Source: Pseudomonadota bacterium | Lineage (GTDB): Bacteria > Pseudomonadota > Gammaproteobacteria > Xanthomonadales > Rhodanobacteraceae | Reading direction: 5' to 3' | Length of the DNA stretch: 64,000 bases | Assembly: GCA_018241365.1 (NCBI GenBank) | Contig: JAFEDX010000197.1 | Span: 1-64,000, forward strand | Shown here: piece by piece, positions 1 to 64,000 of the stretch | How the letters are laid out: each line of letters opens with the position of its first letter | Position numbering within the stretch: position 1 is the stretch's first letter | Translations under genes and position numbers: made by a program | Notes under the pieces: model-generated | What the model was told of the DNA's origin: nothing | Seen by the model: the letters and a program-made list of their open reading frames with translations, nothing else | The model's database searches: none

Positions 1-967
<967 letters not shown>

Positions 968-1030
968 ACGAGCGGGCACTGGAAATTCCATCATTTTGCC
1001 ATCATCTGGTGTGACGTATTGCCATCGCTT

Positions 1031-1046
1031 GCCCGCGATCGCGGGC
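1031..1046. promoter_or_regulatory. 16-bp perfect palindrome in the nudJ/clpS divergent promoter region
   Basis: GCCCGCGATCGCGGGC is a perfect palindrome directly upstream of a good -10 hexamer, TATACT at 1048-1053, which would serve clpS (start at 1076). It therefore occupies the promoter spacer and could be an operator, or an RNA hairpin for transcripts reading the other way towards nudJ (start at 967). No regulator can be named from the sequence. Confidence 0.4.
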
Positions 1047-1075
1047 ATATACTCAAGCCAAAAGGCTCTTGGCCG

Positions 1076-1408
1076 ATGACACCCGGAAAGACCCCCGACA
1101 ACGAAAGTGAACGCGAACAGGGTGTGATGGTGGAGCCCAGCCGTCCGGAGACGGCACGTCCGCCGCAGTACCAGGTGGTGCTGCTGAACGACGACTACAC
1201 GCCGATGGAATTCGTGGTGGAGGTGCTGGAGACGTTTTTCAACATGGCGCGTGAGCGTGCAACCCAGGTGATGTTGCACGTCCACACCCGCGGCAAGGGT
1301 GTCTGCGGCGTGTTCAGCCGCGAAGTTGCAGAAAGCAAGGTGGCGCAGGTCAACGAGTTTTCCCGCGTCCACCAGCATCCGCTGCTTTGCACGATGGAAA
1401 AGTTGTAA
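1076..1408 (+). CDS. clpS: ClpS, ATP-dependent Clp protease adaptor (N-recognin)
   Basis: A 110-residue adaptor that binds N-degron substrates and delivers them to ClpAP. The conserved core is visible: [17 protein letters not shown] at about residues 32-48 (the Asn-Asp pair that binds the substrate amino group), then [13 protein letters not shown] and the C-terminal [10 protein letters not shown]. The ATG at 1076 is chosen because the conserved core then follows a typical 30-residue flexible N-terminal tail; an upstream in-frame ATG at 1019 would add residues that lie in the promoter. clpA follows 42 bases downstream, the usual clpS-clpA pairing. Confidence 0.97.
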
Positions 1409-1450
1409 CCGCCCCCATATCGGGGGAAAGAGATTCGGAGACCCCTACTC

Positions 1451-3727
1451 ATGTTCAGCAAGGACCTCGAATACACCATTGGCCAGTGCTACAAGGAGGC
1501 CCGCGAACAGCGTCATGAATTCATGACGGTCGAGCACCTGCTGCTTGCACTGCTGGCCAATCCGACCGCGGCGGCGGTGCTGCGCGGCTGCGGCGCGGAC
1601 CTCGACAAGCTCGCCAAGGACCTGCGCTCGATCATCACCGAGACCGTGCCGGTGCTGCCATCCGGCGACGAGCGCGACACCCAGCCGACGCTGGGCTTCC
1701 AGCGCGTGCTGCAGCGCGCGGTCTATCACGTGCAATCGTCCGGCCGGAAGGAAGTGACCGGCGCCAACGTGCTGGTCGCGATCTTCGGCGAGAAGGATTC
1801 GCACGCCGTGTACTTCCTGCACCAGCAGGAAGTCGAACGGCTGGACGTGGTCAACTACGTGTCGCACGGCATCGCCAAGATCGGCCACGAGTCCGAATCC
1901 GCGCCCGCGCCGGGCGAGGCCGGCACCGAAGCCGAGCAGGAAGGCAAGGACAAGGACAACGCGCTGGTCGAATACGCGACCAACCTCAACGAACGCGCCG
2001 AGCAGGGCAAGATCGACCCGCTGATCGGCCGCGAGGAAGAAATCGAGCGCACCATCCAGGTGCTGTGCCGCCGGCGCAAGAACAATCCGCTGTACGTGGG
2101 CGAATCCGGGGTCGGCAAGACCGCGCTGGCCGAAGGCCTTGCCCGCCGCATCGTCGAGGGCAAGGTTCCGGCCGTGTTGGAAGACGCCACGGTCTGGGCG
2201 CTCGATCTCGGCGCGCTGGTCGCGGGCACCAAGTACCGCGGCGATTTCGAGAAGCGCCTGAAGGCCGTGATCGCGCAGCTGAAGAAGGATCCGAACGCGA
2301 TCCTGTTCGTGGACGAAATCCACACCATCATCGGCGCGGGTTCGGCCTCCGGCGGCACCATGGATGCGTCCAACCTGATCAAGCCGGTGCTGGCCTCGGG
2401 CGAACTGCGCTGCATCGGTTCGACCACCTTCCAGGAATTCCGCGGCGTGTTCGAGAAGGACCGCGCGCTGGCGCGGCGTTTCCAGAAGATCGACATCGTC
2501 GAACCTACGGCGGCCGAAAGCGTGGAAATCCTGAAAGGCCTGAAGTCGCGCTTCGAGGAACACCACAACGTCACCTACAGCGACGACGCGCTGAAGGCCG
2601 CGGTCGAACTGTCGGTCAAGCACATCCCCGACCGGCTGCTGCCCGACAAGGCCATCGACGTGATCGACGAGGCTGGCGCGCACCAGCGCCTGCTGCCCGA
2701 GGACAAGCGCACCGGCAAGGTCGATGTCCCGGAAGTCGAGTACATCGTGGCGCGTATGGCGCGCATCCCGCAAAAACAGGTGTCGGCGTCCGACCGCGAC
2801 GTGCTGAGGAACCTCGACCGCAACCTGAAGATGGTGATCTTCGGGCAGGACGAAGCGATCGACACCTTGGCATCGGCGATCAAGATGGCGCGCTCGGGCC
2901 TCGGCGATCCCAACAAGCCGATCGGCAACTTCCTGTTTGCCGGTCCGACCGGCGTCGGCAAGACCGAGGTCACGCGGCAACTGGCGCTGCAGCTCGGCAT
3001 CGAGCTGGTGCGTTTCGACATGTCCGAATACATGGAGCCGCATTCGGTGTCGCGCCTGATTGGCGCACCGCCGGGCTACGTCGGTTTCGACCAGGGCGGC
3101 CTTCTCACCGAACAGGTGGTCAAGCATCCGCATTGCGTGCTGCTGCTGGACGAAATCGAAAAGGCGCATCCGGACCTGTACAACATCCTGTTGCAGATCA
3201 TGGACCACGGCGTGCTCACCGACACCAACGGCCGCGAGGCGAATTTCCGCAACGTGATCCTGGTGATGACCACCAATGCGGGCGCGCGCCAGGCGTCGCG
3301 CCGCAGCATCGGTTTCCTCGAACAGGACCACGCCACGGATGCGATGGAAGTGATCCGCCGCACCTTCACGCCTGAATTCCGCAACCGCCTGGATGCGGTG
3401 GTGCAGTTCAAGCCGCTGGAAATGGAGCACATCCTGCGCGTGGTGGACAAGTTCCTGATCGAGCTGGAAGCGCAGTTGCTGGAAAAGCGCGTGTCGCTGA
3501 ACGTGGACGCCGACGCAAGGCGCTGGCTGGCCGAGCACGGCTTCGATCCGCAGATGGGTGCGCGGCCGATGGCGCGGCTGATCCAGGACAAGGTCAAGCG
3601 TGCGATCGCCGACGAACTGTTGTTCGGCAAGCTGGTCGACGGCGGCAAGGTCAACCTTGGCGTGCGCGACGGCGAGCTCACCGTAGGAACCGAGGCCGCC
3701 GAGAAGCTGCCGGCGGTCGTCGAATGA
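1451..3727 (+). CDS. clpA: ClpA, ATPase subunit of ClpAP protease
   Basis: A 758-residue AAA+ unfoldase, the normal length for ClpA, that threads substrates into the ClpP chamber. The N-domain (about residues 1-140) begins MFSKDLEYTIGQCYKEA. The first Walker A, GESGVGKT, is near residue 217 with Walker B LFVDEIHT. The second Walker A, GPTGVGKT, is near residue 498, with the SEYMEPHSVSRLIGAPPGYVG block and Walker B LLLDEIEK. The ClpP-binding type loop lies in the second ATPase domain. It follows clpS, so adaptor and unfoldase are presumably co-expressed. A strong terminator hairpin follows. Confidence 0.98.
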   Translation: MFSKDLEYTIGQCYKEAREQRHEFMTVEHLLLALLANPTAAAVLRGCGADLDKLAKDLRSIITETVPVLPSGDERDTQPTLGFQRVLQRAVYHVQSSGRKEVTGANVLVAIFGEKDSHAVYFLHQQEVERLDVVNYVSHGIAKIGHESESAPAPGEAGTEAEQEGKDKDNALVEYATNLNERAEQGKIDPLIGREEEIERTIQVLCRRRKNNPLYVGESGVGKTALAEGLARRIVEGKVPAVLEDATVWALDLGALVAGTKYRGDFEKRLKAVIAQLKKDPNAILFVDEIHTIIGAGSASGGTMDASNLIKPVLASGELRCIGSTTFQEFRGVFEKDRALARRFQKIDIVEPTAAESVEILKGLKSRFEEHHNVTYSDDALKAAVELSVKHIPDRLLPDKAIDVIDEAGAHQRLLPEDKRTGKVDVPEVEYIVARMARIPQKQVSASDRDVLRNLDRNLKMVIFGQDEAIDTLASAIKMARSGLGDPNKPIGNFLFAGPTGVGKTEVTRQLALQLGIELVRFDMSEYMEPHSVSRLIGAPPGYVGFDQGGLLTEQVVKHPHCVLLLDEIEKAHPDLYNILLQIMDHGVLTDTNGREANFRNVILVMTTNAGARQASRRSIGFLEQDHATDAMEVIRRTFTPEFRNRLDAVVQFKPLEMEHILRVVDKFLIELEAQLLEKRVSLNVDADARRWLAEHGFDPQMGARPMARLIQDKVKRAIADELLFGKLVDGGKVNLGVRDGELTVGTEAAEKLPAVVE

Positions 3728-3755
3728 CCGCCATGGACAAGGCCTGCGCGGTTTG

Positions 3756-3788
3756 AACGAAACGGCGACCTTGGGTCGCCGTTTCGTT
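3756..3788. terminator. Hairpin terminator between convergent clpA and ubiM-like gene
   Basis: A 15-bp perfect stem, AACGAAACGGCGACC at 3756-3770, a TTG loop, and its complement at 3774-3788. It sits between the 3' ends of two convergent genes. The T-tract on the clpA side is weak (TCCCCC), but the complementary strand also offers little, so it probably works in both directions or mainly as an mRNA 3' stabiliser. Confidence 0.75.
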
Positions 3789-3828
3789 TCCCCCTTGCAT
3801 AATGCGCCTCGCGTCTCCCGACGAGGTG

Positions 3829-5046
3829 TCACGCGCGGCCGTGCAGGATACGCAGCGGCAGCGGCACGCCACCGCGCTCGCCGACAAGGCCGGACATCAC
3901 CAGCCGCCGGAACGGTCCGAAACGCGCGCCGCTGCGCAGCGCCAGTTTGCGCAGCACCCGTACCGGACCACGGTCGTCGGTATACAGGCCGGCCAGCATC
4001 TGCGTGGCCAGGTACAGCGGCCGCGTGGCGAGGCGGTGCCGGCGCGCGTAGCGCCGCAGCGGCGCGTCGCCCCAGCAGGGCTGGTCGCCCCGTAATGCGG
4101 CGCGCAATTCCCGGGCCAGCGTGTCTTGGCCGAGCAGGCCGAAGTTGAAGCCGTGCGCGGTTACCGGATGCATGCCGACCGCGGCATCGCCGATCAACGC
4201 AAACCGTTCGGCCGTGAACCGCCGCGCATACACGCCCACCAGTGGATAGGCGCAGCGGGGGCCTGCCACGCGCATCGCGCACAGCCGCTGCTGGAATCGT
4301 TCGGCCATCGCAATGCCCAGCGCCGCGTCGTCGAGCGCCAGCAGTTCGCGCATCCGCGCCGGGTGCAGGGTCAACACCACCGAGGACGTGTGCGGATCGT
4401 GCAGCGGCAGCAGCGCCAGGGTCTGGCCGGTGCCGAACCACTCCCACGCGGTTTGCGCGTGCGGGGCGTCGTGCTGCATGCGCAACACCAGCATGGTCTT
4501 GCCGAAGTCGTGCATGTCCGCGGTGATGCCCATGGCCCGGCGCGCTTCGGAGAAGCGACTGTCCGCTGCGATTACCAGCCCGGCGTGCAGTACGTTGCCG
4601 TTGTCCAGGTGCACCGCGGCGCCATCGGCATCGGTGTGCAGGGCCGCAACCCCGGTCCCGGTCATCAGTTCGATGTCGGCCTGCGTCGAAGCTTCGGCGT
4701 ACGCGGCGCTGCGAATCGCGTGGTTGCTGACCAGCCAGCCGAGCTGGTTGGTGCCGGCCTCGTCGTGGTGGAACAGCAGCCCGTCGTGGTCGTTGCCGTC
4801 GATGACCTTGGCGTCGCGCAAGGTACCGATGTCTTCCGCACGCAGCCGTGTCCACAGCCCGAGTTCGCGCAGCAGGCGCTGCGAGTGGTGGGTGATGGCA
4901 ATCTCGCGGCCATCGTCCGCGGGCTCGGCCAGCGTGGGCGCAGCCTGGCGTTCAAGGATGCCGATGCGCAGGCCGCAGCCTGACATGGATCGAGCGAAAC
5001 ACAGGCCGGCCGGGCCGGCGCCGATGATCAGGATGTCGAAGGGCAC
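3829..5046 (-). CDS. ubiM: FAD-dependent monooxygenase, UbiM-like (ubiquinone ring hydroxylase)
   Basis: A 405-residue flavoprotein hydroxylase of the UbiH/UbiF/Coq6 class, expected to hydroxylate the aromatic ring of ubiquinone precursors using O2 and NAD(P)H. The FAD dinucleotide motif IIGAGPAGL is at residues 6-14 and the second FAD motif FALIGDAAVGMHPVTAHGFN is near residue 285. The segment DGREIAITHHSQRLLRELG (about 45-63) is the form I associate with UbiM rather than UbiH. It starts with GTG at 5046, preceded by GGAG. A 78-residue protein gene lies 54 bases upstream on the same strand, and an FNR-type box lies upstream of that. UbiH or UbiF are the alternatives; family confidence is higher than the symbol. 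Confidence 0.75.
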   Translation of the reverse strand: MPFDILIIGAGPAGLCFARSMSGCGLRIGILERQAAPTLAEPADDGREIAITHHSQRLLRELGLWTRLRAEDIGTLRDAKVIDGNDHDGLLFHHDEAGTNQLGWLVSNHAIRSAAYAEASTQADIELMTGTGVAALHTDADGAAVHLDNGNVLHAGLVIAADSRFSEARRAMGITADMHDFGKTMLVLRMQHDAPHAQTAWEWFGTGQTLALLPLHDPHTSSVVLTLHPARMRELLALDDAALGIAMAERFQQRLCAMRVAGPRCAYPLVGVYARRFTAERFALIGDAAVGMHPVTAHGFNFGLLGQDTLARELRAALRGDQPCWGDAPLRRYARRHRLATRPLYLATQMLAGLYTDDRGPVRVLRKLALRSGARFGPFRRLVMSGLVGERGGVPLPLRILHGRA

Positions 5047-5100
5047 GGGAACGCTCCTGCGGGAAGTGGAAAGCGGTAGGCAACGCGCACGCCGCGCGCC

Positions 5101-5337
5101 TCAGGTGCTGCAACCTCCGCAACAAAACGACGGCACCTCCAGTACCTGCGCCGGCTTGACCGGGCAGCCGCTGCGGTGCAGCAGTTCCGCAAGGGCAGCC
5201 GTGCTGGTTGCCGCCGCGACGCGCAAGGATCCATCGCGGTCAACATCCACCATGGCTGCCGGATCAATGTCGAACAACAGGGTTTGCAACGCGTCTTGAT
5301 CGACGTGCATGCCTGCCAGCTGGACACGGAATTCCAA
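5101..5337 (-). CDS. Small protein with C-terminal CCGGC motif, function unknown
   Basis: A 78-residue protein with no signal peptide or membrane segment. It ends in SFCCGGCST, so three closely spaced cysteines form a possible metal or haem/thiol site at the very C-terminus. The rest looks like a small alpha/beta fold (MEFRVQLAGMHVDQDALQ, then DPAAMVDVDRDGSLRV). I read the start as TTG at 5337, because GGAGGAG lies 7-8 bases upstream; the first in-frame ATG is ten codons in and has no such site. It is the first gene of the probable operon with the UbiM-like hydroxylase and is divergent from hemN. A metallochaperone or a quinone-synthesis accessory role is a guess from context only. Confidence 0.65.
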   Translation of the reverse strand: MEFRVQLAGMHVDQDALQTLLFDIDPAAMVDVDRDGSLRVAAATSTAALAELLHRSGCPVKPAQVLEVPSFCCGGCST

Positions 5338-5411
5338 GGGGTTGCTCCTCCGGGTGAGCGAAGTGTGTTGCAGTGAACCCCGCCATGATTCGCCGTCACG
5401 CGGCCAGCGTC

Positions 5412-5425
5412 TTGACGCGGGTCAA
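5412..5425 (-). promoter_or_regulatory. FNR-type box in front of the UbiM-group operon
   Basis: TTGACGCGGGTCAA, a perfect TTGAC-N4-GTCAA inverted repeat. Reading towards the small CCGGC gene, a candidate -10 (AATCAT, minus strand 5390-5385) begins 28.5 bp from the box centre, the class II activator distance. Reading towards hemN there is no hexamer with A2 and T6 at that distance, so this box most likely serves the leftward operon. Confidence 0.65.
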
Positions 5426-5481
5426 GCGCAGCGCAACACGTGCGGATCACGCACACCAGATGGCAGGGAAAAGCCGCCAGC

Positions 5482-5495
5482 TTGACGGACATCAA
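5482..5495 (+). promoter_or_regulatory. FNR-type box in front of hemN
   Basis: TTGACGGACATCAA. A weak -10 candidate, CAGACT at 5517-5522, begins 28.5 bp from the centre on the hemN side. If that promoter is used, transcription would begin within a base or two of the hemN ATG at 5530, giving a leaderless or nearly leaderless message. Anaerobic control of hemN by FNR/Anr proteins is known in other proteobacteria. Confidence 0.6.
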
Positions 5496-5529
5496 GGAGG
5501 GCCGGCGTGGCCCTGACAGACTCGCCGGC

Positions 5530-6930
5530 ATGGTTGCCAGCCTGCAAACCCCGGAGTTCGATGCCGCGTTGATCTCGCGTTACGACGTGCCGGGTCCGCG
5601 CTACACGAGTTACCCGACCGCGCCGCAGTTCCGCCCCGATTTCGGCGAGCCGGAGTTGCGTCGCGCCGCGCGCGCTTCCAACGAGGAGCCGATCCCGCGC
5701 TCGCTGTCGCTGTACGTGCACGTGCCGTTCTGCATGAGCCCGTGTTTCTACTGCGGCTGCAACCGCGTGATCACGCGCGACGTGACGCAGGCCGACCGTT
5801 ACCTCGAACGGCTGTACCGCGAGATCGAGCTGGTTTCGCCGCTGTTCGACCGCGACCGTCCGGTGCGGCAGCTGCATTTCGGCGGCGGCACGCCGAACTT
5901 CCTCGACGCCGCGCGCATGGACGAACTGCTGCAGTCGCTGTCGCGACACTTCGCTTTCAGCCGCGAGGAGGATCGCGAATTCGGCATCGAGATCGACCCG
6001 CGCTTTGCCGATGCCGAATACGTGCGCGAACTCGGTCGATTGGGCTTCAACCGCATCTCGGTCGGGATCCAGGATTTCGATCCGAAGGTGCAGCAGGCGG
6101 TGAACCGCATCCAGACCTTCGAACAGACCCGGGCGGTGATCGACGCGGCGCGTGCGGCGGCGTTCCGTTCGGTCAGCGTGGACCTGATCTACGGGCTGCC
6201 GCTGCAGACGCTGGATGGCTTCAGCCATACCCTGAGCCAGGTGCTGGCGCTGGAACCTGACCGTGTCGCGGTGTATGGCTACGCGCACCTGCCGGAGCAG
6301 TTCAAGGCGCAGCGCCAGATCAAGGCTGCCGAGCTGCCCGACGCCGCCACCCGACTCGCGCTGTTCGGCTGCGCGCTGGAACGGCTCACGGCCGCGGGGT
6401 TCACCTACATCGGCATGGATCACTTCGCCCGCAGCAGCGACGAACTGGCACAGGCGCAGCGCAACGGCACGCTGCAGCGCAATTTCCAGGGCTATTCGAC
6501 GCATGGCGACTGCGACATCATCGGCCTCGGCGTCAGCGCCATCGGCCGCATCGGCGACAGTTACACGCAGAACGCGCGCGACCTCGTCGGTTACTACGCG
6601 GCGCTGGATGCCGGGCGGCTGCCGGTGATGCGTGGTTTGCTGCTGGACAAGGACGACCGCATCCGTCGCGAGGTGATCAACGAGCTGATGTGCCACGGCC
6701 AGGTCGACATGCAGCAGTGCGGCCTGCAGCACGGGTTCGCGTTCGCGGATTACTTCGTGCAGGAATTGGCGCACCTGCGCGACCTCGCGCGCGACGGCTT
6801 GGTGACGCTGGACGAACGGATGCTGCGGGTGACCCCGCGCGGGCGCCTGCTGCTGCGCAATGTGGCCATGTGTTTCGATGCCTATCTCGGCAAGGATGCC
6901 GCACCGGCGCGGTTCTCGCGCGCGATTTGA
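5530..6930 (+). CDS. hemN: Oxygen-independent coproporphyrinogen III dehydrogenase HemN
   Basis: A 466-residue radical SAM enzyme that oxidatively decarboxylates two propionates of coproporphyrinogen III without O2, replacing HemF when oxygen is low. The radical SAM motif CxxxCxxC is seen as FCMSPCFYCGC near residue 70, followed by the HemN-specific LHFGGGTPNFL and GIEIDPRF segments. PRYTSYPTAP at residues 20-29 is the family N-terminal signature. The ATG at 5530 gives the usual N-terminus but has no evident Shine-Dalgarno site. The gene is followed after 10 bases by fnr, so the regulator and one of its expected targets appear co-transcribed. Confidence 0.97.
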   Translation: MVASLQTPEFDAALISRYDVPGPRYTSYPTAPQFRPDFGEPELRRAARASNEEPIPRSLSLYVHVPFCMSPCFYCGCNRVITRDVTQADRYLERLYREIELVSPLFDRDRPVRQLHFGGGTPNFLDAARMDELLQSLSRHFAFSREEDREFGIEIDPRFADAEYVRELGRLGFNRISVGIQDFDPKVQQAVNRIQTFEQTRAVIDAARAAAFRSVSVDLIYGLPLQTLDGFSHTLSQVLALEPDRVAVYGYAHLPEQFKAQRQIKAAELPDAATRLALFGCALERLTAAGFTYIGMDHFARSSDELAQAQRNGTLQRNFQGYSTHGDCDIIGLGVSAIGRIGDSYTQNARDLVGYYAALDAGRLPVMRGLLLDKDDRIRREVINELMCHGQVDMQQCGLQHGFAFADYFVQELAHLRDLARDGLVTLDERMLRVTPRGRLLLRNVAMCFDAYLGKDAAPARFSRAI

Positions 6931-6940
6931 GGAGGAAGCA

Positions 6941-7723
6941 GTGAGCCAGCGCGCCGTGGTAGCACGCAACCTCCGGCCGTTCGAACGCTGGCGCGACAGG
7001 CCCGATGCCGCCGGCGGGATCGATGCGGCCACGGATTTCTGCAGGACCTGCGCGCTGTACCACGCCTGCGCGATGGTCGGCTTCGGCAAGCCCGAATTGT
7101 CGCCGTTGCACGGATTGATGGAACATCTGGGTCCATGCCGTGCGGACGACGTGGTTTTCCATCAGGGCGATCCGTTCGAAGCGGTATTCGCGGTACGCGC
7201 GGGCACGGTGAAGACGCGGCAGATCGACCCCGAGGGCCGTGAACACGTCCTCGGGTTCCACCTTCCGGGCGAGGTGATCGGCCTGAATGCGATCTACCCC
7301 GGGCATTTCCCGTGCGATGCGGTGGCGCTGGAGGACACCTTCCTGTGCCGCTTCTCGTTCCCGGCCATGAGCACGCTCGCCGCGAACCGGCCGGCGGTGC
7401 AACAGCACCTGTTCCGCCTGCTCAGCAAGGAACTGGGCGCTGCCAGCCTGCTGGTGGGCGATCATCCCGCCGATGTGCGCGTCGCCGCATTCCTGGTCGA
7501 TCTCGGCGAGCGCTACACCGCGCGCGGCGCGTCGGGAACCGAGTTCCGGCTCAGCATGTCGCGTGGCGACATCGCCAATTACCTGCGCCTCGCGGCCGAA
7601 ACCGTGAGCCGCGTGCTCGCGCGTTTCCGCACGCAGCGGCTGATTGCGCTCGATGGCCGCGACCTGCGGCTGCTCGATCCAGTGCGTTTGCGCGAACTCG
7701 GCCGCGGCCTGCTCGGCAACTGA
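6941..7723 (+). CDS. fnr: FNR, oxygen-sensing [4Fe-4S] transcription regulator
   Basis: A 260-residue Crp/FNR-family regulator. The cluster ligands are all present: FCRTCALYHAC gives C34-x2-C37-x5-C43, and C136 in TFLCRFSF lies 93 residues further on, exactly the C29-to-C122 spacing of E. coli FNR. The effector domain is at about 55-170, and the helix-turn-helix SRGDIANYL...AAETVSRVLARF at 207-229 carries E220, S223 and R224, the residues that read TTGAT half-sites. It starts with GTG at 6941 behind a strong GAGGAGG; an upstream in-frame ATG lies inside hemN. It is expected to bind the TTGAY-N4-RTCAA boxes listed in this window. Confidence 0.95.
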   Translation: MSQRAVVARNLRPFERWRDRPDAAGGIDAATDFCRTCALYHACAMVGFGKPELSPLHGLMEHLGPCRADDVVFHQGDPFEAVFAVRAGTVKTRQIDPEGREHVLGFHLPGEVIGLNAIYPGHFPCDAVALEDTFLCRFSFPAMSTLAANRPAVQQHLFRLLSKELGAASLLVGDHPADVRVAAFLVDLGERYTARGASGTEFRLSMSRGDIANYLRLAAETVSRVLARFRTQRLIALDGRDLRLLDPVRLRELGRGLLGN

Positions 7724-7859
7724 CCGCCTCCGGCGGCCATCCGTCGCGCGTGGCGTGCACAGCGCTTCGGGCGCGGCCGTGCGCGCGGTGCGCAGCCGCA
7801 TCGCGCAGACTGATGTCGAACTTGTTGCTGCCGATACCGCGTGATGAAATGCGGTTTGG

Positions 7860-7873
7860 TTGATGCGTGTCAA
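7860..7873 (+). promoter_or_regulatory. FNR-type box and class II promoter of the porin gene
   Basis: TTGATGCGTGTCAA. The -10 candidate TAGGCT at 7895-7900 begins 28.5 bp from the box centre, predicting a start near 7907 and a 5' leader of about 19 bases before the porin ATG at 7926. There is no recognisable -35 hexamer, as expected for an activator-dependent promoter. Confidence 0.7.
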
Positions 7874-7925
7874 TGGCCGCATCGAGGCTCCGTCTAGGCT
7901 GCGCGCGGTCCCTAGGGAAAACCTC

Positions 7926-9146
7926 ATGCAACGTGTGGTTGCCGTCGCCTGCCTGTTGTCGCTGATCGCGGTGCCGGTGGCGCGCGCCGATACCGGCCAG
8001 GCATCGCCGCAGGATGCGCCGCTGCAACTGGAATGGAACCTGCGCCTGCGCCACGAGCAGGTGGACAATGCCGCCTTCGCGCGTGACGCGCGTGCCGACA
8101 CCGCGCGATTGCGCCTCGGCCTGCGGGCAAACTTCGGCGCGGGTTGGAGCGGACTGCTGGAAGGCAACGGCGTCGCCAGCGCCGGCAACGACTACAACAG
8201 CGGCGCGAACGGGCGCACGGCTTGGCCGGCGATCACCGATCCGCGCGGTGCCGAAATCAGCCAGGCCTGGATCGGTTGGCAGGGTGGGAGTTTCGGCGCG
8301 ATTGCGGGTCGCCAGCGCATCGTGCTGGACAACAATCGCTGGATCGGCGACGGCGGCTGGCGCCAACACCCGCAGACCTTCGATGCCGTGTCCATGCAAT
8401 GGCAGCCGGCAGTGGGTTGGACCTTGCGTTATGCGTGGCTGGACCATGTGTACCGTTCGGCCGGGCGCGACGCGCTGGATCCGCTGGCGCGTGAGCGCGA
8501 TCTCGATACCCATCTCGTCAACCTGCAGTTCCAGCACGGCCCCCAGCAGTGGGTCGGCTATGCCTACCTGCACGAGGATCGCGACGTCGCCACCGCCTCC
8601 AGCGCCACCGTGGGCGCGCGCTGGACCGGCAAGCCGGCGGGCAACGGTTTCGGCTGGGCGCTGGAAGCGGCGCACCAGACCGATTACGCCAACAATCCGC
8701 AACACTTCTCGCACAAGTACTGGCTGGTAGAACCCGCATGGACCTGGTCCGGCCTCACCGGCAAGCTTGGCTGGGAACATCTGGGTGGTGACGGCCGCAC
8801 GGCGCTGCAGACGCCACTCGCCACGCTGCATTCATTCAACGGCTGGGACGACCGTTTCACCGTAACGCCCGTGGGTGGCTTGAATGACCGCTACGCCGCG
8901 TTGAATGGTGCGCTGGGTCGTACAGGTATGGCCGCGCGCATGGCGTGGATCGTGGCCTGGCACGACTTCCGCGCGAACAACGGGCGCCGCTACGGCAGCG
9001 AATGGGACGCCTCGCTGGGTTATCCCTTGCTGCCGGGCCTGACCGGCTTGGTCAAGCTGGCGCGTTATCGCGCCGACGGTTTCAGCGCCGACGACACCAA
9101 GCTGTGGCTGCAGCTGGAGTGGAGCGGCACGCGCGCGTTGCGGTGA
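7926..9146 (+). CDS. Outer-membrane porin, alginate-export-like beta-barrel family
   Basis: A 406-residue secreted beta-barrel protein. The signal peptide is residues 1-20 (MQRVVAVACLLSLIAVPVARA), with cleavage after the last Ala, and the mature part is a series of alternating aromatic/polar strands ending in the amphipathic strand WLQLEWSGTRALR. RLRHEQVDN, GRQRIVLDNNRWIG and the tail are typical of the alginate-export porin family, which in many bacteria is not linked to alginate at all. No polysaccharide genes are nearby, so alginate should not be assumed as substrate. The ATG at 7926 is chosen for the signal peptide; an in-frame ATG at 7860 would overlap the FNR box. Control by FNR suggests a solute needed in low oxygen, such as nitrate or an organic acid (inference). 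Confidence 0.8.
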   Translation: MQRVVAVACLLSLIAVPVARADTGQASPQDAPLQLEWNLRLRHEQVDNAAFARDARADTARLRLGLRANFGAGWSGLLEGNGVASAGNDYNSGANGRTAWPAITDPRGAEISQAWIGWQGGSFGAIAGRQRIVLDNNRWIGDGGWRQHPQTFDAVSMQWQPAVGWTLRYAWLDHVYRSAGRDALDPLARERDLDTHLVNLQFQHGPQQWVGYAYLHEDRDVATASSATVGARWTGKPAGNGFGWALEAAHQTDYANNPQHFSHKYWLVEPAWTWSGLTGKLGWEHLGGDGRTALQTPLATLHSFNGWDDRFTVTPVGGLNDRYAALNGALGRTGMAARMAWIVAWHDFRANNGRRYGSEWDASLGYPLLPGLTGLVKLARYRADGFSADDTKLWLQLEWSGTRALR

Positions 9147-9354
9147 CCGCGTCGCTGTCATGTGTGAAAGCTGCATGACCTGACTCCGGTCAAGGCGCTA
9201 CACGCGCCGTGCCCGGCATGCTCGATCATCTGAATCGCCGGCAGGGTCCTGGCGCCCACCGCGTTGGCTCGCGGCATGAACAGGTAACCATGTCGATGCG
9301 CGCGGCACGTTGGCCGCACTTAGAATACCGGGTTGGTTCGCTCGCCTGACTGCC

Positions 9355-10380
9355 ATGCACAACCTCGCCGAATTGCCCGCGCCGGTGTGGCGCGACGACC
9401 TCGCCGACGAATACGCGGCGCTGGCTGCGCGTCTGGAACCGCTGGTGCCGTGCCTCGAAATCCCGCTGCACCTGCCGTGGATCGATGCGATCAACAAGCT
9501 CAAGAAGCAGCGCGGCGCGGTGATCATGGCGCACAGCTACCAGACGCCGGAAATCTTCCATGGCGTGGCCGATGTCACCGGCGATTCGCTGGGTCTCGCC
9601 AAGGCCGCGGCCGGGTGCGACGCCGACCTGATCGTGGTGTGCGGCGTGCACTTCATGGCCGAGAGCGCCAAGATCCTCGCGCCGGAAAAGACCGTGCTGA
9701 TCCCCGATCTCGAAGCGGGCTGCTCGCTGGCGTCCTCGATCACGGCCGCGGACGTGCGTGCGCTGAAGGCGCAACATCCGGGCGTGCCGGTGGTCAGTTA
9801 CGCCAACACTTCCGCGGCGGTGAAGGCCGAGTCCGATGCGATCTGCACCTCGGCCAACGCGGTACAAGTGGTCGAGGCGATGGATTCGCCCAGGGTGATC
9901 TTCCTGCCCGACGAATTCCTCGGCCGTTACATCGCCAGGCAGACCGACGTCGAGATCATCCTGTGGCATGGTCGCTGCGAAGTGCATGAGAAGTTCACCG
10001 CGCGCGAAGTGCGGCACGTGCGTGAGCAATTCGGCAGCAAGGTCGTCGCGCATCCCGAGTGCTCGCCGGAAGTGCTGGCCGAAGCCGATTTCGTGGGCTC
10101 CACCACCGCGATGGGCAAGTGGCTGGCGCGCGAGAAGCCGGCGCGGGTGGCGATGGTCACCGAGTGCTCGATGGCCGACAATCTGAAATCGCAGTTCCCG
10201 CAGACCGAGTTCATCAAGCCCTGCAACCTGTGCCCGCACATGCAGCGGATCACGCTGCAGAACATCTACGCGGCGCTGCGTGACCTCAAGCACGCGATCG
10301 AGATTCCGGCCGACGTGATCGCCGGCGCGCGCCGCGCGCTGGATCGCATGCTGGCGGTGGGCCGGCGCGAAACCGTGTGA
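9355..10380 (+). CDS. nadA: Quinolinate synthase NadA
   Basis: A 341-residue [4Fe-4S] enzyme that condenses iminoaspartate (from NadB) with dihydroxyacetone phosphate to make quinolinate, the de novo NAD precursor. Family signatures include AHSYQTPEIFHGVADVTGDSLGLA near residue 60, VCGVHFMAE with the first cluster Cys, HPECSPEV with the second, and PCNLCPHMQRITL with the third. The ATG at 9355 lies at the normal distance. A possible -10, TAGAAT, is at 9321-9326. The 208-base region upstream holds no gene; it contains a short GTCATG/CATGAC inverted repeat and a poor FNR-like site that I do not support. nadB overlaps by 4 bases. Confidence 0.97.
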   Translation: MHNLAELPAPVWRDDLADEYAALAARLEPLVPCLEIPLHLPWIDAINKLKKQRGAVIMAHSYQTPEIFHGVADVTGDSLGLAKAAAGCDADLIVVCGVHFMAESAKILAPEKTVLIPDLEAGCSLASSITAADVRALKAQHPGVPVVSYANTSAAVKAESDAICTSANAVQVVEAMDSPRVIFLPDEFLGRYIARQTDVEIILWHGRCEVHEKFTAREVRHVREQFGSKVVAHPECSPEVLAEADFVGSTTAMGKWLAREKPARVAMVTECSMADNLKSQFPQTEFIKPCNLCPHMQRITLQNIYAALRDLKHAIEIPADVIAGARRALDRMLAVGRRETV

Positions 10381-11816
10381 CGCAGGCGCGCCTGCCCATC
10401 GTGGTGATCGGCAGCGGCGTGGCCGGGATGGCTACGGCGTTGGCAGCCGCGCCCGCGCCGGTGCGGCTGCTGTGCCGCGCCTCCGAGGGCAGCGCCAGCG
10501 CGATGGCGCAAGGCGGCATTGCCGCGGCGGTGGGTGAGGGCGACAGTCCGGCGGCGCACGCCGAGGACACCCTGGTCGCAGGTGCGCATCACAACGACGC
10601 AGCCGCGGTGCGCTGGTTGTGCGACGTGGCGCCGGCCACGGTGGCGTGGCTGGCGGAACAGGGCGTGGTGTTCGATCGTGCTTCCGGTGGACATCTGCAG
10701 CTTGGTCGCGAAGGCGGGCACGGCATGCACCGCATCGTGCACGCGGGCGGCGATGCCACGGGCGCGATGCTGGTACAGGCGTTGCAAGCGCGGGTGGAAC
10801 AGGCGAGCCACGTACAGTGGCGTGGCGACGCCGACGTGGATGCCTTGCTGCTGCGCGGCGACCGCGTGGCTGGCGTGCGCATCCGCGATGCACAGCGGCG
10901 CCACGAGGAAATCGAAGCCGCGCTGGTGGTGGTGGCCACCGGCGGCATAGGTGCGCTGTACGCGCATACCAGCAATCCGCCGGGCGCGGACGGTTCCGGC
11001 CTCGCGCTGGCGCTGGCGGCCGGCGCCGAGCCGCGCGACCTCGAATTCGTGCAATTCCATCCGACCGCATTGGCAGTGGAAGGCCACAGCCTGCCGCTGC
11101 TCACCGAGGCCCTGCGCGGCGCCGGCGCGCACCTGTACGACGGCGAGGGCCGGCCGTTGATGGCGGACCTGCACCCGCTGGGCGATCTGGCACCGCGCGA
11201 CGTGGTGGCGCGGCGGGTCTGGGCGGTGCGCCAGCAAGGCGGCAGCACCTGGCTGGACGCCACGCCGATCGAGGGCGAATGGGAACGCCGTTTCCCGACG
11301 GTGCTGGCGGCGTGCCTGGCGCATGGGCTCGACCCGCGCAGGGAGCGCCTGCCGATCTCGCCGGTCGCGCATTTCCACATGGGCGGCGTCGCCACCGATC
11401 TGGATGGCCATACGTCCATCCCCGGGTTGTACGCGGCTGGCGAGGTGGCCTGCAACGGCGTGCATGGCGCCAACCGGCTGGCCAGCAATTCGTTGCTGGA
11501 AGCGGTGGCCTGCGGGCGCCGGCTGGGCGCGGCATTGGCCAAGGTGCCCGTGCTGCAGGCGGGCGGCACACACCGCTGGATCGAACGCGGCGCCTCGCTG
11601 CCAGCGGAAGGCCTGCCGGCCCTGCGCGAGCTGCTGTGGCGCGCCGCGGGCCCGGTGCGCGAGGCCGGTGAACTGCGCGATGCCTGGCAAGTCTGCACGG
11701 CGGCTGCCGATGGCGCCTGGCAGATGCGTCTCGCGCAGGCGCTGCTGCGAGCGATGCGACTGCGTAGCCGCAGCCTGGGCGCACACTGGCGCGAGGATCA
11801 TGGCTGCCCGGCTTGA
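10377..11816 (+). CDS. nadB: L-aspartate oxidase NadB
   Basis: A 479-residue FAD enzyme that oxidises L-aspartate to iminoaspartate for NadA, with O2 or fumarate as acceptor. The FAD motif VVIGSGVAGMATAL is at residues 9-22; SAMAQGGIAAAVGEGDS, the HPTAL active-site region EFVQFHPTAL and the segment with GEVACNGVHGANRLASNSLLEAV are all diagnostic. It is shorter than E. coli NadB (about 540), lacking part of the C-terminal helical region, which is common outside enterics. It starts with GTG overlapping the nadA stop (GTGA). Fumarate use would let NAD synthesis continue without oxygen, which suits this neighbourhood. Confidence 0.95.
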   Translation: MTQARLPIVVIGSGVAGMATALAAAPAPVRLLCRASEGSASAMAQGGIAAAVGEGDSPAAHAEDTLVAGAHHNDAAAVRWLCDVAPATVAWLAEQGVVFDRASGGHLQLGREGGHGMHRIVHAGGDATGAMLVQALQARVEQASHVQWRGDADVDALLLRGDRVAGVRIRDAQRRHEEIEAALVVVATGGIGALYAHTSNPPGADGSGLALALAAGAEPRDLEFVQFHPTALAVEGHSLPLLTEALRGAGAHLYDGEGRPLMADLHPLGDLAPRDVVARRVWAVRQQGGSTWLDATPIEGEWERRFPTVLAACLAHGLDPRRERLPISPVAHFHMGGVATDLDGHTSIPGLYAAGEVACNGVHGANRLASNSLLEAVACGRRLGAALAKVPVLQAGGTHRWIERGASLPAEGLPALRELLWRAAGPVREAGELRDAWQVCTAAADGAWQMRLAQALLRAMRLRSRSLGAHWREDHGCPA

Positions 11817-11934
11817 AGCAGTTCGTGGTGTTTTGCAGCACGCGCCACGGTATATTCCACGGATGCATGACGCGGATCAGATGGCCGGGCAGCGGCCTCT
11901 CGCAGACTGCGCAATCCTGTCACGCGGGTGATCG

Positions 11935-12450
11935 ATGGTGCGTCCTTCTTCGTTCGACTACGAGCAACTGCTGGCCTGCGGCCGCGGCGAACTGTTCGGC
12001 CCCGGCAACGCGCGCCTGCCGGCGCCGCCGATGCTGATGTTCGACCGCATCACCCACATCTCCGAAGAGGGCGGCGCCTACGGCAAGGGATTGATCAAGG
12101 CCGAGCTCGACATCCACCCGCACATGTGGTTTTTCAACTGCCATTTCATGGGCGATTCGGTGATGCCGGGCTGCCTGGGCCTCGATGCGATGTGGCAGTT
12201 GTCGGGGTTCTTCCTGCCGTGGCTGGGTGAGCCCGGACGTGGCCGCGCGCTGGGCGTCGGCGAGGTGAAGTTCACCGGACAGGTGCTGCCGCACGCGAAG
12301 CTGGTGCGCTATGAAATCGACATCCATCGGGTGAAACGCGGCAAGCTCGCGCTGGTGATCGCCGATGGCAAGACCTTCATCGACGATCGCCTGATCTACA
12401 CTGCCAGCGACATGCGCGTTGGCCTGTTCCAGTCCACCGAGGGTTTTTGA
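11935..12450 (+). CDS. fabA: 3-hydroxydecanoyl-ACP dehydratase/isomerase FabA
   Basis: A 171-residue hotdog-fold enzyme that dehydrates 3-hydroxydecanoyl-ACP and isomerises the product to cis-3-decenoyl-ACP, the branch point of anaerobic unsaturated fatty acid synthesis. The active-site His is in [21 protein letters not shown] (about residues 66-86), with the catalytic Asp in [16 protein letters not shown] hexamer at 11851-11856 could be its -10. fabB follows with a one-base gap, the standard fabAB operon. Confidence 0.98.
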
Positions 12451-12451
12451 C

Positions 12452-13660
12452 GTGCGCCGCGTGGTGGTGACCGGGATGGGCGTCGTGTCCTGCCTCGGCA
12501 ATGCGCTCGATGCCGTGTCGCAGGCATTGCGTGATTTGCGCAGCGGCATCATCGCCCGACCCGAATACGCGGCCGTGGGCTTGCGCAGCCAGGTCGCCGG
12601 GGTCCCGCAGATCGACCTCGATGCGACCATCGACCGCAAGCTGCGCCGTTTCATGGGTGATGCGGCGGCCTATGCGTACGTCGCGATGCGCGATGCGATC
12701 GCCGATGCCGGGCTCACGCTGGAACAGATCCGGCATCCGCGTGTCGGGGTGATTGCCGGCTCCGGCGGCGGCTCGCCGCGCTGGCAGATCGAGGCCGCCG
12801 ACCTGTTGCGTGCCAAGGGTGTGCGCAAGGTCGGTCCGTTCATGGTGCCGCGCACGATGTGTTCGACCGTGTCGGCGAACCTCGCGACCGCGTTCGGCAT
12901 CCTGGGGCCAAGCTATTCGATCTCCGCCGCCTGCGCGACGTCGGCGCATTGCATCGGCGCCGCAGCAGATTTGATCCGGCATGGCGTGCAGGACGTGGTG
13001 TTCGCCGGCGGCGGCGAGGAAGAACACTGGGGCATGGCCGTGCAGTTCGATGCGATGGGTGCGCTCTCCACTGGCAGCAACCACGACCCCCAGCAGGCTT
13101 CGCGTCCCTATGACGTGGGCCGCGACGGTTTCGTGATCGCGGGCGGCGGTGGGATGCTGGTGCTGGAGGATTACGAGCACGCCAAGGCACGCGGTGCACG
13201 CATCCATGCCGAACTGGTCGGTTACGGCGTCACGTCGGATGGCGCCGACATGGTGGCGCCCTCGGGCGAAGGCGCGGCGCGCTGCATGCGGATGGCGCTG
13301 GCCAACGTCAACGGCCACGTCGATTACCTGAACACCCACGGCACCGCCACGCCGCTGGGCGACATCGTGGAATTGAACGCCGTGCGCGAGGCCTTCGGCA
13401 GCGACGTGCCACCCTTGTCCTCCACCAAGGCCCTCACCGGCCACTCGCTAGGCGCGGCCAGCGTGCACGAGGCGATCTACAGCCTGCTGATGATGCGCGA
13501 CGGTTTCATGGCCGGCTCGGCGCACATCGAGGCGCTGGACGAACGTGCGCAGGGATTCCCCATCCTGCGTGAAAGCCGTCAGGCCAAAGTCGCTACCGTG
13601 ATGTCCAACAGCTTCGGCTTCGGCGGCACCAACGGCAGCCTGGTGTTCGCCAGAGCCTGA
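12452..13660 (+). CDS. fabB: 3-oxoacyl-ACP synthase I FabB
   Basis: A 402-residue condensing enzyme that elongates the cis-decenoyl intermediate made by FabA. The catalytic triad is in order: Cys in [16 protein letters not shown] (about residue 162), His in [13 protein letters not shown] (about 297) and His in [11 protein letters not shown] (about 332), with the C-terminal [13 protein letters not shown]. It begins with GTG ([16 protein letters not shown]) one base after the fabA stop; a start inside fabA would add non-conserved residues. The gene ends at a 300-base spacer before the convergent dehydrogenase gene. Confidence 0.97.
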
Positions 13661-13961
13661 GTCTTGGCTTGCGCTGGGTCAACTGCATCTGGCAGTACAT
13701 CGACTGGTGTCCGGAGCGTTGCGGCATCCGCCGCCCGGGAGTTGATCGCTGCGCGCCGCGAGCCTGTCTCTTGTGTTGCCCGTCGCCACGGTGGCGCTGC
13801 GGCCGCCGACTCTTTGCCAAGTGCAAGCTCGCGCCGGAAACGGATGCGGTGCTGCACGGCAGGCTGGTGCCGCCGTTCACGGCCGCGCAGAAATTCAAGG
13901 CCGACGCGAAGGACATGCGGCAGCTGCAGGCGGTGCGTACAGCGGTCCCGGTGTACCCGCG
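13661..13961. other. Spacer between convergent fabB and tyrA-like genes, possible gene remnant
   Basis: No intact gene is supported here. From about 13820 to a stop at 14010 on the plus strand one frame has strongly GC-biased third positions and reads like protein (AKCKLAPETDAVLHGRLVPP, then ADAKDMRQLQ), but it has no credible start and runs into the last 49 bases of the convergent dehydrogenase. It could be the 3' remnant of a lost gene or chance. No terminator hairpin was seen. Confidence 0.3.
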
Positions 13962-14798
13962 CTATTTTGATGCGCCGGACTGGACGACGGAAGTTGTACG
14001 GAAGCGCTGACCGGGCGCGTCGCCTTCGACAGAGCCCGATCCGGTTTCGCATGCGGACGGAATGCGGAGCGTGTCGCCGGCCTTGAGACGGCGGTGGATC
14101 GTGTCCAGATGCTCCAGCAATTTTGCGCGCGCGGCTTCTGCGTACGGGTTCTCGTGCTGGATCGCCGTGAACAGGTGGCCAGCGTCGCCGCGCACCGCGG
14201 CCAGCATGTTGGCGAGGCCGAGGAAGGAAGGCGGCGCCATCGCAAGGTCATCGCCCACGCCCATCTCCGCCAGCGCGCGGGCGATGAAGAACGCGAGCGC
14301 GTGGGTGCGTGCCATGGCCTGGTCGTGCGCCGCCGGGTCCTGTTCGATCACTGTGCAATGCAACGACTCGAACAGCGCGCGCGTGCGCCGCGCGGCATCG
14401 GGGTGGCGGGTGCTGGCGCACAGCACGACGCGCAAGGGTTCACCGCGGGCAAGGCTCAAGGGGCCGAACAACGGGTGGGTGCCGGCGTGCGGGATCGCGT
14501 CGCCCAGATACTGGTCGAGCAACGCGCACGGGCGTTCCTTCACGCTGCCGACGTCGAGCACGGTCTGTCCGGATTGCAGCAGGGGACGCAGTTCGCGCAA
14601 CGCCTTGTGCAGCAGCGGCACCGGCATCGCCAGTACCACCCATCCGGCGTCCGCAATCGCATCTCCCGGTGAGGCGCTGGCCAGCGCGGCGGGCACCTCG
14701 GCGTGCGGGTCGAACACGCGGACGTCGTGGCCGGCTTGCCGCAGCAGGTCGGCGAAGGCCCGGCCGAAACGGCCGTAGCCGAACAAGGCGAAGATCAT
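13962..14798 (-). CDS. Prephenate/arogenate dehydrogenase, TyrA-like
   Basis: A 278-residue NAD(P)-dependent dehydrogenase of the TyrA family, which makes 4-hydroxyphenylpyruvate or tyrosine from prephenate or arogenate. The Rossmann motif ALFGYGRFGRAFADLL is at residues 4-19, the substrate-site segment THPLFGPLSLARG near 107, and the helical C-terminal half contains THALAFFIARAL. There is no fused chorismate mutase or ACT domain. The last 35 residues (SACETGSGSVEG onward) look unlike the family and lie over the possible remnant on the other strand, so the C-terminus may have been extended. A PLP decarboxylase gene is 87 bases upstream on the same strand, possibly acting on an aromatic amino acid. 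Confidence 0.8.
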   Translation of the reverse strand: MIFALFGYGRFGRAFADLLRQAGHDVRVFDPHAEVPAALASASPGDAIADAGWVVLAMPVPLLHKALRELRPLLQSGQTVLDVGSVKERPCALLDQYLGDAIPHAGTHPLFGPLSLARGEPLRVVLCASTRHPDAARRTRALFESLHCTVIEQDPAAHDQAMARTHALAFFIARALAEMGVGDDLAMAPPSFLGLANMLAAVRGDAGHLFTAIQHENPYAEAARAKLLEHLDTIHRRLKAGDTLRIPSACETGSGSVEGDAPGQRFRTTSVVQSGASK

Positions 14799-14885
14799 GT
14801 CAGGTTCCGATGGCGTGGATGAGTAGCGGGAGCGTGGCAGCGAAGCGACGCGTTATTCCCAAGGCGTGCCTCGTGTTGTGGTCAT

Positions 14886-16850
14886 TCAATCCTGTGGCGG
14901 CGTGTTCGGCTGCGCGGCCAGCAATGCACGCACGCGGCGTGCGAGGAAATCAAAATAACGGTCGATGTAGCTGATGTCGTTTTCGCGGTCGATCAGGTAC
15001 GGGTTCATCAGGGTATGGCGCAGGATCAGCAGGCGGTCATCACCGTCTTCGCTACGGGTTTCGTTCAGCCCGAGCGCACCGTAGATGCGGGCGGTTTCGC
15101 CTTTGCCGAGCAGCTCCCGGCGCAGGCTGGTCATCGAGCCGAAGAATTCCTTGAACTGCAACGGGTGCTGTGGATCGCTGCGCAGTTCGTCGTGCAACGC
15201 GCGCACGAACGCATTGGCGCGTGCCGGCGACGCGTTGCCGTGCGGGTTGAGCGCCAGGCAGACGAGGTTGCTGTCGGGCGCGAACGGCACCAGCACCTCG
15301 GCCGTGCCGGCCAGCTCCAGCGCGAAACGCTGGGCGCGGGCGTGGAAGGCTTCGGCCGCGCGCACGGTGGCGCGCGGCAGGCGTCCGAAATGCGCGTGGT
15401 CGAGCGGCAGCACCTTGTGGGTGACGTACACCGCGGCGGCCGCCGCGCCGGCCTTGGAGCCTTCCGGGATGAACTGGCCGAAGTTGCGGTAACGGGCAAG
15501 GTAATCGGTGGCGGCATCGGCAGGGAACACGTAATCGGCACGCTCCGACAGGAGTGTCATGGCGCGGTGGTCGCGGCAGACGAAGGCTCCGCTGCCGTAC
15601 GGCAGGTAGCCGAGTTTGTGCGGATCGACCGTCGCTGAATCGGTATCGCCGAGGGCGGCGAACGCGGCGTGCACGGCCGGCGTCGGGAAGTCGACGAAAT
15701 CGGCGGCGACTTCATCGCGGCCGCGCAGCGAGCCATCTCCGTTGCGGAACAGCGTGGCGATATAGCCGCCCCAGGCGGCATCCACGTGCACGCTGAAACC
15801 GAGCCCCGCACGCTGCGCGTCCGCGCGTGCGGCCAGCACCGCGTCGATTGGATCGATGGTGCCGTATTCGGTGCCGCCCAGCACCGCCACGCACAGCAAC
15901 ACCGGCTGGTGTTCGCGCGCGCAGCGCGCCAGCGTGTCGCGCAGGGCCGCTGCGTCGAGGCGCGTGCCGACGGTCGGCAGCAATTCGAGCTGGTCGCGGC
16001 CGAGGCCCAGCAGCTTCAGGCCCTTGCTCCACGAGTAATGCGCGGTCACCGGCGCGAGCACGCGTGGCACGCCGGCTTGCGGGTGGGCGGCGAAGAAGCC
16101 GGCGAGGCCGCGTTGCTCGACGCGTTCGCGCTCGACCCGCTCGAACCAGCGCAGGCGTTCGCCCGGAGCTTGTGCGGCCAGCCAACGCTGCCACGCATCC
16201 AGCAGCACGATGCCGTCGGCGGGCGGCAGATTGAACGCATGCCAGTCATCTTCGGGCAATTCCAGGTCCGGCACGCCGGCGGCGCTGAGCGCCAGCGGGA
16301 ATGCCTTCAATGCCAGCGCGAGCCGCAGGGCCTGGTAGTTGGCGAGGGTGCCGCCCGAAGTGAGGTGTCCGAATGCGCAGGCGGAATGCGCCGGATCGTG
16401 CGGATAGCCCAGCATGCGGGCCAGTTGCAGCCCGACCTGCACTTCCATGTCCACCGTGACCGGCGCGGCATCCTCGCTGACGTTGTTGGGGTTGTAGGGC
16501 ATCGTCAGCATCTGCGCCGCGAGGCCCGGCAGCAGCAGGTCGGAGGCCATGTGCCCGATGTAGCGGGGACTGTGGAACGGCACTGACTTCTTCAACGCGG
16601 CGGAAAGCAGGTGCAGCTCGCGGCGGATGCGCGATTCGAAGGCGAGGTAATCGGGGTGGTAAGCCGTGGTCGTCGCGATCGCCGGCGGATCTTCCGGATG
16701 GAAGTTGCGCCGCCAGTAAACATGGTCCCGCAGGAACTCCACCAGCAGCTTTTCCAGCAGCGCGCCGTTTTCGCCGTAGGGGCCGAGGAAGCAGGCGTCC
16801 AGCGCATGGTCGCGCGGTTCCCGGGCAGGAAATGGAGTAGCGGCACTCAT
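14886..16850 (-). CDS. PLP-dependent group II amino acid decarboxylase
   Basis: A 654-residue decarboxylase of the glutamate/tyrosine decarboxylase superfamily. The PLP lysine is in DSATVDPHKLGYLPYGSGAF (about residue 412), with the cofactor Asp-x-Ala in VHVDAAWGGYIA about 60 residues earlier and TSGGTLANYQALRLAL near residue 150 for phosphate binding. The length exceeds that of simple glutamate decarboxylase (about 465) because of long N- and C-terminal extensions, as in several proteobacterial homologues of unknown substrate. It starts at ATG 16850. The neighbour TyrA-like enzyme makes tyrosine decarboxylation a reasonable guess, not a finding. A site resembling an FNR box at 16949 is one base off and lacks a matching -10. 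Confidence 0.85.
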   Translation of the reverse strand: MSAATPFPAREPRDHALDACFLGPYGENGALLEKLLVEFLRDHVYWRRNFHPEDPPAIATTTAYHPDYLAFESRIRRELHLLSAALKKSVPFHSPRYIGHMASDLLLPGLAAQMLTMPYNPNNVSEDAAPVTVDMEVQVGLQLARMLGYPHDPAHSACAFGHLTSGGTLANYQALRLALALKAFPLALSAAGVPDLELPEDDWHAFNLPPADGIVLLDAWQRWLAAQAPGERLRWFERVERERVEQRGLAGFFAAHPQAGVPRVLAPVTAHYSWSKGLKLLGLGRDQLELLPTVGTRLDAAALRDTLARCAREHQPVLLCVAVLGGTEYGTIDPIDAVLAARADAQRAGLGFSVHVDAAWGGYIATLFRNGDGSLRGRDEVAADFVDFPTPAVHAAFAALGDTDSATVDPHKLGYLPYGSGAFVCRDHRAMTLLSERADYVFPADAATDYLARYRNFGQFIPEGSKAGAAAAAVYVTHKVLPLDHAHFGRLPRATVRAAEAFHARAQRFALELAGTAEVLVPFAPDSNLVCLALNPHGNASPARANAFVRALHDELRSDPQHPLQFKEFFGSMTSLRRELLGKGETARIYGALGLNETRSEDGDDRLLILRHTLMNPYLIDRENDISYIDRYFDFLARRVRALLAAQPNTPPQD

Positions 16851-17096
16851 CGCTGCGCTGCCATGTGCAAATTGCGGGAAGGGTCACCCATGTCGGTTGG
16901 TGCTGTTTGGTAGCGCACCAAGGGTCGCCGCGGCGTCGCCGCGCCATCTTGACGGGGGTCATGTGGCTGATGAACGACTTGGTCTTGTTCCGGGTGCGGG
17001 GCCAAGGCAGCCGCGCATGGGCACGGCCGGACCAGAACCCGGCCGGCTTCCCGTACAATAGCCGGTTCGTTCGTCCAGAAAGCCACGGCGGTACCC

Positions 17097-19019
17097 ATGC
17101 TGCAGTCCATCCGCAACCTGTTCAAGAGCTGGATCGCCATCACGATTTTCGGCGTGCTGGTGGTGGTCGCCTTCCTGTTCTTCGGCATCGAGGGCTATTT
17201 CAGCCAAAGCAATGCGACCTGGGTCGCCAAGGTCGACGGGCATGAAATCTCGCAGCAGGATTTCACCAACGCGCTCAACAACTATCGCCAGCAGCAGCTG
17301 AACACGCCGGGCAACACCATGGAGCCGGCGGACTTCGAAAAACCCGAAGTGAAGCAGATGGTGCTGAAGCAGGTGATCAACCGGCAGTTGCTGCTGAACC
17401 TCGGCGACAAACTGGGCATCAAGGTGCCGGATGCGGTGGTGCGCGAACAGATCGCCTCGTATCCCGTGTTCCAGGTCAACGGCAAGTTCGATTCATCGGT
17501 CTATCTCGCCTGGCTTGCCCAGCAGGGCAAGAGCGCGGAGCAGTTCCAGGGCGAGATCCGTTCCGACCTCGCCACCCAGCAGTTGCCGCAGGCCGTCGTC
17601 AGCACCGCCTTCGGCACCCAGGCGGAGGCGGATGCTTTCCTGCGCCTGCAGCTGCAGACGCGCGATTTCAGCTACGTCGAGTTGCCGCCGCCCGCGCCGA
17701 CCGCGGCCGAGAATGCGGTGACCGATGCCGAGGTTGCCGATTACTACAAGCAGCACCAGAAAGACTTCATGACGCCGGAACAGGTGTCGGTGAATTACAT
17801 TGACCTCGACGCCGCGACCATGAATGCCGAGCCCGACCTGAGCGACAAGGCCCTGCAGGCGCGCTACGACAAGGAGAAGGCGCGTTTCGTCAGTCCGCCG
17901 CAGTGGCAGGTGTCGCACATCCTCATCAAGCTGCCGGCCAAGCCGACCGATGCCGAGAAGCAGGCGGCGCTGGCCAAGGCCGACAAGATCGATGCGCTGG
18001 CCAAGGCGCCGGGCGCCGATTTCGCGAAGTTGGCCGAGGAATATTCGGACGACCTGGGTTCCAAGCGCCAGGGCGGCGACCTCGGCTGGTTGCAGAAGGG
18101 TGATGCCGGCCCCGAGTTCCAGGCGGCGCTGGACAAGATGCAAAAGGGCGAGATCTCGGCCCCGGTGCTGACGTCCGACGGCTACCACATCATCGACCTG
18201 CGCGACCTGCGCACGGGTGCGACCCAGACCTTTGCCGAAGTGCGCCCGCAGCTGGTGGAAGAAGCCACCAAGGATGCGCGCCAGGACCACTACCGCGACA
18301 TCGGCGGCAAGCTCACCGACATGATCTACAACGATCCGACTTCGTTGAAGCCGCCCGCGCAGAAGCTGGGGCTGACCATCGAAACCACGCCGCTGTTCGG
18401 GCGCGAGGGCGCCAAGACCGGCATTGCCGCCAACCCGAAAGTCGTGAAGGCCGCGTTTTCCGACATCGTGCTGCAGCAGGGCAACACCTCCGATCCGATC
18501 GATCTTGGTACCGACCACATGGTGGTGATCCATGTCGACAAGCACGTGCCCGCGGCGCCCAAGCCGCTGGCCGAGGTGAGCGACCAGATCAAGCAGGATA
18601 TCGTCCAGCAGCGCGTGGACGCCGATGCGAAGAAGGCGGCCGACGCCGTGTTCGCCAAGCTGCAGGGTGGTGAGAAGCTGGATGCGCTGGCCAGCGCCGC
18701 CGGCCAGCAGGTGCAGCAGAAGACCGACGCGACGCGCAACGAAACGGCGCTCGATCCAGCCTTGCTGGAAGCGGTGTTCAAGCTGGCGCACCCTGCCAAG
18801 GACGGGGTCACGCCTGCGCTGGTGCCGCTGGCCAAGGGCCACTACGCGCTGGTGGTGTTGAGTGCCGTCAAGCCGGGCGATGCCTCCAAGGTGCCGGAAC
18901 AGGCGCAGGGTTTCCTGCGCGAACAGATGGCACGTGCCTTTGGCGCGGCGGACCTCGACGGGTTGCTCGAAGCGCTGCGCAAGGGCGCGAAGATCGAGAC
19001 GGCGCCGGAGCGGATGTAG
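17097..19019 (+). CDS. ppiD: PpiD-like periplasmic folding factor (SurA N-terminal domain, parvulin domain)
   Basis: A 640-residue inner-membrane-anchored chaperone facing the periplasm, associated with the SecYEG exit. One transmembrane segment at about residues 13-32 (WIAITIFGVLVVVAFLFFGI) follows a short basic N-terminus. A SurA-N-like chaperone region covers about 35-240, and a parvulin PPIase domain lies at about 266-368 (QVSHILIKL, LAEEYSDDLGS, GGDLGWL, DGYHIIDL). The length agrees with PpiD. The -10 candidate TACAAT is at 17054-17059. Two REP units follow the stop codon. Confidence 0.92.
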   Translation: MLQSIRNLFKSWIAITIFGVLVVVAFLFFGIEGYFSQSNATWVAKVDGHEISQQDFTNALNNYRQQQLNTPGNTMEPADFEKPEVKQMVLKQVINRQLLLNLGDKLGIKVPDAVVREQIASYPVFQVNGKFDSSVYLAWLAQQGKSAEQFQGEIRSDLATQQLPQAVVSTAFGTQAEADAFLRLQLQTRDFSYVELPPPAPTAAENAVTDAEVADYYKQHQKDFMTPEQVSVNYIDLDAATMNAEPDLSDKALQARYDKEKARFVSPPQWQVSHILIKLPAKPTDAEKQAALAKADKIDALAKAPGADFAKLAEEYSDDLGSKRQGGDLGWLQKGDAGPEFQAALDKMQKGEISAPVLTSDGYHIIDLRDLRTGATQTFAEVRPQLVEEATKDARQDHYRDIGGKLTDMIYNDPTSLKPPAQKLGLTIETTPLFGREGAKTGIAANPKVVKAAFSDIVLQQGNTSDPIDLGTDHMVVIHVDKHVPAAPKPLAEVSDQIKQDIVQQRVDADAKKAADAVFAKLQGGEKLDALASAAGQQVQQKTDATRNETALDPALLEAVFKLAHPAKDGVTPALVPLAKGHYALVVLSAVKPGDASKVPEQAQGFLREQMARAFGAADLDGLLEALRKGAKIETAPERM

Positions 19020-19106
19020 CCGCTGCACCAAGCTGCGACCATGCCTTCGCGCAGCCATCCGTGGCCTAGAGTTCCGTGGCCTGCCGGCCCTCCTGCAAGA
19101 GCTCCT

Positions 19107-19181
19107 GTAGGAGCGGCGGAAGCCGCGACTGCGTCCTACAGCAAGGCTCCGTAGGAGCGGCGGAAGCCGCGACTGCGTCCT
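19107..19181. repeat. Pair of GTAG-type REP palindromes
   Basis: An exact 31-base unit beginning GTAGGAGCGGCGGAAGCCGC and ending in CGACTGCGTCCT occurs at 19107-19137 and again at 19151-19181. The unit contains a GCGGC/GCCGC hairpin with a GGAA loop behind a GTAG head, the structure of REP elements spread by RAYT (TnpA_REP) proteins. A divergent third copy is at 35955. The rest of the 19020-19292 spacer holds no gene. Confidence 0.8.
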
Positions 19182-19292
19182 GAAGACGCGCAAAGGAGCG
19201 TTGCGCGCGGTTCGACCTGTGTCGCGCCCCGTGTCGGCGATACACTGCGCGCGACTGGAAGCCGGCCGTCCGCCGGCGGGGAACCGCGCAGC

Positions 19293-21413
19293 GTGGCCAC
19301 CGGAAAGCCCGGCTTCTTGGCGGAACTGAAACGCCGCAACGTGTGGCGCGCCGCGGCGTTGTACGTGGGCGCGGTGTGGGCGTTGGCACAGGGCGTCTCG
19401 CAACTGACACCAGCGCTGGGGCTGCCGGATCTCGCGGCGCGTTGGTTCGTGATCGCTGCGGCGATCGGCTTCCCGTTGTGGATTGCCTTTGCGTGGCTCT
19501 ACGAGTTCACGCCGCACGGTTTCCGGCGTGACGCCGAGATCGCCGCGGATGCGCCGATCCGCCACTCCAACGCGCGCAAGCTGGATTTCGCGATCATCGC
19601 CGTGATGGCGATCGCGATCGTGCTGCTGGCGTCGGGCTATTTCATCCACCGCAAGGCGCCCGCAGTAGCCATTACGGCCAAGTCGATCGCGGTGTTGCCG
19701 TTCGAGAACCTGTCCAGCGACAAGCAGAACGATTACTTCGTGTCCGGGATGCAGGACCTGATCCTCACCAAGCTGGCCGATGTCGGCAGCCTCAAGGTCA
19801 TCTCGCGCACCTCGACGATGCAATACAAGAGCCGTCCAGAGAACCTGAAACAGGTCGGCGAGCAACTCGGAGTCGCGACGATCCTGGAAGGCAGCGTGCA
19901 GAAGGCTGGCAACGAGGTGCTGATCAATGTGCAGTTGATCGACACCCGCACCGACAGTCACATCTGGGCGGAGTCGTACACGCGCACGCTGGACAACATC
20001 TTTGGCGTCGAGGGCGAGGTCGCAGGCAAGATCGCCACGGCGCTGAACGCCAAGCTTTCGCCCGCGCAAAGCGCCGCGTTGGCGGCGATCCCCACCACCA
20101 ACCGCGCCGCCTACGATGCCTTCCTGCGCGGCGAGTACCAATTCAACAAGGGCTTCATCGACAACGACATGGCGGTCTGGAAAGCCGCGCTGCCGCTGTA
20201 CCGGCAGGCGATGGCGGCGGATCCGAAATTCGCGTTGGCGCTTGCGCAGCTGTCGATCACGGAAAGCATTCTTTTCTACCGCAATCTTGGCAGCGAAGAC
20301 GCTGTCCATTTGAGTGCGCAGTCACGCGCAGATGCCGAACGGGCGCTTGCGCTGCAACCCGACCTTCCCGAAGCGCAGCTCGCACTCGGGTATTACGATT
20401 ACTACGGGCGTCATGATTACGCGGGCGCCCTCACGGCCTTCGCAGCCGCGCTGAAGCTCAAACCCAACGACGCCGACGCGTTGTCGGCGCAGGGTTACGT
20501 CCAACGCAGAATGGGCCAGTTTGATGCCGCGATCGCATCGCTGACCCGGGCGGTGGCGCTCGATCCGCGCAACTTTGTCGTGACGCGTGAGTTGGGCATG
20601 ACCTACATGATGGTGGGCCGCTATCGCGAGGCGGAGCCATGGCTCGCGCGCGCCCTGGCGCTCCAGCCGGACAGCACTGCCGCTAAGGATCAGTACGCCA
20701 CCGCCATCTTCGGCGGTGCGGGCGACATCCCGCGCGCGTTGTCGGCGGTGCAGGGTGATGATCCGGAGATGAAAAGCATGCGTGCCTGGCTGCTGAGCTT
20801 GCAGCGCAAGTTCCCCGAGGCGATCGCGTTGATCCGAAGCATCCCCGACACGCCCGACAATTTCGATCCGGGCGCATCGAAGGCCGGCACGCTGGCGCAG
20901 TATTTCTGGGTCGCGGGCGACACGGCGCGCGCTCGCGAGCTGTACGCCGAGGCGTTGCCGCTGGACCGTGCCGCACTCCCGCACCTGCACGGGCCGGGAC
21001 TTGCCGGGGCCTGGATCAATGTGGGAATGGATCTGGTCGGCACCGGACAAACCGCGGAAGGACTGGCTGCGATCGCCAAAGCACAGGTGATCGTCGCGAC
21101 GTTGCCGGACGTAATCATGAGAACGCCGATCGAGGCGTCCACAGCGCAGGCCTATGCCATGGCCGCGCGCGCCGACCTTGCCGTGCCTCTGCTGGCCAAG
21201 CTGCTGGCCACGCGCGGTACCGGCCTCGACTTCGCGCCGGTGGCCTTGTGGCTTTTGCCGGGGCTGGATCCGATCCGCAACGATCCTGGCTTCAAGGCGT
21301 TGCAGCAGCAGTATGCGAAATACAAGCCCGCCGTCACGTACGACAACCCGCCTGCATCCTCGTCGGGCGCAATGTCGTCGAGCAACCCATCCCCACCCAA
21401 ACCCTCCCCTTGA
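19293..21413 (+). CDS. Membrane-anchored TPR protein with FlgO/CadC-type N-domain
   Basis: A 706-residue protein with three transmembrane segments (about residues 20-38, 51-72 and 98-118), then a soluble domain opening SIAVLPFENLSSDKQNDYF, a motif shared by TPR-linked adenylate-cyclase-like and CadC/FlgO-like proteins, and a long run of tetratricopeptide helices from about 260 to 680 (for example AQLALGYYDYYGRHDYAGAL and RRMGQFDAAIASLTRAVALDPRN). Such proteins are numerous in Rhodanobacteraceae; their role is unknown, perhaps scaffolding or signalling. The start is GTG at 19293, giving MATGKPGFLAELKRRNVWR. The last residues, NPSPPKPSP, are encoded by an inverted-repeat element, so the natural C-terminus appears to have been overwritten. 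Confidence 0.8.
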   Translation: MATGKPGFLAELKRRNVWRAAALYVGAVWALAQGVSQLTPALGLPDLAARWFVIAAAIGFPLWIAFAWLYEFTPHGFRRDAEIAADAPIRHSNARKLDFAIIAVMAIAIVLLASGYFIHRKAPAVAITAKSIAVLPFENLSSDKQNDYFVSGMQDLILTKLADVGSLKVISRTSTMQYKSRPENLKQVGEQLGVATILEGSVQKAGNEVLINVQLIDTRTDSHIWAESYTRTLDNIFGVEGEVAGKIATALNAKLSPAQSAALAAIPTTNRAAYDAFLRGEYQFNKGFIDNDMAVWKAALPLYRQAMAADPKFALALAQLSITESILFYRNLGSEDAVHLSAQSRADAERALALQPDLPEAQLALGYYDYYGRHDYAGALTAFAAALKLKPNDADALSAQGYVQRRMGQFDAAIASLTRAVALDPRNFVVTRELGMTYMMVGRYREAEPWLARALALQPDSTAAKDQYATAIFGGAGDIPRALSAVQGDDPEMKSMRAWLLSLQRKFPEAIALIRSIPDTPDNFDPGASKAGTLAQYFWVAGDTARARELYAEALPLDRAALPHLHGPGLAGAWINVGMDLVGTGQTAEGLAAIAKAQVIVATLPDVIMRTPIEASTAQAYAMAARADLAVPLLAKLLATRGTGLDFAPVALWLLPGLDPIRNDPGFKALQQQYAKYKPAVTYDNPPASSSGAMSSSNPSPPKPSP

Positions 21414-21423
21414 AGGGGAGGGT
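21401..21423. repeat. Inverted repeat ACCCTCCCCT/AGGGGAGGGT at the TPR gene end
   Basis: ACCCTCCCCTTGAAGGGGAG followed by GGT forms a 10-bp perfect stem with a TGA-containing loop that supplies the stop codon of the TPR gene. It lies between convergent genes and may act as a transcription barrier, although there is no T-tract. The GC-rich flank (CCCATCCCCACCCAAACC) looks like part of the same dispersed element. Confidence 0.6.
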
Positions 21424-21472
21424 GACAAACACCGCAGGATGGAGCCCGTGCAGCGGTTTCCGCCGATTCCGC

Positions 21473-22261
21473 CTACATCTCCAGCCCGGCCATCCCCAGC
21501 GTGTTGTAGCCGGCATCGACGTAGGTGATTTCGCCGGTCACGCCCGAGGCGAGGTCCGAGCACAGGAACGCAGCGACGTTGCCGACTTCCTCGATGGTGA
21601 CGTTGCGGCGCAACGGCGATACCGCCGCGACGTGGTCGAGCATCCTGCGCAGGCCGGCGACGCCGGAGGCGGCCAGGGTCTTGATGGGGCCGGCCGAGAT
21701 CGCATTGACGCGGGTGCCTTCGCGGCCGAGGTTGTAGGCAAGGTAGCGCACGTTGGCTTCGAGGCTGGCCTTGGCCAGGCCCATCACGTTGTACGACGCC
21801 AGCGCGCGGTCGGCGCCGAGGTAGGTGAGGGTGAGGATCGCGCCGTTGCGGCCGTGCATCAGCGGACGCGCGGCCTTGGCCATGGCGGCGAGGCTGTAGC
21901 TGGAAATGTCGTGGGCGATCCGGAAGTTCTCGCGCGTGAGGTTGTCGAGGAATTCACCGGCCAGCGCCTCGCGCGGTGCGAAGCCGATCGAGTGGATCAA
22001 AATGTCGAGCCCGTCCCAGCGCTTGCCGAGGGATTCGAACAGGGTTTCGATGTCACTGTCACGGCTGACGTCGCACGGCAGCACGATGTCGGAACCGAGC
22101 TGGCTCGCGGCTTCGTCGACCCGCGGGCGGAGCTTGTCATCGACGTAGGTGAACGCAAGCTTGGCGCCTTCGCGGTGCAGCGCCTGCGCGATGCCCCACG
22201 CGATCGAACGGTTGCTCAGGATGCCGGTGACGAGTGCGCGCTTGCCTTCGAGGAAACCCAT
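21473..22261 (-). CDS. fabI: Enoyl-ACP reductase FabI (NADH)
   Basis: A 262-residue short-chain dehydrogenase that catalyses the last step of each fatty acid elongation cycle and is the classic triclosan/isoniazid-class target. It opens [20 protein letters not shown], and the catalytic residues appear as Tyr in LTYLGADRA and Tyr-x6-Lys in [18 protein letters not shown] (about 156-163). I chose the ATG at 22261, matching E. coli FabI and lying 11 bases after GGAG; the in-frame ATG at 22270 sits directly on that site. The message carries an unusually structured leader, described separately. Confidence 0.97.
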
Positions 22262-22302
22262 GTCCGCCATGCTCCGTGTCGGGAGAAATAGATGGACCCT
22301 GA

Positions 22303-22451
22303 GCAAATCCATCCTGGATTTGCCAGAGTACGCCGGGTCCGGCGCGTGTCCGGACCCGGCTTCGCGAATCAGGCACGGCAGCCAACGCGTGTCTGATTCG
22401 CGTGCGGCACGTCCCTGTGCCGCGCGGCAACCCTGATGGATCAGGGTTGCC
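22303..22451 (-). repeat. Array of five consecutive hairpins between mltD and fabI
   Basis: Five non-overlapping perfect or near-perfect stems fill about 150 bases: 22303-22323 (9 bp), 22332-22360 (11 bp, 7-base loop), 22363-22402 (10 bp, wide loop), 22404-22423 (7 bp) and 22426-22451 (11 bp, 4-base loop). On the fabI sense strand the first reads GCAAATCC-AGGAT-GGATTTGC and the fourth GCGGCAC-AGGGAC-GTGCCGC. Stem sequences differ from one another, while loops are similar. They could form the mltD 3' end and/or the fabI leader. No reading frame of interest is present. Confidence 0.75.
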
Positions 22452-22484
22452 TGAAACCGGGCATTGTACGCGAGGGACGCCGCT

Positions 22485-23726
22485 TCAGCCGGGGATGCGC
22501 AGCATCTCACCCGGGTGCACGGTGTCGTCGTGCAGCTGGTTCCAGCGTTTGAGCTGGGCGACGCTGGTGTGGTAGCGCCGCGCGATCGACCACAGGTCTT
22601 CGCCCTTGCGCACGCGATGGCGTTGCGTATGCGCCGGCGCGGAGGGCGTGGTGACCGCATCGCTTTGCGGCAGCGTCGGTTCGGCCGGCAAGGGCAGGTT
22701 GCCGTTGGGGCCGAAGCCACCTTGCGGGGTGTTCACCTGGGCGAGCGATTCCGAGGCATCGACAGTCAGCGCGGCCGCCAGCGAGTCCACGGCACCGGCG
22801 GGAAGCAGCAGGGTGCGCGGACTGCTGGCCGGAATGGTCGCGCCGCGGTAGCCGGGGTTGAGCGCGCGCAGTTTCGCTTCCGGGATTTCGGCCATCTCCG
22901 CGGCGGCGGCCAGCCGCGTGCCGGCGGGCACCTTGATGGTGGCCAGTTGATCGTCGGCGGACGGCTGCGGCAACTCGACCCGGAAGCGCTGCGGTTCGCG
23001 CAGGATGCAGGACAGCGCCATCAGCTTGGCGAGGTGGTTGCGGGTGGTGGCGCTGACCGGGATGTCGGGGATGACGTCGTCGCCCACGTCCGTGCGTCCG
23101 CGCAAGGCACGGGTGATCGCACCCGGTCCGGCGTTGTAGGCCATGTCGACCAGCCGCCAGTCGCCAAACTGCTTGTCGAGTGCGGTCAGCATCCGGATCG
23201 CGGCGCGGGTCGAGGCGACCGGATCGAGGCGGCCGTCGTACTCGCGGTCCACCACGATTCCGTGCAGGGTTGCGGTACGTGGCATGAATTGCCACATCCC
23301 GGCGGCGTCGCGGCGGCGGCTGGGCTCGTGCGGGGAATAAGAACTCTCCAGCAGCGGCAACATGGTGAATTCGCCCGGTATTCCAGCGAGTTGCAACTGC
23401 TTGTGCACGTACATCATCAACGGAAGTGACTGCTTCAGCAGCTGCTCGAAGTGGGCGGGGGAGCGGGTGAACATCGCTTCCCGGGTGCGCACCAGCGCCG
23501 AGTCACCGCAGTCGTCCATGGTGAAACTGGCGGTGATGCTGGTCCACGACGCGGCCTCGGGCTGCACCGGGGCGATCGGTTCCAGCGTGTTCGGCGGGGT
23601 TTCGGGGTGCGCAATGACCGTGGCCGGTTGCGGCAGCGGCTTGGCGGGTTGGCTGGCACAGGCGGCGAGGAACGCGCTGGCGGCGAGCGTCATCAGGATG
23701 CGGGCGCCGGCGCGTCGCGGACTCAT
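22485..23726 (-). CDS. mltD: Membrane-bound lytic murein transglycosylase D
   Basis: A 413-residue lipoprotein that cleaves peptidoglycan glycan strands to 1,6-anhydromuropeptides. The lipobox LAAC is at about residues 20-23, the SLT catalytic domain spans about 85-260 with the catalytic Glu in [25 protein letters not shown], and [11 protein letters not shown] closes it. LysM repeats follow, the last one [27 protein letters not shown] at the C-terminus. It starts at ATG 23726, overlapping the gloB stop (ATGA); gloB-mltD is a conserved pair. Confidence 0.94.
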
Positions 23727-24502
23727 GCCTGGAAGTGATCCTTGGCCTGTCGCAGCGCCGCAAAGCGGTCGACTCGCCGGTGCGAGGGGGTGCCGGCTTG
23801 CGGCCACGGGATGCGGTTGTCGGCGATCGCCTCGACCCGCAGGAACGGATTGGCCGCGCGCTCGTCGTCGAGGCGGGCCGGAAGCGTGGGTTCGCCATGC
23901 GCGCGCAGGCTGCGCGCGGTTTCGGTACGTGCGTGCAGCGCGCGGTTTTCGGGGTCCACCGTGAGCGCGAACGCTGCATTGGCCAGCGTATATTCGTGCC
24001 CACAGCAGACCATGGTGTTGCCCGGCAGGCTGGCGAGGCGGTCGAGCGAAGCCAGCATTTCCGCGGGCGTGCCTTCGAACATCCGGCCACAGCCGAGGCT
24101 GAACAGGGTGTCTCCGCAGAACAGCATGCCTTCGCCGTAATAGGCGATGTGGCTGCGGGTGTGGCCGTGCACTTCCAGCACTTCGAAGCGCGCCGCGGGT
24201 GCGGGGATTTCGACCCTGTCGCCGTGGCCCACGCGGCGAGCATCCAGCGCGATGCGATGGTCATGCGGCGCGAGTATCGCGGCGTCGGGAAATCGTTCGG
24301 CGAGCTCGGAGGCGCCGCCGATGTGATCGGCGTGGTGGTGGGTCAGCAGGATCGCCGTCAGCGCCAAGCCATCCTGCTCCAGGGCGCGCAGCACCGGCCG
24401 CGCTTCGCCCGGGTCGACCACCAGCGCGCCACCGGATGCGGCGTCGGCCAGCATCCAGATGTAGTTGTCGCGCAAGGCGGGCAGGGCACGCAAGGACTGC
24501 AT
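23723..24502 (-). CDS. gloB: Hydroxyacylglutathione hydrolase (glyoxalase II)
   Basis: A 259-residue metallo-beta-lactamase-fold enzyme that hydrolyses S-lactoylglutathione to lactate and glutathione, ending methylglyoxal detoxification. The binuclear metal motif THHHADH is near residue 54, further ligands are HGHTRSH and FCGDTLFSLGCGRMFEG, and CCGHEYT carries the C-terminal His. Length and layout are standard for GloB. It is transcribed divergently from the methyltransferase-rnhA-dnaQ group, an arrangement shared with E. coli (gloB / yafS-rnhA-dnaQ). Confidence 0.96.
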   Translation of the reverse strand: MQSLRALPALRDNYIWMLADAASGGALVVDPGEARPVLRALEQDGLALTAILLTHHHADHIGGASELAERFPDAAILAPHDHRIALDARRVGHGDRVEIPAPAARFEVLEVHGHTRSHIAYYGEGMLFCGDTLFSLGCGRMFEGTPAEMLASLDRLASLPGNTMVCCGHEYTLANAAFALTVDPENRALHARTETARSLRAHGEPTLPARLDDERAANPFLRVEAIADNRIPWPQAGTPSHRRVDRFAALRQAKDHFQA

Positions 24503-24665
24503 CGGCAGGCAAATGTGGCCAAAAGATGGCGACCTTAGCAGCCGTTTGGCCCGTGCTCGTTAGCATCGCGTTAAACCCCGTCCTCCGCTTATCGTTTACT
24601 CATGATTCCGTCACAATATTGGCTTGTCCGCGATGGGTCACCGGAAGACTGGACCACAAACCACG

Positions 24666-25322
24666 ATGCCGACACGCAAATTCGATGTGCGTGATCCCGC
24701 GCTGGCGGCGTTGGGCGCCGATGCGTCGGCGGCCTGTGGTGCGCGGCTGGCACGCGTGGCGGGCACCCACGCCCTGTTGCTGGACGGCATGTCGATGCCG
24801 ATTCCGGTGGTGGCGGGCGTGGCGCGTTGGACCCGGCTGATGCCGGACCCGGACGAGGCTGGTTGGGTGGGGCCGCTGCGTGCGGACGCCGACATGCTGC
24901 CGTTCGGTGACGAATCGTTTTGCGCGGTGCTGGTGAGGTTTCTGGCACGCGCTGACGTCGCGATCGAACCCCTCGCAGCGGAACTTGCACGTACGCTGGC
25001 TCCGCATGGCGTCCTGCTGGTCACCGATTTGCATCCGCGCTCGCTGTGGCGCGCCGGTACCTCGCCCGGGCGTTGGGAACGCGCGTTGCGCAGGGCCGGC
25101 CTCGATGTCGTGCCGGCTTCGCGTTGCGGAGCGCCGTGGCCGCGTGCGCACGGTGTGGCCGGCGTGCCGCATTGGCTGGTGCATGGCATGGGTGGCGCCT
25201 GGGTGATCGAGGCGCACCGGCGCGCATCGGCGGCGATTCCGTTGCGCAGTGCAGCCACCGGCAGGCGCGCGGTCGAGCAAACGGGCACGCTGGTGCCGGG
25301 CGCACGCCGGCAGTGCGCATGA
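24666..25322 (+). CDS. SAM-dependent methyltransferase-like protein (YafS position)
   Basis: A 218-residue protein with a degenerate class I methyltransferase fold: [20 protein letters not shown] and [19 protein letters not shown] correspond to motifs IV and post-IV regions. The glycine-rich SAM loop is not obvious, so activity is uncertain. It occupies the position of E. coli yafS between gloB and rnhA, which supports the family call. The ATG at 24666 is my choice; ATG 24633 and TTG 24624 are in frame upstream. Its stop overlaps the rnhA start. Confidence 0.7.
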
Positions 25323-25771
25323 GCGGGGATGGCATCGTCGAAATCTTCACCGATGGTGCCTGTCTCGGCAATCCGGGACCGGGCGGGTGGGCCGCGTTGC
25401 TGCGCTGGCGCGGCAGCGAGAAATTGCTCGCGGGCGGCGAAGCGGCCACCACCAACAACCGGATGGAGTTGCTGGCCGCCATCATGGCGCTGGAATCGCT
25501 GAAGCGCGGGTGCGAGGTGCGCTTGACCACCGATTCGCAATACGTCCGGCAGGGCATCGAACTGTGGGTCGCGAAGTGGCGCGCCAACGGCTGGCGCACC
25601 TCCGACAAGCAACCGGTCAAGAACCAGGATCTGTGGCAGCGACTGAGCGCCGCAGCCGCACGCCACCGGATACGGTGGGCGTGGGTGCGCGGACACTCGG
25701 GCCATCCCGAAAACGAGAGAGTGGACCAGGCCGCGCGCGCCGAGGCGGAACGCATCAGGGAGAAGCCATGA
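25319..25771 (+). CDS. rnhA: Ribonuclease HI
   Basis: A 150-residue nuclease that degrades the RNA strand of RNA:DNA hybrids. All four acidic catalytic residues are seen: Asp in [16 protein letters not shown], Glu in NNRMELLAA, Asp in TTDSQYV and Asp in [11 protein letters not shown], plus the catalytic His loop WVRGHSGH. It overlaps both neighbours by 4 bases (ATGA at each end), indicating translational coupling with the methyltransferase gene and dnaQ. Confidence 0.97.
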
Positions 25772-26484
25772 CTCGCCAGATCGTCCTCGATACCGAAACG
25801 ACCGGGCTCGAGGTGGAGCGCGGCCACCGGGTGATCGAGATCGGCTGCGTGGAACTGGTGGATCGCCGTCCCAGTGGCGGCAAGTTCCACCGTTACCTCA
25901 ACCCGGAACGTGCCATCGATGCCGGCGCGGTGGCGGTGCATGGCATCACCGACGAGTTCCTCCGCGACAAACCGAAGTTCGCCGACATCGCGGCGGAGTT
26001 CGTGGCTTTCATTGAAGGCGCGGAGCTGCTGATCCACAACGCCGACTTCGACACCGCGTTCCTGGATGCAGAGCTGCAGCGCACCGGCGCCGGCCATGGG
26101 CGTATCGCCGACCATGCCACGGTGGTGGATACCCTGGCGCTGGCGCGGCGGAAATATCCCGGTCAGAAGAACACGCTGGATGCGCTGTGCAAGCGGCTCG
26201 GCGTCGACAATAGCCAGCGCGGGGTGCACGGTGCCTTGCTCGATGCGTCCCTGCTGGCCGACGTGTGGGTGGCTATGACCGCCGGGCAGGGTGCGCTGGC
26301 ACTGGGCGGCGATGCACCCGCGGCAGCCAGGGTCGCCACGCATGCCACGACTGCGGCGATTACCGCGCGTCCGCGCGTGCAACGTGCGAACGAAGCCGAA
26401 GGCGCCGCGCATGAAGCGCGGCTCGCCGTTCTCGACAAGGCCAGCGGCGGCAGCCTGTGGCGCAAGTACGAAGGCGCCGGCTGA
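25768..26484 (+). CDS. dnaQ: DNA polymerase III epsilon subunit (proofreading exonuclease)
   Basis: A 238-residue DEDD 3'-5' exonuclease of the replicase core. ExoI motif [21 protein letters not shown] is at residues 6-26, Exo[19 protein letters not shown] near 90-107 and Exo[17 protein letters not shown] near 155-168 with the DEDDh His. The C-terminal linker and the tail ending [11 protein letters not shown] would bind the alpha subunit. It is translationally coupled to rnhA and converges with the PP2C gene. Confidence 0.96.
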
Positions 26485-26503
26485 AGTCCTGCGTTCAGGT
26501 GGC

Positions 26504-27205
26504 TCAGGCCACCCGTACCAGCAGCGCCGTGACGTTGTCGCGGCCGCCGGCATCCAGCGCGGCCAGCAACAGGTGTTCGACGCACTCCTGCGCAGCCAGG
26601 TCGGTGCGTGCCAGCATGGCGGCGATGCGTGGTTCGTCCACGGCTTCGGCAAGCCCGTCCGTGCACAGCAGGAACTGCATGCCGCGTTCCAGCGGTGCGC
26701 GCACCGGCGTGGCATCGAGTTGTGCAGACGGGGTAATGCCGAGCGCCTGGGTGTCACGCTTGCGCGAAGTGGGCGCAGCGGTGGGCGCTTCCGCGTGGCC
26801 TGTTTCCGCATCCGTGGGTGCTGATGGCGGACCCTGGCACAGCGCCGTCAGGGCACCGTGTTGCCACAGCCAGGCGCGTGCGTCGCCGATGCGTGTCACC
26901 TGGAATTCGCCATGATCGACCTGCAGCAACGCCAGGGTGGCGCCGGTCGGGCCGTGGTGCGCATGGACGGAGGACAGGGTGGCGATGGTGGTCCCGGCGT
27001 CGTGGATGACAGGCTCCAGCCCGCGACCGCTGCGTGCGGCATCCACCAGAGCATCGCGTGCGATCGCGGCCGCGATTTCCCCGCGCCCGGGTCCGCCGAT
27101 ACCGTCCACGACCACGAACAACCCGAGTTCGCTGTCGGCCCAGTAGGAATCTTCGTTGCATCCGCGCCGCAGCCCGGTGTGGCTGGCGTGGCCGACCTCG
27201 ATCAT
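26504..27205 (-). CDS. PP2C-family serine/threonine phosphatase
   Basis: A 233-residue Stp1-like metal-dependent phosphatase. The N-terminal motif NEDSYWADSELGLFVVVDGIGG carries metal-binding acidic residues (Ile replaces the usual Met of DGMGG), TLALLQVDHGEFQVTRIGDARAWL is the central motif and GGRDNVTALLVRVA the C-terminal one. It resembles the stand-alone phosphatases that act on Ser/Thr kinase targets or type VI secretion switches; no kinase gene is in this window. A short hairpin (GGTGGC/GCCACC) overlaps its stop codon and faces dnaQ. Confidence 0.85.
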   Translation of the reverse strand: MIEVGHASHTGLRRGCNEDSYWADSELGLFVVVDGIGGPGRGEIAAAIARDALVDAARSGRGLEPVIHDAGTTIATLSSVHAHHGPTGATLALLQVDHGEFQVTRIGDARAWLWQHGALTALCQGPPSAPTDAETGHAEAPTAAPTSRKRDTQALGITPSAQLDATPVRAPLERGMQFLLCTDGLAEAVDEPRIAAMLARTDLAAQECVEHLLLAALDAGGRDNVTALLVRVA

Positions 27206-27266
27206 GGTGCGTGCGGGTCCGCTGGCAGGCTGGTGACGCTGCGCGGCACCGGCGTCAAGGTTGCGA

Positions 27267-27716
27267 TCAAGCGCTGCGCCCGCCCGTTTCCAGGCGCGAC
27301 GAGAACACCTTGAGTTCGCGCATGATGCGCAGCACCTGACGGTGCAATTCCACGCTCTCGGTGGCCGTGGCGTCGTGTGTCTCGTGATAGACCAGCGCGA
27401 GCCAGAGTGCGAGGCCGCGTATCCGCACCTGCACGTTGTCCGACTTGGCGCGGTCGAACCCGACGTCGAGCCCGCTGGTGGTGATGCCGGCTTCGGTTTG
27501 CATGCCGTACTGGGATGGATCCTCGCTTTGCGCGATGCCGTCGCATTCGCGGCCGATCAATTCGGCCAGCTGTTCGCGGTAGGAACGCGGCAACTCCAGG
27601 CTGCGGCGCTCGATGTCCGCAAGCTGGCGCCGCAGGCGCGCGGTGCGATTCATGGCCGTGACGCGCGTGACGAGGCGCCGGAGATAGTTGTCCCCAGGTT
27701 TCCGATGCTCCGACAT
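27267..27716 (-). CDS. Conserved hypothetical soluble protein
   Basis: A 149-residue protein I do not recognise. It is highly charged and helical, with no signal peptide, membrane segment or cysteine cluster. RTARLRRQLADIERRSLELP looks like a coiled-coil or helical hairpin, and the C-terminal third (ALWLALVYHETHDATA, then VLRIMRELKVFSSRLE) is also helical. The ATG at 27716 is chosen; an in-frame ATG at 27734 is possible. It lies between PP2C and psd on the same strand. Codon use matches its neighbours, so it is probably a real native gene. Confidence 0.6.
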   Translation of the reverse strand: MSEHRKPGDNYLRRLVTRVTAMNRTARLRRQLADIERRSLELPRSYREQLAELIGRECDGIAQSEDPSQYGMQTEAGITTSGLDVGFDRAKSDNVQVRIRGLALWLALVYHETHDATATESVELHRQVLRIMRELKVFSSRLETGGRSA

Positions 27717-27785
27717 CGATGTCAGGTTCCTCACAGTTCCGCGCCTGCCCCCGTGTCCCGCGATTGTGCCTTGAACGCGGCCTGG

Positions 27786-28619
27786 CTACAAATCCCCAAG
27801 TCGCTGACCGACCGTGACCGGAGTCTCGGCGCCGAGGTGTGGGTCGGGACTGCCCGTGGGCAGCAGCAGGATCACGGTGGAGCCCATCTCGAAACGCGCC
27901 ATCTCGGCAAACCGTGCCAACCGGATGCCTTGCCCGCGCCAGTCGCGCCGTACGATGCCGCGTGCATACGGTGGTACGGCCGGGCCGTCCCAGACGGTGG
28001 TGATGCCGGACACCAGCATCGCGCCGACCATCACGACCACGAAGGGGCCGGCCGCGCCATCGAAATGGCAGACCAGCCGCTCGTTGCGCGCAAACAGGTT
28101 GGGGATTTCGGCGACCGGTCCGGGGGCGACGCTGAACAGGCGCCCCGGCACGTGCACGGTTGCGACCAGTTCGCCGTCCAGCGGCATGTGCACGCGGTGG
28201 TAATCGCGTGGCGACAGGTAGATGGTCGCGAACATGCCGTCGCGCCAAGTGCCGGCGGCATCCGCATCGGCCAGCAATTCGGCGACCGAATACGTGCGGC
28301 CCTTGGCTTGCAGGATTTGTCCGCCCTCGATGCGCCCGAGCTGGCTGATGCGGCCGTCGGCGGGACAGGCGATGACTGTGGCGCCGCCTTCCGCGCTGCG
28401 CGCTCCCTCGCGCAGCGCGCGGGTAAAGAACGCATTGAAGCTGGGATAGGCGCGTGGGTCGGGTTGCGCGGCTTCGGTCATGTCCACGCGGTACGCGCTC
28501 ACTACGCGGCCGATCAGGAAATCCTTCCACGGCCGCCAGGTCCAGCGCGTGGCCGCGCGCACGATGCGGCTCAGGGTTTTCTGGGGAACAAGATATCGGA
28601 GCAGGGTGGCTGCATGCAT
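27786..28619 (-). CDS. psd: Phosphatidylserine decarboxylase proenzyme
   Basis: A 277-residue pyruvoyl enzyme that makes phosphatidylethanolamine at the inner membrane. PSFNAFFTRALREGAR and PLDGELVATVHVPGRLFSV are family signatures, with the catalytic HVHMP-type stretch DYHRVHMP. The self-cleavage site is MGST near residue 250 where E. coli has LGST; the Gly-Ser bond that yields the pyruvoyl group is intact. It starts at ATG 28619, 55 bases from the divergent prmB. Confidence 0.95.
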   Translation of the reverse strand: MHAATLLRYLVPQKTLSRIVRAATRWTWRPWKDFLIGRVVSAYRVDMTEAAQPDPRAYPSFNAFFTRALREGARSAEGGATVIACPADGRISQLGRIEGGQILQAKGRTYSVAELLADADAAGTWRDGMFATIYLSPRDYHRVHMPLDGELVATVHVPGRLFSVAPGPVAEIPNLFARNERLVCHFDGAAGPFVVVMVGAMLVSGITTVWDGPAVPPYARGIVRRDWRGQGIRLARFAEMARFEMGSTVILLLPTGSPDPHLGAETPVTVGQRLGDL

Positions 28620-28674
28620 CGCGGCAGTGTAGCCGCGACCCGGCCTTATACTGCGCGTTTCCGGACGCGCCCGA

Positions 28675-29595
28675 ATGACCGCCGAACTCGCCACGATCAT
28701 CGACCTGATCCGCTACGCGGCCAGCCGCTTCAACGCTGCCGGCTTGACCTTCGGGCACAGCCACGACAACGCGGTCGACGAGGCCACGCATCTGGTGTTG
28801 TCGAGCCTGCACCTCCCGCCGGACCTGCCGCCGGCTTACGGCAATGCGCGCGTCACCGCCGATGAGAAGGTGAAAATCCTGGCGCTGGTCGAACGTCGCA
28901 TCGAAACCCGCGAACCGGTCGCGTATCTGGTCGGCGAGGCGTGGTTCGCCGGCATGCGGTTCAAATCCGACCCGCGCGCGCTGGTGCCGCGTTCGCCGAT
29001 CGCGGAATTGATCGAGGATGGGTTCTCGCCTTGGCTGGATGGGCGCGAGGTCGAGCGTGCGCTGGATCTGTGCACCGGTTCCGGTTGCATCGGCATCGCG
29101 ATGGCCGCGCATAACCCACACTGGCAGGTGGACATCACCGACATCAACGACGATGCGCTGGCGCTCGCAGGCGAGAACATCGCGCTGCACCAGCTTGGCG
29201 GGCAGATACGTGCGCTGAAATCGGACCTGTTCATCGGCTTGTCAGGCGAACACTACAATTTGATTGTTTCCAATCCGCCGTATGTCACCGATGCCGAATA
29301 TGCGGCGTTGCCGGGTGAATATGCGCACGAGCCCAGGCTCGGCCTGAGCGCGGGCGCGGATGGCCTCGATCTCGCGCTGCGCATCCTGCGCGACGCGCCG
29401 GAGCATCTGTCCGAGGACGGCTTGTTGATCGTCGAGGTCGGTGAATCCGAGCGCGCGTTGAATGCATTGCTGCCAGAAGTGCCGTTCACGTGGATCGAGT
29501 TCAAGGTCGGGCCGATGGGCGTGTTCGCGCTGGAACGGCGTGATCTCGTCGAACACGCGGCGGCGATCCGTGCCGCGGCTGCGCGGGCGGGCTGA
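28675..29595 (+). CDS. prmB: Ribosomal protein L3 glutamine N5-methyltransferase PrmB
   Basis: A 306-residue methyltransferase that modifies a glutamine of 50S protein L3. SAM motif I is LDLCTGSGCIGIAMA and the catalytic NPPY motif is IVSNPPYVTDAEY near residue 200. The N-terminal region (IIDLIRYAASRFNAAGLTFGH) is the PrmB type rather than PrmC, and the usual neighbour aroC is close downstream. It starts at ATG 28675. Confidence 0.95.
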   Translation: MTAELATIIDLIRYAASRFNAAGLTFGHSHDNAVDEATHLVLSSLHLPPDLPPAYGNARVTADEKVKILALVERRIETREPVAYLVGEAWFAGMRFKSDPRALVPRSPIAELIEDGFSPWLDGREVERALDLCTGSGCIGIAMAAHNPHWQVDITDINDDALALAGENIALHQLGGQIRALKSDLFIGLSGEHYNLIVSNPPYVTDAEYAALPGEYAHEPRLGLSAGADGLDLALRILRDAPEHLSEDGLLIVEVGESERALNALLPEVPFTWIEFKVGPMGVFALERRDLVEHAAAIRAAAARAG

Positions 29596-29598
29596 CAG

Positions 29599-30138
29599 GT
29601 GGAAATCGTCACCGCGCGCCTGCGGCTGGATGACCTGCGGCGCGAGGACGCCGAGGCGCTGTTCACGTACCGGTCCGATCCCGAAGTCGCCCGCTGGCAG
29701 GGCTGGCAACCGGCATCTATTGCCGAGGCGGCGGGCTTCATTGAAACGCAACGCCCCGTCGTGCCCGACACGCATGGGACATGGTGGCAACGCGCGATCC
29801 GGCTGCGCGATGATGGTGAGTTGATCGGTGACCTGGGCCTGCATTTCCTCGACGATGCCACCGTCGAATTGGGCATCAGCCTTGCGCCCGCGCAGCAACG
29901 CCGCGGCCATGCGCGCGAAGCCGTGGAAGTCATGCTCGATTTCGTGTTCGGCGGATTGCACAAGCAGCGCGTCATCGCCGCGACGGACCCGGGCAACGTC
30001 GCCTGCCGGCGCTTGCTGGAAGGCCTGGGCATGCGGCGCATCGCGCCATCGCCCGGCGAGGCGCGCGATGGGGACGTGGTGTATGCGTTGCAGGCTGGCG
30101 ACTGGCTTGCTCCGGCAGACGCGGACGACCACCGCTAA
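29599..30138 (+). CDS. GNAT-family N-acetyltransferase (RimJ/RimL-like)
   Basis: A 179-residue acetyltransferase. It opens EIVTARLRLDDLRREDAEAL, typical of the RimJ/RimL/SpeG branch, and the acetyl-CoA site is seen as LAPAQQRRGHAREAVEVMLDFVF near residue 95, followed by ATDPGNVACRRLLEGLGMRR. The start is GTG at 29599, three bases after the prmB stop. The substrate is unknown; branch members modify ribosomal protein N-termini or small molecules. It separates prmB from aroC, which are adjacent in many relatives. Confidence 0.85.
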   Translation: MEIVTARLRLDDLRREDAEALFTYRSDPEVARWQGWQPASIAEAAGFIETQRPVVPDTHGTWWQRAIRLRDDGELIGDLGLHFLDDATVELGISLAPAQQRRGHAREAVEVMLDFVFGGLHKQRVIAATDPGNVACRRLLEGLGMRRIAPSPGEARDGDVVYALQAGDWLAPADADDHR

Positions 30139-30171
30139 GCTTGCGCGGTTCACGACTTCCGGTCGCACGCC

Positions 30172-31275
30172 GTGTCCTCCAATACCTTCGGCAAGCTCCT
30201 CAGCGTCACCACCTTCGGCGAATCGCACGGGCCGGCGATCGGCTGCGTCATCGACGGCTGTCCGCCCGGCATCGCGATCGCGCCGGAGGATTTCGTGCAC
30301 GACCTGGCGCGCCGCGCCACCGGCAAGTCGCGCTACACCTCGCAGCGGCACGAAGCTGATGACGTGGAAATACTTTCGGGTGTGTACGAGGGCCGAACCA
30401 CCGGCACGCCCATCGCGCTGTTGATCCGCAACACCGATGTGCGTTCGAAGGATTACTCGGAGATCGCGCGCACGTTTCGTCCCGGTCATGCCGATTACAC
30501 CTATTGGCACAAGTACGGCATCCGCGATCCGCGTGGCGGCGGGCGCGCGTCGGCGCGCGAAACCACCATGCGGGTTGCCGCGGCGGTGCTGGCGAAGAAA
30601 TGGTTGAGGGAGCGCCACGGCGTCGAGGTGCATGGGTGGATGGCGCAAATGGGCGACATCGTGCCCGCCATGCCGACGGGTGCGGCGATCGATTTCGGGG
30701 TGGTCGAATCCAATCCTTTTTTCTGGCCGGTCGCCGCGCAGGTGCCGGAACTGGAAGCACGCATCAATGCGCTGCGCAAGGCCGGCGATTCCTGCGGCGC
30801 ACGCGTCAACGTGGTCGCGACCGGCGTGCCACCGGGCTGGGGCGAGCCGGTCTACGGCAAGCTCGACGGCGAACTGGCGGCTGCGCTGATGTCGATCAAC
30901 GCGGTCAAGGGCGTCGAGGTCGGCGCCGGCTTTGCCAGCGTCGCGCAAAAAGGCACGCAGCACCGCGATGAAATGCGTTTGGACGGCTTTACGTCCAACC
31001 ATGCGGGCGGTATCCTCGGCGGCATTTCCAGCGGCCAGGACGTCCTCGTCTCGATCGCGCTGAAGCCGACGTCCAGCCTGCCGACGCCGGGACGCAGCGT
31101 GAACCTCGACGGCGAGGAAGTGGAAATGCGCACCACCGGACGCCACGATCCCTGCGTGGGGGTGCGGGCGACGCCGATCGCGGAGGCGATGGTGGCGTTG
31201 GTGCTGATGGACCAGGCGCTGCGTCATCGTGCGCAATGCGGCGATGTCGGTGCCATGGCGCCGCGCATCGCGTGA
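30172..31275 (+). CDS. aroC: Chorismate synthase AroC
   Basis: A 367-residue FMNH2-dependent lyase that turns EPSP into chorismate, the last shared step of aromatic biosynthesis. Signatures: [21 protein letters not shown] at the N-terminus, [29 protein letters not shown] near residue 105, and GGISSGQDV and [17 protein letters not shown] in the C-terminal half. The start is GTG at 30172. It feeds the trpF and TyrA-like genes found elsewhere in this window. Confidence 0.97.
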
Positions 31276-31328
31276 TCGTGCGATCTGATGCGGGCGGCTG
31301 GTGTTCGCGGCGCAAGCAAGAGCTTTTG

Positions 31329-31460
31329 GACACGGATTTACGCGGATGAACGCGGATAGAGCGGCAGGGGTCGTGGTTGCTGGGTGGCGTGAATGTCACG
31401 CGGCGACCATGTGTGTTGATTGCTCGGATTGATCGGCTCTTGTCCGCGTTTATCCGTGTC
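31329..31460. repeat. Long inverted repeat bounding a 132-base element upstream of asd
   Basis: GACACGGATTTACGCGGA at 31329-31346 and its complement with two mismatches, TCCGCGTTTATCCGTGTC at 31443-31460, enclose 96 bases with no gene. The outer 9 bp are perfect. The right arm is followed by AAAAAAATCTTTTTTT, itself a palindrome, just before asd. It could be a miniature inverted-repeat element or a large leader stem. A third related stretch, GCGGATGAACGCGGATA, follows the left arm. Confidence 0.6.
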
Positions 31461-31491
31461 AAAAAAATCTTTTTTTGGAAAATCGAAGCAT

Positions 31492-32520
31492 ATGAGCAGC
31501 AAAGAGCGTTACAACGTCGCGATGGTCGGCGCCACCGGTGCAGTAGGTGAAACCCTGCTGTCGATCCTCGAGGAACGCGACTTCCCGGTCGCCGAACTGG
31601 TGCCACTGGCCAGCGAACGCTCGGCCGGCAGCAAGGTCAGGTTCCGCGGCAAGGAAGTCACGGTGCGTGAGCTCGCGAAATTCGATTTCGCCGGCATCGA
31701 CATCGCGTTCTTTTCCGCCGGGGGATCGGTCAGCCGCGAGCATGCGCCGCGCGCAGCGGCGGCCGGCGCGGTGGTGATCGACAACACCTCGGAGTTCCGT
31801 TACGTGGACGACGTGCCGCTGGTGATCAGCGACGTCAATCCGCACGCGATCGCCGAGTACACCAACCGCAACATCATCGCCAACCCGAACTGCTCGACCA
31901 TGCAGATGCTGCCTGCGCTGGCGCCGATCCATCGCGCGGTGGGCATCGAACGCATCAACGTGGCCACGTACCAGTCGGTGTCCGGCGCGGGCCGCTCGGG
32001 CATGGAGGAACTCGGCCACCAGACCGCCGAGCTGCTCAACTTCCACGAGATCAAGCCGGAGAAGTTCCCGGCACAGATCGCCTTCAACGTGATCCCGCAG
32101 ATCGACGTATTCCAGGACAACGGCTACACCAGGGAAGAGATGAAGATGGTGTGGGAAACCCGCAAGATCCTCGAGGACGAATCGATCCAGGTGAACCCGA
32201 CCTGCGTGCGGGTCCCGGTGTTTTACGGCCACTCCGAGGCCGTGCACATCGAAACCCGCGAAAAGATCAGCGCCGAAGCCGCGCGCGGGCTGCTGGAACA
32301 GGCGCCGGGCGTGGTGGTGGTGGACGAGCGCAAGCCCGGCGGCTATCCGACCCCGGTGGGCCATGCCGCGGGCAAGGACGAGGTGTTCGTGGGCCGCATC
32401 CGCGAGGACATCTCGCACCCGAACGGCCTCGACCTCTGGGTGGTGTCCGACAATATCCGCAAGGGCGCGGCATTGAATGCCGTGCAGGTCGCGGAGATAC
32501 TGATCCGGGAGTACCTTTGA
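31492..32520 (+). CDS. asd: Aspartate-semialdehyde dehydrogenase
   Basis: A 342-residue NADP-dependent enzyme that reduces aspartyl phosphate to aspartate semialdehyde, the branch point for lysine/diaminopimelate, threonine and methionine. The NADP motif is VAMVGATGAVGETLLSIL at residues 9-26, the catalytic Cys is in NPNCSTMQM near residue 133 and the catalytic His lies in VPVFYGHSEAVHIE. It starts at ATG 31492, right after an A/T-rich palindrome. The usual downstream partners fimV and truA follow. Confidence 0.97.
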   Translation: MSSKERYNVAMVGATGAVGETLLSILEERDFPVAELVPLASERSAGSKVRFRGKEVTVRELAKFDFAGIDIAFFSAGGSVSREHAPRAAAAGAVVIDNTSEFRYVDDVPLVISDVNPHAIAEYTNRNIIANPNCSTMQMLPALAPIHRAVGIERINVATYQSVSGAGRSGMEELGHQTAELLNFHEIKPEKFPAQIAFNVIPQIDVFQDNGYTREEMKMVWETRKILEDESIQVNPTCVRVPVFYGHSEAVHIETREKISAEAARGLLEQAPGVVVVDERKPGGYPTPVGHAAGKDEVFVGRIREDISHPNGLDLWVVSDNIRKGAALNAVQVAEILIREYL

Positions 32521-32546
32521 GAAACCCCGGTGCGGAGGAATCGCCG

Positions 32547-32879
32547 ATGACGTTGCGGAACACATTGCGGATGGGCTTGTCGGGCGGCGTGCTGCTGGTG
32601 GCCTCGCTGGCCGTCGTGGCGGCGCCGCCGGCGGCGCCCGGGTCGGCCAGCGCCACGGCCAGGCTGCAGGCGCAGCAAAAAGATGTCGATGCGAAGCTTG
32701 TCGCCGCGCGCGCGCGCCACGACGCCCTGCAGGCCGAGATGACGCAGCTGGAGCAGCACAACGCGCTGCAGAAGAAGCAGTTGCAGCAACGCGACTCCGA
32801 CATCGCGTCGTTGCAGCAACAGTTGCGGGCGGCCGGCGCGCCGGCGTCCGCGCTGTCGTCGGCCCCGGCAAGCCACTGA
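32547..32879 (+). CDS. Small exported coiled-coil protein
   Basis: A 110-residue protein with an N-terminal signal-like segment (MTLRNTLRMGLSGGVLLVAS, then LAVVAAPPAAPG) and a central coiled coil of about 60 residues, from TARLQAQQKDVDAKLVAARA through EMTQLEQHNALQKKQLQQRD. The tail is low-complexity Ala/Ser. The ATG at 32547 has GGAGGAA upstream. It sits between asd and fimV on the same strand, and a role near FimV/type IV pili or the cell wall is possible from position only. Confidence 0.65.
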   Translation: MTLRNTLRMGLSGGVLLVASLAVVAAPPAAPGSASATARLQAQQKDVDAKLVAARARHDALQAEMTQLEQHNALQKKQLQQRDSDIASLQQQLRAAGAPASALSSAPASH

Positions 32880-33021
32880 TGGCGGAAGGATCGACGGCAC
32901 CCGGTGCGCACATGCCGCGCTTGGTGATTGGCGTTTTCTGCAATACCCTTGCGCTGCGCGTGGGGGCGCTGCCGGGCGAAATCGGAACGCGCGCACCCGG
33001 TTGCCAGCAGGAATCGTGTCC

Positions 33022-35181
33022 ATGAAGCTCAAACCCCGCATCGTCTGTGCTGCGTTGCTTGCAGCGATCGCCGCGCCGTCCTGGGCGCTGCAACTGGGCC
33101 AGATCGAGGTCAAGTCGGCGTTGAACCAGCCGCTGGTCGCCGCGATCCCGCTGCACCCGGAGAATCTCACCGAACTCGATGGACTGAACGTAGGCCTGGC
33201 GTCGGCCGCGGATTTCGCGCAGGCGGGCCTGCAGGTCACACCGACCGACCAGACGCTGCGCTTCCACGTCACCACGGACAACAACGGCCAGAAACTGATC
33301 CTCGTCACGAGCACCCAGCCGATCACCGATCCGTACCTGGATTTCCTGGTACAGGTCAGCACACGCCAGGGCAAGCAGGTACGCGAGTTCGTGGTGCTGC
33401 TGAATCCGGTGATCGCCGCTCCGGCGCCCGAGGTGCAAGCCGCACCGGTGGCGGGTACCCCGGCCGCGCCTGCCCAGGCACCCGCGGAATTGCCCGCGGC
33501 CTCGGCGTTCCCGCAGCCTGCGCCGCAAGCCGCGCAGCCTGAAGCGAAGGCGACGCAGCCCGTGGCACGACCGGCACCCCCACCCGCCAAACCCGAGCTC
33601 GCAACTCCGCCGCCAGCTCCAGTGGCGAAACCGCAACCCCAGGCCGCGCAGCCCCAGGCCGGCGGTACCGTCCGGGTCGAGCGTGGCGACACGCTGTATG
33701 TCATCGCCAAACAGCAGGTGGAAGGCAATCGCGGCGTCATCAACCAGATGATGCTGGCGCTGAAGTCGGCGAACCCCGACGCCTTCTTCAAGGACAACAT
33801 CAACGATCTCAAGACCGGCGCGATCCTGCGCATCCCCACGCGCGACGAGATCGACCAGACCAGCGTTGCCGAAGCCAACGCCGAAGTGCACCGCCAGTAC
33901 GAGGCGTGGCGGGCCGCGCGGCCGCAGGCCGCGACGGTCGTCGCCGGTACCGCGGTGGAGGCGGCAGCGAACGCGGCGCCCAAACCCGGCAAGACAGGCC
34001 CGGCGTCGGATCACCTCACCCTGACGCCGCCGACCGGCGAGGCTGGCGGTGCCGAAAATCGCCCCGGCGTTGCGGGCGGTACGGGCAAGGAAACCGTGGC
34101 CGGCCTGCGGCAGCAGTTGCAGAACGATCGCGGTGCGCTGGTCAGCCTTGAGCAGGCGAATGCCGATCTCGAGTCGCGCACCCGCAGCCTCAAGGACATC
34201 GCCACAAAATCGGACAAGCTGTTGAGCCTGAAGGATGCAACCGTTGCCGAATTGCAGCACAAGCTTGCCGAAGTGCAATCCGGCAAGACCGCCGCCGCGG
34301 GTTCTGCAGCAGCACTGGCCAGTGCGGGTCGGGCGGGTTCTCCACCGGCTGCCCCGGCGGCGTCGGCCGCCGCCGGGCCCAAGCCCGTACACCAGCCGGT
34401 GCCGGCGCCGGAAGCGCCTGAAGCCAGCTGGTTCAACCGCCCGTTGACCTGGATCGTCGCCGGGCTGGTGTTGCTGGCCCTGATCCTGATCGGCGTGCTG
34501 CGCAAACGGCGCGGGCGTGGCGAAGCGCCCATCGCCAATGGGCCGCTGCCCGATCCGGCCGACGTTGCCCCGCCGCAATCCGATGAGTCGAAGTACGAGT
34601 CCTCGCTTCGCGCAGGGCTCGAGGAGGATCCCGGGAACCTTGCCACGCACTTGAAGCTGTGCCGGCTCTACAACTCGCGTGGTGATGAGCACGGATTCAT
34701 CGAGGTGGCCAAGGCCATGCGCGAGCACGTCACCGACCTGCATGGTCCGGAATGGACCGAGGTGGCCGCGATGGGCGAGGAATTGGCGCCGCACCTGCCG
34801 CTGTTCGAGATACCGCCGCAGGCACCGCCTGAACCGTATGCGGGTATGGCGCTGCAGTTGCCATCCCCCCGGAGCGAAACGGTTGCAGCAGAGTCGATGA
34901 CCTACGCATTCGCGCACGAGCCCGCCCGCGACGATCGGCATGTGGCTGCGCCGGCGCCGGAGATGGCGGATCAGCAACCCGAACCCGCGGTGACGGATCA
35001 CGTGGATGCCGAGCCCGAGTTCGCCGACAATCCGGTCGACACCAAGCTCGATCTCGCGCGTGCCTATCTCGACATGGGCGATCCGGTCGGCGCACGTGCG
35101 ATGCTGGAAGAGGTCATCGAGGAAGGTTCGCAGACGCAGAAGGACGAGGCCCAGCGCCTGCTGGCCGACGTCGCTGGCTGA
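33022..35181 (+). CDS. fimV: FimV/HubP-type polar hub protein
   Basis: A 719-residue inner-membrane protein with a large periplasmic part. It has a signal peptide (about 1-22), a periplasmic N-domain (LQLGQIEVKSALNQPLVAAI), a Pro/Ala-rich linker, a LysM peptidoglycan-binding domain at about 214-273, a coiled coil near 360-410, a single transmembrane segment at about 470-493 followed by KRRGRG, an acidic cytoplasmic region, and the conserved C-terminal FimV motif ending at 719 (TKLDLARAYLDMGDPVGARA). Such proteins organise the cell pole and type IV pilus assembly. truA follows after 9 bases, the conserved asd-fimV-truA order. Confidence 0.95.
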   Translation: MKLKPRIVCAALLAAIAAPSWALQLGQIEVKSALNQPLVAAIPLHPENLTELDGLNVGLASAADFAQAGLQVTPTDQTLRFHVTTDNNGQKLILVTSTQPITDPYLDFLVQVSTRQGKQVREFVVLLNPVIAAPAPEVQAAPVAGTPAAPAQAPAELPAASAFPQPAPQAAQPEAKATQPVARPAPPPAKPELATPPPAPVAKPQPQAAQPQAGGTVRVERGDTLYVIAKQQVEGNRGVINQMMLALKSANPDAFFKDNINDLKTGAILRIPTRDEIDQTSVAEANAEVHRQYEAWRAARPQAATVVAGTAVEAAANAAPKPGKTGPASDHLTLTPPTGEAGGAENRPGVAGGTGKETVAGLRQQLQNDRGALVSLEQANADLESRTRSLKDIATKSDKLLSLKDATVAELQHKLAEVQSGKTAAAGSAAALASAGRAGSPPAAPAASAAAGPKPVHQPVPAPEAPEASWFNRPLTWIVAGLVLLALILIGVLRKRRGRGEAPIANGPLPDPADVAPPQSDESKYESSLRAGLEEDPGNLATHLKLCRLYNSRGDEHGFIEVAKAMREHVTDLHGPEWTEVAAMGEELAPHLPLFEIPPQAPPEPYAGMALQLPSPRSETVAAESMTYAFAHEPARDDRHVAAPAPEMADQQPEPAVTDHVDAEPEFADNPVDTKLDLARAYLDMGDPVGARAMLEEVIEEGSQTQKDEAQRLLADVAG

Positions 35182-35190
35182 TGCGCCGCG

Positions 35191-35958
35191 ATGCGCCTCG
35201 CGCTGGGCATCGAATACGACGGCACTGATTTCCTCGGCTGGCAACGGCTCGCCCACGGACCAAGCGTGCAGGCCGAAGTCGAGGCCGCGCTGGCGTTCGT
35301 CGCCGATCATCCGGTCGCAGTGACCTGTGCGGGACGTACCGATTCGGGCGTCCATGCGCGTTGCCAGGTCGTGCACTTCGACACGCCCGCGGAACGTACC
35401 GATCGTGCGTGGGCGCTGGGTGCGACCACGCGGTTGCCGCGCGCGATCGCGGTGTTGTGGGCGCGGCGGGTCCCGGATGATTTCCATGCGCGGTTTGCCG
35501 CGCGGGCACGGCGTTATCGCTATGTCATCCTGAACCGCGCGATCCGCCCGGCGCTGGACGCACGCTTCGTCGCGTGGGAACGCGTGCCGCTGGATGCGGA
35601 CGCGATGCATGCGGCGGCGCAGGCCTTGCTCGGCGAGCAGGATTTCTCGTCGTTCCGCGCGGTGTCCTGCCAGGCCGCGCACGCGCGCCGTTGCGTGACT
35701 GCGATCAGCGTGCATCGCGATGGCGAGCGCGTGATCCTCGAGATCGAAGCGAATGCCTTCCTGCACCACATGGTGCGCAACATCGCGGGTTCGTTGCTGG
35801 AAGTCGGGCGCGGCGAGCGGCCGGTTGCATGGATCGCCGAACTGCTGGCGGCGCGCGACCGCAACCTCGCGGGCGTCACCGCGATGCCGCAGGGATTGAC
35901 CTTCGTGGGGCCGCGGTATCCGGCACAATGGCAACTTCCCTCAGACGTCACCTTGTAG
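35191..35958 (+). CDS. truA: tRNA pseudouridine(38-40) synthase TruA
   Basis: A 255-residue enzyme that isomerises uridines 38-40 in the anticodon arm. The catalytic Asp is in [11 protein letters not shown] near residue 50, and YRYVILNRA and [19 protein letters not shown] are further signatures. The ATG at 35191 is nine bases after fimV. The stop codon TAG belongs to a REP element (GTAGGAGCG) that begins at 35955, so the last residues may differ from relatives. Confidence 0.96.
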
Positions 35959-35977
35959 GAGCGACCGTGGTCGCGAC
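35955..35977 (+). repeat. GTAG-type REP palindrome overlapping the truA stop
   Basis: GTAGGAGCGACCGTGGTCGC followed by GAC: a GTAG head and a 6-bp GCGACC/GGTCGC hairpin. It shares head, tail (CGCGACTG) and layout with the two units at 19107-19181. It fills most of the spacer between truA and trpF. Confidence 0.7.
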
Positions 35978-35989
35978 TGGATTGCAAAG

Positions 35990-36628
35990 ATGATGCGTAC
36001 CCGCGTGAAAATCTGTGGCGTCACCCGCGTCGAGGATGCGCTGCTTGCCTGCGAACTGGGCGCCGATGCCATCGGCATGGTGATGACACCAACCAGTCCA
36101 CGTTGCGTGTCGATCGAACAGGCGCGTGCGATCCGCACCGCCTTGCCAGCGTTCGTGGACGCCGTCGTGCTGACCCATGGCCTGCCGCCAGAGCGCGTGC
36201 GCGAAATCATCGACGGCGTACAACCCGATCTCGTGCAGTTCCACGGCCTGGAAGACGCCACGTTCTGCGAGTCTTTCGGCGTCCGTTATCTCAAGGCGCT
36301 TGGCATGGCCGGCGATCTCGACGTGCGCGCGGTCGTGGCCGGACACCCGCATGCAGCCGGCTTCGTGCTGGATGGCCACCCGCCCGGGCAGCAGGGTGGG
36401 CAGGGCAGGACCTTCGACTGGTCGCGCATCCCGCGTGATCTTGGCCAGCCGATCCTGCTTGCGGGTGGCTTGAATCCCGGCAACGTGGGCGACGCGATCA
36501 GGGTGGTGAGGCCGTGGGCGGTCGATCTTGCCAGCGGCGTCGAGTCGGCGCCCGGTATCAAGGACGCCGTGAAACTGCGCGCGTTTTTCGCGGCCGTGAG
36601 CGCGGCCGATGCGAAAGCGGATCCATGA
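35990..36628 (+). CDS. trpF: Phosphoribosylanthranilate isomerase TrpF
   Basis: A 212-residue TIM barrel that performs the Amadori rearrangement in tryptophan synthesis. The catalytic Cys is in RVKICGVTR at residues 5-13 and the general acid Asp in AGFVLDGHPPG; GLNPGNVGDAI and VDLASGVESAPGIKD bind the phosphate. ATGs at 35990 and 35993 are both possible. In relatives trpF is followed closely by trpB and trpA; here those lie 12 kb further on, and the next gene, a cupin protein, overlaps trpF by 4 bases. Confidence 0.95.
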   Translation: MMRTRVKICGVTRVEDALLACELGADAIGMVMTPTSPRCVSIEQARAIRTALPAFVDAVVLTHGLPPERVREIIDGVQPDLVQFHGLEDATFCESFGVRYLKALGMAGDLDVRAVVAGHPHAAGFVLDGHPPGQQGGQGRTFDWSRIPRDLGQPILLAGGLNPGNVGDAIRVVRPWAVDLASGVESAPGIKDAVKLRAFFAAVSAADAKADP

Positions 36629-37656
36629 GCGCGGTCACCGCGGCCATCGTGAAATCCGCACCGCTTGAGGAGTACCGCGGCGATCCGAGCAAGTTCGACC
36701 TCGCCGCAGCGGTGGTACGCGGCAAGCCGCTGGTGATCCGCAAACTCGTGCGCGACTGGCCGCTCGTGAAGCTGGCGCTGCAATCGGACACCGCTTTCGC
36801 CAAACGGCTGGCGCAACTCGACAATGGTACCGACATCACCACCTTGATGATCGCGCCGGGAGCCGAAGGGATCATCGGTTACACGCCGGATTTCAGCGAC
36901 TTCAACTACCAGCATTTCAAGGTGCCGTTGACGCAGGGCCTGCAGCGACTGGCCAGCTACAGCCAGCGCGAACACGCGCCCGGGCTGGTGATCCAGAGCG
37001 TGCCGGTGCGTGATTGCATACCGGGCCTGCTCGCCGACCACCACCTGCCGTTCCTCGATCCCGCGATCGAGCCGCGCATGTGGATCGGCAACCGCGCCGT
37101 CACCCCGACGCACTTCGATTCGCAGCAGAACATCGCCTGCGTCGTGTGCGGCACGCGTCGCTTCACGCTGTTTCCGCCGGAGCAGTTGCCCAACCTCTAC
37201 GTCGGTCCGCTCGACAGGGCGCCGACCGGCGCTGCGATCAGCCTGGCGCGCCTCGATCGGCCTGACGATCCGCGCTACCCGCGCCTGAAGCAGGCGCTCA
37301 CGACCGCGCAGGCCGCCGATCTCGATGAAGGCGACGCCATCTACATCCCGCCGCTGTGGTGGCACCACGTCGAATCGCTGGAACAGTTGAACGCACTGGT
37401 GAACTACTGGTGGAACCCGGTGGACGTGCCGGGCTATGTGAGCGGCCACGGCCGCGCCGCGCTGTTCCATTGCCTGCTCGCCTTTCGCGCGCTGTCCGCC
37501 GACCAGCGCGCTGCGTGGCGGAATATTCTTGATTACTACGTGTTCGGCAGCGAGGATCCCGTTGCGCACGTTCCGGAACATCGTCGCGGCGTGCTGGGCC
37601 CGCTCACCGCCGAAACCCTGGAACAATTGAAGCAATTGGCGCGCAACAACCTCTGA
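36625..37656 (+). CDS. JmjC-like (cupin_8) Fe(II)/2-oxoglutarate oxygenase-type protein
   Basis: A 343-residue protein of the cupin-like group related to FIH and JmjC hydroxylases. The metal triad can be placed as H-x-D in TPTHFDSQQNIACVV (about residue 172) and a distal His in YIPPLWWHHVESLE (about 250). The N-terminus KPLVIRKLVRDWPLVKLAL is typical of bacterial members, which hydroxylate proteins or small molecules; the substrate here is unknown. Its ATG overlaps the trpF stop, so it is co-translated with a housekeeping gene at the start of an accessory block. Because such enzymes use O2, a sensing or modification role linked to oxygen is conceivable (inference). Confidence 0.75.
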   Translation: MSAVTAAIVKSAPLEEYRGDPSKFDLAAAVVRGKPLVIRKLVRDWPLVKLALQSDTAFAKRLAQLDNGTDITTLMIAPGAEGIIGYTPDFSDFNYQHFKVPLTQGLQRLASYSQREHAPGLVIQSVPVRDCIPGLLADHHLPFLDPAIEPRMWIGNRAVTPTHFDSQQNIACVVCGTRRFTLFPPEQLPNLYVGPLDRAPTGAAISLARLDRPDDPRYPRLKQALTTAQAADLDEGDAIYIPPLWWHHVESLEQLNALVNYWWNPVDVPGYVSGHGRAALFHCLLAFRALSADQRAAWRNILDYYVFGSEDPVAHVPEHRRGVLGPLTAETLEQLKQLARNNL

Positions 37657-37710
37657 GCTTCCTGACCGGTGATGCGGCTGACCGTGCAGGTTGGATCGCT
37701 GCGGCCAGGT

Positions 37711-37727
37711 CTTAAGGTGCGCATAAG
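37711..37727 (+). promoter_or_regulatory. PmrA/QseB-type direct-repeat box upstream of the PepSY gene
   Basis: CTTAAGGTGCGCATAAG contains CTTAAG and CATAAG as direct half-sites 11 bp apart, the pattern bound by OmpR-type regulators of the PmrA/BasR/QseB group. A possible -10, TTCAAT at 37738-37743, lies downstream, so the box overlaps the -35 position. The cognate regulator is probably the one encoded at 38763. Confidence 0.55.
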
Positions 37728-37783
37728 CCGCCGGTCTTTCAATGCGGGTCGAGGGCACTCCGCCCCGCATTGGAGACACGAAC

Positions 37784-38062
37784 ATGAAAATCCTTCCCAC
37801 CCTTGTCCTGGCCGGCGCCGCTGCGCTGGTATCCGTCGGCGCCATCGCTGCACCCAAGTGCACGAGCGCGCCGCGCAACCAGTGGATGCCCGAGCAGCAG
37901 ATGAAGGACAACCTGCTCAAGCAGGGCTACAGCATCGACCGCTTCCTGGTTTCCGGCACCTGCTACGAGATCTACGGCAAGGACAAGGCCGGCAACAAGG
38001 TCGAGATCTACTTCGACCCGACCGACGGCCACATCGTCAAACGCCGCAGCCAGGGCAACTGA
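37784..38062 (+). CDS. Periplasmic PepSY-domain protein
   Basis: A 92-residue exported protein. The signal peptide is about residues 1-22 (ending VSVGAIAA), and the mature part is a single small PepSY-like domain: QQMKDNLLKQGYSIDRFLVS and IYFDPTDGHIVKR. Two cysteines, in PKCTSAP and SGTCYEIYG, could form a disulphide. The ATG at 37784 follows GGAGA. Together with the cytochrome b561 and two-component genes downstream it matches a set found in many proteobacteria where the sensor responds to metals or envelope signals. Confidence 0.8.
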   Translation: MKILPTLVLAGAAALVSVGAIAAPKCTSAPRNQWMPEQQMKDNLLKQGYSIDRFLVSGTCYEIYGKDKAGNKVEIYFDPTDGHIVKRRSQGN

Positions 38063-38073
38063 AGGAGGGCGGC

Positions 38074-38655
38074 ATGAACGCCATCTTCCGCAACGCGGCC
38101 GGCAAGGAGGCCGGCCGCGCGGGGCGTACGGTGAAGGTCTGGGACCCGCTGGTCAGGCTCTTCCACTGGTCGCTGGCCGCGTGCATCTTCGGCGCATTCC
38201 TGGTCGAGGAGGGCGACGCCGCGCATCGCTACCTTGGTTATACCGCGCTTGGCCTCGTCGCGTTCCGCCTGCTGTGGGGAATGATCGGAAGCCGACATGC
38301 GCGCTTTGCCGATTTCGTGCGCGGGCCGCGCGCGGTGATCGCCTATCTGCGCGAGCGCCGTGCCGGGACTTCACAACGTAGGCTTGGCCACAACCCGGCT
38401 GCGGCGGCGATGATCCTGTCGTTGCTGGGTGGCGTCGTCGCGGTCGGCATCACCGGCTGGATGCTGACCCTGGATGCGTTCTGGGGCGCCGAGTGGCTGG
38501 AGACGCTGCACGGCGCGCTGGCGTGGACCCTGCTCGGGTTGATCGCGGTGCACGTGCTGGCGGCGATCGTCGAAAGCGTGCATTACCGCGAGAACCTCAT
38601 CGCGTCCATGCTGCATGGTCGCAAGCGGGCGCCCGACGGTGACGGTAAACCGTGA
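38074..38655 (+). CDS. Cytochrome b561-family membrane protein
   Basis: A 193-residue integral membrane cytochrome with about four transmembrane helices. Haem-ligand histidines are in VRLFHWSLAACIFG, AAHRYLGYTALGL, LETLHGALAW and IAVHVLAAIVES. It would move electrons between the quinone pool and a periplasmic partner; in this arrangement the partner is often the PepSY protein encoded 12 bases upstream. It starts at ATG 38074 behind GAAGGAGGG. Confidence 0.85.
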   Translation: MNAIFRNAAGKEAGRAGRTVKVWDPLVRLFHWSLAACIFGAFLVEEGDAAHRYLGYTALGLVAFRLLWGMIGSRHARFADFVRGPRAVIAYLRERRAGTSQRRLGHNPAAAAMILSLLGGVVAVGITGWMLTLDAFWGAEWLETLHGALAWTLLGLIAVHVLAAIVESVHYRENLIASMLHGRKRAPDGDGKP

Positions 38656-38762
38656 GCAGCGGCCCGCCGCATGTTCGGAGCGTGGCCGTGGAGCGTGCCC
38701 GTGCCGTTGTGGGATTGCGCCAAATCAAGTTGTCAGGGGCTGACTCCGGCCACCCTTGCAGC

Positions 38763-39449
38763 ATGAGGCTGTTGCTCGCCGAGGACGATCATGCACTGGG
38801 TCTGGCCCTTGCCGATGGCCTGCGCCACCTCGGCCACGCGGTGGACTGGATCGAGGACGGCCGCCACGCGGCGCAGGCGCTGGAAGACACGCGCTACGCG
38901 GCGGCAGTGCTTGATTGGAACCTGCCGCGCATGAGTGGCGTGGAGGTGGTGCGCGGCATGCGCCGGCGCGGCGACCGCACGCCGGTGCTGTTGCTGACCG
39001 CGCGCGATGCGCTGGACGACCGCGTGCTCGGCCTCGACAGCGGCGCCGATGATTACGTGGTGAAGCCGGTGCACCTGGACGAGCTGGCCGCGCGGGTGCG
39101 CGCATTGCTGCGCCGCGCCGAAGGCAATCCCGCGCCGCTGCAACGCATCGGCGCCCTCGAACTCGACCCCGGCGCGCGCAGCGCCCGGCTGGATGGCAGC
39201 CCGCTGGATCTTTCGGCGCGCGAGTACGCGCTGCTGGAAGCGCTGGCCGCGCGGCCCGGACACGCGCTGTCGCGCGAACAATTGGAGGAAGCGTTGTACG
39301 GCTGGGGCGAGGAAGTCGCCAGCAATGCCATCGAGGTGCATGTCCACCACCTGCGCCGCAAGCTCGGCGCCGACTGGATCCGCACCCTGCGCGGAATCGG
39401 CTATGCGCTGTACCCGCCCACCGGCAAGTCTGATGAGGCACCGGCATGA
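38763..39449 (+). CDS. OmpR-family response regulator, QseB/PmrA-like
   Basis: A 228-residue regulator with a receiver domain (acidic pair AEDD at residues 6-9, phosphoacceptor D51 in AVLDWNLPRMSG, Lys in VVKPVHLDEL) and a winged-helix output domain (REYALLEALAARPGHALSRE through IEVHVHHLRRKLG). The ATG at 38763 is chosen because the fold begins there; a longer frame back to 38652 lacks homology. Its stop overlaps the start of the kinase gene (ATGA). It likely acts on the direct-repeat box at 37711. Confidence 0.9.
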   Translation: MRLLLAEDDHALGLALADGLRHLGHAVDWIEDGRHAAQALEDTRYAAAVLDWNLPRMSGVEVVRGMRRRGDRTPVLLLTARDALDDRVLGLDSGADDYVVKPVHLDELAARVRALLRRAEGNPAPLQRIGALELDPGARSARLDGSPLDLSAREYALLEALAARPGHALSREQLEEALYGWGEEVASNAIEVHVHHLRRKLGADWIRTLRGIGYALYPPTGKSDEAPA

Positions 39450-40795
39450 GACATCCGTCGCTGCGTCGCCGGTTGCTGTGGCTGGTGGGCTTGCCGGTGG
39501 TCGTCCTGTGGCTGGCCGCGGGCGCGTGGCTGGCGCAGCGCACCGCGCACGAGACCGCCGAAATGTTCGATCGCGAACTGCAACGCACCGCGGCCAGCGT
39601 ATTGGCGATGGTGGCGGTGCTGCCCGACAGGGCGTCGAAGATCGAAACGGTCAAGACCCATCGCCAGCAGGAAGACCAGCGTCCGGAAATCGTCGTGCGC
39701 GATCGTGCGGGGCGCCTGTTGCTGGATGCCTCCACGCTGCCGGCCGCGCCGGTGGCCGGCGATGCGCCACGCTTCCTCAGCGTGCGCGAGGCCGGCCAAA
39801 GCTGGCGCGTGTACCAGCGCTGGGATGCCGGACACCGCTACTGGATCCAGGTCGCCGCGCCGTTGCACGATCGCGAACAATTGCTGGCGGCGCACGTGAG
39901 CGCGCTGCTGGTACCACTGGCCGGGCTGCTGCTGTTGCTGCCGCTCGCCATCTGGATCGGCCTGCGCAGCGGACTGGCACCGCTGCGCAAGGTGTCGCAG
40001 GCCATCGCCGCGGAGCCCGCGAAGACGCCCACGCTCACACGCGACGATGTGCCGGACGAATTGCTGCAGCTGACGCGCGCGTTGGACGAGCTGGTCGCCA
40101 ATCTCGATCGTGCGCTGCGACGTGAGCGGCGCTTCACCGCCGATGCCGCGCACGAGCTGCGCCACCCGCTGGCGGTGTTGCAGCTGGAGCTCGACCTTGC
40201 CGGTGTCGCGCCGGACGACGCGGCGCGCCAGCAACACCTGCAACGCGCACGCGATGGACTCACGCGCATGCAGCGCATGGTTGCGCAATTGCTGACCCTG
40301 TCCCGGGTCGAATCGCTGGAGCAGCTGGCCGATGCGAAGCCCGTGGATCTTGCCGCGCTTGCACGCGAGGTGGTGGCGGAAGCCGGCGAACGTGCAGCGC
40401 CCCGCGGGGTCACCCTCGCGCTGTATGCCGATCCGGCGATCAGCGTACGGGGCAGCGCGGGCCTGCTGGAAATCGCGCTGCGCAACCTGGTGGACAACGC
40501 GATCGCGCACGGGAAGGCGGATGGCGAGGTCAATGTCACGCTCACCCGCGCAGGCGGAGCGGTCGAACTCGCGGTGGAAGACGATGGCCCCGGCATTCCC
40601 GGGGATCAGGCGGCACGCGTGGGTGAGCGCTTCGTGCGCGGCAGCCGCAGCAGCGGCAGTGGGCTGGGCCTGTCGATCGTCGAAGCGATTGCCGCGCTGC
40701 ACGGCGGCGAGGTCGTGATCGGACGCGCCGGGGGCGGTGGCGCGCGGGTCGCGCTGCGCCTGTCCGGCATTGCAAGGTCACCGCCCGCGCTTTGA
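39446..40795 (+). CDS. Sensor histidine kinase, QseC/PmrB-like
   Basis: A 449-residue membrane kinase. Transmembrane segments are at about 12-31 and 149-173, enclosing a periplasmic sensor domain of about 115 residues (EMFDRELQRTAASVLAMVAV). The H-box FTADAAHELRHPLAVLQLEL has its His near residue 236. The N-box NLVDNAIAHG and G-boxes DDGPGIP and GSGLGLSIVEAIAALHGG are complete. It pairs with the overlapping regulator upstream. The signal cannot be read from sequence; QseC/PmrB relatives respond to metals, acid or cationic compounds. Confidence 0.9.
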   Translation: MRHPSLRRRLLWLVGLPVVVLWLAAGAWLAQRTAHETAEMFDRELQRTAASVLAMVAVLPDRASKIETVKTHRQQEDQRPEIVVRDRAGRLLLDASTLPAAPVAGDAPRFLSVREAGQSWRVYQRWDAGHRYWIQVAAPLHDREQLLAAHVSALLVPLAGLLLLLPLAIWIGLRSGLAPLRKVSQAIAAEPAKTPTLTRDDVPDELLQLTRALDELVANLDRALRRERRFTADAAHELRHPLAVLQLELDLAGVAPDDAARQQHLQRARDGLTRMQRMVAQLLTLSRVESLEQLADAKPVDLAALAREVVAEAGERAAPRGVTLALYADPAISVRGSAGLLEIALRNLVDNAIAHGKADGEVNVTLTRAGGAVELAVEDDGPGIPGDQAARVGERFVRGSRSSGSGLGLSIVEAIAALHGGEVVIGRAGGGGARVALRLSGIARSPPAL

Positions 40796-40811
40796 CGCCG
40801 GAGCGCGGGAT

Positions 40812-41780
40812 TCATGGGTTCGCGGTGGTCTGGTGGTGCGCGAGCAACCGTGCCAGCGCACACGACACCACGCGCGCACGGATGCCATCCGAGCGACTGG
40901 TAAGTGCGATCGGCACGCGCGTGCCCAGCACGATGCCCGCGCTGGCGGCGCCCGCGAAGTAGATCATCTGCTTCGCGAGCATGTTGCCGGTCATGAGGTC
41001 GGGCACCACCATGATGTCGGCGCGTCCGACCACCGGCGAATGGATGCCCTTGATCGCCGCTGCCGCGACCGACACCGCGTTGTCGAATGCGAGCGGGCCT
41101 TCCAGTTCCGCACCGGTGATCTGGCCTCGATCGCGCATCTTGCACAGCGCGGCGGCATCGATCGTCGAGGCGATGGCGGGATTCACCGTCTCCACGGCGG
41201 ACAGGATCGCCACCTTTGGCATTTCGATGCCGACGGCATGGGCGAGGTCGATCGCGTTCTGGACGATGTCGCGCTTGTCGAGGAGGTCGGGGGTGATGTT
41301 GATCGCGCCATCGGTCAGGAGCAGCGGCTTCGGATACGTCGAGACATCCAGCGCGAACACGTGGCTGGCCCGGCGTTCGGTGCGCAGCCCCAGCTCGCGG
41401 TCCAGCACGGCGCCCATCAGTTCGTCGGTATGCAGCGCGCCTTTCAACAGCGCTCCCGCCTTGCCCGCGTGCACCAGCGCGACTGCGCGCGCGGCGGCCG
41501 CGTGGCTGTGCGGCACGTCTTCGATCCGGCAGTCGTCCAGTTCAAGCCCGTTCGACTCGGCGGCCAGCCGGATCTTCGCCCTGGGTCCCACCAGGATCGG
41601 CTTGATCAGGCCGAGCCGGGCCGCTTCCAGTGCACCCTGCAGCGACAGTGCGTCGCAGGGGTGGACCACGGCGAACGGCAGCGGATCGAGTGCCGCGGCG
41701 GCGTTGACCAGTGCATCGAACGGCGATGCATGGGCGTTTCCGGTCGCGCTGGCCGGGGTGCGGAGTTCCTTGTTCATCAT
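40812..41780 (-). CDS. Phosphate acetyl/butyryltransferase-family enzyme
   Basis: A 322-residue Pta/Ptb-type acyltransferase that would interconvert acyl-CoA and acyl phosphate. LGLIKPILVGPRAKI, LLKGALHTDELMGAVLD, LLLTDGAINITPDLLDK, the family signature around VGRADIMVVPDLMTGNMLAK, and GAASAGIVLGTRVPIALTSR are all in order. It lacks the extra domains of long Pta. No acetate or butyrate kinase gene is in the window. The start is ATG 41780 (a second ATG follows at once). It is 43 bases downstream of the RNR-like gene on the same strand, in an operon preceded by an FNR-type box, so a role in low-oxygen acyl or propionyl/butyryl metabolism is likely. Confidence 0.85.
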   Translation of the reverse strand: MMNKELRTPASATGNAHASPFDALVNAAAALDPLPFAVVHPCDALSLQGALEAARLGLIKPILVGPRAKIRLAAESNGLELDDCRIEDVPHSHAAAARAVALVHAGKAGALLKGALHTDELMGAVLDRELGLRTERRASHVFALDVSTYPKPLLLTDGAINITPDLLDKRDIVQNAIDLAHAVGIEMPKVAILSAVETVNPAIASTIDAAALCKMRDRGQITGAELEGPLAFDNAVSVAAAAIKGIHSPVVGRADIMVVPDLMTGNMLAKQMIYFAGAASAGIVLGTRVPIALTSRSDGIRARVVSCALARLLAHHQTTANP

Positions 41781-41823
41781 GGGTGGTTCAACACCAGTAC
41801 GGATATTGGCAGTCTGACGGAGT

Positions 41824-42903
41824 TCACGCCGGCAAGGGAACCGACGGATCGCGCCAGACCGGTTCGCCCAGGCCGTGCAACGCGGCTTGCAGGCGCGCCT
41901 GATTGCGTTGGCGCTCGCTGGGTTCGCGGATGGCGAGCAATGGATAGACGATCGGTTCATCCATCCATGGCTGCAGTGACGCGCGCATCGCGATCTGCGC
42001 GGTCCATGGCAGGTCGGGCAGCGTGTCGGGCTTGCCGGCGTGTCCGTCCGTCGTGGTGCGCAGGATGTTCAAGGCGTATCCGCAGGACCGGATCGTGCGT
42101 TGCCCGTCGGGTGCCGTGATCACGTGGGCGTGGTGTTCGCCTGCCAGCGGATCGGCTGCGTCGGCTACGACGTTGGCCAGCAGCGCCAACCGTGGTTGCG
42201 CAGTGAGCGCGGTCAGGCTGGCGTGGCGCAAGCCGTATTGCGCGGCGGCGTGCAACAGTTCGGCGGGAGCGTGGCGCAAGGTGGTGCGAGCCATGGACGC
42301 GTCGAGATCGGCGGTGCAGGGACCACGCGCGGCCGCCAGTGCGATGTTGCCGCGCAGGCAGCCCTCGGCCACCGCGCGGGCCATGCCGGCCGCCTGCGCG
42401 CGCCCCGCGTCGCTGTCGTAGGCGAGCCCCAGCAGGGCCAGCGCATCCGCGATGCCGATGAGTCCGATGCGCAGACGCGGTGCCGTCATGTCCGCGAACA
42501 ACGCGGCATTGTCCAGCATGCGCACGCTGAGCGACGCACACTCCGCCATGGCCTTGAGCGCGAGCGTGGCGTTGGGCGAACCGCCGGCGGAGACGAAAAC
42601 GGCCGCGTTCAGCGCGGCGTGCAAGGTGCCGTCGCGCCAACTGACCCGGCCGGTGCCGGCATCCGCAAGCAGGCGCGCATCGGGCAGCACGCGCCAGGCG
42701 GCCAGCGCGTCCGTGAAACGGCTGCCCAGTAGAGCAATGTCGTGGCCCGTTTCGACCGAGGCGAGGGCGGTCGCCACGCGCTGCCAGGTGTCCTCGATGG
42801 AGCGGTCGCGCAGCCCCGTGCGGTCGCGCCAGCGGAACCACGCATCCCACGCCTCGACGGAGACGAGGTCGCTGAAGGGGGACGATCGGTGCAATTCTGG
42901 CAT
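41824..42903 (-). CDS. Ribonucleotide-reductase-derived protein lacking the catalytic core
   Basis: A 359-residue protein that aligns by eye with the two ends of class II-type ribonucleotide reductase large chains. Residues 15-85 match the N-terminal region (FRWRDRTGL, ALAAWRVLPDARLLADAG, compare RFLPNSPTLMNAG). Residues 115-167 match the C-terminal region (SLSVRMLDN, then RIGLIGIADALALLGLAYDS). Residues 225-244, LRHASLTALTAQPRLALLAN, sit where enzymes have RNA-LTAIAPTGTIS. Near 290-315, TAQIAMRASLQPWMDEPI matches the LRMQAAFQ-VDNAISKT end. The roughly 300-400 residues with the active-site cysteines and Asn-x-Cys-x-Glu are absent. It cannot be a reductase; a regulatory or structural role is open. 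It is first in the FNR-boxed operon with the Pta-like gene. Confidence 0.65.
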   Translation of the reverse strand: MPELHRSSPFSDLVSVEAWDAWFRWRDRTGLRDRSIEDTWQRVATALASVETGHDIALLGSRFTDALAAWRVLPDARLLADAGTGRVSWRDGTLHAALNAAVFVSAGGSPNATLALKAMAECASLSVRMLDNAALFADMTAPRLRIGLIGIADALALLGLAYDSDAGRAQAAGMARAVAEGCLRGNIALAAARGPCTADLDASMARTTLRHAPAELLHAAAQYGLRHASLTALTAQPRLALLANVVADAADPLAGEHHAHVITAPDGQRTIRSCGYALNILRTTTDGHAGKPDTLPDLPWTAQIAMRASLQPWMDEPIVYPLLAIREPSERQRNQARLQAALHGLGEPVWRDPSVPLPA

Positions 42904-42957
42904 GGGCGTGCAGGCGAGCGGTCAAGTCCAACTATCCGTGCGCGTCGGAGGGGGCAT

Positions 42958-42971
42958 TTGACCCGCGTCAA
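42958..42971 (-). promoter_or_regulatory. FNR-type box in front of the RNR-like/Pta-like operon
   Basis: TTGACCCGCGTCAA. On the minus strand GATAGT (42936-42931) begins 28.5 bp from the centre, the class II geometry, predicting a start near 42924 and a leader of about 20 bases to the ATG at 42903. On the plus strand, towards the Crp-type regulator gene, no hexamer with A2/T6 lies at that distance. Confidence 0.7.
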
Positions 42972-43090
42972 TTGCGCGCGGCGCCGGACGCGCCTGTTAC
43001 GCACCGTTACACGGCGTTGCCGAGCGGACATCGGCCTGTGACAACCGGCGCGTAACTTAATCGGCATACCCCGACACCGGAAGCATCGCC

Positions 43091-43810
43091 ATGGATACCG
43101 CGTTCGCACCGTCGATGATCGAAGCCCCCCACCCGCGGAACGACTTGGCCGCACTGCCCGAGCTGGACATCGAACAGTTGCAGCGCCACATGCTCGTCAC
43201 GCAACGGAAGGTACGCGCGGGCCAGTACCTGTATCGCAACGGCCAGCCGTTCCATGCGCTGTACCTCGTGCACGCCGGGTTCCTGAAGACCTGTGAGCTC
43301 ACGGTGGATGGCCGTGAACAGGTGACGGGTTTCCGGATGCGCGGCGACCTGCTGGGCGTCGAGTCCATCGGCCTTGCCGTCCACACCTGCGATGCCGTGG
43401 CGCTGGATGATTCCGTGATCTGGGAGCTGGCTTATCCGCCGGTGCTGAATGCGTGCCTGCACGTGCCCGAGCTGCAGGCACGGCTGGCCGCCGCCCTGGC
43501 CGAGGAAATCCGCCGCGATCGCGCGTGGATGCTCTCGATCGCGACCCTGCCGGCCGAGCAGCGCGTGGCGTCGTTCCTGCTCGACCTGGCCGCGCGCCTG
43601 GCGCGCCTGGGGTTCAGCGCCCGCCATTTCATCCTGCGCATGGGACGCGCGGACATCGCGAGCTTCCTCGCGCTCAAGCACGAAACGGTGAGTCGCGCGC
43701 TGTCGCACCTCGAGCGGCTCGGTCACATCTCGGTGCAACGACGCGAGGTGAAGCTGCTCGACGTGGCGGCGTTGCGCAGCCTGGTCGGCCTGCCCTGCAC
43801 GGTCCAGTGA
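43091..43810 (+). CDS. Crp/FNR-family regulator without cluster cysteines (DNR-like)
   Basis: A 239-residue regulator with a cNMP-type sensor domain (about 35-140), a long dimer helix and a C-terminal helix-turn-helix. The recognition helix region ADIASFLALKHETVSRALSHL carries E198, S201 and R202, the FNR-type residues, so it should read TTGAT-like sites as FNR does. The N-terminus (MDTAFAPSMIEAPHPRNDLA) has no cysteines, and the remaining Cys (68, 100, 122, 236) do not form the FNR pattern, so it is not an iron-sulphur oxygen sensor. This is the profile of DNR/NNR regulators, which sense NO through haem. It abuts the convergent kinase gene with no spacer. Confidence 0.8.
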   Translation: MDTAFAPSMIEAPHPRNDLAALPELDIEQLQRHMLVTQRKVRAGQYLYRNGQPFHALYLVHAGFLKTCELTVDGREQVTGFRMRGDLLGVESIGLAVHTCDAVALDDSVIWELAYPPVLNACLHVPELQARLAAALAEEIRRDRAWMLSIATLPAEQRVASFLLDLAARLARLGFSARHFILRMGRADIASFLALKHETVSRALSHLERLGHISVQRREVKLLDVAALRSLVGLPCTVQ

Positions 43811-45865
43811 TCAACCGCCTTCGAGCACGCGCTGGATCGCGCTGACCAGCTGTTCGCGGCGGTAGGGCTTGCGCAACAGTTCGAAGCCGTCCAGCCGGTT
43901 GTCCGCCGCCTGCCGGTCTTCCGCACCCGGGTAGCCCGAAGTCAGCAGGACCGCAAGTCCGGGCCGGCTGCGGCGGGCCTCGCGCGCCAGTTCCACGCCG
44001 TTCATGCCGCTGCCCAGCACCACGTCGGAGAACAGCAGGTCCACGGCGGGCTGCGCGCGCAGGGTATCCAATGCCTCACGCGCGTCGGCGACCGCGATGA
44101 CGTCGTAGCCGATGGCGCGCAGGAAGCGGGTGGCGATGGTGCGTACGTCGGTTTCATCTTCGACCACCAGGATGGTCGCGTGTCGCGGCGGCTCTGCGGA
44201 GTGGGCTGCCTGCGGCAGCTCGCGCCTGCTGCCCGGCTCGTTGTCCGCGACCGGCAGCACCAGCGTGACGCGCGTGCCGTAGCCCAGCCTGCTGTCCATG
44301 GCCATGGCACCGCCGGACTGGGTGACGAAGCCGTACACCATGCTCAGGCCGAGGCCGCTGCCCTTGCCGGAAACCTTGGTGGTGAAAAACGGTTCGAGCG
44401 CGTGCGCCTGCACCTCGGGCGGCATGCCGGTGCCGCTGTCGGCGACGTCGATCGCCACGTATTGGCCGCGCGGAAGCTTCCATTCGTTGTCGGCGTTTGC
44501 AAGCTCGATTTCGCGCGCCGTGATGGCCAGGCGTCCGCCGCGCGGCATCGCGTCGCGTGCGTTCAGCGCGAGATTGACCAGTGCCGTGTCCAGTTCGTTC
44601 GGATCGGCGTACACGTCGGGCACCGCCGTCGCGCAATCCACGTCCACCGCGACCGCTTCGCCGAGCGTGCGCCGCAGCATGTGGCCCAGTTCCTCCAGCA
44701 GTGGCTGCGGCACGATCGCCCGCGGCCGCAGCGGTTGCCGGCGCGCGAACGCCAGCAGCCTGCGGGTGAGGTCGGCGCCGCGGTCCACCGCCCGCAACGC
44801 GCTGTCGATGGCTTCCTGGGCCTGGGGTTGGGCGGACAGCTCCATCTCCAGCAGTTGCAGGTTGCCCGAGACCACCGTCAGCAGGTTGTTGAAGTCGTGC
44901 GCGATGCCGCCGGTGAGTTGGCCGATCGCGTCGAGCCGTTGCGCGTGCGCCAGCTGTTCTTCACTGCGGCTGCGCTCCACGGTCGCGGACAGCAGGGTGG
45001 CGACCGATTGCAGGAAACCGACCTTGTCGCGGTCGAAGCCGGCCGGCGCGTACGCCAGCGCGACCAGGGCGCCAAGGGGCTCGTCGCGTCCGAACAACGG
45101 CACCATCGCGACATCGTGGAAGCCGGCGGCCGCGAGGTTCGCGCGGATCGTCGCGTGCTGCCCGCCACGCAGGGTTTCCAGCGTGACCGCGTCCGGTCCG
45201 CCTGCGGCGAAGGTGCTGCGCACGAACCGGGTTTCTCCGAACGTTGCCGCCAGGGTTTCCGCGGCCTGAGCGGAAAGCCCCGTGAACGCCCGCACGCGCA
45301 GGTCGCTGCGGTGCCAGTCGGTGGAAAGGATGGCCACCGCCGGCACGTCCAGCGCCGTGCAGACCAGTTCCGGAATGCGCTGGATCGCGCGTTCGTAATC
45401 GCGCGATTCCAGCGCGAGCCGTCCGATCTGCATGACGAAGGTGTCGCGCCGCGTGCGTTCCATCGCCTGCTGCACGCGGCGGGTCTCGGAGATGTCGCGC
45501 ACCGAGGCGATCGTGATGAGGCCCTGCTCCGTGGCGACCGGGCTCAGGCCGATCTCGACCTGGAATTCCCGTCCGTCCCGGCGCACGCCCAGCAGCTCGG
45601 TGCCGATGCCCATCGGGCGTGTGCGTGGCCGCCGCAGATAGTCATCGCGGTGCTTGCGGTGGGCGTGTCGCAACGGTTCCGGTACCAGCACGTCCAGCGC
45701 CATCCCCTGCAGGGTTCCGGCGGGGTAGCCGAACATCGATTCGGCCTGCAGGTTGGCCAGCACGATGGTGCCTTCCGCATCCACCGCAAGCATCGCGTCG
45801 GGCGCAATGGCGAAACATCCTTGCAGGGTGGCGAAGCTCGCGGAGGGCACGCCGGCCGGGGTCAT
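43811..45865 (-). CDS. Hybrid histidine kinase (PAS-GAF-HisKA-HATPase-receiver)
   Basis: A 684-residue soluble hybrid sensor kinase with no transmembrane segment. A PAS domain is at about 10-130 (LAVDAEGTIVLANLQAESMF), a GAF-like domain at about 150-305, the H-box IGQLTGGIAHDFNNLLTVVS with His near 323, then HATPase boxes (NLALNARDAMPRGG, DSGTGMPPEV, GSGLGLSMVYGFV), and a C-terminal receiver from about 563 with its Asp near 613 in LLFSDVVLGSGMNG. It is a cytoplasmic sensor, perhaps redox- or ligand-linked through PAS/GAF. It overlaps the upstream regulator gene by 4 bases (ATGA), so the two are one operon, driven from the region with the box at 46641. Confidence 0.88.
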   Translation of the reverse strand: MTPAGVPSASFATLQGCFAIAPDAMLAVDAEGTIVLANLQAESMFGYPAGTLQGMALDVLVPEPLRHAHRKHRDDYLRRPRTRPMGIGTELLGVRRDGREFQVEIGLSPVATEQGLITIASVRDISETRRVQQAMERTRRDTFVMQIGRLALESRDYERAIQRIPELVCTALDVPAVAILSTDWHRSDLRVRAFTGLSAQAAETLAATFGETRFVRSTFAAGGPDAVTLETLRGGQHATIRANLAAAGFHDVAMVPLFGRDEPLGALVALAYAPAGFDRDKVGFLQSVATLLSATVERSRSEEQLAHAQRLDAIGQLTGGIAHDFNNLLTVVSGNLQLLEMELSAQPQAQEAIDSALRAVDRGADLTRRLLAFARRQPLRPRAIVPQPLLEELGHMLRRTLGEAVAVDVDCATAVPDVYADPNELDTALVNLALNARDAMPRGGRLAITAREIELANADNEWKLPRGQYVAIDVADSGTGMPPEVQAHALEPFFTTKVSGKGSGLGLSMVYGFVTQSGGAMAMDSRLGYGTRVTLVLPVADNEPGSRRELPQAAHSAEPPRHATILVVEDETDVRTIATRFLRAIGYDVIAVADAREALDTLRAQPAVDLLFSDVVLGSGMNGVELAREARRSRPGLAVLLTSGYPGAEDRQAADNRLDGFELLRKPYRREQLVSAIQRVLEGG

Positions 45866-46584
45866 GTCCCTTCACCCCGCGCCACGCGCGCCGCGAAGAG
45901 GTAGCCCGCGCCGCGCACCGACTTGATCAGCTCGGGGTTGGCGGGGTCGGCCTCGATCTTGCGGCGCAGGCGCCCGATCTGCACGTCGATCGCGCGGTCG
46001 AACGGCCCGGCGCTGCGGCCGTGGATGTGCCCCATCAGGTCGTCGCGCGAAAGGACCCGGTTGGGGTGTTCGACCAGCACGCGCAGCAGGTCGTACTCGC
46101 CGCTGGTGAGGGCCACCGCACGACCCTGGTCGTCGCGCAAGGTGCGGCCGTCCGGGTCGAGCGTGAAGCCGGCAAACCGGAACTGCACCTTGGCGGGCGT
46201 GTCCGTGCCGGCGGCGGCGCTGCGCCGCAGCACGCTGCGCACGCGGGCGAGCAGTTCGCGCAGGTCGAACGGCTTGGTGACGTAGTCGTCGGCACCGAGC
46301 TCCAGGCCGACCACGCGGTCCACCGATTCGCCGCGGCCGGTGATGATGATGAGTGCGCCGTTCCAGTCCTTGCGCAACTGGCGCGTCAACTCGAAACCGT
46401 CCTCGCCCGGCAGGCCGAGATCGAGCAACACCAGATCAACGGCGTTCCCGGCGAGGATGCGGCGCATCCCGGCACCATCCTCGGCGGTGCTGACCGTGAA
46501 TCCCTGGCCCGTGAAATAACGTTGCAGCAAGTCCAGTACGCCGGGGTCATCGTCCACGACCAACAGGTGCAAGGGTTCCGGCAT
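45862..46584 (-). CDS. OmpR-family response regulator
   Basis: A 240-residue regulator: acidic residues DDD at 11-13, phosphoacceptor D55 in LVLLDLGLPGEDG, Lys in YVTKPFDLRELLAR, and a winged-helix domain (TSGEYDLLRVLVEHPNRVLS through IDVQIGRLRRKIE, then VRGAGYLF). It is translated just ahead of the hybrid kinase and divergently from the universal stress protein gene. It resembles the KdpE/OmpR-type proteins paired with soluble hybrid kinases in proteobacteria. Confidence 0.9.
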   Translation of the reverse strand: MPEPLHLLVVDDDPGVLDLLQRYFTGQGFTVSTAEDGAGMRRILAGNAVDLVLLDLGLPGEDGFELTRQLRKDWNGALIIITGRGESVDRVVGLELGADDYVTKPFDLRELLARVRSVLRRSAAAGTDTPAKVQFRFAGFTLDPDGRTLRDDQGRAVALTSGEYDLLRVLVEHPNRVLSRDDLMGHIHGRSAGPFDRAIDVQIGRLRRKIEADPANPELIKSVRGAGYLFAARVARGEGT

Positions 46585-46640
46585 GGGGTGGACGGGTGGG
46601 TGAGACGATCCGGAATCTTATCGCAACGCTGCGCTGCGGG

Positions 46641-46654
46641 TTGACGCGCGTCAA
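46641..46654. promoter_or_regulatory. FNR-type box between the response regulator and usp genes
   Basis: TTGACGCGCGTCAA, a full palindrome over 14 bases. On the plus strand CATGCT at 46676-46681 begins 28.5 bp from the centre, and on the minus strand AAGATT (46619-46614) does the same, both with A2 and T6. It could therefore activate usp and the regulator/kinase operon at once. Confidence 0.65.
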
Positions 46655-46731
46655 TACCGTAAACTTGCGCGGGCGCATGCTGATTCGAACCGGAATTTCC
46701 GCAGCGCAGTTCGCACAATCGGAGCACAGCC

Positions 46732-47550
46732 ATGCAAGACATCCTCATCCATGCGCGGGATTTCGGTTCACACACATTGGCCGCGGAATTTGGTGTCCGC
46801 CTTGCGGCCAGGTCGGGTGCGGCGGTGACCGCGGTGTACGCAGCGCCCGAGCCCGTGTACGTCGCGCCCGCATTCGAGCCGGAGTTGATGTCGGCCATCA
46901 TGGAAAACACTCGCGAGCTTGTGCGGCAAGCGGTGCAAGCCCGGCAGCGGTTCGTGGAATGGGCGAATTCACTGGGCGTGGTCCAGGCCGAATGGCTGGT
47001 CGCGCAAGGCGATCCTGTCGATGCGCTCACGCAGGCTGCCACCCGCCACGACCTGATGGTGCTCGACCACGGCGACGACACGCAGGGTTCGCCGTGGGAT
47101 ATTCCCGGACTGATTCTCAAGGCCGGCTGTCCCTGCATCGTGGTGCCGCGCCGCGCGGAGCTGCCGGGTCCGTTCGAGCGGATCGCGATTGGCTGGAACG
47201 GCTCGCCCGAGGCGATGCGTGCGGTCCATTCGGCGTTGCCGTTCCTGCAGGGCAAGCAGGTGTTGTTGCTGTGGGGCGAGGAGCGCGGCAAATATCAGGG
47301 CGTGGAGTGGGAGCCGCCGTTCAACGTCCACGATTACCTGCAGCACCGCGGTGTCGCGGTCGAGCAGCGCGCGGTCGATGCCGGCCACGATGATGTCGGT
47401 GCGGAGTTGCTCAAGGAAGCCACCCGCTTCAGGGCCGATCTGCTGGTGATGGGCGCCTACGGGCGCACCCGCTTCAGCGAATGGATGCTGGGCGGCGCGA
47501 CGCGCCACGTGCTGGCGTGGTCGGAGATTCCCGTGCTGCTGCGCCACTGA
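46732..47550 (+). CDS. Universal stress protein, two tandem Usp domains
   Basis: A 272-residue cytoplasmic protein with two UspA-like folds: a divergent first one (about 1-140) and a canonical second (about 150-272) with AIGWNGSPEAMRAVHSAL and the nucleotide-site motif GAYGRTRFSEWMLGGATRHVL. Tandem Usp proteins often bind ATP and help long-term survival under anaerobiosis; in Pseudomonas such genes belong to the Anr regulon. GGAG lies 9 bases before the ATG at 46732. An FNR-type box in class II position upstream supports the same control here. Confidence 0.9.
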   Translation: MQDILIHARDFGSHTLAAEFGVRLAARSGAAVTAVYAAPEPVYVAPAFEPELMSAIMENTRELVRQAVQARQRFVEWANSLGVVQAEWLVAQGDPVDALTQAATRHDLMVLDHGDDTQGSPWDIPGLILKAGCPCIVVPRRAELPGPFERIAIGWNGSPEAMRAVHSALPFLQGKQVLLLWGEERGKYQGVEWEPPFNVHDYLQHRGVAVEQRAVDAGHDDVGAELLKEATRFRADLLVMGAYGRTRFSEWMLGGATRHVLAWSEIPVLLRH

Positions 47551-47572
47551 CGGCGAACGCGATACACCGGCG

Positions 47573-48463
47573 TCAGGGCAGCGCCAGTTGTTGTTGCAGC
47601 CAGTGGCCCAGCGTGGCGATGCGCGGATCTCCGGATGATTTCGGCGCGCACAATACCCAGCTTGCGCGCGTGGCGCGGAACGCCCATGGTGCAAGCAGGC
47701 GACCGGCGGCGATGTCGTCGGCTACCAGCGGCTCCGGTGCGATGGCGACGCCGAGTCCGGCCACGGCGGCTTCCAGCATGTAGTAAAGGTGTTCGAAGGC
47801 CTGGCCGAACTGCAGGCGAGCAACGGCCACGCGCTGCGCGCGCGCCCACGCAGGCCAGGCCTGCGGGCGCGAGGTCGTGTGCAGCAGGGGTTCCTTCACC
47901 AATGCCGCGAGGTTCGCCTTGCGCAACGCGGCGCTGCGCGGGTGACGCGGACTGAATACCGGGGCGATGCGCTCGGGCGCGAGTACGTGCACCTGCCACG
48001 CTGCCGGCCACGGCGGTTCCGCCAGCAACAGCATCGCGTCCAGTCCGGGCATGCCGTTTGCGGGCGCATGTTCGATCACGGACAGGTTGAGTTTCACGCC
48101 CGGCAACTCGCGGCCCATGCGTTCCAGCCGTGGGATCATCCAGCGCGCGAGTACGCTCCCGGAACAGCCGAGCACGAACGGTGCCGTTTCGATATCGTGG
48201 CGCAGGCGCGCGCAGCCGTCCCGCAACTGGTCGAGGGCCGACGAAGCCACATCGCGCAGGCGCCTGCCCGCGGCGGTGAGCGCCAGCCCGCGCCCTTCAT
48301 GCGTGAAAAGGGTGGTGCCAAGTTCGGCTTCCAGCACACGGATCTGTCGGCTGACCGCGCCGTGGGTCACGTTGAGTTCCGCGGCAGCGCGCGTCGCGCT
48401 TTCAAGGCGTGCCGCGGCTTCGAACGTGCGCAGGGCATTCAGCGAGGGCAGGTCCCGGATCAT
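47573..48463 (-). CDS. LysR-family regulator, TrpI-like
   Basis: A 296-residue LysR regulator with an N-terminal winged helix-turn-helix (LNALRTFEAAARLESATRAA, then VTHGAVSRQIRVLEAELGTT) and a periplasmic-binding-protein-like effector domain. It is transcribed divergently from trpBA with 117 bases between starts, the arrangement of TrpI in Pseudomonas and Xanthomonas, where indoleglycerol phosphate is the coinducer. I chose ATG 48463; frames extending further upstream run into the trpB promoter. GcvA-type sequence similarity is also visible, so the target is inferred mostly from position. Confidence 0.85.
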   Translation of the reverse strand: MIRDLPSLNALRTFEAAARLESATRAAAELNVTHGAVSRQIRVLEAELGTTLFTHEGRGLALTAAGRRLRDVASSALDQLRDGCARLRHDIETAPFVLGCSGSVLARWMIPRLERMGRELPGVKLNLSVIEHAPANGMPGLDAMLLLAEPPWPAAWQVHVLAPERIAPVFSPRHPRSAALRKANLAALVKEPLLHTTSRPQAWPAWARAQRVAVARLQFGQAFEHLYYMLEAAVAGLGVAIAPEPLVADDIAAGRLLAPWAFRATRASWVLCAPKSSGDPRIATLGHWLQQQLALP

Positions 48464-48580
48464 GGACGTGTGAGATTTCCTGACAGGTCGTGGCGATGAT
48501 ATCGCTTTTTGCAAACGTGCCGTTGCGATAGGGTGGGTGCCTCGCCGCACGATGGGCTGCGGTTTCCGTGAAGGTGCAGG

Positions 48581-49786
48581 ATGGTCGAAGACTATTACGC
48601 GTATCCCGACGCGCACGGACGCTTCGGTGCCTACGGTGGCACCTTCGTCGCGGAAACCCTGATCGCGCCGCTGGATGAACTGAAGGCGGCTTACCTGCGT
48701 TTGCGCGACGATCCGGCATTCCAGCGCGAGTTCGCGGATGACCTCAAGCACTATGTCGGGCGGCCGTCACCGATCTATCACGCGAAGCGATTGTCGCAGC
48801 AGAATGGCGGCGCGCAGATCCTGCTGAAGCGCGAGGACCTGAACCACACCGGCGCGCACAAGATCAACAACACCGTCGGCCAGGCGCTGGTTGCGCGCGC
48901 GATCGGCAAGCAGCGCATCATCGCCGAGACCGGGGCGGGCCAGCATGGCGTCGCCACCGCCACGGTGTGCGCGCGCTTCGGGATGCAGTGCGTGGTGTAC
49001 ATGGGCGCGGTGGACATCGAGCGCCAGAAGATCAACGTGTACCGGATGAAATTGCTGGGCGCGGAAGTGATCCCGGTGACCTCGGGTTCGCAGACCCTGA
49101 AGGATGCGCTGAACGAAGCCCTGCGCGACTGGGTGACCAACGTCGCCGATACCTTCTACATCATCGGCACGGTCGCAGGGCCGCATCCGTACCCGATGAT
49201 GGTGCGCGACTTCAATGCCGTGGTCGGGCGCGAGGCGCGCGCGCAGATGCTGGAGCAATTCGGCCGCCTGCCCGACGTGCTCACCGCGTGCGTGGGCGGC
49301 GGATCGAATGCCATCGGTTTGTTCCACGCGTTCCTCAACGATCGCGAGGTGCGCATCGTCGGTGCCGAGGCGGCGGGCGAGGGCATCGCGACCGGCCAGC
49401 ATGCGGCGTCGCTGGCTGCGGGCCGCCCCGGCGTATTGCACGGCAATCGCACGTATGTTCTTTGCGACGACGATGGCCAGATCACCGAAACGCATTCGGT
49501 GTCGGCAGGGCTCGACTATCCCGGCGTCGGTCCCGAACACGCGTTCCTGAAGGACAGCGGACGCGCGGAATACGTGGGGGTGACCGACGACGAAGCGCTG
49601 GCCGCGTTCCATCTGTTGTGCGAAACCGAGGGGATTCTTCCGGCGCTCGAGTCCAGCCACGCGGTGGCGCAGGCGATCAAGCTGGCGCGTGAATTGCCGA
49701 AGGACAAGTTGATCCTGTGCAACCTGTCCGGCCGCGGCGACAAGGACGTGCACACCATTGCCAAGCGTGAGCACATCGAGCTATGA
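48581..49786 (+). CDS. trpB: Tryptophan synthase beta chain
   Basis: A 401-residue PLP enzyme that joins indole and serine. The PLP lysine is in [16 protein letters not shown] (near residue 88), the phosphate loop is [13 protein letters not shown], and [16 protein letters not shown] opens the protein. It overlaps trpA by 4 bases. The upstream 117-base spacer, shared with the LysR gene, contains the A/T-rich stretch GATGATATCGCTTTTTGCAA, a plausible regulator and promoter site. Confidence 0.98.
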
Positions 49787-50598
49787 GTGGGCGCATCGAA
49801 ATGCGTTTCGCGGACCTGCGTACGCGAAACCGCGCTGCGCTGATCCCGTTCATCACCGCGGGCGATCCCTTGCCGGAAGCCACGGTCGCGGTGATGCACG
49901 CACTGGTCGAAGCCGGTGCGGACCTGATCGAACTCGGCATGCCGTTTTCCGATCCGATGGCAGATGGTCCGGTGATCCAGCACGCCGATGAACGCGCGTT
50001 GCGCAATCATGTCGGCATCGCGGACATCCTCGGCTGGGTGCGCGAATTCCGCCTGCGTGACGACGCGACGCCGGTGGTGCTGATGGGCTACCTGAACCCG
50101 ATCGAGATCCACGGTGTCGAGCGCTTCGCGCGCGGGGCCGTGGCGGCAGGCGTGGACGGCGTGCTCATCGTCGATTGCCCGATCGAGGAAGACGCGGCCC
50201 TGCAACCGCTGCGCGCTGCCGGGCTTGCGCGCATCCTGCTGGCCGCGCCGACCACCACCGATGCGCGGCTGGCACGGGCGCTGGAAGCCGCGGAGGGCTA
50301 CCTCTACTACGTCTCGTTCGCCGGCATCACCGGTGCGGCGAAGCTGTCGGCCGATGCCATCGCGACGCGGGTCTCCGGCATGCGCCGTCACGCACGGGTT
50401 CCGGTTGCGGTCGGTTTCGGCATCAAGGATGCCGCCAGCGCGGGGGCTGTCGCCGCATTTGCCGATGCCGTGGTGATCGGTTCGGCGCTGGTCGACCGGC
50501 TCGCGGGCGCAGGGTCGCCGGGAGACGCCTGCCGACGTGCGCGCGATTTTCTACTGCCGGTGCGCGAGGCCATTCGCGAGTCCGGCGAAAATCCGTAG
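49783..50598 (+). CDS. trpA: Tryptophan synthase alpha chain
   Basis: A 271-residue TIM barrel that splits indoleglycerol phosphate to indole. Catalytic Glu is in [19 protein letters not shown] (about residue 50) and Asp in [42 protein letters not shown] binds the phosphate. It is translationally coupled to trpB. The next gene of the ancestral block, accD, is displaced 3.5 kb downstream by a haem-copper gene cluster. Confidence 0.98.
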
Positions 50599-50657
50599 GG
50601 CGCCCTTCCAACCCTGTTCATGGGCGCACATCGAATTGATCATAAAGAGGAAATTTG

Positions 50658-50679
50658 GATCTTGATCTAGATCAAGATC
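50658..50679 (+). promoter_or_regulatory. 22-bp palindrome containing a consensus FNR box, upstream of the CuA/haem-copper cluster
   Basis: The core TTGATCTAGATCAA (50662-50675) is the FNR/Anr consensus and the symmetry extends to GATC on both sides. A near-consensus -10, TATGAT at 50684-50689, has TTGATC at 50662-50667 as its -35 (16-base spacer), so a bound regulator would cover this promoter. The class II distance of 28.5 bp instead falls on TGTAAA at 50697, a poor hexamer. The position thus favours repression, or activation from the weaker start. A further TTGATCATAA half-site lies at 50637. Confidence 0.75.
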
Positions 50680-50738
50680 AATGTATGATCGGGCAGTGTA
50701 AAAAACACAACCCGCTGCGGAGTAGGAGGGGTGCCTAC

Positions 50739-51284
50739 ATGATCCTGCAGAACGTCGTCTGGACCGTCTGGCTGATTGGGGCGGCGCTCATCGCGCTGGG
50801 ATTCATTTTCGTGATCGTGCAGGCGGGCAAACCCGCCGACGCGGGCGCGGGCGAGAAGTCCGTGCATACCTCGCACGTGCTGCAGGGTTGGTTGTTTGCG
50901 GTGCTGCTGGTGGCATTCTTCGTCGGCAGCTGGGCCACGCTGCATCGCTTTCCCCTCCCGCCGCAGCATCGCCCGCTCGATGCGGCCCAGGTTGTCGAGG
51001 TGGTCGGACGCCAGTGGTCGTGGCAGATCACGCCCGCCACCGTCCAGAACAACAGCGTCGTCGAGTTCCGCGTCACCAGCGACGACGTCAACCACGGGTT
51101 TGCCATCTACGCCCCCGATGGCCGCATCGTCACGCAGACCCAGGCGATGCCGGGCTACACCAACAAGCTGCTCTACCGTTTCGAACAGCCCGGCACCTAC
51201 ACCGTGCAGTGCCTTGAATACTGCGGGCTCGGGCATGCCCCCATGAAAACCACCCTCGAGGTGGTTGCTGCGAAGGGAGAGTGA
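50739..51284 (+). CDS. CuA-containing subunit II of a haem-copper NO reductase-type complex
   Basis: A 181-residue membrane-anchored CuA protein. Transmembrane helices are at about 7-28 and 49-67, and the periplasmic cupredoxin domain carries all CuA ligands: H119, then C158, E160, C162, H166 and M169 in CLEYCGLGHAPM. It would receive electrons from a cytochrome c and pass them to the catalytic subunit. It is shorter than typical CoxB. The ATG at 50739 follows GTAGGAGGGG. It is the first gene of a four-gene set that matches the norSY-senC-orf1 clusters of ammonia oxidisers; the assignment of the letters S and Y is not made here. Confidence 0.8.
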   Translation: MILQNVVWTVWLIGAALIALGFIFVIVQAGKPADAGAGEKSVHTSHVLQGWLFAVLLVAFFVGSWATLHRFPLPPQHRPLDAAQVVEVVGRQWSWQITPATVQNNSVVEFRVTSDDVNHGFAIYAPDGRIVTQTQAMPGYTNKLLYRFEQPGTYTVQCLEYCGLGHAPMKTTLEVVAAKGE

Positions 51285-51286
51285 CC

Positions 51287-52801
51287 ATGGCTTCACTCAC
51301 CATGTATCCGGACAACGAGCGGCTGGCCGGCGGCGAGCGCGCCGTGTTCAACCTGTACCTGATCTCGGCGGTGGCGTTGTTCGTCCTGATGATGCTGCTC
51401 GGGTTGACGATGCGCATGACGCAGGCGACATGGCTGGGCCTGCCGCCGGACATGTTCTACAAGTTCCTCTCGATGCACGGTGCCGGAATGGTCGGCACCG
51501 CGGTGATGGCAACAACGGCGGTGATGTGGTTCTTCCTGCGCAAGTACGTGCGCTTGCACCTGTGGGCGTTCGTCACCAATTACGTGCTGTTCCTGCTCGG
51601 TGCGTTGTGCATCATCTACGCCGTGTTCGTCGGCGGCTACGCCGGGCTGTGGACCTTCCTGTACCCGTTACCCACCCACAGTGCCGGCTTGTGGACGCCC
51701 AATGCGGCGGCGCTGTTCATGGTGGGCTACCTGCTGATCGGCGTGGGCGAGCTGATTTTCTACCTCGACGCCGCGGCAGGGATCATCAAGGTGTACGGCA
51801 ACCTGGGTCGCGCGCTGGGCCTGCCGTGGTTGTTCGGCGGCAAGCTCGACCCCGACCACCCCAAGACGGTGGTGGCCAGCACCAGCATGATCATTGCCAA
51901 TTCGTTGGGCATACTCGCCGGCGCGGTCGTGCTGGTGATGAGCCTCATCAACATCTTCTACCCGCAAGTCGCGCTGGATGCGTTGTTTACCAAGACGCTG
52001 ATCTACTGGTTCGGCCACATGTACATCAACGCCGCGATCTACATGGGCGTGATCGCGATCTACGAACTGCTGCCGCGCTACACCCACAAGCCGTATCCGC
52101 TTTCGCGCGTGTTCCTGTGGGGCTGGGCAGCGACCACGCTATTCGTGATCATCGTGTTCCCGCACCACTTGTTGATGGATTACGCCGAGCCCCACTGGTT
52201 CCTGATCATGGGGCAGATCGTGTCGTGGACGTCGGGCCTTCCGGTGGTCGTGGTGACCGCGATGGGCGCGTTCACCAACCTCTATCGAGCCAACATGCGC
52301 TGGACCATGCCTTCGCGGCTGCTGGTGCTGTCATTGTTCGGCTGGATCGCAGGCGGATTCGGCGCGGTGCTGGACAGCACCATCCAGATCAACCTCGTGA
52401 TGCACAACACGCAGTGGGTGCCGGGGCATTTCCACTTCTACCTGCTGCTTGGCGTGCTGGCGATGGCGCTTGCGGTGATGTACCACGTCATCGGCTCGCA
52501 CGTGAACCAGCCGCCCAACACGGGTCTCGACCGGGTGGGCTTCCCCGTATACCTGGTCGGCGGGTTGATCTTCGTGGTGTCGTTCCTCGACGCAGGCCAT
52601 TTGAGCGTGCCGCGGCGCATGGCCGAGCACCTGCCCGCGTGGACCGGCACCGACAAGCTTGCATCCGTAGGCGCGATCCTGGTGGTGCTGGCGATGCTGT
52701 ATTTCGCCCTGCGTATCAGCGTCGGGTTGCTGCGCAGGCCGGCATCCGGCGGGGCAGCAGCGTCCCGTGGGGGTGTAGGTGCTGCGGACGCTGCTGGCTA
52801 G
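51287..52801 (+). CDS. Haem-copper catalytic subunit, sNOR-type nitric oxide reductase candidate
   Basis: A 504-residue subunit I with about 12 transmembrane helices. Low-spin haem ligands are H64 (SMHGAG) and H383, the high-spin haem ligand is H381 (WVPGHFHFY), and CuB-site histidines are H244, H293 and H294 (FPHHLLMDYAEP). Oxidases of the A and B classes have Tyr four residues after the first CuB-site His; here the segment is FGHMYINAA, with N248 in that place. Loss of the cross-linked Tyr is the mark of NO-reducing members of the superfamily, and a CuA partner plus SenC suggests the sNOR family. A ba3-like O2 reductase is the alternative annotation. I chose ATG 51287 over GTG 51281 for its spacing from AAGGGAGAG. 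Confidence 0.78.
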   Translation: MASLTMYPDNERLAGGERAVFNLYLISAVALFVLMMLLGLTMRMTQATWLGLPPDMFYKFLSMHGAGMVGTAVMATTAVMWFFLRKYVRLHLWAFVTNYVLFLLGALCIIYAVFVGGYAGLWTFLYPLPTHSAGLWTPNAAALFMVGYLLIGVGELIFYLDAAAGIIKVYGNLGRALGLPWLFGGKLDPDHPKTVVASTSMIIANSLGILAGAVVLVMSLINIFYPQVALDALFTKTLIYWFGHMYINAAIYMGVIAIYELLPRYTHKPYPLSRVFLWGWAATTLFVIIVFPHHLLMDYAEPHWFLIMGQIVSWTSGLPVVVVTAMGAFTNLYRANMRWTMPSRLLVLSLFGWIAGGFGAVLDSTIQINLVMHNTQWVPGHFHFYLLLGVLAMALAVMYHVIGSHVNQPPNTGLDRVGFPVYLVGGLIFVVSFLDAGHLSVPRRMAEHLPAWTGTDKLASVGAILVVLAMLYFALRISVGLLRRPASGGAAASRGGVGAADAAG

Positions 52802-53390
52802 CCTGTTGATCCTGGCGGCCGGCGTCGCAACGCTGGCGTTCGCGACCGACGGTTTCCGCGCATTCACGTCCGAGACCGCCCGTCGCATCGACGTGCGCGA
52901 GCATCCCCGTCGTTTGCCGGACGTGCCCTTGCAGGCCGCCGATGGCCGGACCTTGCGTTTCGACGCGCTGCATGGCCGCTGGCTGCTGGTGGACTTCATC
53001 TACACGCGTTGCACGACGTATTGCTCGGTGCAGGGCAGCGAGTTCGCGCGCCTGCAGCGGGGACTGGCCGGACCCATCGGGGAAGGCAAGGTCACGCTGC
53101 TCAGCATCAGCTTCGACCCGGCACGCGATGGCCCCGAACAATTGGCGGCGTATCAGCAACGTTCAGGCGACCAGGGCACGGGCTGGATCGCGGCGCGCCC
53201 TGCCGATACGCCGGGCCTTGCCGCGCTGATGCGGGTGTTCGGCGTGACCGCGATTCCCGATGGACTGGGCGGCTATGTGCACAACGCGGCCATCGCCGTG
53301 GTCGATCCGGAGGGACGGCTGGTCGCGATCGAGGACTGGGACGATCCGGGGGCAGCCGAGCGCTACGTGCGCAGCAGGTTGACGCCATGA
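52779..53390 (+). CDS. senC: SCO1/SenC-family copper chaperone
   Basis: A 203-residue membrane-tethered thioredoxin-fold protein that delivers copper to CuA or CuB sites. An N-terminal transmembrane anchor is at about 4-22; the copper site is C78-x3-C82 in YTRCTTYCSV with H168 in GGYVHNAAI. The start is GTG at 52779, overlapping the catalytic subunit gene by 23 bases, so the two are tightly coupled. Such a chaperone is expected for CuA loading in the same operon. Confidence 0.9.
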   Translation: MLRTLLASLLILAAGVATLAFATDGFRAFTSETARRIDVREHPRRLPDVPLQAADGRTLRFDALHGRWLLVDFIYTRCTTYCSVQGSEFARLQRGLAGPIGEGKVTLLSISFDPARDGPEQLAAYQQRSGDQGTGWIAARPADTPGLAALMRVFGVTAIPDGLGGYVHNAAIAVVDPEGRLVAIEDWDDPGAAERYVRSRLTP

Positions 53391-53977
53391 ACGCACGGCC
53401 GACGTGGTACCGGAAGCCTTGGATCGGGCTGGGTCTGTGGGGCCTGCTGGTCCTGCCGCCCGTGCGGCACGTGCTGGAAGCCACTATGACCCTGCAGATG
53501 CTGGCGCAGATCCCGTTGCTCGCCGCTGCCGGGTGGTGGCTGGTGCCGCCCACGCTGCAGCGGGCAAGTACGCTGGACGCGTGGAACCGCAGCGGCATCA
53601 GCGGGCTCGTGCTGGCCTCGCTGACGGCCATGGCCTGGATGCTGCCGCGGATGATGGATGCGTCACTGGAAAACGGGTGGATCGAAACCGCCAAGTTCAT
53701 CAGCGTCCCGCTGCTGCTGGGCGTCCCGCTGGCTGTCAGCTGGCCACGCGCGGGTTTCGTCGTCCGCGGGGTGTTCCTGGCGGAAGTGATTGCCACCGCG
53801 TTCCGGTTGGGCTGGCTGTACCGGATCTCGCCGATACGGTTGTGCAGCAACTACCTGCTCGGTGACCAGCAGCTGCTTGGAAACCTGCTGCTGACAGCCG
53901 GTGCGGCGCTCTGCCTCGTCGTGGCGTGGCAATTGCTGTGGGGCCATATCCGCGTCGAAGCGCCACGCAGCGGTTGA
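53387..53977 (+). CDS. Multi-span membrane protein of the haem-copper cluster (orf1-like)
   Basis: A 196-residue inner-membrane protein with five or six predicted helices (for example WIGLGLWGLLVLPPVRHVLE, ISGLVLASLTAMAWMLP and LLTAGAALCLVVAWQLLWGHI). H27 and the charged residues around RMMDASLENGWIE are notable. It overlaps senC by 4 bases. In norSY-senC-orf1 clusters a membrane protein occupies this position and is thought to assist assembly or maturation; CtaG/DUF420-type assembly factors are another comparison. No function can be assigned from sequence alone. Confidence 0.7.
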   Translation: MNARPTWYRKPWIGLGLWGLLVLPPVRHVLEATMTLQMLAQIPLLAAAGWWLVPPTLQRASTLDAWNRSGISGLVLASLTAMAWMLPRMMDASLENGWIETAKFISVPLLLGVPLAVSWPRAGFVVRGVFLAEVIATAFRLGWLYRISPIRLCSNYLLGDQQLLGNLLLTAGAALCLVVAWQLLWGHIRVEAPRSG

Positions 53978-54121
53978 GGCTGGCAACAGGATTCGCGCGC
54001 GTGGCCGCTGCCGTCGGTGGTTCAAGAGGTTGATCGGACACGGATTGATGGTATCGCTGTCGAGAGCGACCCTGCTGGCGGTGTATCCTTGGCACATTGC
54101 GATCCGCCCTTGGGGGCCGCC

Positions 54122-54985
54122 GTGTCCTGGCTGCAGAAACTGACGACACCCAAAATCCGTACCGAAGGTGCGCCCGCCCGCGGCAAGGTGCCGGAAGGCG
54201 TGTGGGAGAAGTGCTCGGGCTGCGGCATCGGCCTGTACCGTCCCGAACTCGAACGCAACCTGATGGTGTGCCCGAAATGCGGTTACCACCATCCCATCGG
54301 CGCGCGCGCTCGGCTCGCGGCCTTCCTCGACGAAGGCGGCGATGAAATCGCGGCCAGCCTTGCGCCTGTCGATACATTGAAGTTCAAGGATTCCAAAAGG
54401 TATCGCGACCGCATCCTTGCCGCCCAGAAAGCCACCGGCGAAAAAGACGCGCTGGTGGCAGTCTCGGGCGAGCTGAAGGGCATGCCGGTGGTTGCCTGCG
54501 CGTTCGAGTTTTCCTACATGGGCGGTTCGATGGGCTCGGTGGTGGGCGAGAAGTTCACCCGCGCCGCCGAAGCCGCGTTGCACGCCAAGACTCCGTTCGT
54601 GTGCTTCACCGCAACCGGTGGCGCGCGCATGCAGGAAGGCCTGCAATCGCTGATGCAGATGGCCAAGACGTCGGCCGCGCTGGCCCGCCTGCGCAAGGCC
54701 GGGTTGCCGTACATCGTGGTGCTGACCCACCCGACCACCGGCGGCGTATCCGCCAGCCTCGCCATGCTGGGCGACATCCAGATCGCCGAGCCCAAGGCGC
54801 TCATAGGCTTCGCCGGCCCGCGCGTGATCGAACAGACCGTGCGCGAGACCCTGCCGGAAGGCTTCCAGCGTTCCGAGTTCCTGCTGGAACACGGCGCGAT
54901 CGACATGATCTGCGATCGCCGCGAATTACGCGATCGCATTGCCGATCTGCTGGCGATCCTGATGCATCGCGCGAAGGTGGCGTGA
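54122..54985 (+). CDS. accD: Acetyl-CoA carboxylase carboxyltransferase subunit beta
   Basis: A 287-residue subunit that, with AccA, transfers the carboxyl group from biotin to acetyl-CoA for fatty acid synthesis. The N-terminal zinc ribbon is [14 protein letters not shown]...VCPKCGYHH (two Cys pairs near residues 31-56), and [18 protein letters not shown] and [20 protein letters not shown] are crotonase-fold signatures. The start is GTG at 54122 ([14 protein letters not shown]), the conserved N-terminus; upstream extensions lie in the promoter. Confidence 0.96.
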
Positions 54986-55718
54986 TCTCGGCATTCACTT
55001 GTGGCGATTGGGCGTGCGCGCGTCGGATGTTGCTCCGGCTTGAGTTGCAATCGCGCAACGTGTGCGCGATACGCGGGCGATCTTCCGTGTACGCCTTTCC
55101 CGCAGACCCGTTGCGTCTGCACCAGGTTCCGCTCGCCTCCGCGGCGAGCGGGCCACTTTCTGTTTCGGCAGAAAGTGGCCAAAGACCATGGCGCCTGAGG
55201 CGGTGGTCTTGGCAACGTCGTGTTGCCTCGACTTCCCTGCGATGCTCGCCGGGCGCGCGCCGGCGCGAACTCGCGCATCCCTGCGCTCAAACATGCGCGC
55301 CTTTCCCGCGCGCCCGGCTGCGCTTCTCGGCACCGCCAACGGCGCCGGGCTTGGCTTCGGTGACGGCCATCCTGGCCTCGTTCGAAGCGAGAACCAACGA
55401 TTCGCTTCGCGCTCCCACGCGCGCACGATGCGCGCCAGACGGGGCCCCTCGAACACGACGAACGGACGACGGAAGAGTCCGTAGGATGGCGCACAGGATG
55501 TGCGCCAGTTCGCCGCAGGCACAAGGATGTGCCGTCGGCGAACCCCGCCGGCCGCGAGTAAGCCCGCAGCACATGGATGTGCGGAGGGCGTGTTCGTGGG
55601 GCGGCCTTCTCTTTGGTGGCTTTCTCTTGGCCGCGCAAGAGAAAGGTACCCGTGCGCGCGGGACGCGCACGGAAAGCGACATGGACGTCTCCGCTCGTGA
55701 AGTCCGTGACTGCGTGCC
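54986..55718. repeat. Non-coding hairpin-rich island between accD and folC
   Basis: No credible gene lies in these 733 bases. Stems include 55151-55180 (12 bp, CTTTCTG core), 55182-55210 (7 bp), 55488-55506 (GGCGCAC-AGGAT-GTGCGCC), 55509-55542 (7-bp outer stem around GGCAC-AAGGAT-GTGCC), 55569-55582 (GCAC-ATGGAT-GTGC), 55620-55645 (CTTTCTCTTG and complement) and a GC-rich stem at 55650-55672. The CTTTCT/AGAAAG stems at both ends and the AGGAT-like loops suggest a composite of dispersed repeats. Long open frames here reflect GC content only. Confidence 0.7.
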
Positions 55719-57050
55719 ATGAAAACACTCGACGACTGGCTGGCCTACCAGCAAACCCTCCACGCACGTGGCATCGACATGGGCCTCGAACGCGTGCGCG
55801 AGGTGTGGCAGCGCATGGGCGCCCGGCGCCCCGCCCCTGTCGTGATCACGGTTGGCGGCACCAATGGCAAGGGTTCGACGGTGGCGTTCCTGGAAGCCAT
55901 GCTGCGCGCGGGCGGCATGCGCGTCGGCACCTACACCTCGCCGCACATCCTGCGTTACAACGAACGCGTGCGCGTCGATGGCGTGGAAGCCGATGACGCA
56001 ATGCTGGTGGCGGCGTTCGAGCGCGTCGAGGCCGCGCGCAGCCTCGATTCCGGACAACCGGTCACGCTGACGTATTTCGAGTTCGGCACGCTGGCAGCGT
56101 TCGACGTGTTCACGCGCGCGCAGCCCGACGTCGTGCTGTTGGAGGTCGGCCTCGGCGGCCGGCTCGACGCGGTGAACATCATCGATGCCGATTGCGCGGT
56201 GGTGGTGACGGTGGACCTCGACCACATGGAATACCTTGGCCCCGACCGCGAGACGATCGGCCGCGAGAAGGCGGGCATCTTCCGCGCGGGGCGTCCCGCG
56301 ATCATCGGCGAAACCGATCCTCCGCAATCGTTGCTGGCGCACGCCCGGGCGATCGGTGCGCAGGTCGAAAGGCTGGACCGTGATTTTGGTTGGGCACCAC
56401 AACTCGACGCGTGGGAGTGGTGGCATCGCGATCCGGCGCAAGGGCGTGTTGCACTTGCTGAAAGCACCAGCGCTGTCGTGCTGCACGGTGAACCCGCGTT
56501 GGAAGGCGGGTTCCAGTTCCACAACGCGGCCAGTGCGATCGCGGCGCTGCATGCACTGGGTGGGCACGTGCGTTGGCGCGTGGATGCGATTGCGAAAGGA
56601 GCGTATGCAGCGAAGGCGAAACCCTTCCTCGCCGGCCGCTTGCAGCATCTCGCAGCAGCCCCGGATATCGTCGTCGATGTCGGCCACAACCCGCAGGCCG
56701 CGCGTGAATTGGCGCACTGGCTCGAACAGCACCCGGTTGCGGGCGCGACGCGTGCGGTGTATGGCGCGCTGACCGACAAGGACGTGGAGGGCGTGGTTGC
56801 AACCCTGGGCGCACACGTCGATGCGTGGTACCTCGCGGGACTTGCCGACGAATCGCCGCGCGGGGAAACCTCCGCACGACTGGCGGAGCGGGTACGCAAT
56901 GCCTTGCCTGCCGCAGCATTGTGCGAATACCGCGATATTCCCGCAGCGCTGGCGGCCGCGCGTGCCGATGCCGCGGCTTCGGATCGCATCCTCGCGTTCG
57001 GCAGCTTCCATGTCGTGGCGCCGGTGTTGCGTGAGCTCGACCACGTATAA
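55719..57050 (+). CDS. folC: Dihydrofolate/folylpolyglutamate synthase FolC
   Basis: A 443-residue Mur-ligase-like enzyme that adds glutamate to dihydropteroate and extends folate polyglutamate tails. The P-loop is ITVGGTNGKGSTVAFLEA near residue 45, with YTSPHILRYNERVRVDG, the Mg-site DLDHMEYLGPDRETIGREKAGIF and the glutamate-ligase segment DVGHNPQAAREL. The start is ATG 55719, at the edge of the hairpin island. accD-folC-SPOR-cvpA-purF is a conserved gammaproteobacterial order. Confidence 0.95.
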   Translation: MKTLDDWLAYQQTLHARGIDMGLERVREVWQRMGARRPAPVVITVGGTNGKGSTVAFLEAMLRAGGMRVGTYTSPHILRYNERVRVDGVEADDAMLVAAFERVEAARSLDSGQPVTLTYFEFGTLAAFDVFTRAQPDVVLLEVGLGGRLDAVNIIDADCAVVVTVDLDHMEYLGPDRETIGREKAGIFRAGRPAIIGETDPPQSLLAHARAIGAQVERLDRDFGWAPQLDAWEWWHRDPAQGRVALAESTSAVVLHGEPALEGGFQFHNAASAIAALHALGGHVRWRVDAIAKGAYAAKAKPFLAGRLQHLAAAPDIVVDVGHNPQAARELAHWLEQHPVAGATRAVYGALTDKDVEGVVATLGAHVDAWYLAGLADESPRGETSARLAERVRNALPAAALCEYRDIPAALAAARADAAASDRILAFGSFHVVAPVLRELDHV

Positions 57051-57173
57051 TTCCCGTGTGCGCAAGCTCGGCGTTCGAGCGGACGCAAAGTTGTGCAAAC
57101 CGCCCAACATCCGGTTGTGATGCCGGGGCGCGTCGCGCAACGCCAATGCTGACTTCCTTCATGGTGCCCGTCC

Positions 57174-58169
57174 ATGGATTCAGGCTTGAAGAAACGCCTT
57201 CTCGGTGCCGCCGTGTTGATCGCGCTGGCGGTGATTTTCGTACCCATGCTGCTGCCGAGTCATTCCGATTCCGGGCAGCAATCGGTCAGCGTGAAGATTC
57301 CGCCGGAACCGAGTGGCGAGCTGCAGACCCGGATCCTGAAGGTCGGTCCCGATTCCGCGGCCGCTGGTTCCAGCACGGCGGTGGCCATCCACGATCCCGA
57401 CCACGTCGCGACGCTCGATCTTGAAAAGAATCCTGCCGCACGGCAGGCCGCCGAGACGCTGCCGATCGCGGCAACCCATGCCGAGGTCGCCTCTGCGGCC
57501 TCCGCACCCGCAGCCGTGGCGGCTCCGGTCTCCGGTCCCGCGCCAACCGTCGCCAAGGCGCCGGCGACGTCCGCGCAGGAAGCTGCGGTTCCGCCGAAGC
57601 CTGAGCCTGCGGCGAAGGCCGAACCCATCGCGGGCGGCCCGGGAGTGGCAGCGGGCGGCATCTACACCGTCAACCTCGGCATCTACGCCGACCACGCGAG
57701 TGCCAACAAGCTGGTCGCGAGTGCCAAACAGCACGGGTTTACCGCCTTGGCGACGCCGGAGACCTTCCAGGGCAAATCGGTGCTGCGGGTACGCGTGGGA
57801 CCGTTCGCCAGCCGCGCGCAGGCCGAGGCGGCACGCCTCAAGCTCAAGGATTTCGAGCATGTCTCGATGACGGTCGATGCGGGCGCGGTGAACCAGACCG
57901 GTGACGCTCCGGCCTCGGCGATCGCGGCGGGCCAGCCTGGATCGTGGGCGGTGCAGTTGGCGGCCTTCGGCAGCGAAGCTGCAGCCAACCAGCTGCGAGA
58001 TCGCCTGCGCGGCCAGGGCTTCGACGGCTATGTGGACAGCATGAACACCGCGAAGGGCAAGCTGTGGCGCGTGCGGGCCGGGCCATTCGCTTCGCGCGAG
58101 GTGGCGGCCACGACACGCGACCAGATTGCGCAAAAATTGAAGGTGAAGGGCGACATCGTCACGCAATGA
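57174..58169 (+). CDS. DedD-like protein with two SPOR domains
   Basis: A 331-residue division-associated protein. A cytoplasmic start is followed by one transmembrane helix at about 10-28 (AAVLIALAVIFVPMLLP), a Pro/Ala-rich periplasmic linker, and two SPOR repeats that bind denuded glycan at the septum: about 162-230 (IYTVNLGIYADHASANKLVA) and about 258-325 (SWAVQLAAFGSEAAANQLRD). E. coli DedD has one SPOR domain, so the duplication is notable. Its place between folC and cvpA matches dedD. Confidence 0.88.
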   Translation: MDSGLKKRLLGAAVLIALAVIFVPMLLPSHSDSGQQSVSVKIPPEPSGELQTRILKVGPDSAAAGSSTAVAIHDPDHVATLDLEKNPAARQAAETLPIAATHAEVASAASAPAAVAAPVSGPAPTVAKAPATSAQEAAVPPKPEPAAKAEPIAGGPGVAAGGIYTVNLGIYADHASANKLVASAKQHGFTALATPETFQGKSVLRVRVGPFASRAQAEAARLKLKDFEHVSMTVDAGAVNQTGDAPASAIAAGQPGSWAVQLAAFGSEAAANQLRDRLRGQGFDGYVDSMNTAKGKLWRVRAGPFASREVAATTRDQIAQKLKVKGDIVTQ

Positions 58170-58331
58170 TGCTGCGATCACCCCTGGCGACATCGGTCAA
58201 CGCGCCGACGAGCAGGGGCATTCCGGTTCCGCGTGGCCCTGTACGGCCGTCGCAACCGCCGGTCATGGTCAGGGTGCCGGGCCTCATCGCTGTACCCGCT
58301 AGCGGATGGAGCCTCGCCTGAGCGCACGCTG

Positions 58332-58973
58332 ATGAACGCCGCCGACCTTGCCATCCTCGCGATACTGGCGCTCTCGACGCTGTTCGGATTGCTGCGCGGT
58401 TTCGTCAGCGAGGTGCTCTCGCTGGCGTGCTGGATCGCCGCGTTCTGGGCCGCGTGGATGTTCGGCGACAAGGTCGCGGCGTTCTACGGCGGCTGGCTGC
58501 AGCAGCCTGCCGCGCGCATCATCGCGGGCTACGTCACCTGCTTCCTCGGGGTATTGGTCATTGGCGCGCTGGCGGGCTGGCTGGTGCACAAACTGATGGA
58601 CCGTGGCGGCCTGCGCGGCGGCGACCGCTTCCTCGGCATGCTGTTCGGGCTTGCACGGGGTGTCGTGCTGGTGACTTTCGCGGTGCTGATGCTGGGCTTC
58701 ACGCCCCTGCCGGCGGAAGCCGCATGGTGGCGCCAGTCCACGCTGTTGCCGGCGTTCGCGGGTGGCGCCGCGTGGGTGGCGCAGGAGCTGCCACCCGAGG
58801 TCACGCATTATCTGGAAATCGGCGGCAAGACCTTGCCCGCGCTGTCGGAAGTCCCCATATCCACGCTGCAACGGGCGGCGGATTCGCTGGCGGTTCCTGC
58901 GGGAGCCGCGAGCGCGTCGTCCGTCGCGCCTGCTTCGGCGCGTGCCGCGGGGCACGATCCGGCGCGCAGGTGA
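58332..58973 (+). CDS. cvpA: CvpA family membrane protein
   Basis: A 213-residue inner-membrane protein with four predicted helices (LAILAILALSTLFGLLRGFV, ACWIAAFWAAWMF, IIAGYVTCFLGVLVIGALAG and GVVLVTFAVLMLGF) and a soluble tail. The LLRGFVSEVLSL motif in the first helix is the family hallmark. CvpA is linked to envelope stability and colicin V export in E. coli. It precedes purF as in E. coli. ATG 58332 is chosen; frames upstream lack the hydrophobic start. Confidence 0.93.
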   Translation: MNAADLAILAILALSTLFGLLRGFVSEVLSLACWIAAFWAAWMFGDKVAAFYGGWLQQPAARIIAGYVTCFLGVLVIGALAGWLVHKLMDRGGLRGGDRFLGMLFGLARGVVLVTFAVLMLGFTPLPAEAAWWRQSTLLPAFAGGAAWVAQELPPEVTHYLEIGGKTLPALSEVPISTLQRAADSLAVPAGAASASSVAPASARAAGHDPARR

Positions 58974-59037
58974 TGTGGGACAATAACGCCCCGTGACACG
59001 CGGCCTGCGGCGCCGCCCAGCATCTCGAGACCTCGCC

Positions 59038-60513
<1,476 letters not shown>

Positions 60514-60523
60514 GAAACCCCGA

Positions 60524-60549
60524 ACAAGCTGCTGCGTCCGGCAGCTTGT
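60524..60549 (+). terminator. Hairpin after purF
   Basis: ACAAGCTGC at 60524-60532 pairs perfectly with GCAGCTTGT at 60541-60549 around an 8-base loop. No run of T follows, so it may be a weak or Rho-assisted terminator separating purF from the DUF2235 gene. Confidence 0.5.
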
Positions 60550-60626
60550 GATGCGTCTTCGGAGTTGTTGCCGGCCGGTTCGTCGCCAAGTGCGGAACCA
60601 GGCAGCTTTGCCACGGGGAGTTCACC

Positions 60627-61748
60627 ATGCCACGCCGACTGGTGCTGTTCTTCGACGGGACCTGGAACAAGGTGCAGACGCAGACCAACGTCGCGCGCCT
60701 GTGGGAGCTGGTGGCGCCGTTCGATCTTGCCGGCAACCCGCAGGGGTGCAAATACGTGGCTGGCGTGGGCGTGGCGCCAGGACTGGAACACTGGCTGGGC
60801 GGCGCGTTCGGCCTGGGCCTGTCCGACAACGTCAAGGAAGGCTTCAAGTGGCTGTCGGAGCAGTGGCGCGATGGCGATGAGATCTGGTTGTTCGGCTTCA
60901 GCCGCGGCGCCTACACCGCACGCAGCCTCGGTGGCGTGATCCGCAAATGCGGCCTGCAGCCGCCGGATGCCAACGGACAGGTCTCCGACGCGGTCATCGA
61001 CACGGCCTACGACTACTACCGCAACGACGTGAAGCCGGGCGTGCTCGTCAAAGGCGTCGATCCGACCCGGGTGTGGCGATCCGATCGCCACGCACGCGAA
61101 GTCGGCATCCGCTTCATCGGCGTGTGGGACACGGTGGGTGCATTGGGCATTCCGGGCGTGGCGCCGTGGTTGCCGTTCTCGCGCGCCCGCTACGCCTTCC
61201 ACGACACCGAGCTGAGCAAGATCGTGCAGTATGCCTATCAGGCGCTGGCCATCGACGAACACCGCAAAGACTTCAAGCCGACGAAGTGGACGCGGCCGGT
61301 GGAATCGCTGGCACCCGGCGAATCGCCGACCGCGTGGAAACCCCAGCAGATCGAGGTCGAGCAGCGCTGGTTCATCGGCTCGCATTCCGACGTGGGTGGC
61401 GGCGAGCAGACCGATGGTGCAGGACACAGCCCCGATACCTTGCCGGAAATCACGTTGGCGTGGATGCAGGCCAAGGCGATGGGCGCAGGGCTCGCATTCA
61501 AGGAACCGTATGTTCCGGCAGCCGGCGCCGAGCTCGACGTGCCCAACGATTCCTATGGCACGTTCATGGACGGGATCTACAGGGTTTTCAACACGCCCTT
61601 CGAACGCGTACTGGGTGGCGGCGTCAACGAGACCATCGACCCTTCGACGTGGATGAAGTGGTACGCGCAAAGGCAGTACCGCCCGCAGCCGCTCGAGGTC
61701 GCGATGCAGGATGGTTTGATCACGCTGGGTTCGGGCAAGGTGGCATGA
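60627..61748 (+). CDS. DUF2235 alpha/beta-hydrolase, Tle1-type lipase-like
   Basis: A 373-residue predicted serine hydrolase of the DUF2235 family. It opens RLVLFFDGTWNKVQTQTNVA, the nucleophile elbow is LFGFSRGAYTARSLGG near residue 95, and acid and His regions are GVWDTVGALGIPG and IGSHSDVGGG. Type VI secretion phospholipase effectors of the Tle1 group belong here, but many members are housekeeping proteins; no VgrG, PAAR or immunity-like lipoprotein gene is adjacent, and there is no signal peptide. GGGGAG precedes the ATG. Its stop overlaps the next gene, so function should be considered jointly. Confidence 0.8.
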   Translation: MPRRLVLFFDGTWNKVQTQTNVARLWELVAPFDLAGNPQGCKYVAGVGVAPGLEHWLGGAFGLGLSDNVKEGFKWLSEQWRDGDEIWLFGFSRGAYTARSLGGVIRKCGLQPPDANGQVSDAVIDTAYDYYRNDVKPGVLVKGVDPTRVWRSDRHAREVGIRFIGVWDTVGALGIPGVAPWLPFSRARYAFHDTELSKIVQYAYQALAIDEHRKDFKPTKWTRPVESLAPGESPTAWKPQQIEVEQRWFIGSHSDVGGGEQTDGAGHSPDTLPEITLAWMQAKAMGAGLAFKEPYVPAAGAELDVPNDSYGTFMDGIYRVFNTPFERVLGGGVNETIDPSTWMKWYAQRQYRPQPLEVAMQDGLITLGSGKVA

Positions 61749-62554
61749 ACCGGTTGTTCGATACGTTGTTCGATGCGGCAAAGCGCAGCCTCGATTGCGC
61801 GGAACCGGAGGCCAAGGTTGCGTTGACCAGGCAGGCCTTCGCCGCGCTGCACATGGGTCAACTGACCACGGATGACGACGGTGTCGCGCCGGCGCCGATC
61901 AGCGCGCTTGGCCGCCCGGAACGTCCGCGCCTCGTGTTGCCGCGCGACGTGCCGCAACGCGGGCTCGGTACGGAGGAAGGCCGCGCCGCGCTGGTGCATG
62001 CGGTTGCGCACATCGAGTTCAACGCAATCAACCTCGCGTGGGATGCGGTGTACCGCTTCCGCGGCATGCCCGCCGAGTACTACCGCGATTGGGTATCGGT
62101 GGCGCACGACGAGTCACGCCACTTCACGCTGCTGTCCGTGCGCCTCGCGCAACTCGGCCATGCCTATGGCGACTTCGATGCGCACAACGGCTTGTGGGAA
62201 ATGGCGACCAAGACCGCGCATTCGTGCCTGGCGCGGATGGCACTGGTACCACGCGTGCTGGAAGCACGCGGCCTGGACGTGACGCCCGGCATGATCGCGC
62301 GCTTGCGCTCGGTTGGCGACGATGCGACCGCGGACCTCCTTGCAGTGATCCTGCGCGAGGAAGTCCCGCACGTTGCCGCCGGGACGCGCTGGTTCCGCTG
62401 GTGCTGCGAATACGAAGGCCGCGAGCCCGACACGGCTTTTGCCGAGTTGCTGGCAGAGTTCGTCCCGACCGGCCTGCGTGGTCCGTTCAACCTCGACGCG
62501 CGCCGCGCCGCCGGTTTCGGCGACGCGGAGCTTGCGCGGCTGGCGAACGGCTGA
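61745..62554 (+). CDS. DUF455 ferritin-like protein
   Basis: A 269-residue protein of the DUF455 (COG2833) family with a ferritin-like four-helix core. Candidate metal ligands are Glu/His in VAHIEFNAINLAWDAVYRF, E-x-x-H in SVAHDESRHFTLLSVRLAQLG, and E-x-x-H in ILREEVPHVAAGTRWF. This layout suggests a di-iron site. The reaction is unknown; tRNA-hydroxylating and O2-scavenging relatives exist in the superfamily. It is translationally coupled to the DUF2235 gene (ATGA). Confidence 0.82.
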   Translation: MNRLFDTLFDAAKRSLDCAEPEAKVALTRQAFAALHMGQLTTDDDGVAPAPISALGRPERPRLVLPRDVPQRGLGTEEGRAALVHAVAHIEFNAINLAWDAVYRFRGMPAEYYRDWVSVAHDESRHFTLLSVRLAQLGHAYGDFDAHNGLWEMATKTAHSCLARMALVPRVLEARGLDVTPGMIARLRSVGDDATADLLAVILREEVPHVAAGTRWFRWCCEYEGREPDTAFAELLAEFVPTGLRGPFNLDARRAAGFGDAELARLANG

Positions 62555-62566
62555 TCCAGCCGAGGG

Positions 62567-63070
62567 TCAGTGCCCTGTCGGCTGCACCGCCGGCGGGGGC
62601 GGCAGCACCAGTTTCAGGTACGGCGCGGGCGCGTCCTGTCCGGGCGCTACCCATTCGTGGGCGGGCTTGCCGGCCGGCCCGAGCGAATGGATGTAGGCGT
62701 ACATGTCGGTGAGATCCTTGTCCGACAGATAGCGGAACGTCCAGAACGGCATCGCCGGGCGCGACTTCAGTGCCCGCAGGTTGGCGATCCACTCTTTCAC
62801 GCTGAGTTTCTGCACGTACAGGCGCAGGTTCGGCGGATAGGTCGTGCCCCACGGTCCCTGGAAATTCGTGCCGCCGCCGGTCAGCAGCATGTCCTTGGGC
62901 GCTTCACCGCCGTGCTCGGACCAGCCCGGCGTGTGGCAGTCATGACAGCCGCCATAATTGACCAGGAATTCGCCATGCTTGAGGGATTTGCCGGAAGCAG
63001 GTGATGCTGCCGCGTACGCCGGTACAGCCAGCAGGATGCCGACCACACAGGCCAGTATTGCCTTGATCAT
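62567..63070 (-). CDS. Exported monohaem cytochrome c
   Basis: A 167-residue periplasmic protein. The signal peptide is about residues 1-21 (ending VPAYAAA), and the single haem-binding motif CHDCH is in YGGCHDCHTPGW near residue 43. A later Met (in RPAMPFWTFRYLSDKDLTDM) can supply the sixth ligand, and the AYIHSLGP segment is the usual C-terminal helix. It resembles cytochrome c subunits of alcohol/aldehyde dehydrogenases and thiosulphate-type systems. It is convergent with the DUF455 gene, 12 bases apart, and divergent from the amidohydrolase gene. Confidence 0.88.
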   Translation of the reverse strand: MIKAILACVVGILLAVPAYAAASPASGKSLKHGEFLVNYGGCHDCHTPGWSEHGGEAPKDMLLTGGGTNFQGPWGTTYPPNLRLYVQKLSVKEWIANLRALKSRPAMPFWTFRYLSDKDLTDMYAYIHSLGPAGKPAHEWVAPGQDAPAPYLKLVLPPPPAVQPTGH

Positions 63071-63201
63071 GGGGGTCCCCTCCCAGTAGTGGCGAAGGCC
63101 GGGTCGCCTCCGCGGGCCGAGTATTGGCGGGCCGCCGGGGACGCGCAAGTGCCGTGGCTTTGGATGTACGCTCGCCGTTCCAGCGATGCCGGAGGGGTGC
63201 C

Positions 63202-64000
63202 ATGTCGATGCGGAAATGGTTGATCGCGTTTGCGGCCTTGGGGATCACGGCACTGGCGTGGGCTGCGCAACCGGCGCACCAGGTCGGGGCGCAGGATGCG
63301 GCGGGCGTGTTCCTGCTCACCGCCGACCGTGTGTTCGACGCGCGCAGCGAACAGGCGCACGCCGGTTGGGCGGTGCTGGTCGAAGGCGGCAGGATCGCCG
63401 CAGTCGGGCCGCGCGATTCGATCAAGGCGCCGGCCGGCGCGACGGAAATCAGCCTGCCGGGCACCACGCTGATGCCGGGCCTGATCGACGCGCACTCGCA
63501 CATCTTCCTGCACCCGTACAACGAAACCTTGTGGAACGACCAGGTGCTGAAGGAACCTTTGCCCTATCGCACCATCGAGGCGGTCCAGCATGTGCGTGCC
63601 ACGCTGATGGCGGGCTTCACCGCGCTGCGCGACCTCGGCACCGAGGGCGCCGGCTACGCCGACGTGGACGTGCAGCGCGCGATCAACGAAGTCATGATTC
63701 CCGGCCCGCACCTGTTTGTCGCCACGCGCGCGACGGTGGCGAAGGATTGCTACGGCCCCGGCCCGATGGGCTTCCGCACCGACATGACCATTCCGCAGGG
63801 CGGTATTCCCGTAGCGGGTGTCCCGGAAATGATCGCGGCGGTGCGCGACCAGGCCGGCCACGGCGCCGACTGGATCAAGATCTACGCCGACTACCACTGC
63901 GGGAAGTCGAAAGATTCGGTCCCGACCTTCACCCAGGAAGAGCTGAACGCCGGCGTGGAAGCCGCGCACTCACTGGGGCTGCCGGTGTCGGTGCATTCGA
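63202..64000 (+). CDS. Exported amidohydrolase family protein, partial
   Basis: The first 266 residues of a metal-dependent hydrolase of the imidazolonepropionase/prolidase-like amidohydrolase group. A signal peptide (about 1-21, ending ALAWA) precedes the N-terminal beta-sandwich (LLTADRVFDARSEQAHAGWA), and the first metal motif is PGLIDAHSHIFLH (H-x-H). DWIKIYADY probably contains the bridging Lys, and SVHS near the window edge begins the next metal His region. ATG 63202 follows GGAGGGG; ATG 63208 is possible. Secreted members hydrolyse dipeptides or organophosphate-like esters. The gene runs off the window end. Confidence 0.88.
   Translation, partial: MSMRKWLIAFAALGITALAWAAQPAHQVGAQDAAGVFLLTADRVFDARSEQAHAGWAVLVEGGRIAAVGPRDSIKAPAGATEISLPGTTLMPGLIDAHSHIFLHPYNETLWNDQVLKEPLPYRTIEAVQHVRATLMAGFTALRDLGTEGAGYADVDVQRAINEVMIPGPHLFVATRATVAKDCYGPGPMGFRTDMTIPQGGIPVAGVPEMIAAVRDQAGHGADWIKIYADYHCGKSKDSVPTFTQEELNAGVEAAHSLGLPVSVHS

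What the first reader, a model, noticed from the sequence alone, without database searches (positions are those of the whole stretch)
50739..53977. CuA-type nitric oxide reductase cluster hidden under a ba3-oxidase look
The catalytic subunit keeps all six histidines (H64, H244, H293, H294, H381, H383) but has N248 where A- and B-class oxidases carry the His-Tyr cross-link tyrosine. The partner has a full CuA site, then SenC/SCO and a small membrane protein follow with overlaps. This four-gene order matches the norSY-senC-orf1 clusters known from ammonia-oxidising bacteria. Automatic annotation would probably call it cytochrome c oxidase. In a Rhodanobacteraceae-like genome, where denitrification is common, an NO reductase independent of cNor/qNor would be of real interest.
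Basis: partly seen in the sequence, partly recalled or inferred. Interest (0 to 1): 0.75.

Follow-up and report, generated by a model that had tools for sequence, protein, structure and literature searches.

The report
Copper-type nitric oxide reductase operon (sNOR)
A four-gene operon in a denitrifying soil-type bacterium looks like it encodes an ordinary cytochrome c oxidase, but by sequence, gene order and family tree it is the sNOR family, a predicted nitric oxide reductase that annotation pipelines usually miss, and its DNA control sites point to nitric oxide rather than oxygen as its substrate.

Summary
Window 50739-53977 encodes a CuA subunit II, a haem-copper subunit I with all six histidines and Asn248 in place of the cross-link tyrosine, a SCO/SenC protein and a small membrane protein. 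It is a member of the known sNOR family (norSY-senC-orf1). Subunit I falls in a 47-row sNOR clade (SH-aLRT 100) with Nitrosomonas, Nitrococcus and Ruegeria, apart from A-, B- and C-type oxidases and cNOR/qNOR. N248 is in every relative where that codon is readable; 91 of 95 clusters keep the senC and orf1 partners. The genome also carries NirK, NorCB, qNOR and NosZ, so sNOR is a third NO reductase here, not a replacement. New here is regulatory evidence on the open NO-versus-O2 question: the genome's only perfect TTGATN4ATCAA box lies upstream in class-II promoter position, and NsrR-like operators precede 13 of 82 sNOR clusters (4 hits in 651 kb elsewhere), 11 of the 13 with an NsrR-type gene nearby. 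Close relatives fuse to subunit II a cytochrome c domain like that of this genome's NirK. NO reductase function is likely but unproven; a high-affinity oxidase role has been proposed for sNOR. New member of a known kind.

The parts
50661..50676 (+). CTTGATCTAGATCAAG, perfect DNR/FNR-type operator (activator site)
   Evidence: Only perfect TTGATN4ATCAA in the 3.23 Mb genome; identical to the DNR consensus CTTGATnnnnATCAAG of PMC1274295; same kind of box in three same-genus clusters
50697..50702 (+). TGTAAA, -10-like hexamer 21 nt after the box (class II FNR-type promoter layout)
   Evidence: Same 21-nt spacing to TACAAG in L010, L011, L013; inference, no transcript data
50739..51284 (+). norS: CuA subunit II, two N-terminal TM helices, C-x-E-x-C-x3-H-x2-M
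51287..52801 (+). norY: catalytic haem-copper subunit I, 12 TM helices, six His, N248/Y252
52779..53390 (+). senC/SCO copper chaperone (CuA assembly)
   Evidence: PF02630 3.9e-15; relatives in 92 of 95 loci
53387..53977 (+). orf1: small membrane protein of about 6 TM helices, no Pfam/NCBIfam family, no similar solved fold found
   Evidence: Relatives downstream in 93 of 95 loci; model pLDDT 90; no convincing fold match
43091..43810 (+). CRP/FNR-type regulator without the N-terminal Cys cluster (DNR-like), recognition helix ETVSR; candidate activator, 7 kb upstream
   Evidence: its 78% identical paralogue lies on the norCB-nosZ contig. Link to the operon is inference

Best explanation
The cluster is an sNOR operon (norS-norY-senC-orf1). 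NorS takes electrons from periplasmic cytochrome c or azurin at CuA and passes them to the low-spin haem (H64/H383) and then to the high-spin haem (H381) and metal (H244, H293, H294) centre of NorY. There 2 NO + 2 e- + 2 H+ give N2O + H2O. Asn248 replaces the tyrosine that oxygen reductases use to split O-O, so O2 reduction should be poor. SenC loads copper into CuA; orf1 is a partner membrane subunit or assembly factor. In this genus the operon is switched on by a DNR/FNR-type activator; elsewhere in the family an NsrR-type repressor controls it. It works as a third NO reductase in a nirK, norCB, qnor, nosZ denitrifier. Shown here: gene content, residues, family membership, operators as sequence, co-occurring denitrification genes. 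Inferred: electron path, substrate, regulator identity, role of orf1.
For: Clade of 47 sNORs at SH-aLRT 100, apart from A, B, C and c/qNOR. N248 in 41 of 41 readable rows and Y252 in 42 of 42 aligned relatives. The SCO and orf1 genes follow in 91 of 95 loci, Nitrosomonas and Ruegeria included. 12 TM helices in NorY and two TMs in NorS, as described for Bacillus type II qCuANOR with Asn (PMC3475470). Published signature: sNOR = N (PMC8756737). A perfect DNR box, unique in the genome. NsrR-like operators upstream of 13 of 82 sNOR clusters against 4 in 651 kb elsewhere, and an NsrR/RirA-type gene near 11 of the 13. The genome has NirK, NorCB, qNOR with NnrS, and NosZ. Nitrococcus mobilis, with a close homologue (66%), has no cNOR or qNOR, and indirect NO reductase activity of its sNOR is reported (PMC6967387).
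Against: No enzyme assay exists for this protein, and none on a purified sNOR was found in the papers read; PMC11388526 lists sNOR as proposed, not characterised. N. europaea sNOR rises under O2 limitation and was proposed to be a high-affinity oxidase (PMC6967387). An FNR-type box also fits a microaerobic oxidase: a one-mismatch box lies by the cbb3-like genes of this genome. No NsrR-like site in the window, and most relatives show neither motif. No bNOR, eNOR, gNOR or nNOR sequence was in the tree.
Confidence: 0.78

Rival explanations
1. It is mainly a high-affinity (low-O2) terminal oxidase that resembles an NO reductase; NO reduction is a side activity.
For: PMC6967387 proposes this for N. 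europaea sNOR from transcription under O2 limitation and the presence of a haem-copper centre. CuA and SenC are oxidase-like. An FNR-type box would suit low O2; a one-mismatch box lies by a cbb3-like cluster of this genome.
Against: The catalytic tyrosine is absent from every relative, with no replacement at the cbb3 helix-VII position. NsrR-type, NO-linked control in many family members. The genome already has aa3 and two cbb3-type oxidases.
Confidence: 0.17
2. It is another CuA-type NOR class (bNOR, gNOR, eNOR or nNOR) and not sNOR.
For: bNOR/CuANOR also has Asn at this place and a similar gene set (PMC3475470, PMC8756737).
Against: 12 TMs in subunit I and 2 TMs in subunit II fit Bacillus type II, not type I with 13 and 1. 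gNOR has Asp and eNOR Gln. Direct clade membership with Nitrosomonas norSY and Ruegeria.
Confidence: 0.03
3. The operon is a recently acquired, unexpressed or non-functional passenger.
For: Patchy presence in the genus: cluster between trpA and accD in six genomes, bare trpA-accD junction in nine.
Against: Four intact overlapping frames, all ligands intact, promoter box with conserved spacing in three sister species.
Confidence: 0.02

Closest known systems
sNOR (norSY-senC-orf1) of Nitrosomonas and Nitrosococcus
   Same: Same four genes in the same order, Asn at the cross-link position, CuA subunit II, orf1 homologous; about 50% identity in subunit I to Nitrosomonas
   Different: Host is a denitrifier by gene content with NirK, NorCB, qNOR and NosZ, not an ammonia oxidiser; DNR-type box upstream
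sNOR of Nitrococcus mobilis Nb-231
   Same: 66% identical over subunit I; same gene order
   Different: There it is the only haem-copper NOR beside one aa3 oxidase
bNOR / qCuANOR of Bacillus azotoformans (the purified CuA NOR)
   Same: Asn in place of Tyr, CuA subunit II, SenC and a small membrane protein alongside (PMC3475470)
   Different: Type I has 13 TM helices in subunit I and one in subunit II plus a 46-aa peptide; the window matches the type II description
ba3-type (B-family) cytochrome c oxidase
   Same: CuA subunit II, six His, general fold; Tyr at H+15 conserved (Y259)
   Different: Has the cross-link Tyr; outside the sNOR clade
cNOR / qNOR
   Same: Substrate (predicted). The H+4 and H+8 slots on helix VI are polar (Glu/Glu in this genome's NorB and qNOR, Asn/Tyr here)
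   Different: No haem c NorC, no FeB-site Glu, very distant sequence

Membership tests
sNOR (norSY-senC-orf1) | Asn at the position of the cross-linked Tyr (H+4 on helix VI) | tested here: met
   N248 by alignment to oxidases; 41 of 41 readable relatives; table in PMC8756737 gives N for sNOR
sNOR (norSY-senC-orf1) | All six metal/haem histidines | tested here: met
   H64, H244, H293, H294, H381, H383 invariant
sNOR (norSY-senC-orf1) | CuA cupredoxin subunit II encoded next to subunit I | tested here: met
   C-x-E-x-C-x3-H-x2-M near the NorS C-terminus
sNOR (norSY-senC-orf1) | Gene order norS-norY-senC-orf1 with homologous orf1 | tested here: met
   orf1 homologous to the ORF in Nitrosomonas loci L097, L098, L100, L104
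sNOR (norSY-senC-orf1) | Subunit I groups with named sNORs and outside O2 reductases | tested here: met
   47-row clade, SH-aLRT 100; quick method, no bNOR/eNOR/gNOR rows
sNOR (norSY-senC-orf1) | NO reductase activity | not testable with these tools
   Needs biochemistry; family activity only indirect in the literature read (PMC6967387)
B-type (ba3) oxygen reductase | Tyr cross-linked to the helix-VI His | tested here: not met
   N248; no Tyr
C-type (cbb3) oxygen reductase | Cross-link Tyr supplied from helix VII | tested here: not met
   Matching position is V287 (invariant); this genome's CcoN has SVYMWAGSHH
cNOR / qNOR | Glu at H+4 (FeB ligand); NorC haem c partner or quinol-type N-terminal extension | tested here: not met
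   Asn248, CuA partner; own NorB and qNOR have Glu at +4 and +8
bNOR (CuANOR type I) | 13 TM subunit I and one-TM subunit II | tested here: not met
   12 TM helices in the model; two TMs in NorS
eNOR / gNOR | Gln (eNOR) or Asp (gNOR) at the Tyr position | tested here: not met
   Asn248; residues from PMC8756737

The most novel reading that the evidence does not exclude
The sNOR family is a genuine NO-responsive NO reductase with its own active-site signature (H-x3-N-x3-Y, N248/Y252, in the same helix slots as Glu/Glu of cNOR and qNOR). It is switched by two independent kinds of NO/low-O2 regulators in different lineages, and in some lineages it gains a tethered cytochrome c domain shared with NirK, so it is a modular part of denitrification well beyond nitrifiers.
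Probability: 0.4. Interest if true: 0.6.

Novelty: new member of a known kind. Interest (0 to 1): 0.42.

Why it matters
sNOR is annotated as cytochrome c oxidase and so escapes most surveys of N2O-producing genes; here it sits in a Rhodanobacteraceae-type denitrifier and in many relatives. Whether sNOR reduces NO or O2 is still disputed. The operator evidence (a DNR-type box here, NsrR-like sites and NsrR-type neighbours elsewhere) points to NO and makes the question directly testable in culturable Rhodanobacter or Nitrococcus strains.

Tried and rejected
The orf1 model matched no solved fold convincingly; nothing is concluded from that. A correlation of sNOR with nosZ inside the genus was looked at (all three genomes with a clear nosZ carry sNOR, against about half of the 16 genomes overall) and is too small to use. 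The reversed-pattern control for the one-mismatch FNR boxes (73 against 5) was not used, because the reversed pattern is rich in stop-like triplets. Considered and rejected: ordinary ba3 or cbb3 oxidase (no cross-link Tyr), NO dismutase (no qNOR-like architecture). The PNAS 2024 survey of NOR classes (recalled, doi 10.1073/pnas.2316422121) is not in the library, so its text was not used.

Full report
1. What is there. Pfam recognises COX2, COX1 and SCO1-SenC; the fourth has no family. NCBIfam finds only sub-threshold models, oxidase ones on top, so a pipeline would call it an oxidase; deposited relatives in Ruegeria and Thermomicrobium are indeed labelled cytochrome c oxidase. All six histidines are present and the alignment with solved oxidases puts Asn248 on the cross-link tyrosine.

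2. Family. Homologues were found in seven other genomes of the same genus and in few other members of the phylum sample, then in 80 named loci. The aligned rows keep the six histidines, Asn248 where readable (one record has masked bases there) and Tyr252. The SCO gene and a homologue of the small membrane protein follow in 91 of 95 loci, including four Nitrosomonas loci; norSY-senC-orf1 is the name of this cluster in the ammonia-oxidiser literature (PMC4940428). In a tree with A-, B- and C-type oxidases, cNOR and qNOR, the 47 sNOR-type rows form one side of a branch with SH-aLRT 100, and the window lies deep inside. The model has 12 transmembrane helices and subunit II two N-terminal ones, as published for the Bacillus type II enzyme with Asn, SenC and a 4-5 TM protein (PMC3475470). 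The other conserved tyrosines on helix VI are at H+8 and H+15, too far along the helix for a bond to H244 (inference from helix geometry).

3. Active-site signature. On helix VI the residues at H+4 and H+8 are Glu/Glu in this genome's NorB and qNOR, Ala/Thr in its CcoN, Tyr/aliphatic in A- and B-type oxidases, and Asn/Tyr in the sNOR rows, Thermomicrobium included (sequences). This is a direct sequence observation; its catalytic meaning is inference.

4. Genome. The host draft (3.23 Mb, 222 contigs) has six COX1-family genes: aa3, two cbb3-type, NorB with NorC, qNOR beside an NnrS-like protein (named from its HPFRPLF start, not by a family hit), and the window gene. It also has a NirK-like protein with fused cytochrome c domain, below the NCBIfam cut-off but with the copper-site motifs, and a clade I NosZ on the norCB contig. 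It is therefore a denitrifier by gene content with three NO reductases. The sNOR cassette lies between trpA and accD here and in five sister genomes, while nine sister genomes have trpA next to accD without it; two of those nine carry sNOR elsewhere. That is a clean presence/absence cassette.

5. Control region. CTTGATCTAGATCAAG (50661-50676) equals the DNR consensus CTTGATnnnnATCAAG of PMC1274295. It is the only perfect TTGATN4ATCAA in the genome. Three sister clusters carry the same kind of box, followed after exactly 21 nt by a -10-like hexamer (TACAAG; TGTAAA in the window), the layout of a class II FNR-type promoter. One-mismatch boxes lie near norC, azurin and the cbb3-like cluster (genes named by reading the sequence). 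Two CRP/FNR-type regulators, 78% identical, lack the N-terminal cysteine cluster and carry an ETVSR recognition helix: one at window 43091-43810, one on the norCB-nosZ contig. Across the family, 13 of 82 upstream regions hold an NsrR-like palindrome of at least 16/22 matches, against 4 hits in 651 kb of other locus sequence; for nearly all of these, none of 60 shuffles scored as well. Eleven of those 13 loci also carry an Rrf2 gene of NsrR/RirA type, against 3 of 69 others. Related loci are not independent, so the Fisher value overstates; the Rrf2 proteins score below NCBIfam's NsrR cut-off and some match RirA as well or better. In Nitrosococcus oceani the published table also lists NsrR (Noc2967) two locus numbers from sNOR (Noc2969-2971; PMC3772326).

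6. Electron donor. Four close relatives (two of the same genus) have a cytochrome c domain fused after CuA in subunit II. It is 46-61% identical to the C-terminal domain of this genome's NirK, and the one tested is about 58% identical to a domain fused to the genome's FixO-like subunit. The window protein lacks it. This supports cytochrome c as donor and ties the enzyme to the nitrite reductase side (inference).

7. Function. The weight of evidence favours NO reduction: missing oxidase tyrosine, NO-linked regulation in the family, denitrifier context, and Nitrococcus mobilis with sNOR but no other haem-copper NOR, for which indirect activity is reported (PMC6967387). Against it stands the proposal that N. 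europaea sNOR is a high-affinity oxidase (same paper), and the fact that an FNR-type box alone could also mean low oxygen. I give NO reductase 0.78, oxidase 0.17.

8. Novelty. The family, its gene order and its Asn are known; this is a new member in a lineage not discussed for sNOR in the papers that could be searched. The family-wide operator evidence and the cytochrome-c-fused subunit II were not found in those papers either, but subscription literature could not be searched.

Limits. The tree used a quick search and lacked bNOR, eNOR, gNOR and nNOR rows. Many relatives are metagenome bins whose organism names may be wrong. Operators are sequence matches, not tested binding.

Noticed in passing
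L008:1501-4497 region (rev), L009, L045:2910-3882, L050:3005-3986: Subunit II of four close sNOR relatives carries an extra C-terminal cytochrome c domain after CuA (a caa3-like arrangement on an sNOR); the same domain type is fused to NirK and to a FixO-like subunit in the window's own genome.
   Followed up: partly
L018, L019, L020, L021, L068, L074, L079, L092, L096, L099, L101, L103, L105 upstream of norS: NsrR-like palindromes upstream of sNOR clusters, 11 of 13 with an NsrR/RirA-type Rrf2 gene nearby, upstream or downstream of the cluster.
   Followed up: partly
window 43091-47550: CRP/FNR-type regulator (DNR-like, no N-terminal Cys cluster), a PAS-GAF hybrid histidine kinase and an OmpR-type response regulator side by side, followed by a universal stress protein: a possible redox/NO sensing block 3-7 kb from the sNOR operon.
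   Followed up: partly
window 49783-54985: The sNOR operon is inserted between trpA and accD; nine same-genus genomes have trpA and accD adjacent without it, and in Dokdonella relatives sNOR lies just after accD.
   Followed up: yes
G000:C103:64900-67350 (L131:6933-9343): A second cbb3-like cluster: CcoN-like subunit far below the ccoN cut-off next to a FixO-cytochrome c fusion, with a one-mismatch FNR-type box at C103:67466. A close relative is in Rhodanobacter thiooxydans.
   Followed up: no
window 53387-53977: orf1 family: about 6 TM helices, strongly conserved residues (W84, P87, D91, E133, R140, C153, Q161), no Pfam or NCBIfam model, no solved fold match.
   Followed up: partly
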